Below are positions 1-64,000 of a stretch of DNA of 64,000 bases, piece after piece. The notes below the pieces were generated by a model, which saw only the letters and a list, made by a program, of their open reading frames with translations, was not told where the DNA came from and made no database searches. This DNA comes from Owenia fusiformis (lineage: Eukaryota; Annelida; Polychaeta; Sabellida; Oweniidae). The translations under genes were made by a program, and so were the position numbers. The first letter of the stretch is position 1; the number at the start of each line of letters is the position of its first letter. The DNA is taken from the NCBI GenBank assembly GCA_903813345.2, contig CAIIXF020000004.1, positions 5,351,525-5,415,524 on the forward strand, given 5' to 3'.

Positions 1-658
1 TGATAGCAGAAGCATTATTTTTAAGTTCTGCTTTGTCTGGTTCTGATAAAAAGGGAATAACATAACCTTTTGATATAATGCTTTTTATATAACTATGCGC
101 ATTGATTTCTTGTGACCAAAATTCAATATGTCTTTTCAAACTATCTTTAACATGTTTTGACTCTGGAGCAATAACACAATCTGACAACGTACCCTTCTTA
201 CTGCTTTCCTTGGCTAGTGTTCTGCTGCTTTTCCATGTATGTGGAATAACACTCGTAGGCCCAGTGACCTTTGCCTCCGCAGGCCCGGCATATATCGTTC
301 TCTCGGGAACGCCCACTTCTTTGGTTTTGCTGACCACTGCCACTGGTTTTGCTGTATTTGGCTTGCTGACTGCTGCTGGTGCCTTCTTCAGGTTGTCTTG
401 AGTCGGCGCTGCCTCTGAAACTGATGTTAGTGTTGCCATTGCTTCTTCTGGCGAGTTGTTGCTAATCTGCTCCATGGCCGTTGATATAGAATCTTTCACG
501 CCCATGTTGTGCTCATACTGTACACGATGCGCCTTGTGTTTGAACGAATGTTCGTCACTTTTGAGCTTCTTCACAAACGATGTGTTTTCCGCCGTCATCT
601 CTCTTTTGAGATTGTCCATTTTTCTATCTAACAATTGTTCTAACTGTTGCATATCCAT
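1..658 (-). mobile_element. DIRS-like retrotransposon fragment: gag-like N-terminus and start of reverse transcriptase, cut by window edge
   Basis: Reading the minus strand from an ATG at 658, one frame stays open to base 1 (about 219 codons, no stop in the window). It starts with a charged, coiled-coil-like segment (QLEQLLDRKMDNLKREM) as in gag proteins. Near base 1 it reads FWSQEINAHSYIKSIISKGY followed by VIPF, which resembles the start of DIRS/Ngaro-type reverse transcriptase (tryptophan, then an I-x-x-GY-x-IPF element). A second minus frame, offset by -1, is open from 461 to a stop at 200-198. It carries a CCHC zinc knuckle (C-x2-C-x4-H-x4-C, bases 290-249) typical of gag nucleocapsid. 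The two frames overlap by about 260 bases. Assignment to DIRS-like elements is from the RT start only; recombinase and terminal repeats are outside the window. Confidence 0.6.
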
Positions 659-978
659 ATTTGATAGTGAATATTGTTAAAAACGTGTAAAATTTAGGTG
701 TTACTCGTGTAGGCAAAAAGCCGAGAATGACTACCTTAGTTTCATACTACCCTTTGTTCAAAATACTACTTTTCTATTGGCTACTCCTTTACACTCAGAA
801 TCAAACCTCGTTCTATTTCAGCAACTGCTAACAAAATCTCAATCTCATTCATACTTCAAAACGATAGAAAATATAAGAAAGTCTTTACAGGCGTGGCCAG
901 GCATGAGTCAGTCGAGACAACCACCTTACAAAATCTTCCAAAACATAGTTCAGAATGATATCCCAATTATCAACAGTT
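659..978. other. Non-coding stretch, no feature recognised
   Basis: This lies between the retrotransposon fragment and the 32-bp minisatellite. It may be the retrotransposon 5' leader, but I see no terminal repeat. The short open frame at 777-983 has no recognisable domain and is not called. Confidence 0.4.
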
Positions 979-1413
979 GTTAAGGGGAGGGGGTAAATTA
1001 GCATAGTTTTGTTAAGGGGAGGGGGTAAATTGACATAGTTTTGTTAAGGGGAGAGGATAAATTAACATAGTTTTGTTAAGGGGAGGGGGTAAATTAACAT
1101 AGTTTTGTTGAGGGGTGGGGGTAAATTAACATAGTTTTGTTAATGGGAGGGGGTAAATTAACATAGTTTTGTTAAGGGGAGGGGGTAAAGTAACATAGTT
1201 TTGTTTAGGGGAGGGGGTGAATTAACATAGTTTTGTTAAGGGGAGGGGGTAAATTAACTTAGTTTTGTTAAGTGGAGGGGGTAAATTAACATAGTTTTGT
1301 TGAGGGGAGGGGGTAAATTGGCATTGTTTTGATAAGGGGAGGGGGTAAATTAATATTGTTTTGTTAAGGGGAGCAGTAAATTAACATTGTTTTGTTAAGG
1401 GGAGGGGGTAAAT
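979..1413. repeat. 32-bp G-rich minisatellite, about 13.5 units
   Basis: Head-to-tail units read approximately TTAAGGGGAGGGGG followed by TAAATTAACATAGTTTTG. Units differ by single substitutions, and one is shortened near 1370. Each unit has a GGGG and a GGGGG run on the plus strand. The array lies upstream of the first AARS2 exon in the window, within what is probably an AARS2 intron. Confidence 0.9.
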
Positions 1414-1429
1414 GATTCTTTCATTAGAA

Positions 1430-1740
1430 TATATAGTGTTGAATTTTTAATATTCAAGTGAAAGACTAATCAACATTTTCAAATTTCATTTGATGAGGGA
1501 AGGGAGTGTGAAACCATAACAAATCAACTTCGTTTTTCCGCAAATGTTGATAATTGAACACCATCCCTTATACAGACATTTTTCTCAACTAAAACTGTTC
1601 ATGTAGTCCAAGTGTAGTAATTTACCTGATCGAGTTCTGAAGGAGATAGGAACGTGAAGCTGATTCCAGAAGTGATGACATATAGTTATAGCAAAATATT
1701 TTTGATTTGATAACCATCATTTCGGCAAATGTTATGGCAA
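1430..1740. repeat. Dispersed repeat copy shared with 4300-4410
   Basis: The stretch GTTGAATTTTTAAtATTC, then AATCAACAT, a G-rich run, and TGAAAC-AATAAC-like sequence reappears at about 4308-4410 in the same order with scattered differences. No coding potential is visible. The related copies sit next to sequence resembling the 207-bp satellite at 9950-11330. Confidence 0.55.
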
Positions 1741-1787
1741 TAGCAAAATTTAGAAATCACATAATCATAAAGTATATTATCAATAAA

Positions 1788-2215
1788 TATAGTCAAGACT
1801 TCACATAACATTATATAGAATTACATTATATAGAAAAAATAGCCAAATATAGTCAAGACTTCACATTACATTATATAGAAGAAATAGCCAAAATATACTC
1901 AAGACTTTACATTACATTATATATACTGTAGAAGAAATAGCCAAATATAGTCAAGACTTCATTATATAGAAGAAATAGTCAAATATAGTCAAGACTTCAC
2001 ATTACATCTTATAGAAATAGCCAAATATAGTCACTTACATTATATAGAAATAGCCAAATATAGTCAAGATATCACATTACATTATATAGAAATAGCCAAA
2101 TATAGTCAAGATATCACATTACATTATATAGAAATAGCCAAATATAGTCAAGATATCACATTACATTATATAGAAATAGCCAAATATAATCATAACTTCA
2201 CTTAACATGTATATA
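1788..2215. repeat. 42-bp tandem repeat, about 10 partly degenerate units
   Basis: Units built from AAATAGCCAAATATAGTCAA and a CACATTACATTATATAG segment are repeated head to tail. The last units (about 2040-2190) are nearly identical at 42 bp; earlier ones are longer or shorter. The array ends about 40 bp before the splice acceptor of the exon at 2257. Confidence 0.85.
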
Positions 2216-2256
2216 GAACATGTCACATTGCATGTATTTTTCTTTTCTTTTTTCAG

Positions 2257-5200
2257 ACTATGACAGTATGTGACGACTTAGAAGCTCAATTTAGACAAAC
2301 ACACAAGAGTAGACCAAATATGCACTCCCTAGATTTTATAGGTATATAAATATGTATTTGTTTGTGTTTATACAGTAAAACCTGTTTAGTGGAATACCTT
2401 TGGAACCTCTAAAAGGTGTTCCACTTATAGAGGTTCATTTAACATTAAGTCAGTTGGTCAGTTGGGACTCTGAAAAATGGTGTTCCACTTCTTGAGGTGT
2501 TTCACTTTACAGGTTTCACTGTACTATACAAATTGACTGTCCAGCCAGTGACAATCCAATTGATTTTTTTTATTCCCATATTTTATCCTCTTTAATTTAG
2601 AGAATGAGTATTTTCACATGTAAAAAATGTCCAAAAATGTTAAAAATGCAATTTTCAGAAATTCTGTTTTTGCCATTATTATCCCAAAAGATGAATTAGA
2701 TAGACATAATAAAAATTCCTTCAACATTTCTTGTTACTTGTTCATTTACTGTTCTTAAAATTGATCTCTTGTATTTGATATGTCAATAATTATATTTTTT
2801 TAGAAATTGCTGAAACAGATGACGAAAGTGATGTGAGTATTCTTTTGTTTACAACACTTGAAAAATGTGATGTGACTTGGATTATTATTTTTTTTAAAAG
2901 TAGAGTGAAATCAACAAGGATTGAAGTAAAGAATCATGTACATTTAGTTAACACTTCAAATTGTTATGTCACCACCAAAAGTGGTGACATATTGTTATGG
3001 TCTCCATTTTTTGTGACGTCTCCATTTGCTTCCGTGTTCTGTATGCCCCTCTGTATGCCCCTTTACCTGCTTAATAAAGCAATGTATCTTCAAATAAAAC
3101 CTTAGCCAAGTAGATTAGAGTCTCTGGAACATTTTTGTAAATAGTTTTCACAAGCAATTTTGTTTGTGAATCTCAGATTTTGTCTTCCCGATTTCTGTTT
3201 TATATTAGACATTGTCATTCCGGGACGCTCAAACGTGTCAGGAACACATAGATACTTGAATGATCTTGATTGGACATCAGGTTGAAGAGAAATCGTAATT
3301 TTACTGAGTGGCTTCACGAAAAAATAAAAAGGCTATGCGCCTTGTTAACAAATATTTTTTTCAAAATCATCAACAAGTTTTCAGAAGTTGAAATCTGACT
3401 TTAGATTTAAAGATTGAGCTCATAATATTGTTAGTTTAAATTGATTCACTTAAACTGATAATAAAGACGTTTAAGGGAACTTTCTACTTAACTTTCTAAT
3501 TAACCCGAATCAGCCACAATGGTAGCGAAACTGGTAGATCTGGGTAAATTATAGGAGCACAAACCAAAATTATTTTGTTATCTCCACTCCACGTGTCTGG
3601 ACATATGTTTATTACTTATTAAGTATCCACGGGATAAATATCATAACATTAAATAACAACAATAGTCAGACAATACACACCCTATGCAGACAGAGCCTGT
3701 GGGAAATATTGGGTGCGGCGCAAATGAGCGGAGGGTGCGGAGCTAACGGTCACTTTTGAATTTAAAATTGGGATATTTCTGAAACTAAGCCGTTTTGGGA
3801 CTTCAAATATACCAAGATATGTGTATTTGACACCAAATATCAATAAAATTGTGAAAATAGTAGTGTAATTCATTTTATAGCGACGCAGTATGCCTTAAAC
3901 ATTTCCCAGAGCTCATTTGCATAGGGTGATACATATACAATGTACATGAATAAATTAATACTACTTTGGTCAATCATGAACTACTGTAAACCTAGAAAAC
4001 TATTGTAACCTATTGTACTTTCCTCATTTTGGAAATAGCACTACAATATAACATACCATATGATTTTTTATATAGCTACACATTTTCCAAATTTTTAGAC
4101 AATTTTGAAGTAAGGCACAGTAATGCACATTACATGTAGATTGAATTATTAGAACTACATGTAAGCAGATATAAACCTTAATGCCTAACACATTATGTTA
4201 ATAATCACAAATAATAAACAATAATAACAATGTTAATAAACAAAAATATTTTGATACTCCCTCCATAAGTGTGCAATAATTGTTAAATCGCAATTCTAGC
4301 AGTAAAGTTTGTTGAATTTTTAAAATTCCAAGCAAAAGGCAAATCAACATATTCAAATTTTGTTTTATGGGGGAGGGGTGAAACTATAATGAAATTAACT
4401 TCTTTTGCACAAAAACTATTGGATGATATCTCCAGCAAACCATTTTGCAATATTTTGGAAAGTCTTCTTCGAATCCTAGAATAGACACCAGAGCAGGTGT
4501 TATATCAACCAATTCATACTTAAGGGCTAGGCACAAAAGCCCTTACTCCATTCGGTCCTTTGGGGCTCAGATATTGTTTGTGCCTAGCCCAGGCATGTGG
4601 TATGTATTCGTTGATATAACACCTGCTCTATCTGTCTATACAGTATTTCTTAACTATAATTACAAACAATTCAACAGCAATACAGTACAATATAACATAT
4701 TCTAGCTTCGTTTTTTACAATAGATTGCACAATTTCACTTAGTTGTGCAATACAAGTTTTATATATTGAGAGTGCACTAGTTTTAAACTGTCAGTATGGG
4801 CTATCATTTACTTGGTTTCTGAGACATCTCCTTTCAAAGGAACTAGATGGGAAAATGATGATTGAGAGTACATTGTTTGAGTTTAATTTTTTGTTGTCAT
4901 CATTCCATGTTGTTTTGTTGTCTTGAAAGTCAAATATATGTTATGCAGTCTCAGTATATAATCCCAACAATTTCCCTAAACTTGCGGAAAAAATTGTTGT
5001 GCTCAGGCCCGTAGCCAGGTGGGGTTGGCAGAGTTCGGGTGAACCCCCCTGGCCAAAAATTCTTCCAAAATCATGCAGTTTTTCACAATTTTGAGCTCTT
5101 CTCAAGTGATTTTAGCCATATTTGAGCCAAAAATGTCAAATGTGAACCCCCCTGTGGAAACTTTTGAAAACTGAACCCCCCTTGGCAAATCCTTGCTACG

Positions 5201-8200
5201 GGCCTGCAGCTATACACAAATATTATAGCCAAACTTCAGCTATATTATCTCTCCATTAACTCCCATATAAATGCTTTGCTAGGTATGAAATAAATTCTTA
5301 TATGGATGGGTATACATCTACCCCATTTCTAGTTACATCTACCTCATTTCTTGGCAAATTATACATATTTGTATCCGAGCAAAACAGAAAGTATGAGAAA
5401 TAAAAATAAATCTCATCCACCTGATCCAGAATGCCAATTTCACCCAGCTGATGAAAAATGCCAATTGCACCCACCTAATCCAAAATGCCAGTTGCACCCA
5501 CCTAATCCAAAATGTCAATTGCATCCACCTGATGAAAAATGCCAATTGCAACCACCTAATCCAAAATGTCAATTGCACCCATCTGATGAAAAGTGCCAAT
5601 TGCACTGAACCCATCTGATGAAAAATGCCAATTGCACCAATCTGATAAGTAAATGTCAATTGTGTTTGAACCAGTTTCCATTACATACAAGGACTTTTAG
5701 TGAACTCTAAAAAGAGGTGCTTTTTCTTTGTATAAAGAAGTTTTGAGCAACTTTGCAGCCCTCTAATGTCATGTACAACACCAATTCTATGTGTTATAAC
5801 TATATGTTATCTACCTTTGCCATTGTGTATATTTACTCACATACTATTCACATAGAAACAGGACCCCGCTTACATGTAAGTATGTGTTTGAAAGCTTTCC
5901 TGTAATCCTTGCTCCTAGTAAGATATACAATGACATTTGTAAGTGAATTACAAAAAACTACAATTGCTGTAAAGTATATGTAGTTTTCCTTTGCATGAAT
6001 AAACTTCCCAGGGTGAATTGAATGTAGGAATAAGCAAACAAAGAAAGGAACATAGCAAATGACAAAAGATATTGATATGAAGCTTATAAGTTTAGCAACG
6101 CTTGACATGCGGCTTGACCATTGAGAATAAAGCCTGTTTGAACTTACATCATTATTTTGCAAATTGTGATTATTTTCTTTCTGGCCAATGAATCCAGTAG
6201 TTGAACTGGAACATCCTGGAATTGGATCGGGCAACTTAGAATTCTGACCATAGAATCCGGTAACTGAACTGGAACATCCTGGAATTGGATCGGGCAACTT
6301 AGAATTCTGACCATAGAATCCGGTAACTGAACTGGAACATCCAGGAGTTGAATTGGGCAACTTAAAATTCTGACCATAGAATCCAGTAGTTGAACTGGAA
6401 CATCCTGGAGTTGAATCGGGCAACTTAGAATTCTGACCATAGAATCCAGTAGTTGAACTGGAACATCCTGGAATTGGATCAGCCAACTTAGAATTCTGAC
6501 CATAGAATCCAGTAACTGAACTGGAACATCCTGGAATTGGATCAGCCAACTTAGAATTCTGACCATAGAATCCAGTAACTGAACTGGAACATCCAGGAGT
6601 TGAATTGGGCAACTTAGAATTCTGACCATAGAATCCAGTAGTTGAACTGGAACATCCTGGAGTTGAATCGGGCAATGTAGAATTCTGACCATAGAATCCA
6701 GTAGTTGAACTGGAACATCCTGGAGTTGAATCGGGCAGTGTAGAATTCTGACCATAGAATCCAGTAGTTGAACTGGAACATCCTGGAGTTGAATCGGGCA
6801 GTGTAGAATTCTGACCATAGAATCCAGAAGTTGAACTGGAACATCCAGGAATTGGATCTGGCAACTTAGAATTCTGACTATAGAATCCAGAAGTTGAACT
6901 GGAACATCCAGGAGTTAAATTAAGCAACTGAGAATTCTGGCCATAGAATCCAGTTGTGTTCATCTCTATGGTCGAAGGATCGTCAGACTTTGAATTTGGA
7001 GCATTGTTGAATGGTGCTACTTTGATATGTCTTTTGTTTGTTCTTAAGTTCCTTTTAAGATTTTGTGATATTATACCACGTTCTTTAAGATGTGCCACGT
7101 GTTTGTGAAGATTCCAGAATGTTAAACATTGTAGGACAAGGAGAACTATTATGTGCAGAAACATGATGATACACAACCCCATCAAATGATACTCATGGAT
7201 AAGGCCATTGATCAAATGGCAACCTTTGTGTGTATGCTTGTTTCTATGAAACAAAGTAAAGGTACTGACATACACCATCCAGAAAGCTGCTGTCAGTAAT
7301 ATCAGAGCATAAGCAGTTTTTTTACTAAATGCCCCTTTTACACATTTTTGCCTTGTGGCTAGGAACATTTCAATCCAGAGCAGAAGAACACCCGTCATGG
7401 TTACTCCTGCTGATGTGAATGCCAAATAGAAGGTAATTAGACAGGGTATTGTCTTGCTCGATATTTCAGATAGTTCAAATGTTCCTCTTACAATTAATAT
7501 TGCTCCCAATATAGTGTCATTCATAGCTAAGTATCCACGAATTATGTTTGAAACTGTTTGTAATTTTTTATAGCGCTTAATTGCCATAACAACCAAAAGA
7601 TTCACTGTAAATATTATAACTGCTATTATGATTTGCAAAATTGGTGTGAGTAAGTTCTTGTCTTCTGTCATTCCTATTGAATTTTCCATTAAAGTGACAT
7701 TTGTACATTTGTGATCACCACTGAGATTACCAAAAAGTGTACAGCTTACCATCATGACTGCATTATGACTGACCATTATTGATGTATTCCATTTTCTTTG
7801 ATGCATAACTCCTACTGTTTTAAACCATGCCATGGTCTTTTGTTCAAATTGCTGTGTTGAAATGAAACACATGACACTTCAGTTGTGTTGTTTATAGTAT
7901 AATAGGTAATGTTTGATTTCTCAGTTGTTAAAGACAACCAATTTCATTCTTTTAAAAAGACATTAAAGATGATAATAGTATCGTTCACCATCCACAATAG
8001 TGAATGATGCTTATGCTCTCATATTACTGACGGTAGCTATTTGGATTGTGTATGTCAGTACCTTTACTTTGTTTCATAGAAACAGTCGTACAGACAAAGG
8101 TTGCCATTTAATCAATGGCCACAATAGTGGATTGTGGATGATGTTGTCATATCTTTCACTATTCTTAAGGATGATTAATTTCAATTAATCTCTCTCAGGT

Positions 8201-11200
8201 GTTTTTCAATTAATGTTTTAATTGGTCCTAAGAAGATTGTAAATGCAGGTTCATTTTACCAAGGATTTCTTTTAAACACTAAATAGCTAATTATCTTAGT
8301 AGTGTCTTAAGCTTTCAAATTGAATGGCTTGAGGTATTTCTTAGTACATGAAGTCGTCATACTGTTTGCCTATCTGTCAAATGATATAGGAGTCACTGTA
8401 TATCCAAATAAGTGTGATTCAACAATAATATTTTTTCCTAATTTTTAGTTTGCTGTAGTATTATTGATATTTATGTATCATTTATGGTATCATATAAAGT
8501 GTATCCATAATGTTATAATAAAATATCCATCATCTTGTTCTTCATCTATTAATGGGGATAATAAAACAAGATGATTTTAGGATGTGCTACTGAAAATGTT
8601 AAAGGGAAAATCCATTGTTTAAATATGATATCCTTTTCTTTGACTTGTGGATATTGACCATCCCCATTTGTGCCTTATGTTCACTTGTGTAGATGGACAA
8701 TATTTTTTTTAATTTATTTATTTCATGATAATAAAACAATGGAATGTACAAAGCATCTGCTCATAGATAAAAGAAAATGATGAAATATCATATTTTTTAT
8801 TATATTTTAAATCATATTTCACACTTTGAAAAAGTGCTACATTACCATTGTCTTGTGCAGATGGACGATCATGTGAATCGGAATGCAGATGGGCGCCACA
8901 TGAATCTTGTATTAAAAAGTCATGACAACCATTGACCAGTTTCAACTTGAAATTTTAACAGATGCAAGAGGAGATTAGTGCTTAGATCCTCTTAGGTTTA
9001 GGGCATGCTGGGTAAATTACATTGTGGCCATTTATGGAATATAAAATATGTGAAAGAGATACAGGGCCTCACCAAAAATTGAATGAAATAGTTGAATAGT
9101 ACTCAAAAGAAAGTCATTTAATATGGAGAATTTATTTTTGTATTTCTATAGGTATTCTGTTCATGGTGACACAAAACAGTTTTTTCTATGTGTTACCATG
9201 TTAAGGCAAGAATCTGTATATACATACTTCATGCTCATCCTTGTTTTGATTAGTTTGCCAATTTAAAGTTGTAAATATAAGAGCAAAAATGGCCCCAAAA
9301 CTTAATAGAACATATAGTTTGGATGTTCATTTATAAATACCTGAAATGTGCAATAAAAGTGCCCAAAATTTTTTCTTTCGAATACCCCATTTTCCTGTAT
9401 CGCGCTAGTCACATGACCATTACTCGAAGCAGTCAATGACCAAGTATTACAGTACATGTTATGGCAAACATCAGCGATTCTGATTCCTTGGTTCTGGTTA
9501 AAGGCTATATTGTGTCATTTGACTGAGGACAATTTAAAGAGGGGAAAAGTGTCAAGTATGCCAGTAAGAGCAGATATGGGGACTTCAGACAAGAACTATG
9601 AAAGGCGCAGAGAATCAACTAAAAATGTGTGTTCTGGAATGAAGATCCGTTGCCAATGACTGAGGATCCCTATATTTTTGTTGAAGAATGAAAGTGATAG
9701 TGACAATTTTACCACAATTGTGAAAAGCGCAAAACTAAATCGCACGCGGAAAATACCTGGAGTACAGTAACTCTTTTTAACAGTTTTACAATTTTCATCC
9801 ACTTCTTGTTTACTGAATGAAAGTAAAACAGTTGAGCAAAATTATAATTGAACACTATATTTGGAGAAACTCAATTTACATTTTAAATAAATATAGCCCC
9901 TATTATAAAACTCTGATCTCCATAAACTATTTATATATAGTTTATAACATTAAATAACAACAATACTCAGATAATGAATATACATAGATAAATAGATACT
10001 TCAATTTGCAAAGGCATAATAATGCAAATTAGATTGAATTATTAGACTTAAGCCTATGTTAACCTTTAATAATGTCTTACATATTATTTTAATTTTCACC
10101 AAAGAATGATATCCTTAAACCGTTTACAATTTATAATTTATTATATTAAATAACAACAATACTCAGATAATAAATATACATATATAAATTAGTACTACAA
10201 TTTTGAGACAATTTGAAAAGGCATAATAATGCAAATTAGATTGAATTATTAGACCCAAGCCTATGTTAACCTTTAATAATGTCTTACACATTATTTTAAT
10301 ATTCACCAAAGAATGATATCCTTAAACCGTTTACAATTTATAATTTATTATATTAAATAACAACAATACTCAGATAATAAATATACATATATAAATTAGT
10401 ACTACAATTTTGAGACAATTTGAAAAGGCATAATAATGCAAATTAGATTGAATTATTAGACCCAAGCCTATGTTAACCTTTAATAATGTCTTACACATTA
10501 TTTTAATATTCACCAAAGAATGATATCCTTAAACCGTTTACAATTTATAATTTATTATATTAAATAACAACAAAAAAATAATTAACAACAATACTCAGAT
10601 AATGAATATAAATAGATATATAGATACTACAATTTGCAAAGGCATAATAATGCACATTAGATTGAATTATAAGACTTAAGCCTATGTCAACCTTTAATAA
10701 TGTCTTACACATTATTTTAATATTCACCAAAGAATGATATCCTTAAACCGTTTACAATTTATTATTTATTATATTAAATAACAACAATACTCAGATAATA
10801 AATATACATATATAAATTAGTACTACAATTTTGAGACAATTTGAAAAGGCATAATAATGCAAATTAGATTGAATTATTAGACCCAAGCCTATGTTAACCT
10901 TTAATAATGTCTTACACATTATTTTAATATTCACCAAAGAATGATATCCTTAAACCGTTTACAATTTATTATTTATTATATTAAATAACAACAATACTCA
11001 GATAATAAATATACATATATAAATTAGTACTACAATTTTGAGACAATTTGAAGGCATAATATTTCACATTGGATTATTAGACCCAAGCCTATGTTAACCT
11101 TTAATAATGTCTTACACATTATTTTAATATTCACCAAAGAATGATATCCTTAAACCGTTTACAATTTATTATTTATTATATTAAATAACAACAATACTCA

Positions 11201-14200
11201 GATAATAAATATACATATATAAATTAGTACTACAATTTTGAGACAATTTGAAGGCATAATATTTCACATTGGATTATTAGACCCAAGCCTATGTCAACCT
11301 TTAATAATGTCTTACACATTTTGTAGATAATCACTAACAAGAATATTTTGATACCCCCTCTATAAATGATCATATGTAATAAAATGAATAATTGTAGGAG
11401 AATGAAGGAAATTTCATTGGGGGTGGAGTTAAATCACAAATTCATGAGTAAAATATGTTATAAAACTCTGATCTCCATAGACCATTTACATATAGTTTAT
11501 AACATTAAATAACAACAATATTCAGATAATAAGTATACATCAATTTGCAAGGCTGTGTTTATTGACATAATGAAGAACGAGGTGTCAAAAGGCACTAATT
11601 TGACAATTAATTAAAATAATATTCCTCATTCCTTTACTACATAGTAGTTCAATAAATAAAATCAGTGTTGACCACCATATAGATACACAGGAACTATCCA
11701 GGCCCCCCTAACATCCCAAGCAATGATCTCATGTAAGAAGCGGGGCCTTGAGAGATATAAAATTGAGTATAAATTTTCTATGAAACTTACATAAGTGAAA
11801 CTCAATACAACTTTATTTCATAATAAAATGGCTATTTCAATTGGAGGGCATTGTTCTTCAACTATAACTATATTTTATCATATCTCTCAAGGCTCAGCTT
11901 CTAACATGAGTTCATTGCCTGCGATGTCAGCGGGAACTTGCAGATGGGGGCCTGGACAGTCACCTTGTAAATAGCTGTGGTCAAGTTGTCACTGTGCAGG
12001 CTGGAGCTATGCCAACCTATCTAGTTCACATGGGAACAGGACCCTGCTTACATTTAAGTATGTGTATGAAAGCTTTCCTGTAGCCCTCGCTCCTAGCAAG
12101 ATACACAATGACATTTGTGAATGAATTACAAAAAACTATAATTGCAGTAATATACATGTATATATAATTTACATTTGCACTAATAAACTTCTCAGGGTGA
12201 ATTGAATAAATGAACAAGCCAACGAAAAAAGGAACATAGCAAATGACAAAGGATATTGATATGAAGCTTATAAGTTTAGCAACGCTTGACATACGGTGTG
12301 ACCATTGAGAATAAAGCCTGTTTGAACTTACATCATTATTTTGCAAATTGCTGTTCCTCAATCTCGTTTTACTTTCCTTCTTCTTATTTTTTTCTTTCTG
12401 ACCAATGAGTCCGTTAGTTGAACTGGAACGTCCTGGAGTTTGATCAGATAAGTTAGAATTCTCACTGTGGATTCCTGTAGATGAACTGGAACATCCTGGA
12501 GTTGGATTGGGCAACAGAGACCTCTTGCCATAGAATCTGGGAGTGTTCATCTTTATGGACACAAGATTGTCAGGCTTCAAATTTAGATCATTGTTGAACC
12601 GTGTTGTACATGTGTTATGTCTTATGGCTTTTCTTAAGCACATTTTAGGATTTTGTGATATTCCGTGTTCTGTTTGATACATGTATGCCAAGTGTTTGCG
12701 AAGGTTTCGGAAAGTTAAACATTGCAGGATGAAGAGAACTATTAAATGCAGAAAAGTGATGATGCACATCCCCAACAAATGATATTCATGGATAAGGCCA
12801 TTGATCAAATAGCAACCGTTGTCTTCACGGCTGTTTCTATGAAACAAAAGAAAACTGCTGACATACACCATCCAAATAGCTACAGTCAGTGATATGAGAG
12901 CATAAGCAGTTTTCTTACTAAATGCCCCTCTTACATATTTTTGCTTTGTCGCCAGAAACATTTCAATCCAGAGCAGAAGAACACCCGTCATGGTTATTCC
13001 TCCCGATGTGAGTGTCAAATAGAAAATAACTAGACAGGGTATTGTCTTGCCCGATATTCCAGATAGTTCAAAGGTTCCTCTTACAATCAGTATTGCTCCC
13101 AACATAGTGTCATTCATAGCTAAGTATCCACGAATTATGTTTGAAACTGTTTGTAATTTTTTATAGCGCTTAATTGCCATAACAACTAAAAGATTAATAG
13201 CAAACATTACAACTGCAACTAGGATTTGCAAAGTTGTTATGAGTAAATTTGTATCTTTCGTCCATCCGATTGATTTTTTAATCTTAGTGACATTTGTACA
13301 ATTGTGATCACTACTGAGATTACTAAAAAGTGTGCAGTTAGCCATCGTGACGCCTCTATGACTGACCGCTTTTCCCAAGTCGTCTTCTATACTACTCTAC
13401 TGAGCGGACTATATCTATTGTTATAGGTGACCGCTCTTGACTGACCGCTTTTGCCAAGTCTTCTTCTATACTACTCTACTGGGCTGACTATGTTTATTCT
13501 TATATGAGTGATGGTTATATCAGAAAATAGGATATGTAATTTCCCTCATGTTAATCATATTGCATTATCCTTGTTACATAACTTCTATTGTCATAATTAC
13601 TCCATGTTGAAATTAAACAAATGTTTAAGGAAATTGAGGATCTTCAGTCATGAAGTAATAACACAAGATTATACAATTCTTAGGTTTCAGATTAATTGTA
13701 ATCTAAGTTGATGTCGTCATTTTTATATTATTCTGAATGTAAATTATTTTCAATAAATGTGTCACGGGAGATAATTTGACAAGAATTGTTTTTTTAAAAT
13801 AGTGAATAACTCATCATCTTTGTTGGGTCTTACCCTTTTCTAATAGAATGGCTCAAGCCATTTGTCAGTCCAACGAGAAAGGAGGAGGGAAATTATCGCA
13901 ACAGATTTTGGACAGTCATATATTGGATTTGGGCTATTTTCTGAAAATTTAAACAGGTGGATATGTTAGGCCGATGCATTACCTCAAGGAAAAGCACTCG
14001 AAGAGATGATAAAATAATTTTGACTTTGAGACAGGGAAGATGCAAACAACCCACCCACATGTTTTTTCTGAAATGTTTTCCTGATTTTCAACCTCTTCCA
14101 ACCTGCATTTTCAATTTTTTGCATCAATATCTTCATAATACTTTGACATTTTAAAAACTTAGATTCAATATTTACACTGTTGTTTACCACTTTTACATCT

Positions 14201-17200
14201 GGACTGAATGTGATTCCTAATACTTTAATAGAGTTTTCAGAGTTTGATTTACATGACTTTACCAAGAGTATCTTTCTGTAAGTGATATAACAATCAATAA
14301 ATCTCAAATTCGGCAGTAAAGTTCTTCTAAATATACACATCACAGTTATGGTACCATTGGAAGCAATGTCAGACTTTCATATCCACCTATTGTTAGTGTT
14401 GAATTTGAGGGTATAAATGTTTATTTGTTCTGCTTTTAAAAAGATATACATTTTGAGTGTAACTTTTTCATTTATTTTCCATTGATGTGATTAGTACCAA
14501 ATGAAATATGTATAATTAATATGCAAATTAGCTAATTTGTGTATTTATTTTGATGTCATAACTTGTGGACATTGAACAACATATTTCACTTTACATAGAA
14601 TGATATAGTGCAGATGGAAACCATTGTATGACACTCTAATTTCATATGTATTCGAAATATGGGCAAATAAAAAGATATATCAACGATTGTCATATCATTT
14701 CTAAAGTAACTGTATAACAGTTCTGCTCATCAGAAGAAAATACATTTTTCATCAGACCTTCCAACCTACTATTACACATATTTATGAGAAACTACAGTAA
14801 AGTTTTCATTATCCCACCGAATGAAGTTTGATATAGAGAGGCCACCTACGTGCAGTCTCAAGTCTGTGGACCCTGAAGAAATAAAAATGACATCACAATC
14901 AAGTCCATCAATTTGCCTTGTGTCCAGGCGATAACTCAAATACAGGTTGACAAATTTGATTCAAATTTTATAGGCTTGTGTCGTATGGGTGTGGGACCTC
15001 TGCTCGAGAGGGAATTTTCAATATGGCTGGTCAATTCAAAATGGCCACCATTTTTTGTAAAGAATGTAATGTTTAGTAACTCGAATACTAGTTGAGAGAT
15101 TTTCTTCAAATTTTATATACTGATGCTGACTAATTTCAGAAAATAATGACATTTCGACATTTTTATTGTTGGAAAATATTGAGTTTCGAACCTGGGAGCC
15201 AATCCTCCTTGGTATCTAAAGGTTAAATATTCACATCTTCTAAAATCTCATTAAAAACTTCAATAAGATTTCAAAGCTATTTAGCAAACCCTCCATTAGA
15301 TTAGATTTTGTTGGAATTTTGAGGAAACTCCTACTGTGTTTCATGAGCATAATTTGGGTTTATTTGTGAGTTTCTGCTAACATTTTGAAGTTATTGACTT
15401 GATGTATCTTTGGAGCAAAAGAACGAACTTGTGATGCTATTGGCATTCGGTAAGTTGTAATGGGTTGTAATGGGATTGCCGTGGAGAATCCATATAAATG
15501 ACATCATAACCGGAAGTGATAGTGATCACACAATCTATTGACTTATTGAGCAATTGATAGACCCCATCTCAGCAATTGGTACATAAGGTTCAAGATGGCT
15601 TACTGTAGGCAGCAACGTTTATGCGCTCCTAGATAAGTGGATAATTTCGGTGACTTAAGAATGAATTAAGTGAAGAAAGTTGGCCCAGCACTTAGATAAC
15701 ATTGTTGGAGTGAACCTGGCCAAAGATTTTTGTACCTCACAAGAAAGGGAAGGTAGGATTCATTGAGACAACTGATGTGGGAACTTTGACTTAAGTGGTG
15801 ACCTCTATTTTTGCATGACATGAATATACGTTAAATAACTTCCAGTGAGTTGCTGATAATAGTGTTTGGTGATATGGAGGGTTATTTTGTTTGCTGATTG
15901 AGGGTTTGAGGGATTTGTAGACACAATTTCACCCCCCCCCCCCCTTGTCAGCTGTTGCATTGTGCCATGTCACGTGATTAGTCATGTGATCTTATCCAAG
16001 TCTTTACATCAGTCATCGTTTGATCAAAGGAGCACTCTCATGTTCATAGCCTAAGGAAGCTTCCCAGGTATCAGGCAGTCTTAATCATCCATTGAGAAGA
16101 CACATTGGTTGGAGCTAAGAGAGTCTGGCGTAGGAAGATCTTCTGAGGCAGAGGTCCCTCGTGGCAAAGACCTCCTTGAGTGGGAGACAGTCCTCCTGGA
16201 GAAGAGAGACCTCCTAGAAGTGGCAAAGACCTCCTTGAGTTGGAGAGAGTCCTCCTGGAGAAGAGGAGAGACCTCCTAGAAGTGGCAAAGACCTCCTTGA
16301 GTTGGAGAGAGTCTTCCTGGAGAGGAATGACCTCCTAGAAGTGGCAAAGACCTCCTGGAGTTGGTGACAGACCTCCTGGAGATGTCTGGAGGAAACCCAG
16401 AGGAGAAGTATCTGGAGTCAGAGTTTGGAGGAAACCTAGAGAAGAAGTGCCCTGAGTGAGAGTCCAGAGGAGAAGTAAAGGAGAAGTGCTCAAAGTGAGA
16501 GTCTGGAGAAGTAAAGTAGAGTTATCCGGAGTGAGAGTCTGGAGAAGTGGAGAGGATATAGCAGGAGCAGAGAGAGATGGAGTCATGCTACCACAACTTT
16601 TTATTAGATAGACATTTGATTTAGCTTTGAAATTATAAAGACAATTTAATAGAGACATTTGCTTATTATTGATTACAGAGATGATTTGAGATCATACAGA
16701 CATTTTGTTATTTACTGTTATTATTTATTGTTAATATATGTGCTAAATTTACATCCATTCTTGTGTGTTTCTTCATCCAACTGTACCTCCAGACCACCAA
16801 ACCAGGTCTGGGCCAGGGCCCACAAGAGAGTTTCTAGTTCGGCCAAGGGAAAAATCAATACCCGGTGATTTCAGCGGGAAGTGGCGTTTCGTTCAGTGGA
16901 TGAGCTGCGCATACACACATAAATGTGATTATCCAATATTATTACTGTAGGCTATCAAGCACAGTGACCTACAGAGGGCGCTATCACAAACAAGTACTGC
17001 ACAAACCGATAAATTCCCGGGTATTGTAACGCCCTTGGTTCGGCCAAAGTTCCGATAATATCTAATATATTGTGATTGTCTTGGGCTAATGAGCATGCAT
17101 TTTTACAGGCACCACTACAATCTTGTCATCAAAATTTCAGAAAAAACATTATCCATGATGGATAACTTTATTTGCAAGAACAGACTTAATGCCAAGATCT

Positions 17201-20200
17201 GAATGGGTTTTGAGCATACTGGGTCTTTATTTATTATCTCACTTTAAAATATGCTTGCAACACATGTAAATTGATTGCACTAAAACAGTGTATCTCATAT
17301 GTGCACTTTAAATAAGACATTTGCAGGCCTGTCAACTGTCCCGCAATTTGCGTATTTGTCACGCATTTGCTGAAGAATTTGAAGTCACGCCAGTTTTTTT
17401 TGCGTGACAGAAAATGTCACGCAAATACGCATATTACCTGGTAATTGTCACGCAAAAATATTTCTGTAGAATTTTTTTCGAAATATGTTTATGATACGGT
17501 AAAAATACGAACGTCGGAAAAAAAAACGAACGCAATTTGTTCGGATTTGTCACGCGAATCCCGTATATGTCACGCATGTTCATTGGAAATTTTCGTACCT
17601 CCCCCCCCCCCCCCCCCCCCCCCCCCCATTGACCATATCGCGAGCGTAGCGCGCGCGAAAAATTTGAGGTGATCAAACTTTGGCAAAGGTGCTCAAACTT
17701 TGGCCAAAGGTGTTTAAAAGTTGGCCAAAGGTGTTCAAAATTTGGACAAAAGTGTTCAGATTTGGACTTAGGTGTCCAACATTTTGAAGTCACTCATATT
17801 AGGTGGTCCCAAGTTGACAGCCCTGCATTTGGCGTATGTAGGACAACTGTGACTGTTGGATTTATTCCTAATTAGGAAAACTGCAATATTGGTGTCAGTC
17901 CTATTTCCTTTATTGCTGGATCCATTGTTGTAACTGTAGAACTCTATAACATATTAGTCAGATGACAATAGACTAAGGAATGCTTAACTTTGATTAATCT
18001 TTTGTCAAATGTAATTCAGGAATCTTGTATTGTATTAGAGCTTTTATTAAAGATTGTTTAATTAACTCTAACCTTTAATTCAACTTGTGCCTATTGTTTA
18101 TTGGCTCACTTGGTGTCCGTCTAATAGTCCATCCATCCGTCAACACTAGTCGCACAATTTAAAACTGCTATTCTTATTGAGTCATATTTACATACATTTT
18201 ATGCATATCCATAATGCCTATTTGACCTGTCATCACCATTTCCCAAGTTCCCGAAAAATTGCTGATTTTGACGTATAAAAGTCAAATTTTCTGTAAATAC
18301 CAGACACTTTGCTAAAGTAGAACTTTCAAATAACTTGTAGTAGTTGCTATATGTGCAATATATAGTATGTCCTCTGGAGATTTCAAAGTTCTTTTTCAGG
18401 GAACTTTCCTCATGTATAAAGTCAATGGCAGGTATTGTGATTGACACGTTTCTCAAAGTTTGTCCTTATGTTAGCATATACAAAAAATGAAGTTATTTCT
18501 TGCATTAAATTGTAACAAGATTTAAGTATTCTCTTCAAATTGCTCAATATATGTCAACATAAAATTTTTACCGATTTTGAGATATTTGCACGTAAAAAAT
18601 GGTAAAATTCATTGTTTTTCAACTTGCCTTAAAGTTCAAGACTACAAATCAATATTTGGGTTGAAAGTCAGGATATACATTCCTCTAAAGATTCTATGGT
18701 GTGTGAGCGTCGGGGCCTTGGGTCCTTAATTTACTTTAGTTGGTATTGTTAAGCTTTTATATTAAAAACTGTTCACATCAAACATGAATGATCAGCCATT
18801 GTTACTGTCAGTCTTGTATTGAGTTAAGTACTAAAAAAAGAAAAAATCCACAACAAACATGGATAGATGTAGTCTTACAGTTAAAAACATGGATAGATAT
18901 ATCTTACAGTTGATAACAAAAACATGGATATTTTAGTGAAAATATATGTGTCCATCATCAGAAAAAACTATGTCATGATGTCATATTCAAAATCACTGTA
19001 ACAAGGAGAAAAGGTTATTATTTGATTGTTTATGAGGATTAGGATTGTTGATTTTTTTCTAATGTTGCTCTTTGTGTTGTCTTTTTTAGGACTGTGCGCC
19101 ATCTATACTGCCAGTGGAACATATACTACGGGAGAATAATGTTCCTTACACAGAGGACTCTTATAAATATCATACTGCAGGTACAATATTTTTAGTTAAG
19201 ATACTTATCATCCCAACGAACGAAGTTTGGTAGGGATATAGTGAAGCCATCCGTCCAGAAGACTCAAATACTTTTTTTCAAGATGGCCGCCTCTTAAAAA
19301 TGGCTGGAATTTTTCTGAAAATTTTAAGTTTTACATTTTAAACCAAAGTAATAATTATTATTCTTTGGAATTTTGGTAGTACTATACTGACAACATCTAT
19401 CCTTTTCACATATGTTCTGTGTTTTTCAGCCTAAACCCCAGGGGTTGTGTTCGAGGGGTCGGGGAAAAATACATCTTTCTGAAGTTTAGCTTTACTATGC
19501 TCAAATGAAAGGCAATTCAGAATAGATTGCAAATATTGTATCATTTTTTCTGATTCTGGCCTTGTAAAATTCAAAATGGCCGTCTAATGTCGGATCTCGC
19601 AATAATTTTCCGATCTCTTCAAAGTTGATGGCTGTATTAATTGGTCACCCATTTACTTAAATCAGTGAACATTCTGATGTATCTCTTATGTCTTAATATC
19701 TGCCAATTTAATCATGAGTTGATTAGGTGGGAAATACAGTATTATATTGGAATCGTGACATCTACAGCTTAATGAATGTAGTGTTTGTTGGGCCGGATTC
19801 CTTACTTCGTAGAGATGCTGATTTCTAATTATTGGAGATATGTGTCACAATAATGATGACATGAAATGGGAAAATTGAACATTTTGAAATTGTTGAAACT
19901 AGGAGAGTGGAGATTATACTGCCATCTTTAAATCATCATAAAAATAAACTCTATTTACATGTACATTATGATATTATTAAGCTTAAGCTTATTAAGAATA
20001 TCCTGGGAGGAATATACATCATGTCTCTATTTGTTAAGAAACATGTACAGTTAATTTTAGGTTATAAACTGGAAGGGAAGATAGTCTCCATTTTGAAACA
20101 TCAAGGAGGTAACCATGGGCAGGAGGAGAGAAATCTTGTAAAATCACTTCACCAAGGAGAATTTGGATGGCTGATTCTAAACAAGACTTGCTTCTATACA

Positions 20201-23200
20201 GAAGCTGGTGGACAGGTCGGCGATACAGGATATATTTATTTGAATGAAGTAAGTAAAGTTGGCATATCTATGAGTTCAATTCAAACTTTTATTATTACGC
20301 CATTGTTGGGATATAGTCATCATGATGATGGCATGAACGTGATCGTCCCACTTTTTTGTCATCGCCATTTCAGAAAAATCACTGATCGGATTTTCTTCAA
20401 ATTCGCACACATGATAGAAGATATCAAGTTCTAGAGCTGATTAACTTTTGGGTGGCCATCTTGTTTCTGGCGGCCATCTTGGAGGTTTTTCGATAAATCT
20501 TGTCATCGCCATTTCAGGAAAACCGTTCATCGGATTTTCCCCAAATTCGCACACATGATAGATGATATCAAGTTCTAGAGCTGATTAAATTTTGGGTGGA
20601 CATCTTGTTTTCTGGAGGCAATTGTGAAGGTTTTTCTATGGTGTGATCTTGTTCACGTCATGTGAATGTTGATAGGATCTAGGATCTTATCACCATGGTA
20701 ATTCACTTTTTGATTGATTTTCTCCATGGCAGCCTCTTGTTTGATGTTCACCCTGGAAACATGTTCAATGTTGGGTGTTCACTATGGCAACTGACTTAAC
20801 GTATGCTCACTTTGGAAACAAACATGTTTTTAGAAATTCACCACAGCAACTCATTGGAATGCTCACCATGGCAACACAAATGTTTGATGTTCACCTCTCA
20901 GCTTAGTTACAGATAGTTGAAGGTTTCCTTGACAACACAATTTTACACCATGACAACCTCTTATTAGATGATCTATTTTCATATTTCAGCAAGGTGGTGT
21001 CTTCAAGGTTACTGAGATGTTGAAAGAAGGACAATACATCATTCACAATGGAGTCATGGAAAAAGGATCTTGTTCCCATGGTGACAAAGCTGTTTTGGAA
21101 ATTGACCAGGTAAATATACAGCCAAAGGCTATATCTGATGTAAACATTCAATACCTGGTACAACCCAAGTCAGAAGAGAATGGATCATTTTAGAAGGGAA
21201 TTTATCATTTCAGGGTACTTATTTGTGTCCTTCGCATTTTTAGATTAATATCTCAGGAGCTTGTATTGAAAGATGTCAGCACCTGCTATAATAATGTAAT
21301 AATCCTTTGCACATCAAGGAGGATTGGCTCCGGGGATCAAATTTTGATATTTTCCTGAACAATGAAAACGTTGAATGTCATTATTTTCTGAAATTATAAC
21401 CAACTATGAATTCAAAATAAACAGTCCAAAAGATTTGAACCAATATCTAGATCATTTCTTGTGAGTTTTGGAATTTTTTGTTTGGAAATAAGACCAAAAT
21501 TCACGATTCAAATGTTGAAGTGAATAAAATGGCGGTTGTTTGAATTCGAATTTTGTAATCATGACATGCCCATATATAAATTAAAAAAGACCCACAATGG
21601 GCATTAGAAAAGGGATATGATGGAATAACATTTGAATCTCTTCATATATCATTTATGAAATCGATACTCGGTGTTAACAGAAAGGCCAGTAATGACGCTA
21701 CACGAGGCGATTTAGGTAGGTTTCCACTATTTATTTCTTTGTTTTATCAACAAATGAAATATCTTAATCATATTAACAATAAAGGAACCGACTCGCTTCT
21801 ACGTGAAGCCCTTGAGGTAAATAAACAACTGACAGATATGAATAAACAATCATGGCTCACGCACATCAATGATGTACTTAAATATATTTACAATGGTACT
21901 TCACCAAACTATTTAAACTTAAAACCAAGAGAAATTAAGAAATTACTGGAAAATAGATACATACAATTTTGGGAAACTAAAATAAAATCAAATAATTGTA
22001 AATTGAGGTTTTATAAGATAATAAAAGCAAAATGGAACAAGGAACCCTACTTGGATTTAATCAAAAATGAAATAGACAGAAATAACTTGACAAAGCTAAG
22101 AATTAGCGCACATAAATTAGAAATCGAAACAGGTCGTTACACAAAACCAATTACCCCTATTGAAGAAAGAAAATGTTTAATGTGTAACAAGAAAACCGGT
22201 TCAGAATGTCATTACCTATTAGAATGCAATAAGTTAAAAGATGTTCGGTCAAGTTACATGGATAAAATAAAAAAACACTGTCAAAATTTAGAAAACATGA
22301 ATAACGTGGAACATAAATTAATGTTTCTATTTAATTCAGAGGGAATAATATTAAATATACTAGCAAAATATATATCTAATATTTTTATCGAGAGAGAAAA
22401 AAACACGAAATGCATCCAATAAAATCTTGCAATGATCAAGCACCCTTTGATTAGTTAATATACTATGTAGATAATTAGTTAAGCTTTTTCATTTTTTTCT
22501 GTTTAAGCTGTACACTTTGCCCAAATGTGGGATACAAGTATAATAAAGCTCATAATAATAATATGGCAAACATATCGATATTGCACTCTGGGAGCCAATC
22601 CTCCTTGTTTGCACATAGTAAGATTGATTTACAAGTAGGTCCTGCCATCTTTTTTATAACCTCCCTTGTTAAAATGTTCCACTTAGACTTCTGCAAATTA
22701 CTTTCCTGTCTGGGGAAAATCTTCAACAAACTATATAATAAAGTATGGTACGGTACAGTATGGTACGATATGGTACAATACAATATTATACTGTCTATGT
22801 TGGATTCATTTCACACAATCATCTAAGTAGCAGTGGGTAGTCACTAGTTTCACCACCAGGTGGCTAACTTGGTCGTGTAACATTTGAGACATACAAAAAG
22901 TAATTAAACTTGGTTTCATATTGGAAACTTTATTACATGTACATTTATGATAAAGAATATCGGCAATGTCATTTACATTCATGTTACTTGCCTGGATTCA
23001 TCGGCTGGTGCACGGCAGATAAAGTATAATGTTAAAACCTGAATATACAATTTTGAACAAAATGTGCAATCAGCCGGGCGCCGTCTGATGAATCAGAGCA
23101 ATTTTGACTCGGGCATTAGCTGTTCTGTTGCCCATTTCTACATCACGTTTCATTTCTATGTCACTTTACAATTCATGACATCTCCATTTTTGCATCTGAC

Positions 23201-26200
23201 CTTTCATATCCATGCCACGTTTCATTTCTATGGCATTTGTAATTTCCCCGCTCAAATCTAATTTTACAGAATTATCTTTATTCATTACAGCTTTACTTTC
23301 TTCATCCTCGCTTACTTTTGGACTTTGTCCCATATCTCTGTCTTGTTGATTGGTCAGTCCATTTTGCTCTGATGTTGTAGACTTCGGAGATAGATACGAT
23401 GAAATCGTTTTGGTATTTGATTTTTTGGAGTCTTTTGAGAAAGTGAGACTATCCCAAACTTGTTTCCTTAAAACAAAGGCAAGGAATATAAACACCCCTT
23501 GACTTGCATTTAACACAATGAATATATACCACAATGCTATGTTGTATGGTGCTATAAATGCAAAGATCCATGTAAAACCCATAAGACAAAATAGCTTGGC
23601 GTATATACCAAATGGATATTCTGAAGTCTTGTTGGTACTTAGAACCCTTTGTTTCATTGATTTCCAAAGACTTATGGCTGTTGGTATGAAGAACCCTATA
23701 TTGACCAGAATGGATATGGCAATAGGGATAGTGAAAAATATCAAGAGAGGATATCTCTGTGATATCCAGCAAATTCCCCTGCCATACATCGGCTTGAAAG
23801 CAGGGTCGATATTTGAAAAATCAAGACCTAAAGATATTGCCACTATGACGGCTGGAACACCCCATGCTAGAAGTGTGTACCGTTTAAGAACTGAAACATT
23901 TGTGTCAGTTGATTTAGCGAAACTAGAGGGAGAGAATATATAGAACATATCTCTTGCTATGATCACTGTCCATGTAAAAACAGCCAAGTAACTCCAGTGG
24001 ATCAAAACCCCAAGTGTTATACAAAGTTCTTTGATATGGATACAATTTGGCCCAATTAGAAATAACAAACTTGCAAGAAACAATGACAAGATAAATAGAA
24101 ATTGTAATTTTCCAGGGAAGTTTTGAAACAGTGGAACAAATGGTTGAAGAATAAGCCTAATGAACATACAGACAAGTGAAAGTGTGGTACATATGATTGT
24201 TAATAGCCCCATTGTGTCATCATACTTCCATACTGCAGTCAAATTATCAAACTCCACACTCTCATTCACACAAACATATACCATATTCCCGACCAATAAA
24301 AATTCATCTTCTGAAAGTAAATTCCCAGTGTCAATAGATACTATACTCCCATTGGTCAATATCTCAACAGAATTCGGGTTAACAGGTTTCCGGGGACAGT
24401 CCGTCGTGTTGTATGTCATTCGAGGAATTGATATTGCAATAGCTGATTGGTTGTTATTGTTTGATTCATTTCGAGATACAAAGTCGCCTCCTATAATTTC
24501 ACTCGACTTTGTAACACATCCATAATTCCAACATGACTTTTCACCAAACAAACTCAGACATACCTCATGTAGGTCAAGTATTTCTTGTGTTCTCTTCGGA
24601 TGAGCTGAAATAGTTTCTTTGAGAATATTATTGAAAAATGTTGTGTGTATCTCATCTAAAGGTATTCTGTTTTCAACTTTCAATTTGTATTTGCTAGTGA
24701 TATCAAAGTGGATTAAAGGATCTCGATCATCAATAGCTTTCAGTTTTATCTCCTCAACAATACATGGCTCCAATACTTCAAGAAATAATTCTATCAATGT
24801 TTTCTTTAAGATTTTCCAATAGTCAGTGTTTTCTATTAGCCAATAGTTAGGCATTGACCACCAACCAGTTATTGTCATAGCAAAAGTGTGATATTTTAAG
24901 ACACATTTCCCATTTGTGTATTGAAATCCGTCTGCACAGTAAGAAACACAGTCCAAATTTTCTGAATCAGCCAGGCCACATCCAAATGTTTTTATGTCAT
25001 CCTTAAATATGAATCCCACCTTGTTTCCAGCTGAAGGATTATAATCAACTAGGATTCCAAATGAAAATTTGGCAAGTTCTCCCTGAATGGGTGTCACAAT
25101 CGCTGACTCATCCCCCCAAAAATCACATGAAATATCATCCAATGGAAACCCTTCTAGTACAGCACACATTAAACAGTAAACATTCTTAAATGATTTCTCT
25201 GAAATACCCATTGCGACAGGCATTTGAAACCCATAATAACACAAGTCTGCATATTTTGGAAGGCATCCAGTGGACTGAGGCGTGCAGTCTGGTTGTCTCA
25301 TGTATTTGTCCACACATATGTGTTCAACAGGGGGTTTATATTCTAAATCACATGCTCCATTATCAACTAAATCCAACAACTCTTGTGGTGAGTTTAAGGA
25401 GCCTTCCCATACTTCGTTACATGTGACATTAAGACCCCATGGTATAACATCGAGAATATTGTTGCATGTTGCACAGAAGTAATTTTTGTAAGTTACATCA
25501 GTTGCTCGCGAAACAACTGGGACTATTTGTATAAATTCCGTAATTTCACCTTCACATTTGTCCCACACTGTTTGATTAACGTTATCCAGTGGACAGTGCC
25601 CTACCATCCAAAAGGTATAATCTTTTTCCTTTTTGCTAAAGGGATTCATACACTCAACATAAGCTGACGAGTTTGCTGCACTGGCAAAAATGTCTCTTTT
25701 TCTCTCACCAATCTTGTAATGTTCTGGACAAAACTGTTGAAAATCTTGACAACAGTCATGAGACACCAAACATAACGGATGACAGGAGCAATAAGGTCCC
25801 ATATAAGCACCACATTCCATCATAGGATCATTACAGCGTGACTCGCAAGTATACATATAAGACATATAATTCACTGATCTATTTGCACATGCTGGACCAA
25901 CAGGTTCAATTGCATCTATTTCACAAAGATATTTAGGTGATGAATCAGAATCATTATTCACAGGTGTAGTCGTGGTGTAATCCAAATTAGTTTTTGCTTC
26001 ACTTGTTCTCTCATCTGTCTCTGGTATGCTCCGCTTCTTAGTCTTTCGGATTGATGGCTCGTTTAAATTTTGATTTTGAAAGTCAAATGTTCCAACTGGA
26101 TTGTGGACCCCTTGGTCACTGACCAAGCCATTGTTTTGTTGTGTAACTTGTGCTAGAGGTACTGCAATATTAGTGTAGAAACTTGTGGTCACCAACATTA

Positions 26201-29200
26201 ATGACATGTAATAGAAAGACATTGTTCTCCATGAAATAGTCAAGTCTTACGTTCAATGTTTTGACTAATATATATACTATACCACACTAACTTATCGTTT
26301 GTTTGATGTAAAGTTAACTTTGTAGAGTTGCACTGTGATACGCTGCTTATTGTATATCATTCTAAAGGTCTGCTTATAATCGTTCAACCTCAGCTACTAT
26401 GAAAGTGATTGTTGGGTAATGTCCAAGTTCATTGCTGGTTACTGGAGGGAATCTGCAATTACAAAAACATTGTTAAATTACTGGTTCATTGATTCTCTGT
26501 AATGCATTTGAATTGAGTGCAATTATAACATTTATTTATAGTTTATTGTGCAGCGGGTGTCACCGAATGATGAACCATTTGAATCAAAGGTCTGAATATG
26601 GTTTTGAAACAAGCACAGAGTCCAAAAAATCAAAAAAAGTATTGTCTTTAATCAAAGATTCATGATAAACTTAAATAAGCTAAAATAAATTACATTATTG
26701 GTATGAATATTGTTTTAATAGTTGGAAAGTAACATTTTTGTAAAAATTGCTTTACCTGCACATGTTATTTCCTGGTACAAAATTAAGTATGAAGGCATGT
26801 GTGTATTTCCTTGCTTTTTTCAGGAAAGTATCATTACATTGTCTACTTTTAGTAAACCTGGAAACAGGTCAATGGTAGCTCCTGTGTTGTCTGGTAACTT
26901 TGAAAGAAAATTTGGAAAAACAGAAAGTGTGAAATATCAGAATTTCCTGGAGTTCCCATTGAATTCTTACCAGATAGTCTAAAAGAAGACAATGTAATGA
27001 TACTTTCCTTAAAAAAGCAAGGAAATTAACACATGTCTTCATTCTTTATTTTGTACCAGAAAATAACATATGCAGGTATAGCAATTTTTACCAAAATGTT
27101 ATTCTCCAGCCGCCTTACGTGCACAGTGAAAAGTATCAACTGACTTCATCACTTATTCAGCAAACATCGACCAAAGTTAACAATTTTATGCAGAAAACAG
27201 TAATCACTTACCATGTGTACAGCCAGGCTTGAGGCAGTTGAATTGAGGTAGCTTTCTCACCAAAATTTTACAAAAAATATCAATTCAGTCTGTAAGTTTT
27301 GTGTAAAGTATTGTTATTAGCTCACATGGTGTGAGCTTGTGTTGTCCCCTTTTACTGAAATACCCAGATTAATTGGCTTCATTGATTTGATATGCCAGCT
27401 AATGTATACGTTTGCCTTTCAAATTGGTTTGTTTTTATTCCAATTCAGTCCACTGACATCTTCTTACTATTGAATAGAAGGCCTGGGAACATGTATAAAA
27501 ATTGAGTCTGAGACCCCAATTATACAAACTTCAGTTTTACATCAATTATACATGTTCTCAGGCCGATGTTATCAGTGAACCTCTCAATGGATGTTATGAT
27601 AAAGGTTCAATCTGTTATTGAAAACGTTATAGTCTGCTGAAAACTTTTAATAGTACCTCTGCATGAAATACAGGGTGTCCCATAAGTAATGATAATTATG
27701 CTCTAAAATTTTTATTTGATAAGGAAAAATATGAAATTCACATAAATCAAGGATCAAGATGTAAGCTTCATTAGGACGTATGCAATTTATTATTTGATGC
27801 AAAAATATTCCATTATGGTTGCCATAGCAACCTGTATGCGCGTTCTGTGGAACAAGTTTGTTTTCCATACATTTTTTCCATACTTTGATCAGATGTCATA
27901 GAAAATGGAATTACTCCTTCCATTGCCTGTTTCTTGTGTTTAATTGTAATATAGGTGACATTAGGTAACATTAGGTAACATTTGGTAACATTAGGTAACA
28001 TTAGGTAACATTTGGTAACATTTGGTGACATTTGGTAACATTAGTTAATATTTGGTAACATTTGGTAATATTTGGTAACATTAGGTAACATTAGGTAATA
28101 TTTGGTAACATTTGGTAACATTTGGTAACATTTGGTAACATTAGGTAACATTAGGTAACATTTATTACATTATATCCATGTTGAGATAGAGAGTATAACT
28201 TCTGTATAGAATGTATGGAATACATTTAGAATTTTGCTTGATCTGTCTGATGATTCTCCATTATGCAAGATATCATAATTCAATCCTTTATGAGTCAAAT
28301 TACAAATTAATAAATCATAATTGTATTATAGGAGTGATAAGATTACCTAAAATTGATTATTCCTTCTTTGAAGGTTTATATTAGTTACTCACAGGGGTGT
28401 TATATTTGTAGCTGTAAATCAGACATAATAAGTGACTTGAAGGAGGAAGCAATTTCTGCTAGAAAATTCAATAAATCCTTTTTTCATTCAATTCAATTTA
28501 TTTCATAATTTCTATTTAACATACCCTATAAAACATGCCGCTAGACACCAAATAAATAAATAAAATGGGCATATGTTGTGGTGTAACAGAAATTATTTTT
28601 TAACTACATCATTCGAGACTACATTTAAAAGAAAACACTTGTATTCCATGAAATAGTTTACAAATAAATGGCTAAATGAATGGATGTAAAGTATGGTAAA
28701 TCTGTTTGTCCACTTACTCCCCACGTTACTCACTATATTTTTTTAAATATTATTTATAATGTTTTGTAACTCATTTAAGAAGACACCATTTTGTGATAAT
28801 GACCTTACCTATGAAATTTGAATTTTCTAGGAGAAATCACCTTTTCCCCATGTCAATCATTTTGTTTGATTTATGGCTGTGATATTGTGATCAGTTTTTA
28901 TGGGAAGCCTGCAGGCTTAACTTTGCTTTGGCATTTCCAGGCAAACCATTTGATCAAGTAAGAATCTATTAAATAAACTACTGATATTGCAAAAGAAATT
29001 TGTTAGATTAATAACAAATTCAGATAGATTAGCTCACACATTCCCAATTTTTCAAGATCTTAAAATACTTAATATTTATCATATTCACACAATCCAAACT
29101 GTTTCATTCATGAAAAAAGTTATAAGCAAATCTGTACAGTTCCCTTCAAAATTATACGATCACTATTTCAAAACTAGAGAAAACATACATCAACGTATAA

Positions 29201-32200
29201 CTCGATTTGGTCATAACTTAGATATTCCTAAACATAGAACCAGAATTGGTGAAAATTCTATTAAGGTCCATGGTTCATATACTGTAAAACGGGTAATTTT
29301 GACACCGGGAAATTTTAGCGATTTTTCAATTTTAGGGGGTTTTAGCGTGGGAAATTTTAGCGAAATGAAGATTAATCTTTAAAAAATCAAATTAGCGAAA
29401 TGCATTAGAAATTTTATCATTCATGGCAGAAGAATGAATAACGGACATGACAGAGGAATTATCAAAATGTAAGACTTCTATTGCACATGTTATAATACTA
29501 TTTCACTGATGGATGGCTATTTATCCTTCAGATATTGAAAGAAACATACGATTTAAAAATATTTACCTTTTTCAAATTACAAACCGGAAGTCGAGCACTG
29601 AACGAAAAGCTCCTTAAATACTAGTATTCATGTAGTTTCCCGGGAATTTGCAAATTTTAGCGCCCGTTTTATTTTAACCCCGGTTTACTTTAGCGAATTG
29701 AATTTTTAGCGAAACTATAGCGATCGCTAACAATCGCTAACAATTACCCCTCGCTAACAATACCCGTTTTACAGTATATGGAATTCCCTCAATGAAGATA
29801 TTAGAAATAAACCATTAAATTCACTCATATCTCATTTGAAAATTGACCTCCTGAGTACAGAGTAACCAAAACATTTATTTCATTTCTTTATTGTCTCATA
29901 TTATTGTATTTGAATATTGTATTTATATTATATTATTGTATTGACCTATGTACCACTTTAAATGTTCACAGTTTATCATGTTTATTGTTAATTTAATTAT
30001 GGGCAGTCATACACCCCCTGGGGTGTCATAGCCTGTATAATGTTGTAATTTTTGTAATGAAAACTGAAATAAATTATTTTGATATTGAATTGAATTGAAG
30101 GATTTCAAGCACAGATACTAGTTTTCTGCATGAAAAAAATCAAAATTCTGCAAAAAATTCTGCAAGAAAAAAAGCAAATTCTGCAAGGAGAAAATCGAAA
30201 TTCTGCACAAATTTTCAAAAAAAGTCCACATTCTGCAATCTTTTAAAACGATGAAAATTGACGTAGCAACGGAAACGGAAGTCAGCTACTTTCTAGGTAA
30301 GAACTGCGAGTCATTAGCGAACTCGCTTTAGCGAATTTAAACGTGATAGAATGTTGAATTTCACGGTGAAATCGTACTTGTACTCAATAATGATTGATTG
30401 TTGGACAGAAACAGACACTCTTCAAATACCCCGCAAAGGTAGGAGATCGTAAAATATGTAATTTCTGGAAATTCTGGTAATTCCGCGGGATTTTCATGAA
30501 AATCAGGGATTCTGCAAAAAATTGAAGTTTTGTCAAATTCCGTCCACGCCGCGGAATTACAGAATACTAGTATCTATGTTCAAGGGTGTTTCTTTGGATG
30601 AAAACCTGTCAGTAAAGTCTTGTTATAACATTGTATGTAATCAAATCATTAATCTAAATATTATTTTGAGTAAGTTGGCAGATATTCGTTCAAATTACTT
30701 TAGGTATTTCTGCTGTTATTGTTTTCATTTGTACTTTGAGCTTTGCTTCATAATCCAAATTACTTACAAAGCTCTACAAAAGGAAATTCCTTTAAAGTGA
30801 ATGTTGTTGGGAAATTAAACATTAAATTTATTCTGTTATTATACTAAAAGTATTATAATATGAATTATTTATGTGAATTATTTTGTAATTTCTTTAAATG
30901 GTTTTTGAACAACTCAATAACCTAGAGATGCGAGTAGGTAGTTACCAATTTCACCACCAGGTGGCTCATTCAGGTTAGATAACATGGCAGGTATAGTAGA
31001 AAGTTCCCTTTAACTTGAATATTCATCAGTTTCAGAGGATCAATTTTCATATCAACATTATGTATCCAATAGTTATGCATATTGAAATATGTTGAGTAAA
31101 AGAAAATGTTATCTGTCCAAATACTAGAGAAGATATTTCACTTTCTGTGATTTTATAACATGGGGAATCTCCAAACTCTCCGAACTCTCCCCGAGCAATT
31201 AGTCTCATTTTCAAAAAATTAAATTTTCAAAGTTGAATAAACAATTTTCGAAACCACATTTCTGAATGTAAATATGACATCACTTTGATATTTAATGATG
31301 AAAAACAAGAATATTTCTACTCACATCTAGTCTATATATTGCTTTTACCTAAAATAGCATTTTATATATATACATGTAATTAATGTACCTAATACTGCTG
31401 CCAAAAGTAGCTGTCACATTAGCCATGTAGGCTCACCTTTCACCACTGTGTGGCCAATTTTGGGCATTTTTTAAATCAATTACCATATTAATTTTTGTGG
31501 GCGGCAGTCAGCCGTCGTAATTCGGCAGTCGGGGTTCAGCCGTCGTGATTCCCAATAGGGGTTTCGGCATCTGTATCAAAGTGATACAATTTTTTGTCAT
31601 GTTAACGCTTTGTTATTATTTTCCAGGTGAGGCGTACAAAGGTCATGTGCAATCACACCGCCACTCACCTGCTTAACTTTGTGATTCGTAAAATGACTCG
31701 GAACACAAACGAAGGCTACAGGAGGACTTATTCAGGTATTTTAAGACACCATTTAGAACAAATAAGGGGCGGATCTGTAAACTAACAAGGGGGGGGCTAA
31801 TATTTTGTATCGATGACTTTTGTCCAAAAATGTTTAAATAACATATTTTTCTGGAAACGGTATTTTGTAGACAGAGGAATTTATCACTTATTTTTATAGA
31901 CATGTATATTATTGATGTATTTTATTTTTTATTATAATCTTTGCGTTTATTTCCAGATGATGTTGCTCAGATGGGATCTTATGTAGGGTCTGATAAACTA
32001 ACATTTGATTTCACAGCAAATGTAAGATATTTAAGTGCATTAGTCTTTTAAAATTTTCAATCGTCAAATGTTTCCTAAATTTTGAAAAACTCTAGACCTA
32101 AATGATGGTATTACCCTTTTCCAAAATTACCATCAGATTTCTATTCTTTGTTACTTTTTGATCTCAATTTCAATTCAATTTTGATTTGTTTATTTCACAA

Positions 32201-35200
32201 AACGCATACAATATACATATACAATGAGTGGGTGACATAAGGGTTTGTGTTTATTCCCAAGATGGAGTAAATTAAATACAAAATATGTTGTTATGCCACC
32301 ACCAGAAGTGGTGACATATTGGTATAGTCTCCAACTTTTTGTGGCCATCGCTTGGTGTTAAGCGGTTGGTTTTCAGTGTCTGTAACAGATTTTGGCGGTC
32401 AGCGTCTGTAACAAATGGCTGGTAGAGAAATTTTGCATGTTAATGCCTTGTAATTTCTGTTTTAGGATGGCGACTCTTTAGATGTTGAGATGATAGAGGG
32501 GGAAGTGAATAAACTGATCAGGCAAGGTCTGGTTGTCTATAAGCAAGAGACAGATCATGATGATGCGTTGTTGGTAGATGGTCTCATATACATGAGGAAT
32601 ATGGTAAAAATATTATGTTGAAAATCCATGCTATTTCACACTATTTCTCTCTTCTAACATTTGAATGAATTGTCATTTTCAAGATATATGCAAGATATAT
32701 GGAATAAAGTACTTATAATAGATAAATGTCGGAATATCTTTTAGGGACGTAAAATGGATAAAAATATGACATATGCTCTTGACTGTATCAGTTCTTGACT
32801 GTTTGAATGTTGAGGCTATACACTACAGTGAATCTGAATGCAAAATTACTGAATTAAAAAGGGCTTGAAAAATGAATAAAACTATCCTGTCACAACAGTA
32901 AAACCTATCTAATCTGAATTGAACAACACTGGGAGCGGCCTAAAGTGTTTAATTTGATGGGGAGGGGTCATTTTAAGGTTTTAAAGTCCCCGTCTAAAGT
33001 TTGAAAATATTTTTTTATCATTCATTTACTATTTGTCATGACTTAAAAAGTTATTCTAGAGATTTTTGAAAGAAAAAATTTTTTGAAAAAAAAGTTGTGA
33101 GCATTTCATTTTTCAAATATTCAAATTTCCCGCCATTTTTCAAAAAAAGTTGAAATTTTTTAATCATCAAATATTTCTTAATGCATTTCGAAAATTATTA
33201 TCTTTTTAACACCAATGCAAAGATTGATCAAAGGACACACTATTTCAATAATAAAATGCCATATTTAATGGGCCACTTCAATGTTTTAGCATATCAAAAA
33301 TATTTTGCATCATTAGTGATGTCACTAAGGTACCAAAAACTTTCGACGTCAATCTTTTCTAATTATGCTAGACTTCAATAATATACCAATGTTGATTGTC
33401 TAACCAGGTTAAAAGGAAGAATATATTATGTTTTAGATATCATTGTACCATTGGTTTCTATGAGAACTAGAATTTTTAAATGCATTTTTCTCGGAACCAT
33501 TTTCATGCACTGAAAAGTTCATTTCTCACTTATTTATGAACCGATTTTCTTATTTTTTTCGGCAAAAAACATGTGAGGATGAATGCTATGCATTGGTATG
33601 AGTTGTTGCTAATTAAAGATATGTGTGACCTCTGAAAGTTAATTTTAAACAAATTCACAAATTTTGGAACAAAAAGTCTATCAAAAACCACTTTTTGAAA
33701 TTTAAAAAAAAAGTTTCACATATCACACTTTGATAACATTGGGTAAGACTACAATATAAGCCAAAGTGGTTTAAACTTTAGATGGGGACTTTAAACATTT
33801 ATGTCTTTACAGATTAAAAATGGGACCAAAAATGTTTCACAAAAAAGAAATGTTCAGATATACAGGTTTAACAATCTATATATGTAAAACTGGGATAGAT
33901 ATATTTCCAATTTTAGTTCTTTTTGCTTACATTTATATGTTAAGAACATACAAAAGCTTTGAATTCATAGTCTGAAAATGTATTGACATTTGTTATCTAA
34001 TGTAAGTGCCATGACATGTATTATGTTCTTTATTTTTTGCAGAATTATAAAAAGCATGTACGAATGGTGTCTATTGGTGTGTCCGTCGACAAACTACTGG
34101 AGAATCTCGGAGAAAGTGTGGCATACAAGAATTCTGTAGAGCTCTGCGGTGGAACGTGAGTAATTTTTGGCTCACGTGATAAGCTAATGGAATCTCCTAC
34201 TTGTCGATCTGCTCATCAGGATTTATTCGAAAATGAGATACTTTACATTATTATTAATATTGAGAAGTATCATTGTCAATTTCAGCTTCCTAGATTTACA
34301 GTTTTCTCTGGGTACATTTTACAGTGTAACTGAGTAATGATTTCATGATGAGCTAATGCTAATTCTATTAATCATTTTGAATGATTCCATATATATTACA
34401 TATTTATATGAGTTATACTAATCCATGATATATTTGTAAATTGACCTACATGTACTTGTAACTTGACCTATTTTAAAAATTGATTATAAGTTAACATGTG
34501 ATGATGTATCTGTGAAGGCTTAATGATACATAATTTACAAAGAATCCATCTTTAGCCTAAGTAATATATTTTTCAGCCATGTGTCAAAGACTTCCAGTAT
34601 AAGACACTTCGTTGTGACAAAGTTTAACAAAGTGTCTGCTGTGGTATACAGACTGTCAGCTGTAACAGGGGATACTGCAGAACAGGTTGGTATTGTTATC
34701 CCACTTTCACAAATTGCTATACTGCTACCATCTTGTGCTACTTGGTGTGCAGGTGGATTGGTGGGCACCATATAATTATTGTCATCAAAATTCCAGGATA
34801 ACTGCTTACCTGTTGAACTCTAAATTTTTACAGATGAAAAAGGAGACTAGTGCCAAGAATTTGAAGTATGTATGTTTAAGTGGAATGCGTTTATTTTGAT
34901 CCATTTTCGAGGTGTTCCACTCATTGTGGAACACTTCGAAAGTTTATGAGTCAGTGGACTGAAAGTGTTCAACTGTTCAATTTTACAGGTTTTACTGTAT
35001 GTTACCGGTATTAGTATATATTTTATGTTATTTCAGCTTATTAAGGACTCGGAATATCTGAAAAGGGAGGTAGCCTCACTCTGGAACTTGCGAAGATCTG
35101 GAAACCAAAATGAAGTGCAGGATTATGAAGATAGAATCAAAAGATGCGAACAAGTGAGCAAATGTAACATATCGTTACACTTTTGTAACCATTTACAGGT

Positions 35201-37488
35201 CGTTACATTTTGTCATGTTACTGCCTTGTTTAAATGTAAACAAGTTTAGAGCAAACCTTGCTTTACTTATTGAAGGACTCGTGGAGAAAAAAGGCTCTCT
35301 GTGCCATAGACTGTTGATAGCTAAAGTTACAGTTCATGATGAAAATTGATCAGAATTAGACACTACTCATTGTTCTTTAAGATATAGAAGAATATTTGGG
35401 AATATGTAAAAAAACTCTTTAACATGTAGGATTCCTCAGGTTGGATTATTAAGTGACAAAACTATTTTCTTCTTTTCACAACCTTTATTTTAACTACACG
35501 GGACGTTTCAGATCACATCTGGTTCCTTTTTGTAATACTGTAATAAAAACTGAACTGTATAGCTATTTTTGTAGCGTAACTACTTGATATGAGTTACAAA
35601 ATTGTTACTTGTAAAAAACTGTTGAGTGCTCTTAGTAATTTACAATGTTCAATATTTGTTTTTTTTTCAGTTGTATACAGATGCCTCGTGGTCAGTGAAG
35701 AATGATGCGACTTTGTGGGAAAAATTACAAAAACTCAGAGAAACACGAAACATGACTAAAAATAAAGATATTAGGTCAAAAGTCTCTGAGATATTTTCGA
35801 CTGAGATAATGGAGAATATAGAAGATGGATGCGTAGCTTGTCGACTAAATGCTGATAACTTCATGAAACAGGTACATTCATTGACAGGTCCTCAGGGGGT
35901 TGAGGGTGCGAGCACACAGCCCCTGGTCATTGTTTATTAGAGTAAAACCTGCATATCCAACACCTCCCTAATCAAACACCTCTCAATGATAACCTTTTTT
36001 AGTCCCACTTTTGTATGCTCTAGACTACAATATTAAAAACATTTGAAATGTGAACAACTGCCAATCCAAACACTATATTCCCGTTGGCGTTTGGATGAGA
36101 CAAGTTTTACTGTAATATACTTCAAACACTGAGGTGTGTGTTGTTATGAAGAACATTTGGTGGACAGAACTAACAAAATAGTCATGCATGGTATAGTTAA
36201 CAATGTGTTCGAAGTTGTATGATATCTCGGGTATGATGTAAAGAACAATTCAAATGATCATGGAATTTCATGCTTGAAAAAAAGAGAAAAGTCGTGGAAA
36301 TCTGATCTGAAAAGGTTAACGCAATTTGCTGTTAATACAGTGGTCAAACTTGCTCCGATTTTTAGTTCCGGCGCTGAGCCAATGAGTATTTTGTTCAAAA
36401 TTGCATTCAGTTTTTAAAGAAATACTCATCAGCTGGGCACCAGTGTTGAAGCTTGGAGAAATATGACAACGGCATAAAATACCCATCTAATGATTCATGC
36501 AATTGAAATTCATTTGTAAATACATGTGCTTTACTTTTATTTGAGCCACTTAAGTGTTGCATGAACTCAAATTTGAAATGACTTTTTCAGGCCAAGATAT
36601 TTCCGTGATAATCAACCTGACCATCCTGGGGACAAATGTGACAACGGCATAAAATACCCATCTAATGATTCATGCAATTGAAATACATTTGTAAATACAT
36701 GTGCTTTACTTTTATTTGAGCCACTTAAGTGTTGCATGAACTCAAATTCAGGTTTGAAATAACTTTTTCAGGCCAAAAGATATTTTTGTAAATACATGCT
36801 CTATGCTTTCATTTGAGCACATTAAGAAAGTGTTGCATGAACTCAAATTTGAAATGACTTTTTCAGGGCAAGAGATATTTCCGTGATAATCCACCTGACC
36901 ATCCTGTGATGATTTGGAATTATAAAGAAGGCAAACAAAAGAGGTTCAAGGGACAGAGAAGTGTCCTGGCATTGTTTTATATACCAAAGGTACTAATATA
37001 CTACAGATGTGTTAAATGTAAATACTTAATTCATGTATTCAATTTTCATAATTCAGAATTAACATCATCATGAACTCACCATGTATTGTATTTCAAGTTT
37101 ATATGGCAAGAACTTATATTCTCCAATTCTTTTGGACAGTGTTTCACATCCAGTGTTGGTGTTCGACAGTCGGCAAACTCTAATACTCTAATATATGAGG
37201 GATAAATCTTGAAATGATGGATTCCCTGGTGAAAAATAGCCATTATTCTTTTGATGAATAATTATATTGATGTTTATTTTTCAGGACCACATAGCCAAAG
37301 ACTTTGACCCTCAACAATGGGCTAAATACACCTTTCAGGGCCACTTTAGTGGTCAGGCTGAAAAGTTTATAGACCCAAACATGTATAATGGAGATATTAT
37401 ACAGGAAGTAGTGCTCAATAAGCCACCTAGTGGTGATATGCAGAACTATGAACGAAGAGCTAGGGAATATATAAAGAACAAAAGATAA
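2257..37488 (+). CDS. AARS2: Alanyl-tRNA synthetase, mitochondrial type (AARS2-like), 3' part: editing and C-Ala domains
   Basis: Fourteen exons with matching phases: 2257-2341, 2804-2832, 19090-19180, 20061-20248, 20990-21109, 31627-31735, 31957-32021, 32466-32603, 34043-34155, 34577-34685, 35037-35153, 35671-35871, 36867-36989, 37285-37488 (TAA). All introns are GT-AG. The product charges tRNA-Ala and clears mischarged Ser/Gly. Seen: the linker motif NVPYTEDSYKYH (family TDDSPKY), the editing-domain entry TCFYTEAGGQVGDTGY, zinc-site HTATH (exon 6), VSIGV, and CGGTH, whose codons straddle exons 9/10. The tail matches the C-Ala region (VLALFYIP, final AREYI), but its glycine-rich motif is eroded. 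The aminoacylation domain is missing because the gene begins before the window. The visible part is about 563 codons, about what the equivalent part of AARS2 has. Mitochondrial rather than cytosolic identity is inferred from the resemblance of the linker and CGGTH flank. Confidence 0.88.
2373..2521. mobile_element. MITE of the CAGTAAAACCT family with TA duplication
   Basis: The left end CAGTAAAACCTGTTTAGTGG and the right end (reverse complement CAGTGAAACCTGTAAAGTG) are inverted copies, flanked by TA on both sides. The interior repeats TGTTCCACTT. TA target duplication and short TIRs are typical of Tc1/mariner-derived MITEs. Relatives are at 32899-33878, 34900-35000, 35941-36113 and 37891-38149. 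Confidence 0.7.
2962..3105. repeat. Dispersed repeat with short palindrome, shared with 32288
   Basis: GTTATGTCACCACCAAAAGT followed by GGTGACATATTG-TATGGTCTCC recurs at 32288-32345 with few changes (GTTATGCCACCACCAGAAGT). The core CACCAC..GTGGTG is palindromic. The copies are in the same orientation in two introns of one gene. Confidence 0.6.
3600..4440. repeat. Dispersed repeat related to the 207-bp satellite
   Basis: It contains an ATTAAATAACAACAATA-type start near 3647, a TTAGATTGAATTATTAGA-type block near 4138 and an AATATTTTGATACtCCCTC block near 4245. These are the same blocks as in the array at 9950-11380 but spread out once. It is probably an unexpanded copy of the element that seeded the satellite. 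Confidence 0.5.
4491..4629. mobile_element. Small foldback MITE with nested inverted repeats
   Basis: The outer arms are GAGCAGGTGTTATATCAAC and its inverse GTTGATATAACACCTGCTC. Inside is a second inverted pair, GGCTAGGCACAAA and TTTGTGCCTAGCC. The whole 139 bp could fold as one hairpin. No coding capacity. Confidence 0.75.
5004..5216. mobile_element. MITE with CAGGCCCGTAGC inverted ends
   Basis: The left end CAGGCCCGTAGCCAGG is inverted at the right end GCTACGGGCCTG. The interior has GAACCCCCCTGG and TGAACCCCCCTTGG blocks and TCATGCAGTTTTTCAC. A diverged second copy ends at 49625 and shares the interior from 49490 onward. Confidence 0.7.
5424..5660. repeat. 27-bp minisatellite, about 8 units
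   Basis: Units alternate GATGAAAAATGCCAATTGCA and AATCCAAAATGCCAGTTGCA, each followed by CCCACCT. Because 27 is a multiple of 3, frames stay open on both strands. This explains the long open frames here, which I do not treat as proteins. Confidence 0.9.
5848..7872 (-). CDS. Rhodopsin-like (class A) orphan GPCR with 12 tandem 21-residue repeats in intracellular loop 3
   Basis: Single-exon frame of 674 residues with seven hydrophobic segments. TM1 is about 74-97; TM2 has the conserved Asp in LAMND (119); Cys144 before TM3 can pair with Cys218 in loop 2; TM6 has FVICYVP; TM7 is followed by YRKAF. The usual DRY is replaced by EMF (WIEMFLAT) and NPxxY by NVIVY, so signalling may be atypical. Residues 308-559 are exactly 12 copies of a unit like GFYGQNSKLPDSTPGCSSST. 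N-glycosylation sites NLS and NVT lie in the N-terminus. The true start may be Met33 or Met40/41, where similarity to the paralogue at 12026-13378 begins. It lies antisense in AARS2 intron 2. The ligand is unknown. Confidence 0.8.
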   Translation of the reverse strand: MCFISTQQFEQKTMAWFKTVGVMHQRKWNTSIMVSHNAVMMVSCTLFGNLSGDHKCTNVTLMENSIGMTEDKNLLTPILQIIIAVIIFTVNLLVVMAIKRYKKLQTVSNIIRGYLAMNDTILGAILIVRGTFELSEISSKTIPCLITFYLAFTSAGVTMTGVLLLWIEMFLATRQKCVKGAFSKKTAYALILLTAAFWMVYVSTFTLFHRNKHTHKGCHLINGLIHEYHLMGLCIIMFLHIIVLLVLQCLTFWNLHKHVAHLKERGIISQNLKRNLRTNKRHIKVAPFNNAPNSKSDDPSTIEMNTTGFYGQNSQLLNLTPGCSSSTSGFYSQNSKLPDPIPGCSSSTSGFYGQNSTLPDSTPGCSSSTTGFYGQNSTLPDSTPGCSSSTTGFYGQNSTLPDSTPGCSSSTTGFYGQNSKLPNSTPGCSSSVTGFYGQNSKLADPIPGCSSSVTGFYGQNSKLADPIPGCSSSTTGFYGQNSKLPDSTPGCSSSTTGFYGQNFKLPNSTPGCSSSVTGFYGQNSKLPDPIPGCSSSVTGFYGQNSKLPDPIPGCSSSTTGFIGQKENNHNLQNNDVSSNRLYSQWSSRMSSVAKLISFISISFVICYVPFFVCLFLHSIHPGKFIHAKENYIYFTAIVVFCNSLTNVIVYLTRSKDYRKAFKHILTCKRGPVSM
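6196..6951 (-). repeat. 63-bp coding minisatellite (12 units) inside the GPCR gene
   Basis: Twelve units of exactly 63 bp encode the 21-residue repeat. Each unit carries a GAATTC. Variation falls into sub-types (STLPDSTP, KLADPIP, KLPDPIP, KLPNSTP), with neighbouring identical units, so recent unequal exchange or slippage is likely. All three minus frames stay open for long distances here; only the frame continuous with the TM segments is real. Confidence 0.92.
7873..8190 (+). pseudogene. Inverted GPCR fragment (TM4 to extracellular loop 2)
   Basis: On the plus strand, opposite to its two intact relatives, 8001-8121 reads AYALILLTVAIWIVYVSTFT then LFHRN..GCHLING. This is nearly the same as TM4 to loop 2 of the receptors at 5848-7872 and 12026-13378. 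It stops abruptly. Flanks CATCCACAATAG (7989-8000) and ATTGTGGATG (8131-8140) are inverted copies of each other, suggesting capture by a small mobile element. Only about 40 codons of receptor are present; it is not functional. Confidence 0.75.
9907..11400. repeat. 207-bp satellite-like tandem array, about 7 units
   Basis: Unit starts (ATTAAATAACAACAA) fall at about 9951, 10144, 10352, 10559, 10773, 10980 and 11180, giving steps of 200-214 bp. Units share ATACTCAGATAATAAATATA, TTAGATTGAATTATTAGA, AACCTTTAATAATGTCTTAC and GATATCCTTAAACCGTTTAC. The first unit and the last part are more diverged. Flanking copies of ATAAAACTCTGATCTCCATA (9906 and 11459) bracket the array. Confidence 0.9.
11459..11540. 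repeat. Repeat flank matching 9906-9975
   Basis: TAAAACTCTGATCTCCATAg then TATAGTTTATAACATTAAAT and AACAACAATA appear here and at 9906-9975 in the same orientation. The satellite units are thus an expansion inside a longer dispersed repeat. Confidence 0.7.
12026..13378 (-). CDS. Rhodopsin-like (class A) orphan GPCR, paralogue of the receptor at 5848-7872
   Basis: Single-exon frame of 450 residues with seven hydrophobic segments. It closely matches the neighbour 4 kb away throughout the TM core (KRYKKLQTVSNIIRGYLAMN, GVLLLWIEMFLAT, SSVAKLISFISISFVICYVP). It shares the same losses, EMF for DRY and a TM7 without NPxxY. The third loop is short: only about two degenerate copies of the 21-residue motif (PTPGCSSS, QTPGRSSS) before a lysine-rich stretch absent from the paralogue. 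The N-terminus begins MGKAVSHRGVTMANCTLFSN; the first Met lies in a local duplication (13370-13500), so Met12 is an alternative start. The two genes are a tandem duplicate pair, both antisense to AARS2. Confidence 0.82.
   Translation of the reverse strand: MGKAVSHRGVTMANCTLFSNLSSDHNCTNVTKIKKSIGWTKDTNLLITTLQILVAVVMFAINLLVVMAIKRYKKLQTVSNIIRGYLAMNDTMLGAILIVRGTFELSGISGKTIPCLVIFYLTLTSGGITMTGVLLLWIEMFLATKQKYVRGAFSKKTAYALISLTVAIWMVYVSSFLLFHRNSREDNGCYLINGLIHEYHLLGMCIITFLHLIVLFILQCLTFRNLRKHLAYMYQTEHGISQNPKMCLRKAIRHNTCTTRFNNDLNLKPDNLVSIKMNTPRFYGKRSLLPNPTPGCSSSSTGIHSENSNLSDQTPGRSSSTNGLIGQKEKNKKKESKTRLRNSNLQNNDVSSNRLYSQWSHRMSSVAKLISFISISFVICYVPFFVGLFIYSIHPEKFISANVNYIYMYITAIIVFCNSFTNVIVYLARSEGYRKAFIHILKCKQGPVPM
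13360..13505. repeat. Two-copy direct repeat (about 77 bp) upstream of the second GPCR
   Basis: GACTGACCGCTTTTcCCAAG then TCtTCTTCTATACTACTCTA occurs twice in tandem (about 13359 and 13438). It covers the first codons and probable 5' leader of the GPCR at 12026-13378 and may contain duplicated promoter sequence. Confidence 0.75.
13984..14343 (-). pseudogene. Possible LINE reverse transcriptase remnant
   Basis: A 119-codon frame contains IKVLGITFSPDV followed by N..IESKFLKCQSIMKIL. This resembles the region after the RT catalytic core of non-LTR elements (VLGI-F, then N and a helix with regularly spaced Lys). No catalytic FADD box is present. I give this low weight. Confidence 0.3.
14800..15240. 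repeat. Dispersed non-coding repeat shared with 19195 and 21300
   Basis: TTATCCCACCGAATGAAGTT matches ATCATCCCAACGAACGAAGTTTGG near 19210. GGGAGCCAATCCTCCTTG (15191) reappears at 22591, and inverted as CAAGGAGGATTGGCTCC at 21319. The GTTTCGAACCTGGGA just before it resembles an inverted tRNA B box, so a SINE is possible. Confidence 0.45.
16130..16560. repeat. Purine-rich tandem repeat
   Basis: About 60-bp units containing GACCTCCTAGAAGTGGCAAA and GACCTCCTTGAGTTGGAGAG repeat three to four times to about 16370. A second, shorter unit (AGTCTGGAGAAGTAAAG / GGAGTGAGAGTCTGGAG) follows to 16550. The antisense frame at 16335-16658 is an artefact of the repeat. Confidence 0.75.
17318..17831. mobile_element. 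Non-autonomous DNA transposon with 14-bp TIRs and 6-bp target duplication
   Basis: The element spans 17324-17825. The ends are CAGGCCTGTCAACT and AGTTGACAGCCCTG (inverse CAGGGCTGTCAACT). CATTTG lies directly on both sides (17318-17323 and 17826-17831). The interior has many TCACGC motifs and a long poly-C run at 17599. The CAGGG-type ends resemble hAT, but the visible duplication is 6, not 8 bp. No transposase. Confidence 0.75.
19181..20060 (+). other. AARS2 intron 3 with dispersed repeat remnants
   Basis: The only recognisable content is a repeat beginning ATCATCCCAACGAACGAAGT near 19211 and related CAAGATGGCCGCC-type sequence, seen also in neighbouring introns. No exon. Confidence 0.6.
20340..20640. 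repeat. Two tandem copies of a ~150-bp unit in AARS2 intron 4
   Basis: CATCGCCATTTCAG, CGGATTTTC, AAATTCGCACACATGATAGA and GATATCAAGTTCTAGAGCTG appear at about 20360-20490 and again at 20505-20635. The copies differ by scattered substitutions. The following 20650-20960 holds degenerate CACCATGGCAAC-type repeats. Confidence 0.75.
21575..22560 (+). mobile_element. 5'-truncated LINE (non-LTR retrotransposon) 3' end with C-terminal domain
   Basis: The frame is open from about 21585 (before the first Met at 21655) to the stop at 22420-22422. It reads ESLHISFMKSILGVNRKASN, then basic, helix-rich sequence and a zinc-type motif CLMC..ECHYLLEC. This matches the region after the reverse transcriptase core in invertebrate LINEs (ILGV..KASN, terminal C-x2-C-x7-H-x4-C). 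A non-coding tail ends in an ATAATAATAAT microsatellite at about 22552. No endonuclease or RT catalytic core: truncated at the 5' end on insertion. A-rich codon use contrasts with the host exons. Confidence 0.75.
22965..23115. mobile_element. Foldback (palindromic) MITE, copy 1 of 3
   Basis: The left arm GATTCATCGGCTGGTGCACG pairs with the right arm GCCGGGCGCCGTCTGATGAATC around a centre near 23050. The right end GGGCATTA matches the ends of copies at 36341-36480 and 39954-40097. TGCC..GGCA ends with TTA flanks suggest PIF/Harbinger derivation (inference). Confidence 0.55.
23166..26243 (-). CDS. Secretin-like (class B2/Methuselah-type) receptor with extracellular somatomedin B domain
   Basis: Single-exon frame of 1025 residues, antisense in AARS2 intron 5. 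Residues about 8-30 are a hydrophobic signal segment. A Thr/Asp-rich spacer is followed by a somatomedin B domain at about 133-175 (CESRC, CSCHPLCLVSHDCCQDF). Then come cysteine-rich ectodomain blocks with many N-glycosylation sites, and seven TM helices at about 677-925 with the secretin-family signatures GFTWIF (TM6) and NASQGVFIFL (TM7), and Cys in TM3/loop 2 (ELC, GICW). The 100-residue tail is polar. No GPS autocleavage motif is visible before TM1, so it is closer to Methuselah-like receptors than to cleaved adhesion GPCRs. Such SMB-7TM proteins are known in aquatic invertebrates; ligand unknown. Confidence 0.88.
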   Translation of the reverse strand: MTISWRTMSFYYMSLMLVTTSFYTNIAVPLAQVTQQNNGLVSDQGVHNPVGTFDFQNQNLNEPSIRKTKKRSIPETDERTSEAKTNLDYTTTTPVNNDSDSSPKYLCEIDAIEPVGPACANRSVNYMSYMYTCESRCNDPMMECGAYMGPYCSCHPLCLVSHDCCQDFQQFCPEHYKIGERKRDIFASAANSSAYVECMNPFSKKEKDYTFWMVGHCPLDNVNQTVWDKCEGEITEFIQIVPVVSRATDVTYKNYFCATCNNILDVIPWGLNVTCNEVWEGSLNSPQELLDLVDNGACDLEYKPPVEHICVDKYMRQPDCTPQSTGCLPKYADLCYYGFQMPVAMGISEKSFKNVYCLMCAVLEGFPLDDISCDFWGDESAIVTPIQGELAKFSFGILVDYNPSAGNKVGFIFKDDIKTFGCGLADSENLDCVSYCADGFQYTNGKCVLKYHTFAMTITGWWSMPNYWLIENTDYWKILKKTLIELFLEVLEPCIVEEIKLKAIDDRDPLIHFDITSKYKLKVENRIPLDEIHTTFFNNILKETISAHPKRTQEILDLHEVCLSLFGEKSCWNYGCVTKSSEIIGGDFVSRNESNNNNQSAIAISIPRMTYNTTDCPRKPVNPNSVEILTNGSIVSIDTGNLLSEDEFLLVGNMVYVCVNESVEFDNLTAVWKYDDTMGLLTIICTTLSLVCMFIRLILQPFVPLFQNFPGKLQFLFILSLFLASLLFLIGPNCIHIKELCITLGVLIHWSYLAVFTWTVIIARDMFYIFSPSSFAKSTDTNVSVLKRYTLLAWGVPAVIVAISLGLDFSNIDPAFKPMYGRGICWISQRYPLLIFFTIPIAISILVNIGFFIPTAISLWKSMKQRVLSTNKTSEYPFGIYAKLFCLMGFTWIFAFIAPYNIALWYIFIVLNASQGVFIFLAFVLRKQVWDSLTFSKDSKKSNTKTISSYLSPKSTTSEQNGLTNQQDRDMGQSPKVSEDEESKAVMNKDNSVKLDLSGEITNAIEMKRGMDMKGQMQKWRCHEL
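27480..27566. repeat. Imperfect hairpin (about 85 bp)
   Basis: GGCCTGGGAACATGTATAA (27481) and TTATACATGTTCTCAGGCC pair over about 19 positions with few mismatches, with AATTG/CAATT continuing the stem. No flanking duplication is evident. It may be a tiny MITE or a transcribed hairpin. Confidence 0.55.
27671..27870. mobile_element. Mariner-type end fragment
   Basis: ACAGGGTGTCCCATAAGTAATG is typical of a mariner-like terminal sequence next to TA. No inverted partner end is present nearby, so only one end remains. Confidence 0.4.
27953..28168. repeat. 10-bp tandem repeat (TTAGGTAACA / TTTGGTAACA)
   Basis: About 21 units of AACATTaGGT/AACATTtGGT in a row. A minus-strand open frame across it is an artefact. 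It is reminiscent of, but not, a telomeric TTAGGG repeat. Confidence 0.9.
28484..28650 (-). mobile_element. Probable LINE 3' tail, minus strand
   Basis: TTCATTCAATTCAATTTATT is the inverse of the AAATAAATTGAATTGAA-type tail ending the LINE at 30098. A comparable inverted tail lies at 32165-32230 (TTTCAATTCAATTTTGATTT). Confidence 0.45.
28960..30098 (+). mobile_element. LINE 3' end interrupted by a MITE
   Basis: The frame from about 28970 reads KLLILQKKFVRLITNS, a C-terminal signature of CR1/L2-like LINEs (LQKK-VR-IT-S), then FMKKVISKS and IHQRITRFGHNL. It is broken by a MITE at 29282-29774 and resumes as WNSLNEDIRNK to a stop at 29863-29865. The 3' region ends in TTGAATTGAATTGAA (30083-30098), a usual LINE microsatellite tail. 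Upstream RT is missing: 5'-truncated. Confidence 0.75.
29282..29774. mobile_element. MITE inserted in the LINE; CTGTAAAACGGG ends and TA duplication
   Basis: The left end CTGTAAAACGGGTA and right end TACCCGTTTTACAG are perfect inverse copies, flanked by TA (29280-29281, 29775-29776). GGGAAATTTTAGCG and TAGCGA motifs recur inside. Taking out the element plus one TA leaves the LINE frame uninterrupted, which dates the LINE before the MITE. Confidence 0.88.
30115..30571. mobile_element. Possible MITE flanked by 8-bp direct repeat ATACTAGT
   Basis: ATACTAGT at 30115-30122 and 30564-30571 bracket a 441-bp segment rich in TTCTGCA motifs (about eight). The ends TTTCTGCA and (inverse) TCTGTAATTCC match only weakly, so the element type is unsure. 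An 8-bp duplication would suit hAT. Confidence 0.45.
32899..33878. mobile_element. CAGTAAAACCT-family MITE, split by a piggyBac-like MITE
   Basis: The left part starts ACAGTAAAACCTATCTAATC at 32898; the right part ends near ATACAGGTTTAACA at about 33878, as in relatives at 2373 and 35941. The 32985-33790 element sits between. This is a nested insertion in AARS2 intron 8. Confidence 0.5.
32981..33794. mobile_element. piggyBac-like MITE with TTAA target duplication
   Basis: TTAA at 32981-32984 and 33791-33794 flank 806 bp. The ends AGTCCCCGTCTAAAGTTTGA and (inverse of right) AGTCCCCATCTAAAGTTTAA are near-identical TIRs of about 20 bp. TTAA duplication is the mark of piggyBac transposition. No transposase is present; the open frame 33181-33381 shows no domain. 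Confidence 0.8.
34912..35000. mobile_element. CAGTAAAACCT-family MITE, right half
   Basis: GGTGTTCCACTCATTGTGGA, then TTTTACAGGTTTTACTGTA at the right end, match the family at 2373-2521 and 37891-38149. The left end is not recognisable. Confidence 0.5.
35939..36115. mobile_element. CAGTAAAACCT-family MITE
   Basis: Starts AGAGTAAAACCTGCATATCC and ends CAAGTTTTACTGTA. TCCAACACCTCCCTAATCAA and TTTGGATGAGACAA lie in the arms. Located in AARS2 intron 12. Confidence 0.55.
36341..36480. mobile_element. Foldback MITE, copy 2 of 3
   Basis: TGGTCAAACTTGCTCCGATT and GGAGAAATATGACAACGGCA are the inverted ends; GAGTATTTTGTTCAAAATTG marks the centre as in the copy at 39954-40097. Its right end is included in the local duplication that follows. 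Confidence 0.55.
36462..36866 (+). repeat. Local duplication of the AARS2 exon-13 acceptor region, with a decoy exon start
   Basis: GACAACGGCATAAAATACCC through AATGACTTTTTCAGG is repeated: about 36462-36600, 36640-36775 and the genuine acceptor at 36840-36866. The first copy also includes about 45 bp of exon (AAGATATTTCCGTGATAATC, 36593-36633). That exon copy has lost bases relative to the real one, so using its acceptor would shift frame and hit a TGA at once. The second copy keeps only the acceptor and about 12 exon bases. Confidence 0.8.
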
Positions 37489-37810
37489 TGTGGCTGATAA
37501 TTTTATTGGTAACTGTTCTTTTTGGCCTGGAAACTTTTCAGGATGATTGGTCTGAAATCATGCTTGATATTGGGCATGAAATTATGCTTGATATAGTGTA
37601 ATAATGGTCCCAAAAACTTGGCAGGGTAAGAGCTGCTTGATAATGGTCCTGAAAATCATGCTGAATAATGTGAACACTATTAACTAGATTACTTTTAACT
37701 GGTATATAAATCATGGGATTTGGATAAGGAATCATATTTCCTTCAGACGGAGTAAAGTATTTATACACAGATGAGACATAATATGAAATAAAAAAAGATC
37801 TTATTATAAA
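37489..37810 (+). other. AARS2 3' untranslated region with polyadenylation signal
   Basis: AATAAA at 37787-37792 lies about 300 bp after the TAA stop. The segment has GATAATGGTCC-type short repeats and no other feature. Confidence 0.6.
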
Positions 37811-37890
37811 ACCTTATATTTTATTGATTTCACTCTATTCCAAACAGTAAGTACATGTACACTGTATATGTTTTAAGTTGCACAGTTGTA

Positions 37891-38149
37891 TTCAGTAAAA
37901 CCTATGTAAATGGAACACCTTTAAAACTTTAAATCATGTTTCATTTTTAAGGTATTTTGAACACCTTTAAACCTAAAAATCGTGTTTCATTTTAGAGGTA
38001 TTTTGAACAACTTTAAACGTAAAAATCATGTTTCATTTTTGAGGCTTTCCACAAAAATTGATAGGTTTATTTTATATAGCTTTAAGGAAACAGAACTTGG
38101 AAAATGTTTCACTTTATATGAAGGTGTTCCACTTTCCAGGTTTTACTGT
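37891..38149. mobile_element. CAGTAAAACCT-family MITE with internal repeats
   Basis: Ends TTCAGTAAAACCTATGTAAA and CCACTTTCCAGGTTTTACTG. AAATCATGTTTCATTTTTGAGG-type units of about 60 bp repeat three times inside. Confidence 0.65.
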
Positions 38150-38347
38150 TACTAACAATGAAAATACATAGTCACTAAAAAATCAGTTATCCAACAACTC
38201 TGCTTCTTGGTATTTTACATTGCTGATTTTGCAGTTTTGTTTTACATTTCCCCAAATTTATTCAAAAATCCTAAAAACATGCTAAAAATTAATTTCAAAC
38301 CATCCAATATCAACACGATCTTAATATAAATTCCAAAAACATGCATA

Positions 38348-39450
38348 TACAGGGTGGTCCAAAAAAAATTGGAACATTTGATAATTGAACTCAAAATCGT
38401 TATTTTTTCTCTAAAACGCAACAAAACTTTACTGAGTATTGTTCAATCACTTATTTATCTGATGTAAAGTTTATAGGTGCAAACAACAAAGTTAATGCAT
38501 TAAACTAAAAAATGTTTGATATGACCCCCTTTCTCCTGAATTACAAGTTGAAGCCTGGGACTCAGTTTTGAAATGATTCATTCACTTTGCTGTTCATTTG
38601 ATTTTGTCCAAGCCATCTTGTTCAATTCAGCTTGAACAAACTACTAATATGTTTGCCTTGGAAGATCAAATATATGAACATATTCAACATTTTTTTACCC
38701 AAATTGATGGGTATCTAGCATGTTTGTATGGCTATTGTTGGATATATTACTGATTGAATATTCTCCAGAAAGAGGCCGGGTAGTCTGTTTTGACTGGTAA
38801 ATGAACCCCCTCCCCTTTCTTGTTCTAATATGAATAATATTCATTGAATATATCAATACAGATGTATATGTATATCAATATCATAAAGGAGTTTCCCAGA
38901 ACACAAACGATATATTATATTGTGTGTGCTTAGAGGTGGTCTTTAATAAAGTCTTGTAAATAACTAGTCAGTTTCCCCTCTACTGAAACGTGGAATCAAT
39001 GATTTTGTCAGTTTAGTATCTGTATGGGTTATGCAATCACTCACCTCTGATATGTTCTTTCTTTCCTACTCTTAAATAAAAATAATGATTTGGGGTATTC
39101 TTAAGTTGACAATAGTTTTCCAGTAAACCATAGATGTTAATACCTCATGTCAACTAAATATGATTTTATAAAATGTGTATAGCAATCAACGTGTTCTTTA
39201 AAGCGTTGAAATAAAGAATACTTGAAAAAGAAGCCGCGAAATTGACAAGTGTTTATTTAAGAAAAGGGGGTCATATCAAACATTGACTAGTTGAATGCAT
39301 TAACTTTGTGGTTTGCTCCTATAAACTTTACACCCGAGAGATAAGTGACTAAACTTAGATGCTCAGTGAAATTTTGGTGCATTTTAGAGGAAAAATAAAG
39401 GTTTTGTGTTCAATTAACAAATGTTCCAATTTTTTTTGGACCACCCTGTA
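38348..39450. mobile_element. Mariner-like non-autonomous element with long (~180 bp) inverted repeats and TA duplication
   Basis: TA at 38348-38349 and 39449-39450 flank 1099 bp. The ends CAGGGTGGTCCAAAAAAAAT and (inverse) the same 20 bases match. Similarity of the two arms continues inward for about 180 bp to GTTTGATATGACCCCCTTT / AAAGGGGGTCATATCAAAC. No transposase frame. It lies between the convergent AARS2 and UIF genes. Confidence 0.85.
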
Positions 39451-39479
39451 GTTATGTATTAGATTATTTTAAATTCCAA

Positions 39480-39690
39480 TGTACAATTCATTTCACAGCC
39501 TCCAAAGGCATCCATTGTTATAAATCAAAAAGTCAGTTATTTATTAAAGTTTTTTTACCATATCTTTGTCATTTTCGGGAATGGGTCACTGATATTTGGC
39601 ACATTTATACATCATAAATCATGTACACCTAAAATGACAAAGATATGAGGAAAATGCAGGGTTGCCGTTTTTTGACCACCCTGTATTACA
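39480..39690. mobile_element. Mariner-type element remnant, right end only
   Basis: TTGACCACCCTGTA at 39674-39685 is a mariner-like end, different in its inner sequence (GGGTTGCCGTTTTT) from the neighbour ending at 39448. No partner is seen. Confidence 0.4.
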
Positions 39691-39953
39691 TGCAGTGATT
39701 CCAATCTTACTAAAATTTTAATGCAAATAATAGTTGTATAACATGATGCCAAATTGGCTCAATAAACAAGGAACAGAACAGAACAGAACCCCTGAGATTT
39801 GCCTGTGGTCCATAAGATGCCATTATGCTTTGGGTGTTCAAAATATGTATAGCTATCAACATGATTAAATGCCGCATGTCTGATAGCATGTCATTGTTTG
39901 GGCAAAGTCCTATAACTGAGTACAATCTACTATAATAATATTTTTCATACACT

Positions 39954-40097
39954 TATGCCTTTGTCACATATGCGCTGATCCATCGGCCGGCGCCCGGCCA
40001 GTTGAGTGTTTTGTTCAATATTGTATTCAATTGTGAACAAAATACTCAATCGGCCAGGCGCCGTAGTGAAAATCGGAGCAAATGTGACCAAGGCATT
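39954..40097. mobile_element. Foldback MITE, copy 3 of 3 (most intact)
   Basis: Nearly the whole 144 bp is one palindrome. TGCCTTTGTCACATATGCGC pairs with CGGAGCAAATGTGACCAAGGCA; CGGCCGGCGCC pairs with GGCCAGGCGCCG; GAGTGTTTTGTTCA pairs with TGAACAAAATACTC. TTA flanks both ends, as in PIF/Harbinger insertions. Confidence 0.75.
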
Positions 40098-40419
40098 AAT
40101 ACATGCAAATGTTTACATATTGTTGGATCAAGGGATGGATACCAACCTGATCCAAAAATGACCACTATATATCTGAAGGTACTAAAATACAATGTACATT
40201 ATTTGGGTAGACTCATTTTGAGCTCTATACTAGTGAACATCTGTTCAGAATGAATATATACAAAAAAAACTTCAGTCAAATCATACAAAATATTCCAAAA
40301 GATTTTTTATGTACAAAATATTAACATACACAGAAGCAAAAACATGGTATTAGACACAAGTGGCAAAAATCCAACAAAAGCAGGCAGAAAACAAGTAGGG
40401 GAGATGCGTCGAACATTGA

Positions 40420-40662
40420 TCATGTATGGGGTTACTTCGTCATGGGGCTATTTCGACCATGAAACTTTTTCGAAATTGGCCTATAGTTCCGATTCATGAA
40501 GGCCTCCATCTTTGTTTTTGAAAACTTTTGAAGATAAATTGAAATTTCCAACGGGCAAGATCTTAATCAAAGATGGCTGACCATGGAAATATGAATTATC
40601 GGCAATTGTTAAAATAACCCCATGGTCGAAGTAACCCCTTGACGAAGTAACTCCATACATCG
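40420..40662. mobile_element. MITE with 24-bp inverted ends
   Basis: ATGTATGGGGTTACTTCGTC and its inverse GACGAAGTAACTCCATACAT end a segment of about 240 bp. Inner GGGCTATTTCGACCATG and CATGGTCGAAGTAACCCC add a second inverted pair. Flanks GATC and CGAT show no clear duplication. Confidence 0.7.
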
Positions 40663-41076
40663 ATTACAGAAAACACACACAAAATGGGTTTGCTTCATTA
40701 TAGGTTGTCACCATGCCCGCTGCCTTGATGAGAGGACTGGGTTACATATTTCAAATGACAATTGATGATAAGGATACATTATGTCACATCCATTTTATGC
40801 AAAAGAAACTAAAAGAATATAATAGCATATTTACAAGAAATGAAGAACCAGAATTGGTTACTATGTTGTACTTCATGCTACAATCCTTGGGCACAGGTGC
40901 CAGATTTCATTCTTATAATTTCCAACATTACATTCTCAAGTTTTTACAATCTGCATATCTTTTACTCAAACTTTTTGAGCTCACTTTTAAAAAATGAAAC
41001 CCGCTTTTTATACGAATCTCATCTTAGTCTTTCAATGTTTCTCGGAAGTACATCCACTGATACAAGGAATCTATTT

Positions 41077-44000
41077 TTAAAAGAAAACTTGTCTGGTTTG
41101 CTGTTGCTGACTTCGTCCCCGATTACCTCTATTTCCTCCCCGATTACCTCTATTTCCACCTCTATTACCTTTATTTCCTCCACGTCCTCTATTTGATATC
41201 CTATTATTCCTTCCTTGAGCAGTCTGATTTAAATTCACACGCTGACGATTCTGATTCTGGTTTTGTTTAGAGAACCGTTGATTACGGTTACGATTTTGTC
41301 CTCCTGAGATCTGAGTGGCTGTTTGACTGAATCGTTGCGAGATTGACATTCCACCCCTATTGTATGAGAATCCTAGATTTTGTTTTTTAATGTTTGGAGG
41401 GATTGAGTTAGAATTCTTGTTCTTGTTTTGCAGCTTCTGAAAAAGAAATGTTACACCATTTCATCGCATTTTGTTTGAATAAATATTCCAATTTTTGATT
41501 TTATATGATTCTACGGATTCAGGACAACACAAGATTGTGCAACAAAGAATGGTTTAATTTAAAGGAATTCCAGGCGATAAAAATAAATTTAAGGGTTATC
41601 AAGAAAGGTAAACAGGGAATAACGCAGAATTTATATATTCAGGACAACTTTTTGAGCTACAAAGAGCAGTTTAACTTAATCCAGAATTCATATAGAGCTG
41701 GGTTCTGAATATCTATGCTCATTTTTACATGAAGATAGTTTCATCTTTGAATTCTGGGTAATTCCCTCCTTTTGGGTTTACAGTACTTTAACCATCATTA
41801 TTTTGTTGGGAATATTTGCCCTAAATTGCATACCCTAATGGTTTGCTGTGTACTGTTCTGCTTTCTTGGCTGGTTGAGTTGTTGTTTCTTCCCCCTCTGG
41901 CTCATATTGTTTCTGGTCAGCTTGTTTTTACTGTAATAAACATAATACATTTCATGAGATGGGAGGAAGTTCGATAAAAGGAAGATTAATTTAAAAGTTC
42001 CAGTAAGTGCAGGAGAGCGACTGATTATTTGGTTGACCCAAAAAACAATACTACTCTGCTGGCATCATTTGTAAACCCATGTTAAAGGGCCGTTATGCTG
42101 AGAATATTCTCGAAAAATGTAACACCCTAACTCTGCAGCAAGTCAAAAATTCAATTTGACCCAGTTGGGTAGATCATGATTTTCAAGGAACTGTCTCAAT
42201 ATGATTTTGGCCCTTATTACCATGGTTCTGCAACACCCAGGTAATTTCTCTAGAATACTATGGTAATTTCTTAAAACGATGGTAATTTCTCCTAATACTT
42301 TAGTAGTTTCTCCTAATGCCAAGGTAATTTCTCTAGAATACCATGGTAATATCTTAAAACTATGGTAATTTCTCTGAATGCAAAGGTAATTTCTCCAAGG
42401 TGTGTAATGTCCTTTTAATATGTTCTTTAAAAATGTGGCAAACAAAGCTGTTTTTAATTTCAGAAAAGGAGAGAACTGATTGTTTTTCCCTGCAACTTAA
42501 ATAAACGTGAAAAAACTTGATTAAAGTTAAAAAAATGTGCATATCTTGACTAAACTTTGGCAATGACTCTGAAAATAAAAATTCTGCACACACTTGAAGA
42601 AAAAATCCCTGAACACTAGTATGTAAAGTATAATGTAAACATACCCATAACTGGGTTGGTTCCTTATGTTGACTGTGAGTAATCCTCCACTTTGATTATT
42701 CTGGTTTTTCCTTCTGTTGCCTTGGTTACTCAAGTTTTTTCTGTTACCACGGTTACCAGCCTGTATCCTAGAAACAGAAAATAAAACTTAAAAATTGAAA
42801 AAAATAAATGATTGAGATTATTCAAGGAACAACATTTACAAATACAACAATGGAAGTATCAGTTGAATAATTTTCAAATGATTTCAACTCAATTTATCAA
42901 CTGAATACTTTTATCTTTAAGAACCAATCAACTTACTGTAATTTCTTATTCTGGCCACGTTGTAATTTCTGTTGGATTCGTTGCCGTTTTTGCTGTACAT
43001 TTTGTTGCTTAGCAACAGCATCTGATCTCAAAGTCCCATAGGTGTTCTTGAAGTTGTTACGGTTAAGCTTTTTCTTGCCTTGGGGTTGATTTTGATTCTG
43101 TAAACAGAACAACAACAGGTAAACTGAATGATGAGTCTGGGGGCCGTTTCTAGAAAGTTTCGTTATTAACGAATCGTTAATTCAATTGTTAATAACGATT
43201 TTTCTGTTTCTCAAAAGTTAATGATTCGCGATGACGTCATGGTTTGTAACGATTTATTCGTTATCCATGATGCGGTGTCCATAGACAAATCCACGATTCG
43301 CTATTAACGATTCGTTAATAACAATAAGTTCCGAGAAACGTCCTCCTGGGAAACTGGGCATGTAGGTCATAGCTGCAATACCATATACGCAATGTTGTGA
43401 GAGTCAGGTTATTTTGTAGTTCAAGTGGTAGAGCACATGACATGCAATATAGGGAGGCTGTTTGTTTGAATGACTTTCTCACATCACATGAGCCATTTAG
43501 ATTTGTTTCATGTTTCAAATTAACCAAGACTTGATTTCATGAAAACATATAAGACATGAGACCCAAAACCAAATAGTTTTGACGTGAGCCACCAAATTCT
43601 TCAGCATATACATGTATACATGTTAATATAAATACAATAACTTGCAACTGGTTCATAATACAATTTTGATACTGGTCAAAATCCTTAAGAATACCCTGGA
43701 TACCTTCTCTCCATCCTCCGATCACAGGGCTTCAAAATCCAGAATACAACAACAACATTGCAACAGCAATCATGTATACGTCATCGGCGCACAATTAGAT
43801 CACATGATTCAGTTTTTTCAGGCGCTTCTAAATTGATAATAGCAGGAGGTTATAAGAAGGAGGTACAGATTCGAGACACCTGCTTAGGAGGATACCTTCT
43901 CTCTCATGCAGATTATATTCATTCATAAAATCATTCATGTAGAAATTGAATTAAATCCTCTTTAAAATTTTAAACATTTTTTTTCAATTTGGAACTTGTT

Positions 44001-47000
44001 GTATTGCTAACTGGGAAATGGATTCTTTTCACACTTTGATATTTTCAGAAAAGAGGATTTATGTTCAAGTCTATTGCTTGTGTTGAATATCAATATGAGT
44101 TCAAATTATTTGGAGGTGAAATGTCATATTTAGGATGAGGATTACAACCACTGTAATCCTCCACAAATACAACCCCTATTTTAATGTCTGATTGAATAAC
44201 TGTTAATTGATTTTCATCATATAACGTTTCTGATTATGCTGATGCCCAGCCACAAGCACATGTGCACTTGTTTTAATGTATTCTTTGTATAAATAAATAA
44301 ATAAATAAAAAAAGCTACTGAGCACTAACAATGTTTACATTTACATTTATAGAGAATATTTTTCTTGCTTAATTTTTTAAAACTACATTGGTAAATCAAA
44401 AGTATTCAAACACATTGGCCTTATATCAAACAATATTGAACTCTGCTCTGAATAGAGTTAAAGCAATGATTATGAAAAAAAGAAATATTGATCAAATGAA
44501 ATCAAGGCATCTTACTAAACCATCAATTTATAACAAAGATTCAAATTATATGCAACAGATGTCTTGGAATTAATATTGATTTAAACTTTACCAATAAAGT
44601 TAAAACTAAAGAAATACAGAAAAGTCTAATTTCCATGCTATTGTTATTCCATGAGATTGGCCAATGAGAAATATCTGTGTAAAAGATCATCCATAACTTA
44701 TCGATCACCCCTCGTACATTAACATGTGCAACATATGGTCTACTAGTTGTTAATGTAAGCATTTTAGTGAATATTTATTTCTGCAGTCAATTCTCGTGTA
44801 TTTTCCATTCATCCATATGCAAATACACTGTATATTCAAATGAATATTATAGTTTTTTATGAAATAAGTTACCATCTGAAGAAATTTAAAATCAATAACA
44901 AAATTGGATTTTTCATAATTGAAAGATTATGTTAAAAATAAAATAATAAAAAAAGCAAGTGATTTTTAATTTTTACTATATTTAGTGAAGCTAAGACATG
45001 TAAAATGGTGTTGTATTATATGTTTATTTCAGAAATCCTGAGTATGCAAATTAACTTATATTAGGTAAACTTATTGACACCAAAACTGTCCTCATGTTTA
45101 TTGACAAACCAGATTTTGGTAATAGCCATACCAACACAGAAAATATCTATCCATTTTACACCGTTTCAAGAATATTAGAAAATTTTGTGTCAGATTTTGA
45201 AAATTTTCCAGTAATAATCTAGAGAAGAAAGCATATTTTGACATTACACTGAAACATTATGGCATAATATTAGATGATGATAATGCAAATTTGTACATGA
45301 TGGAAAATTGAAATATGGCATTTTTAACTTGGGCTGATTGCGCAGTGGCACTGTTTTAATTCACTGCAATAATTTCAGCAAATATGTTCAGTTTGTTTAG
45401 GGATTTAACAAAGCTTCTGGTGATGTTAATGAAATGATATTACACACTATTAACAAATACGTGTATATTTTAAACTTAAACACAGTCTAAGTTTAGGTCA
45501 AGTTTTCTGAAAAAATCTGAGGCAAAGACCGAGATGGCGAGACATCTGCCTCAGTGATCTCAAAGTAGGTGTACACATTAAATTGGGAGTGTATTTATTT
45601 CCCCCTTGGAATATCACTTATATCCTTACCCGAAGGTATAAGAGCAATGCAAATTGTAATAATTACAATTTTTCAAAAAAAGTTTAATGGTTTTCTCACC
45701 TGTATTCCACGTTTCTGATTGACAACATTTTGTCTGTTGCGATTTTGTCGTTGTTTGTTGAGTCTAGTGACAGCATTTTTTACCACTTTATTGGCCCGCT
45801 GGTTCCGCTGGTTGTTTGTTTTCTTTCCCTGAAAATTATAAAATCATATTATAGGGGTCTGGGTGACAATATTAAAGCTTATTTTATAAAGACTATTTAC
45901 ACAGAAAGGAGTGGAGTTTTTCCTGATGGAAAAATCACTGAAATTTGAAGTTGCAATTAGATGTGTGCTCATTAACAATGCCATTGGATTTAGGTCATTA
46001 AAATATTCTCAGCCTCAAATCTAAATATCCATTTAAAGTCAATAGGTCATTTGTATTATAGTCCATTTTATGTAACCAGAAATCTGAATAAATAATGCTT
46101 CACATGTGGTCTGGTAAACCAGCTGACTGAATTATAACTGAGAAGTTTCAGCAATCAGCCTAACCTTCAAAATACATGTAATAGCATGGAAATAGAATTT
46201 GCTATCATTCAAAATTATATAATAAAAAAAGATTTTATCTGCATCAATTCAGAACCCTTCAGCTTCACAAGAATTTTATTGAATTTGGTTCAAATAAAAT
46301 CAAATAGTTCAAAAATCATTCTTACCTGTTGGGCGACATTCATCCTCTTCATAGGACTAACTCCTGTTTTCTGGTTGGCATTTCTCCCCTTTTGTCGCAG
46401 ATTTCTGCCTTTCAATCCAACCTTTAATGTTGCTTTCTTCGCAGTCTGTTTAGCTTTCTTGTTCAGCTTGATTATGTCATCTGCAGAAATGCAACACATC
46501 TGTTTTTTACAATTCATAGTGTCTGAATGAAACTGGATTGGTTTGAAATAAGAAGCAGAACATTGGTCAATCGAAACAATTTTTTATCAACTTTTGTGGA
46601 ATTTCATTCTGAAATGTTCAAAATAAACATCAATTTTATACGACACTTCATGAATTTTTGTCAAGGCTGATTTTCTTTCACCAAATGGAGAGCGGTGATG
46701 TTTTCATCTATATCTATTATTTGGAGATATCACCCTTCGCGCAGAGTCTAGTTATAAACTACCCTCTGCCAAGTATAGACTATATTACAGTTTAGCAGCC
46801 CGCCCCGAAGACTGGTGTCTTTGACAGCCCGGGTAATTAATCATTTCAAATCTACCACGCTGACCCTTTCCCAACCAATCAGCGAAGTGGAAGGGCACAT
46901 GCTAAATACATGCTAATTAACTATGCGGTGATGTCAGAGGAAATGACCATATAGGAAGTTGTATGATTTCGACGACGAACTCTGATTGGCTCGGTGAGAT

Positions 47001-48567
47001 CAGAGATTTATTGTAAACTCAAAGAGTGAAGACAAGCTCTCTAAGAAAGGAGTCACAATCCTGGAGTGGGTAATAGTGAAAGCGTAAAGACTGTTCTAAT
47101 AAAAGATAGGTCAGCCTTTATAAGAGTTAAGTCATGGATTGATCATTTAGCCTAGGCCTAGCCTAGTTCAACGTCGTTAAACTCAATAACGGCGTTATTT
47201 ATTATTAAGAATTTTCTTGGGGCCATTATTGAGTTTAACCTCTTTACTATTCTTTCCATTGATGCAAGATTTGGATCCACCGAAACCATTTTTTCGCGAT
47301 AACATGCAACTGATACTTGACAACAATATAAAAACACATTACATCAAGCGATTCAACACAATATTATTGTATTAAATGGTCATTTATACAAGTAAAATGA
47401 GGTTAAACTTACCAATCTCTAAAATGACATTTCCGCATGTCCTTCATTGTGTCTGTTCGTCCCGGGTTAAAATTTAAACTATTGAAACGAAATTGTTGTC
47501 AAATAGATTGATAATTATCACGCGATTACTCGGGATAAAATAGCAATTTTTGAGGATAGCAGGTATCTTTGATTGATTTATATAGCGCTTGTATACACAC
47601 AAAATCGTTATTAATTGCAAACCTACTGTTCGTTGATGCAGTGTCGCAATGACGGTTAATTCCTGATACGATTTGCAATTTCGATGTTACCGGAGCTGAC
47701 CGATATTTTCGTAAAATTCCAAACCTGTCTCCAATATTTTCGTAATTATGCATCAATATGGTCTAAGGGGGGTACGGGATGGTGTGTATGTATTTATAAG
47801 GTATGTATGCATGCTTGAATCACATTCTTTATGTAATATTACCATGTTTTCGGAGTTTAATTAGTTCCGCATGTCGAAACCTGCTGAACGATTAAATGAT
47901 CGCAACAAGGGCAAAATCATCATGGAAGTTAGACCTAGCCGGGGCCATAAGACATGTCAGATAAGAAACGAGGCCCAGGCTAGGTCTAATGTTGTTGGAC
48001 TAGGCCTAGCCCAGTCTGCCTAACCTAGAGTCCATTTCACTGCTTCATTTCGTCAGTAGAACGGCAAATATAAGAAATTTGGAGACCATTGTGCAATAAT
48101 ATATGGAAAAGTATATTCATAATGTACATGAATGACATATGTATATCTTGGATTGCTTCTAGTTTGGCTTATAAAGTGTGTGGCCTCTTATATTTGGATG
48201 TTTCTCTGCCATGTTATTTTCAATAAGATTAACATGGCTGAAATTCTTCAAATTACAAGACGGCACAACCTTATTGCACAAAAAACTAAAAAATCTGAAA
48301 TATACAAATGTCATTCATGTACATTATGAATATACTTTTCCATATATTATTGCACAATGGTCTCCCAATTTCTTATTTTTGCCGTTCTACTGACGAAATG
48401 AAGCAGACTCTAACCGGGACAATTTTTCCCCGAATTTTTCACTTGGTCAGCAATTTTCAAAGACCAAAGAATGTATCACTTTAAAGTTAATCATGATAAA
48501 AATTCTCGCATGCTTGTAAAAAATACTCACCAAGCGACATGTCAATTTTGTCCATTTGGGAGGCCAT
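41077..48567 (-). CDS. FYTTD1: UAP56-interacting factor (UIF/FYTTD1-like) mRNA export adaptor
   Basis: Seven phase-consistent exons on the minus strand: 48567-48531, 46480-46326, 45828-45700, 43097-42937, 42767-42645, 41930-41834, 41436-41077 (353 residues; human UIF 318). The N-terminus MDKIDMSLDDIIKLN is the UAP56-binding motif that links export adaptors to the DDX39B helicase in TREX; an intron splits it inside the Asp codon. GVSPMKR (UIF: GISPMNR), SGGLLTVNI (UIF: GGILTVSI) and a C-terminal MSISQRF (UIF: MTLNERF) follow in the UIF order, setting it apart from ALYREF, which shares only the first motif. The middle is Arg/Gln/Asn-rich. The last exon has Gly-Asn-Arg-Gly repeats (about GGNRGNRG x3), suited to RNA binding and arginine methylation. 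Predicted nuclear. Confidence 0.85.
42240..42400. repeat. Short imperfect tandem repeat in UIF intron 5
   Basis: GGTAATTTCTCTAGAATAC / GGTAATTTCTTAAAACGAT / GGTAATTTCTCCTAATACT units of about 20 bp recur seven times. Several read as TTACC on the minus strand and are not splice sites. Confidence 0.7.
43138..43352. mobile_element. MITE with GTTATTAACGAATCGTTAA inverted repeats
   Basis: GTTATTAACGAATCGTTAAT near 43165 and TTAACGATTCGTTAATAAC near 43302 are inverted copies. The outer ends GGGGCCGTTTCTAGAAA and TTCCGAGAAACGTCCTCC are weakly inverted. Located in UIF intron 3; no coding. Confidence 0.65.
43360..45699 (-). other. UIF intron 3, mostly featureless
   Basis: The intron runs 43098-45699. 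Apart from the MITE at 43138-43352 and a TAAATAAATAAATAAAT simple repeat at 44288, possibly a LINE tail, I see nothing. The short open frames carry no recognisable domain. Confidence 0.6.
46481..48530 (-). other. UIF intron 1 with repeats
   Basis: It contains the MITE at 48028-48410, a dispersed TTGATTGATTTATATAGCGCTT repeat near 47568, and a CpG-richer stretch around 46740-47000. No other exon was recognised. Confidence 0.6.
48026..48412. mobile_element. MITE with ~110-bp inverted repeats, copy 1 (right end deleted by 8 bp)
   Basis: TA flanks 48028-48410. The arms pair GAGTCCATTTCACTGCTTCA..GTACATGAATGACAT with ATGTCATTCATGTAC..TGAAGCAG. It matches the copy at 61923-62313 almost base for base, but lacks TGAAATGG near its right end. 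The open frame 48132-48329 is a product of this repeat. Confidence 0.9.
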
Positions 48568-48883
48568 CTTAATAGACTTATCCCACTTTTAGCAACTAAT
48601 TTTTGAATCGACGCTTTCTGAAAAGTATGGCGAAGGTCACGTGGCACGAAACACATGTAAAGGCAAAACTAAATGCTAAACGAAATCAAAAAGAGTATTT
48701 GAATCATATCATGCTTAAAGCACATACACTATTGGTATTATAACTGATTCAATTATAAAATATATTATGACTTGCTTTGATTTAATATTCCATAAACAAC
48801 AAAATATTTTTCAATTTAAATATAAATTGAATGATTTCGTTTCAGAGCAGGTATAGTTTTAACGCAGCCAAGTAAATCAAAAC
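48568..48883. promoter_or_regulatory. Candidate bidirectional promoter between UIF and the cAMP-receptor-like gene
   Basis: The two start codons point away from each other with 316 bp between. A CACGTG E-box lies at 48638-48643. No clear TATA box at a typical distance was assigned. Shared control is inferred from geometry only; untranslated first exons could lie further away. Confidence 0.45.
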
Positions 48884-51800
48884 ATGGAAAGTGGCATTTT
48901 GGCAGCTGCAAATACTACCCCTATTGCGGGTCTTAAATGCTCTCTATTTCCAAATAATCAGTACCAATGTGTGAGTAATTATATTAACTTTATAGAATTT
49001 ATAAAATCAAAAGTTTACATTCGCATGAAGAGTGGTGTTTTTAAATAAATTGAGATGATTTTTTTCAAATTTTTACCTTTTTGGACAAAATTATAAACAG
49101 GAAGTGGGATGCTTCATATGGGGGAGCTCAAGTCAAGAGGAGAGATAACCACAGAGCTTAGAGATGACAGATATATTTATGTCTCTTGCTTACCACAAAG
49201 CCTTCGTTTTCACCGTCTAGACTCCGATACCATGGGCGTAGCGCTATTTTTCTAAGTAGTACGCCACCATGGGAGCCCGCATGCGAGCAATAGTTGAGAG
49301 AAGCAAAAAAGCATTCAGGGGGGTCTGTGGGGTTCTCCCCCTTGGAAAATTTTGAAATTTGGTTGTATTTGGAGCGAATTTGAGACCATCTGGTACGCCT
49401 GTGCGTACCCAGCAAACTGGGCGCTATGCCCATGGATGTCACACATCGTCGTGATGTTAGCATATTTCCTTTGGTCTTTCTATTTTTTCAAAATCATGCA
49501 GTTTTTCACCATTTTGAGCACTTCTCAAGTGATTTAGCCATATTTGGGCCAGAATTGTGAAATGTGAACCCCCTGGAAATATTTGAAAACTGAACCCCCC
49601 TTGGCAAATCCTCGCTATGGGCCTGTACAATATGAGTTTACTTTGGGGAAGTTAATAAACATGACAAGGAATGATATGAGCCAAAAATATTCTAAAATTG
49701 GAACAATTTTGAATTTTTGTTACGGTTTTGCTTCACATTATATGTTGGCAAATAAATAATTAAAAAATGCTAGAAAAAAAACAAGTCACTACAAGTTAAT
49801 CCTTAGACTAGAATGTATATCGGTTATACCAAATTATGCCAGCCACCTAGGACCCTTGGATCCAAAGACTGATGCTCTACCGACTGAGCTATAAAGGCTT
49901 AAGCCACTACAGCTGGACTGTAGTAGCAACTTGCTATCAAGGGTCGTTACAGTATTTTTGATTATACTATTTCAGGATGTCATCGTTGCCGTGAAAAGAG
50001 CCATGGCATCACTGTCATTGGTTGGATGGTGAGCAATATTTTTAGATATTCCACTCTATTTTACTTCAATTGAGAAAAGTGATTCTACTCAGCCTAGATT
50101 AAAAATATTTCATAAAAGGAGCTAAATCTTTATAAAAGCAATTGAGAAAAGCAATTCTACTCAGCCTAGATTAAAAACATTTCATAAAAGGACCTAAATC
50201 TTTATAAAAACATCTGTGGTATTCTCACCCTCTGAACTCACGAGGAAGGAACAAACAGAATGAAACCTTGTATTCAAAGGATGTTATTTTCATTGATTGT
50301 CATATTGTTTATATAAGACTGGTAGATCATCATAGCTGTTCATTTGATTCAACCAATCATTCAGAAAAATTCACAGAGATCCCATTGTCAAGTTTTTCGG
50401 ATTTTTCATGTGTAACATGAATTAAGATTTTAAACCATATTCATTTTTTTTTCTATTTCAGTTTATTTATGATATGTGTGATTGTACTCTTCAAGAAGTA
50501 TGCAGCATTTGCACAGAGGTTGATACTATATCTCAGTGTAGCAGCGTTCTTTGACAGTGTCGCCTATCTTATGGTAAGTATCGCCTATCTTATTGTAAGT
50601 GTTGCCTATCTCATGGTAAGTATTGCCTATCTTATTGTAAGTATTGCCCATCTCAGGGTTAGTATGCCTATCTCATTGTAAGTATCGCCTATCTCATGGT
50701 AAGTATTGCCTATCTCATGGTAAGTATTGCCTATCTCAAAATATTGCCCACCTCAATGGATGTTGAAAGGGGTGGTTTGGAACTATGACGTTTCATTACC
50801 TAGATTTATGTATTGAAAGATATTTTTAACTTGTCAGCTCAATTTTATATCTAATAAGGTGTACAAAAAACACACTCCTTAGAATGGTTGTTATTCACAA
50901 TTTTAAGTTTCACATTTTTCACGTTTCACATTTTTTCTTGTTTCACATTTTTCATGTTTCACATTTTCTCGTGTTTAACATTTCAGGGTGAGCTACATCC
51001 AGATGGGCCGCTATGTGACTTCCAGGCCTGGTGGTTGACATACTTTGGTAAGCTATCATTATACTCTGAATCTGTATCAGCAAGTTACACTTCCCTCTAA
51101 CTATTCTAACGATTTACAATTTTGATGCTGGTGAGGTCTTAACAATCTCAAGTATAGATTCCTTGGAGTTTTATGTGAAATGATCTCAGCTACTTGTTTG
51201 TGAAAATGTAGTGTCATAATTTTCTGATGACATAAAGGAACCCTTGATAGCAAGAGATCTCCCTCACACTGAATCAAGTAGGCACTACATCCACTAAAGA
51301 CTTTAAAAATGGGCTTGCACACCTGAAAACAAATACATTGAAAAGAGGAAAATAGGCATATTTTGACCAATTTTTATGGGAAGTGTGCAAATGAGAATTT
51401 TGCATTCTTCTGAAGATAGAATCCTAGGGAAGAACATTGATTAATTTATTAACACTGATTAACTCATTATAACTGATTAATATATGAACACTGATTAATT
51501 TATTTCTTCATTCCAGATTGGAGTGTGCTATTGTGGGTATGCTGTATTACATTCAACCTCTACATGAATGCCATTCGCTCAGTTATAACAGAGAAATATG
51601 AATGGTAAGAGCAATGCTTAGCTCACCATTAATAATTTGATTTAAAAAATATCTAGCTTGGCATTTATCAATGACCGCTAGGAACTTTTTTTTATCTCAC
51701 TTATATTGTTATAATTCAGTGCTGATGGGCTTGCAGGCAGGCAGCACAAGAAATGTGTTATCAAGAATCAAGAAAGCAAGACAACTGTTGAACGTAAAAT

Positions 51801-54800
51801 TTTACAGATGCAAGAGCAGACTTCAAGATCTCATTAGCTTTTGGGCATGCTGGGTAATTCATAAGGCAGCGACATATATCACGATGTGTCTTGTTTAAGC
51901 TTGGATATTATATACAGGGTGGGCCAAAAAAAACGCCACTTTTTTTTCAAAATGCTGTAACTTTTTTAATTTTTGAGACAAAATCTTGCAACTTGCAGTT
52001 GTTATCTAGCCATGGATCATAAATTAGACACTTTTACTTGAATAAAATATGTCACCAGCGTCTCACTAAACATGTGGTGTGCCATGAGAAATAAGCATAA
52101 TTTGCAAAATGTTCCTGAACTGATACGGCCTGATGATCGCTAAGCTTATAGCCCTGATGCAAACCCCAGTGAGTATAGGGTATGGGAAGGTCTCCAGGAG
52201 ATTGTATGAAGGCACCCAATCTGAAAAATTGCTCTACTAAAGCTGGCAATTAAGACAGGTTGAAAAAAACCTTTCATTGATACTGCTATATCAGCAAGGT
52301 GACTAAAACTAAAATATATCATTAAATAGGGTGACGGACCAATTGAACTCCTCTTTTAGATCAAATATCATTCAAGTTGAAGGACTTGTTACATTATATT
52401 ATTACTAAGAACTCCTGGCACTATATAACTGCAAAATTTTGGGTATGTAGGTGTGAAAATAAAAAAGTTGTAGTGTCTTGAAATAAAAGTGGCGTTTTTT
52501 TTTGGCCCACCCTGTATTTCCCTTCAGGATATTTCTAATATCCCAAACCTTCCATGACATAACCTCTGTATTTCTATTTCAGGGTGTACCATGTATTATC
52601 ATGGGGGTTTCCACTAATCATGTCTTGCTTGCCATTTATAAATGATCACTATGGACCTGCTGGAGCCTGGTGGTAGGATATATTTTCATTTTTCGTGCTT
52701 ATTTCATGCTATTTCTCTGGAAAATTTTGCCTGATTTTTCTGCATTTTTATACAAATTAGAGTGTATCTTCTATATGTCTGTTTACTTTATTCTTTAATA
52801 ATTGATAATTTTAGAACTACATGTACGGTACATGTATTAAATTTTTTTTCACAAGCAGAGAGGTATCATTAGGAATTAACTTTTTAAATCAGATGACTGA
52901 AAAACATGAAAAAGCAACACCAATACACCCATTAAGGGCAAACTACAGTTAGGAAGATTGCTGGTACTGTACTTAAAATTAGTTTACTGTGTTTTGCACT
53001 TTTAGCTGGATCAAAGGAGATGACAATGGAGTTAAGTGGAGATTTGGAATGTAAGTAAACAAAAGAAACTCAATTTAATGTCGTAAACTATCAAATGTAA
53101 CGTCGGGCTGATTATTTTGGCAAAGTTTAAACATTTTACAAACACCCACTTCATGCACCAATTAGTCGTTTGAACGAGACCATTCCCTGTGGGAATGTGT
53201 TGGGAATTTGATTAAAAAATTTGGATGGCCTACCTTTTGATCAACTCAGTGAGACTATGAATTCCCATTCCAGGAGCAAAACAACTCAGTGTTCTCCACA
53301 GCATTTTTTCTCAAGTGGGTGCAAAATTCTCATCTTCACAATTTGGACCCAGATTGGACAAAATATGCCCCATTTTTCATACTTTTTCTCATTCTCAAGT
53401 TGGTGGAAATGGATTTTCTGGTGGGTGCAAGCCTGATTTTAAAATCTCAGGTGGGTGCTGTGCCCACTTGCTTTATTGTTGAGGAGATCACTGCAGCTGA
53501 TCAAAATGTTCTAGCCCTCAGGTCCTCCTTTAACTTAATTTGTACTCCAGATTACTTTTCTATTTATACACCAACTATGTGTATGTGAAAGTGTATGGAT
53601 CATATCAGGAGTGATCAATGGAATGTCTTATTAGCCATCAAAGCAAGAATCCTGTGTGTGCCTCATAAAGATAGCAATCAAAATATTTTGATTAACAATT
53701 CCTTAGCTTTAAATGGTGTAGTGATTCAGACAGAAAATTGGTTATAAAATTGGAAGCAACCGCGTTAGACTGTCTGAATTTCTACCCAAGAATCAAAATA
53801 CCACCATGTTCTTGCCCAGATGTAAACAAATATGAGTCATGTCTGATAGTCTGTAAAACTTTGGTGATTAGATTTCATGAAAACTTCACCAGACCTTGAA
53901 AAATGATACTGTCTGTTTAAAAATCTGGATATATATTCTGGAGAAATTATGGGATAAATATAATTTTGTGCCTGTATTCTTAATGATTGTTGAACACTTT
54001 ATAATGTCATTGATACAGTGTGCTAGGTATATACAAATTATAGAGGTGTCACTTATACCCGACTTTGTTCCAATCCACGGAATTATGCCCTCGGAACGGA
54101 ACACGGAACACAAATTGAGAATTTCGGTTCGGTTCCGGAACAAGAACATTTTACCCTTTTACAACTTTTGGCCCTTAAATCGCCACAAAACAGCATTTTT
54201 CTTTCAATATTTTGCACCAAAAGAGGTTTTGAAGAGCTTTTCGCTTCCAAATTGACCTAGATGATCAACTTATTTTAATCTTATACACACAGTCACTCTG
54301 TTCTGAACCGTTCCGAAATTGTTCCGTTCCGAAGCAAAATGTTCCGAACCGAACCGTTCCGATTTTATTTTTGTTCCGTGACATTTCTAACATATTATAT
54401 GACTCATGTATTAGGTAAATTGTTTCAAATGATTATTAGTGTCCAACAGAAAAACAACATGATGCAGTTTTCACTCTCCATAGACTGCAACCTCACACAA
54501 TGTTAGAATATTTGTGTCTTGTAGTTGAACCCTTACATAGCGCCCAATAAGGTTTGGAGGACAGTAGAACATTTGCCAGTCCATGTTTTGTCCTTCAAGG
54601 ATGATTGGTCTATGGTAACATAGTAGCCAGTTAACATCATCTGTGCTCACTTCAATTTTGAAGTTTGCCAGTCTGTCTGAAAATAAACCAAAATTGTCTG
54701 GAATGAAAAAGTTGATTTCGGAATTAAAGTGGTGAACTTAAAGTGAGATGAAGGTACTTACATCTTATCAAGAAACTATGTGTGGTAAAAAATATGTATA

Positions 54801-57800
54801 TGGAGATCGGTGGCTAAAATGTATATAGTTAATGAATTAAGGATGACGAGTTGATGCTTTCTTCGTCAAGATCATTCTAAAGGATTCTATTCTATCAATA
54901 GTTGTCAAAAGCCGCAAATTACAATAGGAATTAACAAAAACTAGATCGTATTCAGCAATAATTTTTCAAATTCTCAAACCGGAAGTCAGCGATCAACTTT
55001 CATGGTATTTAGTTTTTGGGGGGAGGGGGGGGGGTAGGAGTCAAAACTAGATTTATTTAGTTTCCAATCCGACATTGAACTTTTGATGCCTCCCCTAAGT
55101 GAAGCCTATTTATAACAGCTTTTGTCTTACAAAAGCATTGATTATCAATGATAATCAGCCCTCGAAAGTTCTAACCTCTGTAGCGAGTGTCTATTCTGTT
55201 GACCAACTTCACAGATCTTATCTTGTATTCTGCTTCTAAGTCAACCTTCCACCATGGCCTGTATTCATTATTTGTATGTGTACAAGAACCATGTGCAACA
55301 TCAGGGTCTTCATTTCCATCAACTGCTACATAAGCTTTCCACCTATAGGGATTCCCTGACCAATCTGATGATTGTGCTGCAGGTTTGTGCAAAGCAACAT
55401 TTTCTGAAACATTTTGAAAGGTGTAACTTTTGGAACACTAAATACAGAATTAGAAAGGTGTTATACCAAGTAAACAAGACCTGAAATTCACTAGAATCAC
55501 AAAATATACATGTTCATATATGTAAAAATGGACGTGAATTATACTTCAGAAAATATTTTTTCTGAAATTTTTATAAAAATGTGTTCATGACATACCAAAA
55601 GTTTGAAATCTCTTATATTATTTTAGATGCAAAGAAACTATTGTTCTATTTTGACTGCGTTTTATGCACCATTCAAAAGTTTACGTGAGACCACCCCCCA
55701 CACAGGTATGGATAGGGAATTTGACCAAAAAAATTTGGCCTGTCTAATTCCTTCCCCTGGGGCCAGATAAATGTTTCATTTTCCCCACCCTGGGGGAAAT
55801 AAATCTGGTCAAATATTCCTGACCCCAGGCCCTCTTCCCGAATTTACACTTTTTAAACATTTTAAACAATTATTTTGTATAGAATGGGCAGGTGAATTGT
55901 TGAGTTTGACGAGTATAAATCCACATCAAACTCGTTTTCAAAACTACGCTACATAGTAATTTATACAATGACATATTTTATGATCTCTATATATGGTAAA
56001 CCATATTGGCTATTTATATTAATGAGTTACCTCCCTCTGTATTATTTATATACTATATCTAGTATATTAAACCATGACAAGGCTATGAATACCAAGTAGA
56101 ACATGGATGTGCAACTTTTTTCGGAGGGAGGGAGAGAACAAGCTTGACAAGCCAATACTTAAGACAGGAAGTTGTTACCGCTCAGTATCATTCTAGAAAT
56201 CCTCTCCAGTGATTATTCTCAGCAATTTCACTCCTGAAACTGTACCCAACATGTAGAGGAGTTTATTTTCATCTGTTCTCGACATGAGAGATCTTTAGTT
56301 CAATGAATTTACCGATTATTTGCAAATCATAGTTTCCTAAAGTGTATACTGGACGAAACAAATCCAGTCAAAATCCCTACTCCGGGGCACATGCAAATCA
56401 AATTCCTCACTCCCAGGACAAAATTCTCCCCTACCCCTGGGGCAATATTGCATTTCAAATTCTCATGCAAATGAATGGTGCATTATACTCACGTAAAGGT
56501 TTGGGTTGTTCCAAATACGGCTGACAAGTCACAGCATTTAGAGTGAAAATGACTGCCAGTATAATCTGCATTATCAAAAATAAGAAGCCAGTGTTTATTG
56601 TTTTCTTCTATCACACTTATTTGTTGCTTATTTACATCACTTTGTAGAGTAAAAAAGATGTATTTTCTTTTGCTTTTAAGTTAAAACATTAAATTAACAT
56701 CAATATTTCAATTATTGTGTTGACATTCAATTACAAATAAAAGCACTTATGGAATTATTAAAATCAGTAGGTCGAACAGAATATGTCAAGTCAAGTCACT
56801 CTTTCTAATATACCTTTGGTGGGAAGTTTTTCATGAAATCCTGATGATAAATGCACAATTTTTGATTGACACATATTAAGCAAAAATATTTCACTTTAGG
56901 TAGAAAAATGTTCATGCAAGTTCTGCTTTACATAATTTGTTACTATACAATTTCTACAATTTTGGCGACAGGGTCTCGTTACTTGGAAAATATTTGTGTT
57001 TTTCAGAGTAACTCATTTTCATATAAAAGAGCCTTCGAGGGTTTGGTAATAAACATGTGAGATGCTGTATCACTAAATAGATTATACTGATCAAAAATTT
57101 TAGTAACTAATAGAAACAGCATGTCAAAGTTCTTCACCAAACCTTCCTATTCTCTTTGTAGGTATCAAAGATTATATTAGTCCAAAATGGAAGGGATAAT
57201 ATTTTTTTTATTGTAGGTATTATTTATTTTATTATTTTAGGTATGATATTGTCGTCAACTTGTTTTATAATTATTCGAAAAAGATAAATCCTGATATATT
57301 CTGTTCAGGCTACTACACAAGAAATATTGCGCAAAATGACATAAACAATTGTCCTTTTGTTTTAGAACATTTTTACTGTAATAAAAAATAGGTGCATGTT
57401 TTCTTATACAAGCATATTCACGGGGTACCAACTATACGGGATGTATCAAAACCACTACGTCCTGCAAAACCGTTAATTGAATTTTAAACCTACCAGGTGT
57501 TTTAAAATCAAGGATTGTGAGTCCCATACTGCATGCACCTTTTTTATTCAAACTTATGCAATTAAAAGCAAAACAAAAATGCCTCTCTGTCGATGCATGT
57601 ACAAAGTTCTTCGTTCTAGCTGCATTTTGGTCCCCAGCTGTGAGATCAAGCAAATTTTCATAGCTTTCAACTAGCTATCTCGCCATTTTCGCCCATATAT
57701 TCAGAATGGACCCCCATTTCAACCCTGTTAAAAGCCGCAAATTACTTTATGTTTTGGCATTAAACGCAGCAGTTTCGAAATCACCTGCGCATCTCTTCAA

Positions 57801-60800
57801 AATTGACCAATAATAAGTCCTGTTGTCTTCCACGTCGTCTTTGTAGTCATATACTCGATGGGGCGTAGTTATATCCTGTGATTTGAATTAATAGTTACCA
57901 AAGAAGCATTTGCAAGTGCTAATCACCATGAGGGCTAAACTAATATTAGAGTTTCAATATCATAGGCATGTAGCAGTAGCCAAAGGGGGCTCTTGAATGA
58001 GCCCAGTCCCCAGATTTCACTGAGGAACATTTTTCATTCACCTCATTAGGTTAATGGAGGTTAATGGACCAAATCTAAGTATTTCAAATAAAAAGTGCAT
58101 GTACTTTATTTATTTGCAGATTCCTAATCATTTTGATTAATTACATTTCCTGAGCAAGCCTTGATATTTCAAATGAAATTTTACTATATTTGTTTGCAGA
58201 TGGTATGGACCATTGTTCTTGATTATTGCTCTGTTGTTCTTTGTCTACATATACATCATCGTCATGGTGAACCGTAGGGTGAGTACAACATTTACCAGAT
58301 TTTTTCATTTCATTTAAAGCCCCCTTTCATAGCACCCTTATGGTTTATGGAATATATATTAAAATTTCAAAAAGCGCCAATGGGCTTTTATTCCAAAGTT
58401 TTTCAGTAATAGTACTGCTCAAACATTAAAACAAGTCACATGTAAAACTCCATTTTGCTATATTAAGTGCAATGTTCAACTCAAACTTTGTATTTAAAGA
58501 TAACTTCATAATGTACCTTAATACCAACAAGCTGCAGTACAAATTTCCATCTATGGGTGATTTTGCACTAATTGTTAGCTGAATTGTTGAACAGTAATAT
58601 ATTGGTATCACTTTCTTATGATTTTATATTTTAACATGATTCACATCTTAGTGTATTCTGAGTACAGTAATTGTACAGTAATTCTATTTTCAAGTAAATA
58701 TCCACTTAAAAAGAGTGCATTTTATTGTAAATCACCATTTAAATTACAATAACAGTGTTAAATGCAACCTTGCCTATTAACCGAGACATTATTGGTCTCT
58801 GATTAAAAGTGATACATGTATTTATATCAGGGGATCTATCATTTATCTGAAAACAGGCAAAATGATTGGAAAATTGATTTTAACATGAAATAGTTGCAAA
58901 ATTCATCAAAACAATTGGTGATTTTGATAATGAAAACACCTGGAGAAAACCGTTGTTTTACATGATGCAAATGAAACCCCTGATTCTTGATATAGATTTT
59001 TTTATTATTATTATCTGAATATAATTGTTATTGTAGGTTAAGACCTGGGAAGGGACATATGATCCTGACACAGAGAGAAGTAAGGTATGGAATCTTTAGA
59101 TGTAAAATGTATCAGAAGTGTAGTGAAAGGAATTAGAAGGGAATCTTGGGAAGGGACATATGATCCTGACACAGAGAGGAGTTAGGTATGGAATATTTTA
59201 AAGGGTACAATCCAGCAAACGTTTATCAATGCTTGAGAAAACTAATGTTGATTTTTCATTGAATCAACAGTGAGAAATAATTAGATAATAATTCGGTGTA
59301 TAATTAGAGGAATAAGAAGGGATGGGGTGTTGAAGGCATTTTCAAAAATCATGCCAATGTTTTCTGTAAGATTCAAATTTTATTTTCTGAAAAGAATAAA
59401 GATATCTGATGAAATAAAGAAGTCATTTAGCATTAAGGATGCAAAATTGTCCAAAGTTCATAAGAATTGAAAAGAGACGTCCACCGTTTCAATTTTTTGC
59501 CAAATAACCTTAAAAGCTGAAGGAAGATTAAGACTACATGTACAAGCAAAACATTTAAAAAAAAGACAACATGGAATGATGAAAGCAATGGATGAATGGA
59601 AAATTAATCCATGCTTCAAATACTCAATATTGTTTTATTTTTGTTTATTTCTCTCTTTTCAGCAACTTCTTAAAGAAGACATCAAGCCCCTAAAAGGCTA
59701 TCCTTTTGTATATCTTGCAGTTTCACTATTTCCACTAATCGACAGGTATGTGATCTTTTATTTATTTTGCAAAGGGTATGTACACGATGAAGATGTTCCA
59801 GATTTGTTAATAAAAACTCAGAATAAAATTCTGCGCTGAGGGTTGATGTGAAAAAGTCAGTCCACCCTAGTGGGGATTGAACCCACGACCCCTCGCTTTC
59901 TGGACGAGTGCTCTACCAGATTTTAGAGTATGATTTACAATGAAACCACTGAATGAACTTTGAATAGGAGTGTAGATTAGCCATCCATTTATTCATCTCT
60001 CTCTTTGTGTGATAATTCAAATACTGGTCGACAGATTTGATTCAATTGTATATATACTGATGCCTTATGGACTCTTATGGACATAAGAGCTCTCCTCATG
60101 GATTTTTTTTTCAAAATGTTATCTAAGATCAAAGTATTTCTGTAGTTGAAAAATGTAATTTTATGTGTTTCAGAATCCAGAATGCTTTTAATCCAGAGCC
60201 AGTATTTGCCCTGATGCTGTTACATGTAATCTCATCTCCACTACATGGTAAGTGTTCATTTCCGCGTGGTAAGTGTTCATTTCCGCGTGGTAAGTGATCA
60301 TTTCCACAGCCAGTTTTCCTCAAGGAGGGCTGGACTTTTTGTGTTTAAGGGGCAGCTTTGACAAATTGTTTAAAACTTTGCCTTGTATACTTACCAGTTT
60401 GACTCTGAAATTGATTTTTTAGGATCTAGGTGGAAAGTGGGTACTTTAAATAACTTTAGAATAGTAAAAAACTGGTGTCATGAACTTAGCAATATGCCTG
60501 ATTGCTTGTTGTGTCAATATTTACGTGTCCTACATGTTCATGTGTCCTATATGTTGATGTGTCAGTCTTCGTTTGTCCTACATGTTGATGTGTCGGTGTT
60601 CATGTGTCCTACATGTTGATGTGTCAGTGTCCATGTGTCCTACATGTTGATGTGTCAGTGTTCATGTGTCCTACATGTTGTGTTTTGTGTGTTTCACATT
60701 TTTTCTGTGTTTCAGGTGCCTTAAATGCAATAGTGTTTGGAATGGACAAAGAAACAATGAGCAAATTGACACCTTCTCAAATAAAGGTAAGTCAAAAGTT

Positions 60801-62547
60801 GTTTTAAATCCAAAATAAGAGTACAAAAGAATGCAAATAACATGGAATTAAGGAAACAGCCATGTTTACAAAACCTGATTGGAAATCATTATTTCTAGTA
60901 ATTAATGAATTCACCTTTTGACTTTTTTACAAAAATTTTACAAAATTATATGGGAAAACTTCACACTTGGTGGCAGAGGTCACACCTAAAGGAGCCCCCC
61001 AAGGTAAACGCTGGTTCTGGGCTGTTGGAAGACTAGAGATACTAGAGATTTAAGATTCTAGAGATATATCATAATTTTGGAAAAACTCACATACCGTATT
61101 CGCTGTAAAAAGCGCCCAGGGTGCTTTTGAAATTGAAATTTCCATTGTAACCCATTACAAAGAGCGCCCATATATGAGAGAAGTCAAAAATCTCCGGGAA
61201 TTTCATGTATGGGAATTTTTCTTGCCAAAAGCCCTTATTTGCTACGAAAGTGACAGCATATTTTTACAATAATGATATGTATAGTTATTGGATAGAATAT
61301 GGTAAGATCACTTAAATAAAACAAGAATTTAACATTGATTGAAGAACTCCCCAGCAAAGCCCCTCGAAGTGAAGGAATTGTTTTCCACGATTATCTTCAA
61401 TATTTCCGCAATAGACTGTTAGATCTTAAGTTATACCTTTTTTTTTTTAATTTGATGACAGATCATCATTTTTCGAGTAAAAGTTATGTAAAAGTCGAGA
61501 AATCTTAAAAAGAAACAAGAAAGTTCACGACCTTGACATGACCTTGACAATCGCTAGCTAGTAAAATGTCGAAACAAAACTCTGAAACGTGATCATTTCC
61601 TTCATTCATTATGGACTATATTGAGTTTACTATGATGTGGGAAGCACCCACTGATAGATATTTATCAGGAGGATGCATCGAATTATAAAATGTGTCATGT
61701 TTTTTGCATTTTAGTGTAAGTACTCTATTATCGCCCACTATATTTCTTTGGAAATTTGATTTTTTTTCTGATATATTCGTTAATACTTGGTCATTCCTCG
61801 ATATTTCTTGATCTCTGTGAAGCGGGTGGGCGCTTATTAGGGGTGGGCCCTTATTACAGCGATTACGGTATTTGCCTCGTTCTCTTAACATCACCATGTA
61901 AAAATTCCATTTGGTTTTATTAGAGTCCATTTTACTGCTTCATTTCGTCAGTAGAACGGCAAAAATAAGAAATTGGGAGACCATTGTGCAATAATATATG
62001 GAAAAGTATATTCATAATGTACATGAATGACATTTGTATATCTTGGATTGCTTCTAGTTTGGCTTATAAAGTGTATGGCCTCTTATATTTGGATGTTTCT
62101 CTGCCATGTTATTTTCAATAAGATTAACATGGCTGAAATTCTTCAAATTACAGGACGGCACAGGCTTATTGCACAAAAAACTAAAAAATCTGAAATATAC
62201 AAATGTCATTCATGTACATTATGAATATACTTTTCCATATATTATTGCACAATGGTCTCCCAATTTCTTATTTTTGCCGTTCTACTGACGAAATGAAGCA
62301 GTGAAATGGACTCTAGCTCTTTGTGTCCTAAAATGATTTTCTTTTGATTCTCTTTTATAGGTTTTAGAAAATAATGATATTTTTTTCTTTAAAGGTGGCG
62401 ATTAAATCACATTTACAGCGTAATGAGATTCTCGAGTATCCAGTTGTGATTCGTCAAGCTGATGGATCATTGACGCCTGTGTCATCTTTACCCGATGGCA
62501 GTGCGTTTGATAAATTCAACAGTGTCTCATACTCTAGACTGCACTAA
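48884..62547 (+). CDS. cAMP-receptor-like (Dicty_CAR family) seven-helix receptor
   Basis: Thirteen phase-consistent exons: 48884-48970, 49976-50028, 50462-50573, 50987-51047, 51517-51604, 52583-52672, 53006-53050, 58200-58278, 59037-59084, 59663-59745, 60174-60247, 60716-60786, 62395-62547 (347 residues). Seven hydrophobic helices run from VKRAMASLSLVGCLFMICVI to PVFALMLLHVISSPLHGALN. Family marks: PLCDFQAWWLTYF before TM3, the TM4 VLSWGFPLIM, loop-2 GAWCWI, and a Lys/Tyr-rich loop before TM6. This is the architecture of slime-mould cAR and metazoan CRLA-like/GPR157-related receptors. The short N-terminus has one NTT glycosylation site and no signal peptide. The ligand is unknown; cAMP should not be assumed. 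Starts head-to-head with UIF. Its intron 7 hosts an antisense lectin gene. Confidence 0.87.
49332..49626. mobile_element. Diverged copy of the CAGGCCCGTAGC MITE
   Basis: AAAATCATGCAGTTTTTCAC, TGAACCCCCCTTGGCAAATC and GCTATGGGCCTG match the element at 5004-5216. The left end is unclear because another insertion seems to lie at 49230-49460 (TGGGCGTAGCG...CGCTATGCCCA, inverted). Confidence 0.6.
49795..49960 (-). mobile_element. tRNA-derived SINE fragment
   Basis: Read on the minus strand: a short leader with GCTGTAGTGGCTTAAGCC, then the tRNA-like TAGCTCAGTCGGTAGAGCAT (A box) and a worn B box. The leader matches the one before the SINE at 63486, in opposite orientation. Confidence 0.6.
50559..50760 (+). 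repeat. 21-bp tandem repeat made of the exon-3 end plus its splice donor, about 8 units
   Basis: The unit is GCCTATCTTATG joined to gtaagta plus two bases. It starts within exon 3 (last codons and real donor at 50574) and repeats through the intron; six further copies keep a GTAAGT and one has GTTAGT. Units are 21 bp, in phase with the exon, until a 20-bp unit near 50662. See findings. Confidence 0.9.
51913..52516. mobile_element. Mariner-like non-autonomous element with TA duplication
   Basis: TA flanks 51915-52514 (600 bp). The ends CAGGGTGGGCCAAAAAAAAC and its inverse, continuing as GCCACTTTT, are near-perfect TIRs of about 30 bp. No transposase frame. In intron 5 of the receptor gene. 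Confidence 0.85.
53051..54032 (+). other. First part of receptor intron 7; no gene recognised
   Basis: Sequence with GGTGGGTGCA-type short repeats at 53313-53460. The open frames 53221-53436 and 53289-53588 have no recognised domain. The F-type lectin gene begins at 54471, on the other strand. Confidence 0.5.
54033..54397. mobile_element. hAT-like MITE with CGGAAC-rich subterminal repeats
   Basis: The element is 54041-54389, with ends TAGAGGTGTCAC and (inverse) TAGAAATGTCAC. The flanking 8-mers ACAAATTA and ACATATTA differ at one base, as expected for an aged 8-bp hAT duplication. More than ten GGAAC/GTTCC motifs cluster near both ends, resembling subterminal transposase sites. Confidence 0.7.
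54471..56571 (-). CDS. F-type lectin (fucolectin-like), secreted, nested in receptor intron 7
   Basis: Three phase-consistent exons: 56571-56493, 55403-55176, 54676-54471 (170 residues). Residues 1-17 (MQIILAVIFTLNAVTCQ) are a signal peptide. The rest is one F-type lectin domain: NVALHKPAAQSS, VAVDGN, SCTHT, RPWWKVDL, VKLVNRID, RLANFKIEVS, and final CEVAVYGE. The fucose-binding pattern is H-x26-R-x-D, present as His of CTHT to NRID. Between that Asp and the following Arg of RDRL there are five residues rather than the usual four, and the vicinal cysteines common here are replaced by Thr-Arg. F-type lectins bind fucosylated glycans in innate immunity or gamete recognition; binding by this one is inferred. 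Confidence 0.85.
55700..56470. repeat. Degenerate CCCCTGGGG-type repeats in lectin intron 1
   Basis: Segments such as CCCCTGGGGCCAGATAAAT, CCCTGGGGGAAATAAATCTG and CCCCTGGGGCAATATTGC recur at about 55755-55830 and 56375-56455. The rest of the intron (55404-56492) shows nothing. Confidence 0.4.
56580..58199 (+). other. Last part of receptor intron 7; no gene recognised
   Basis: A+T-rich sequence upstream of the lectin gene, which would hold its promoter. No exon, RNA gene or clear transposon end was found. Confidence 0.5.
59147..59196 (+). pseudogene. Decayed duplicate of receptor exon 9
   Basis: TGGGAAGGGACATATGATCC then TGACACAGAGAGgAGTtAG|GTATGGAAT copies nearly all of exon 9 (59037-59084) and its donor about 105 bp downstream. 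AAG has become TAG, a stop in the exon frame. The upstream acceptor is not copied. Confidence 0.85.
59850..59940 (-). mobile_element. tRNA-like (SINE-type) fragment
   Basis: On the minus strand, CTGGTAGAGCACTCGTCCAG then GGTCGTGGGTTCAATCCCCA carries the end of an A box and a full B box, with CCACTAGGG-TGG as a pseudo-acceptor stem. The 5' half of the tRNA is missing, so it is not a functional tRNA gene. Confidence 0.55.
60238..60303 (+). repeat. 21-bp tandem repeat of the exon-11 splice donor, 3 units
   Basis: GTAAGTGTTCATTTCCGCGTG occurs twice, followed by GTAAGTGATCATTTCC. The first GTAAGT is the expected donor of exon 11. Each unit offers an equivalent donor 21 bp on. Confidence 0.85.
60524..60690. 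repeat. ~31-bp minisatellite (GTGTCCTACATGTTGATGTG), about 5 units
   Basis: Units GTGTCCTACATGTTGATGTG plus TCAGTGTTCAT repeat between 60524 and 60685, ending about 30 bp before the acceptor of exon 12. Open frames here are repeat artefacts. Confidence 0.8.
61092..61870. mobile_element. DNA transposon remnant with CCGTATTCGCTGTAA ends and TA duplication
   Basis: TA flanks 61094-61868 (775 bp). The left CCGTATTCGCTGTAAAAAGC and right GCCCTTATTACAGCGATTACGG are inverted; AAGCGCCC / GGGCGCTT recur inward. The minus frame at 61616-61930 has no transposase signature. Confidence 0.7.
61921..62315. mobile_element. MITE with ~110-bp inverted repeats, copy 2 (intact ends)
   Basis: TA flanks 61923-62313 (391 bp). 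Both ends read GAGTCCATTT(C/T)ACTGCTTCAT inward. Nearly identical to 48028-48410. It sits about 80 bp before the terminal exon of the receptor gene. Confidence 0.92.
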
Positions 62548-63480
62548 CTCCTAAATGGGTCCTGTCCTATTATTTATGAATACTCTATGATATTTGTGTT
62601 TGCTTATGAGTGAGCCATAATGTGTTATAGAGGTGCAGTGGAACAGTGAAAAAACATGGTTGTATTAATTTTTATCTCATAAGAAAATGTGTCTATATCG
62701 AGTCATATAAATGAAGGGTAAATTAATTCACATTTTTGCTGACAATTTGGATGATTTACTTAAGATTAAGAAAGATAGATTTATGCACGAAAGATGGTCC
62801 AAATTGTCAGGGAAAAAAACATACTGATTTTTGGTGGTTTTACTTGACTTTTTCGGGTGCTCAACAAGTAAACCTACTGTGTCAGAAAATATTTTGTTGA
62901 GCGATGTCTGAATCCTTCTTTTGTATTTCATAAATTTGATGTTTAGTTTTATTCCTTGTATTTTGTGCTCCAAAAATTCTGTTCTTGATACCTTAAGTGC
63001 CTTTATTTTCTTGATTTCAAATGAATAATTCCATGCATCTGATTGGTTAATTTTGTGGTTGTTAGTTTAGGTTATTGAAAATGTCTCCTGCATGGTATTT
63101 GTTGTAATTTTTCTCATTTCTTTGTGACATCATGGTTGGGGGAGCAGTACTTCTCCTGATTTCTCCAAAAGGAGAAGTCTGAAGGTTATTAGATTTCTAA
63201 ATAGATCTCTAAATGTTTTCATTGTTTTGGGTATGATTGCCTTTAACATTTTTTATTTTAATTTTTTTATTTAATCATAACATTTAGATGCATTTTGTAG
63301 GACAGTTGCCTGCCAGATTTGCCTGAATTGGGATGTGCACATTTTTATTTTGTATTGTTTATGAAATGTATTTTCATTTTCTTGTCCCTGGAGAGATCAT
63401 GCTTGTTTGAAGATTATTTCAGCCCATGCTTATTTTGGGTGAAGGATCTATCAATGTACACATGTGAAATGACCTTCAAT
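62548..63480 (+). other. Receptor 3' untranslated and downstream region
   Basis: After the TAA of exon 13 there is A+T-rich sequence with no gene. The minus frame at 62728-62973 lacks a recognisable domain. Confidence 0.5.
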
Positions 63481-63485
63481 AACTA

Positions 63486-63700
63486 GTCGCTACTACAGTA
63501 TCAGCTGTTGTGGCTAGCCTTTATGGCTCAGGGGTAGAGCCTCTGAGAGCGGAAGGTCCTGGGTTTGATTCCCGTACAGGGCATTGAATTTAGCACACGA
63601 GTATCTGGCTTGGTACACTACAGCTCTCCGACGGACGTGCCCAAGGGTCGTTACACATGTAAAGCAGAAGATATTCAGGTGTACTTGATTGACCCTTCCC
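63486..63700 (+). mobile_element. tRNA-derived SINE
   Basis: ATGGCTCAGGGGTAGAGCCT (A box) and CCTGGGTTTGATTCCCGTAC (B box) are spaced as in tRNA. They are followed by a non-tRNA body with CCCAAGGGTCGTTACACATG. The leader CGCTACTACAGTATCAGCTG..GTGGCTAGCCTTTAT also precedes the minus-strand copy at 49795-49960. Confidence 0.7.
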
Positions 63701-63817
63701 CCCTTTTTCATTGTAGAGAAAATAATGTATGTATGCATGACTAGTGATTTTCAAGTTATGGCTTGGTAATGTAGTGTTGTAGTTATGTTATGTTGAGCTT
63801 CATATTTTCACCTCCAG

Positions 63818-63910
63818 GTGGCAGTGTTAAATCGTACAGCGGGGGCTGCCCTTATAAGGGAATATCCAACGGGAGCATCAGGTAATCACCCAACCGAAGC
63901 CGAACAATGA
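63818..63910 (+). CDS. Candidate alternative terminal exon of the cAMP-receptor-like gene
   Basis: After a TTTTCACCTCCAG acceptor, a 31-codon frame starts GTG GCA and ends at TGA (63908-63910). It reads VAVLNRTAGAALIREYPTGA and so on. The annotated last exon, 62395-62547, also starts in phase 0 with VA and has EYP at the matching distance (VAIKSHLQRNEILEYP, offset of one residue). Both could follow exon 12 (phase 0). This is inference from similarity and phase; an internal GTAATC donor after GASG is also possible. Confidence 0.5.
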   Translation: MAVLNRTAGAALIREYPTGASGNHPTEAEQ

Positions 63911-64000
63911 CAACTACTCGCTCCTGATCATGTGACCATTAACGAAGAGGATATTTTATTAATAGATTGATCGAAATATAATATTGAATTTATTGTGTAC

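Follow-up and report, generated by a model that had tools for sequence, protein, structure and literature searches.

Tandem duplications of exon/intron boundaries that are unstable in length have been named mirages in amphioxus, where they occur in Adh3, in the globin genes BflGb6 and BflGb9 and in TnC (PMC3087553, PMC3902484). Their units measure 10-72 bp in Adh3 and approximately 150-160 bp in the globins, and RT-PCR data suggest that they leave splicing undisturbed (PMC3087553, PMC3902484). Arrays of boundary copies have been studied under this name in amphioxus, and it has been proposed that new introns may arise from them; in the open literature covered here, mostly titles and abstracts with few subscription papers, we recognized no use of the term outside amphioxus. 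Lancelet PGBD5 carries imperfect repeats of 60 and 108 bp that overlap the 5' and 3' splice sites (PMC3902484). In human segmental duplications, internal tandem repeats at exon-intron boundaries are associated with alternative splicing and novel introns that have transcript support (PMC2812944). Intron gain by tandem duplication is described by the Rogers model, with the potato RdRp gene as a case (PMC4974935).

Here, we report an analysis of 64,000 nucleotides from the annelid Owenia fusiformis (the window, meaning the whole stretch of DNA analyzed), in which a cAMP-receptor-like gene carries such an array where exon 3 meets intron 3 (Table 1). The genome has a GC content of about 34% and 12 chromosomes, which speaks against amphioxus and for O. 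fusiformis, as does its set of forkhead domains: these are present on nine contigs and absent from three, and if the contigs are taken to be numbered alphabetically, their distribution is that published for O. fusiformis (chromosomes 1, 2, 3, 5, 6, 7, 8, 11 and 12), with a close pair on chromosome 11 that fits foxC-foxL1 and tandem groups on chromosomes 5 and 7 that fit foxQ2. With a probability of roughly 0.82, we regard this array as a boundary minisatellite of the mirage kind, most likely neutral, in which donor 1 is the normal splice site. The arrays of O. fusiformis extend the mirage kind to another phylum. As in amphioxus, boundary copies stand in tandem, many of their splice signals are intact, the boundary involved may be 5' or 3' and the units are short to medium in length; the homogenized inner copies and differing end copies of the BflGb6 mirage have their counterpart here in a paralogue. 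The differences are that amphioxus is a cephalochordate whereas Owenia is an annelid, and that the arrays described here are known from the genome sequence alone. The same distinction applies to the human boundary repeats, which are likewise minisatellites at exon-intron boundaries but are transcript-supported. The PGBD5 repeats also lie over splice sites, although their units are longer and the gene family is a different one. In the Rogers model a duplication across a boundary similarly yields extra splice signals; here, however, the intron was present before the array and no new intron has formed. With two boundary arrays in one annelid gene and another in a paralogue, the process does not seem to be peculiar to chordates.

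Table 1. Features of the receptor gene and its tandem arrays, in window coordinates
Feature	Position	Strand	Basis
Receptor gene, 13 exons, 347 codons	48884..62547	+	Gene model; Dicty_CAR PF05462, E = 7e-20
Exon 3, Dicty_CAR-type receptor gene	50462..50573	+	Gene model, phase 0 at 3' end; paralogue junctions
Donor array, eight copies of TYGCCYATCTYATK/GTAAGTA, 21 bp	50560..50726	+	Direct reading, copy-by-copy parse, TRF, resampling
Donor 1, GTAAGT, presumed regular 5' splice site	50574..50579	+	Intron position kept in paralogues
Donor-less degenerate array end	50727..50755	+	Copy-by-copy parse
16-17 bp array, unit GTTTCACATTTTTCATG, up to exon 4 acceptor	50894..50983	+	TRF, sequence comparison, genome-wide pattern counts
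Exon 4, GELHPDGPLCDFQAWWLTYF	50987..51047	+	Gene model
18-bp array, 4 copies, 13 bp before exon 5 acceptor	51433..51504	+	TRF
Exon 11	60174..60247	+	Gene model
Second donor array, TGGTAAGTGTTCATTTCCGCG, period 21, 2.9 copies, 97% matches	60246..60305	+	TRF, parse
31-bp array, 4.7 copies, unit end GTGTCAG, 36 bp before exon 12 acceptor	60535..60680	+	TRF

The first copy of the exon 3 array, TCGCCTATCTTATG/GTAAGTA, joins the last 14 nt of exon 3, which form its exonic part, to 7 nt from the start of the intron. Parsed copy by copy, the copies start at 50560, 50581, 50602, 50623, 50644, 50665, 50685 and 50706; seven are 21 bp long and copy 6 (50665) has 20 bp. Their donors lie at 50574 (the real one), 50595, 50616, 50637, 50658, 50678, 50699 and 50720, and GTAAGT is present in seven of these eight, the exception being copy 5 (50658), which reads GTTAGT. 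The base before the donor mostly alternates between G and T from copy to copy, and degenerate part-copies nine and ten carry the array to approximately 50755. Direct reading and the parse thus bear out the preliminary description, which had seen the exon end and its donor repeated about eight times as a 21-bp unit with GTAAGT kept in six of the seven intronic copies; the copy number is that of the assembly and represents one haplotype. Tandem Repeats Finder (TRF) gives period 21, 8.5 copies and a score of 263, while the maximum score is 69 when the whole window is resampled 30 times under a Markov-1 model, and in a genome-wide search the unit has a single location. The array gives no support for selection on its donor hexamer, as four of the 21 six-column windows vary as little, and a pattern of homogenized inner and differing end copies is not clear in this array.

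As modelled, the gene encodes a 347-residue protein that matches Dicty_CAR and, more weakly, G-protein-coupled glucose receptor families. Based on hydropathy and the general features of GPCRs, the end of exon 3 is predicted to be the extracellular end of TM2, and the start of exon 4 to belong to ECL1 with the DGPLC cysteine. Use of donors 2-5 would extend exon 3 by 21, 42, 63 or 84 nt (7, 14, 21 or 28 codons) in frame and without a stop, each successive donor adding one block of residues (VSIAYLI, VSVAYLM, VSIAYLI and VSIAHLR) and so extending the hydrophobic stretch of TM2. Because copy 6 has 20 bp, donors 6-8 all give premature stops: donor 6 shifts the frame, and a stop lies within the extensions made by donors 7 and 8. 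The earlier claim that residues could be added in sevens until a 20-bp unit breaks phase is therefore correct. A refinement concerns the site of the junction, which follows residue 84 of the model, where TM2 is predicted to end on the extracellular side, and is not in the middle of the helix. Predicted U1 duplexes have -11.0 kcal/mol for donors 1, 3, 7 and 8, -7.3 kcal/mol for donors 2, 4 and 6 and -8.0 kcal/mol for donor 5, within a range of -6.2 to -11.5 kcal/mol over all donors of the gene. Owing to the equal pairing of donors 1, 3, 7 and 8, the use of donor 1 is not forced by sequence alone. With identical donors competing in one intron, the choice of the spliceosome should be measurable from published Owenia transcriptomes.

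The age of the intron can be judged from two neighbouring paralogues, A and B, on another chromosome. The exon 3/4 junction of paralogue B (C9) lies at the same place (AYLM/GEL versus GYFW/GDV) with one GTAAGT donor and without an array. In paralogue A, the start of exon 4 corresponds in position to that of the receptor gene; the donor comparison at exon 3 rests on paralogue B, paralogue A being compared at the start of exon 4. Since its position is shared with these paralogues, intron 3 predates the array. In paralogue B (locus L070/L069, C9, ~8.61 Mb, minus strand) there is a 68-bp array of 6.8 copies. Its unit joins CTCTCTTACAG to the opening ~45 nt of exon 5, six copies lie in the intron, and paralogue A has no such array. 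Five of the six intronic copies have an intact ACAG acceptor. The inner copies read TATGATG and both end copies TATGGTG, a base difference that is an apparent mark of internal homogenization. A tandem unit spans an exon/intron boundary at 50560-50726, at 60246 and at exon 5 of paralogue B, and many units keep their splice signals (7/8, 3/3 and 5/6, respectively).

In the exon 11 array the donors lie at 60248 (the real one), 60269 and 60290, all three of which keep their splice signal; each extra copy would add seven codons in frame with no premature stop. The acceptor of exon 4, CATTTCAG, is carried by the last, degenerate GTTTCACATTTTTCATG unit. Six of the eight tandem arrays in the receptor gene lie at most 40 bp from a splice site (p = 0.002), or five of seven when the reported exon 3 array is left out (p = 0.004), as measured against random placements of each array inside the intron to which it belongs. 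Two of the eight actually span a boundary (p between 0.02 and 0.10, according to the null model used). These p values concern one gene and were computed post hoc; the crowding of arrays near splice sites is firmer than the spanning of boundaries, which is less certain.

Genome-wide, two GTTTCACATTTTTCATG-type units followed by TTTCAG within 30 bases occur at five places including this one and in reverse order at none, although the numbers are small. At least three further, unrelated genes (L002, L003 and L004) have similar 16-17 bp arrays immediately ahead of probable acceptors, with the exons judged by eye. Tandem GTAAGT shows no clear excess over the genome (5814 versus 5556 for the reversed pattern) and AGGTAAGT falls below its control (115 versus 331), in a coarse test whose counts take in overlapping matches and large satellite families. 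At L055 (C1:4090875 onwards), a 21-bp GTAAGTAGACAACATACGAGT array starts ~40 bp past a possible donor whose region resembles the GTAAGTAGACAACATACGAGT unit; the gene concerned weakly matches CBM_14 (chitin-binding). Among minisatellites in 115 kb of sampled DNA, this window included, periods of 17-21 bp are the commonest and 21 is the top single value, so that the keeping of frame by a 21-bp unit may be incidental. We therefore set aside frame-keeping as a sign of selection.

For the exon 3 array, the preliminary description had left a choice between a switch of splice length and a neutral array that has no effect because the first donor is used, and it is the neutral alternative that we favour. 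In its favour are the age of the intron, the further boundary arrays at exon 11 and in paralogue B, the crowding of arrays near splice sites and the matching anatomy in amphioxus, where splicing is reported to be undisturbed. In a switch, choice among donors 1-5 would lengthen the end of TM2 by 0, 7, 14, 21 or 28 residues, most of them hydrophobic, and thereby alter the receptor. That donors 2-5 are in frame without a stop, that donor 3 (+14 residues) equals donor 1 in U1 pairing, that the hydrophobic stretch of TM2 grows with the residues added and that human boundary repeats can give alternative splicing (PMC2812944) all speak for a switch of this type. Nevertheless, it is unlikely: donors 6-8 lead to stops, the array is not kept between related genes as a functional cassette of alternative donors would be (paralogue B has none at the junction), folding would probably suffer from an insertion of 14 or more hydrophobic residues ahead of the ECL1 cysteine, and the 68-bp unit of the boundary array in paralogue B cannot keep frame. 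Given the differing lengths and phases of the units and the lack of a genome-wide excess of GTAAGT arrays, we see no sign of a length switch by design. Equally unlikely is a dimming of receptor expression through donors 7 or 8, whose premature stops would bring about nonsense-mediated decay; these donors match donor 1 in strength and are closer to the acceptor, but amphioxus mirages are reported to have no effect on regular splicing and the exon 11 array of the same gene produces no premature stop. A combination of the two, in which donors 1-5 would grade the end of TM2 in seven-residue steps, donors 6-8 would lead to decay and the copy number would vary between worms, we hold to be similarly unlikely.

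Gain of introns through duplication across a boundary is known (PMC4974935), and intron 3 could in principle have arisen afresh in this way, from an AGGT-like exon segment duplicated in tandem; this is highly improbable, since paralogues on another chromosome have the same intron position, including paralogue B, which lacks the repeat at this junction, and only independent gains would save it. Just as improbable is an artefact of assembly in which a repeat was collapsed or expanded. Tandem arrays are error-prone in assembly, but here the copies differ from one another at several sites, and the array is present once, on a long contig with its flanking exons intact. Several points count against a neutral array in turn: in both donor arrays of the receptor gene the unit is 21 bp long and preserves the frame, which a switch would require; donors 1, 3, 7 and 8 are equal in U1 pairing; the spanning of boundaries as such is weakly supported; and boundary repeats in human duplicated genes can give rise to alternative splicing (PMC2812944).

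In the neutral, mirage-like course that we favour, a minisatellite would have grown out of the exon 3/intron 3 boundary of the receptor gene when the 14 nt of exon end and the 7 nt of intron start were duplicated in tandem, possibly by slippage or unequal exchange. The duplicated copies would then have become intron, with donor 1 remaining the working splice site and the donors beyond it serving as decoys that are removed with the intron, possibly with low-level use. Both the mechanism of duplication and the near-exclusive use of donor 1 are what we infer from the arrangement.

Other repeats were observed in the window. A single-exon, GPCR-like frame on the minus strand (ORF 5848-7878) contains an in-frame coding repeat of 63 bp and 12 copies, GFYGQNSKLPDSTPGCSSSTT, at 6179-6954, which probably lies in an intracellular loop. 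An open frame at 41077-41460, also on the minus strand, has a 21-bp coding repeat that translates to RGGNRGN. Two similar elements of ~400 bp, at 47950-48400 and 61920-62320, have inverted ends, CTGCTTCATTTCGTCAGTAGAACGGCAAA, and are probably a MITE-like transposon.
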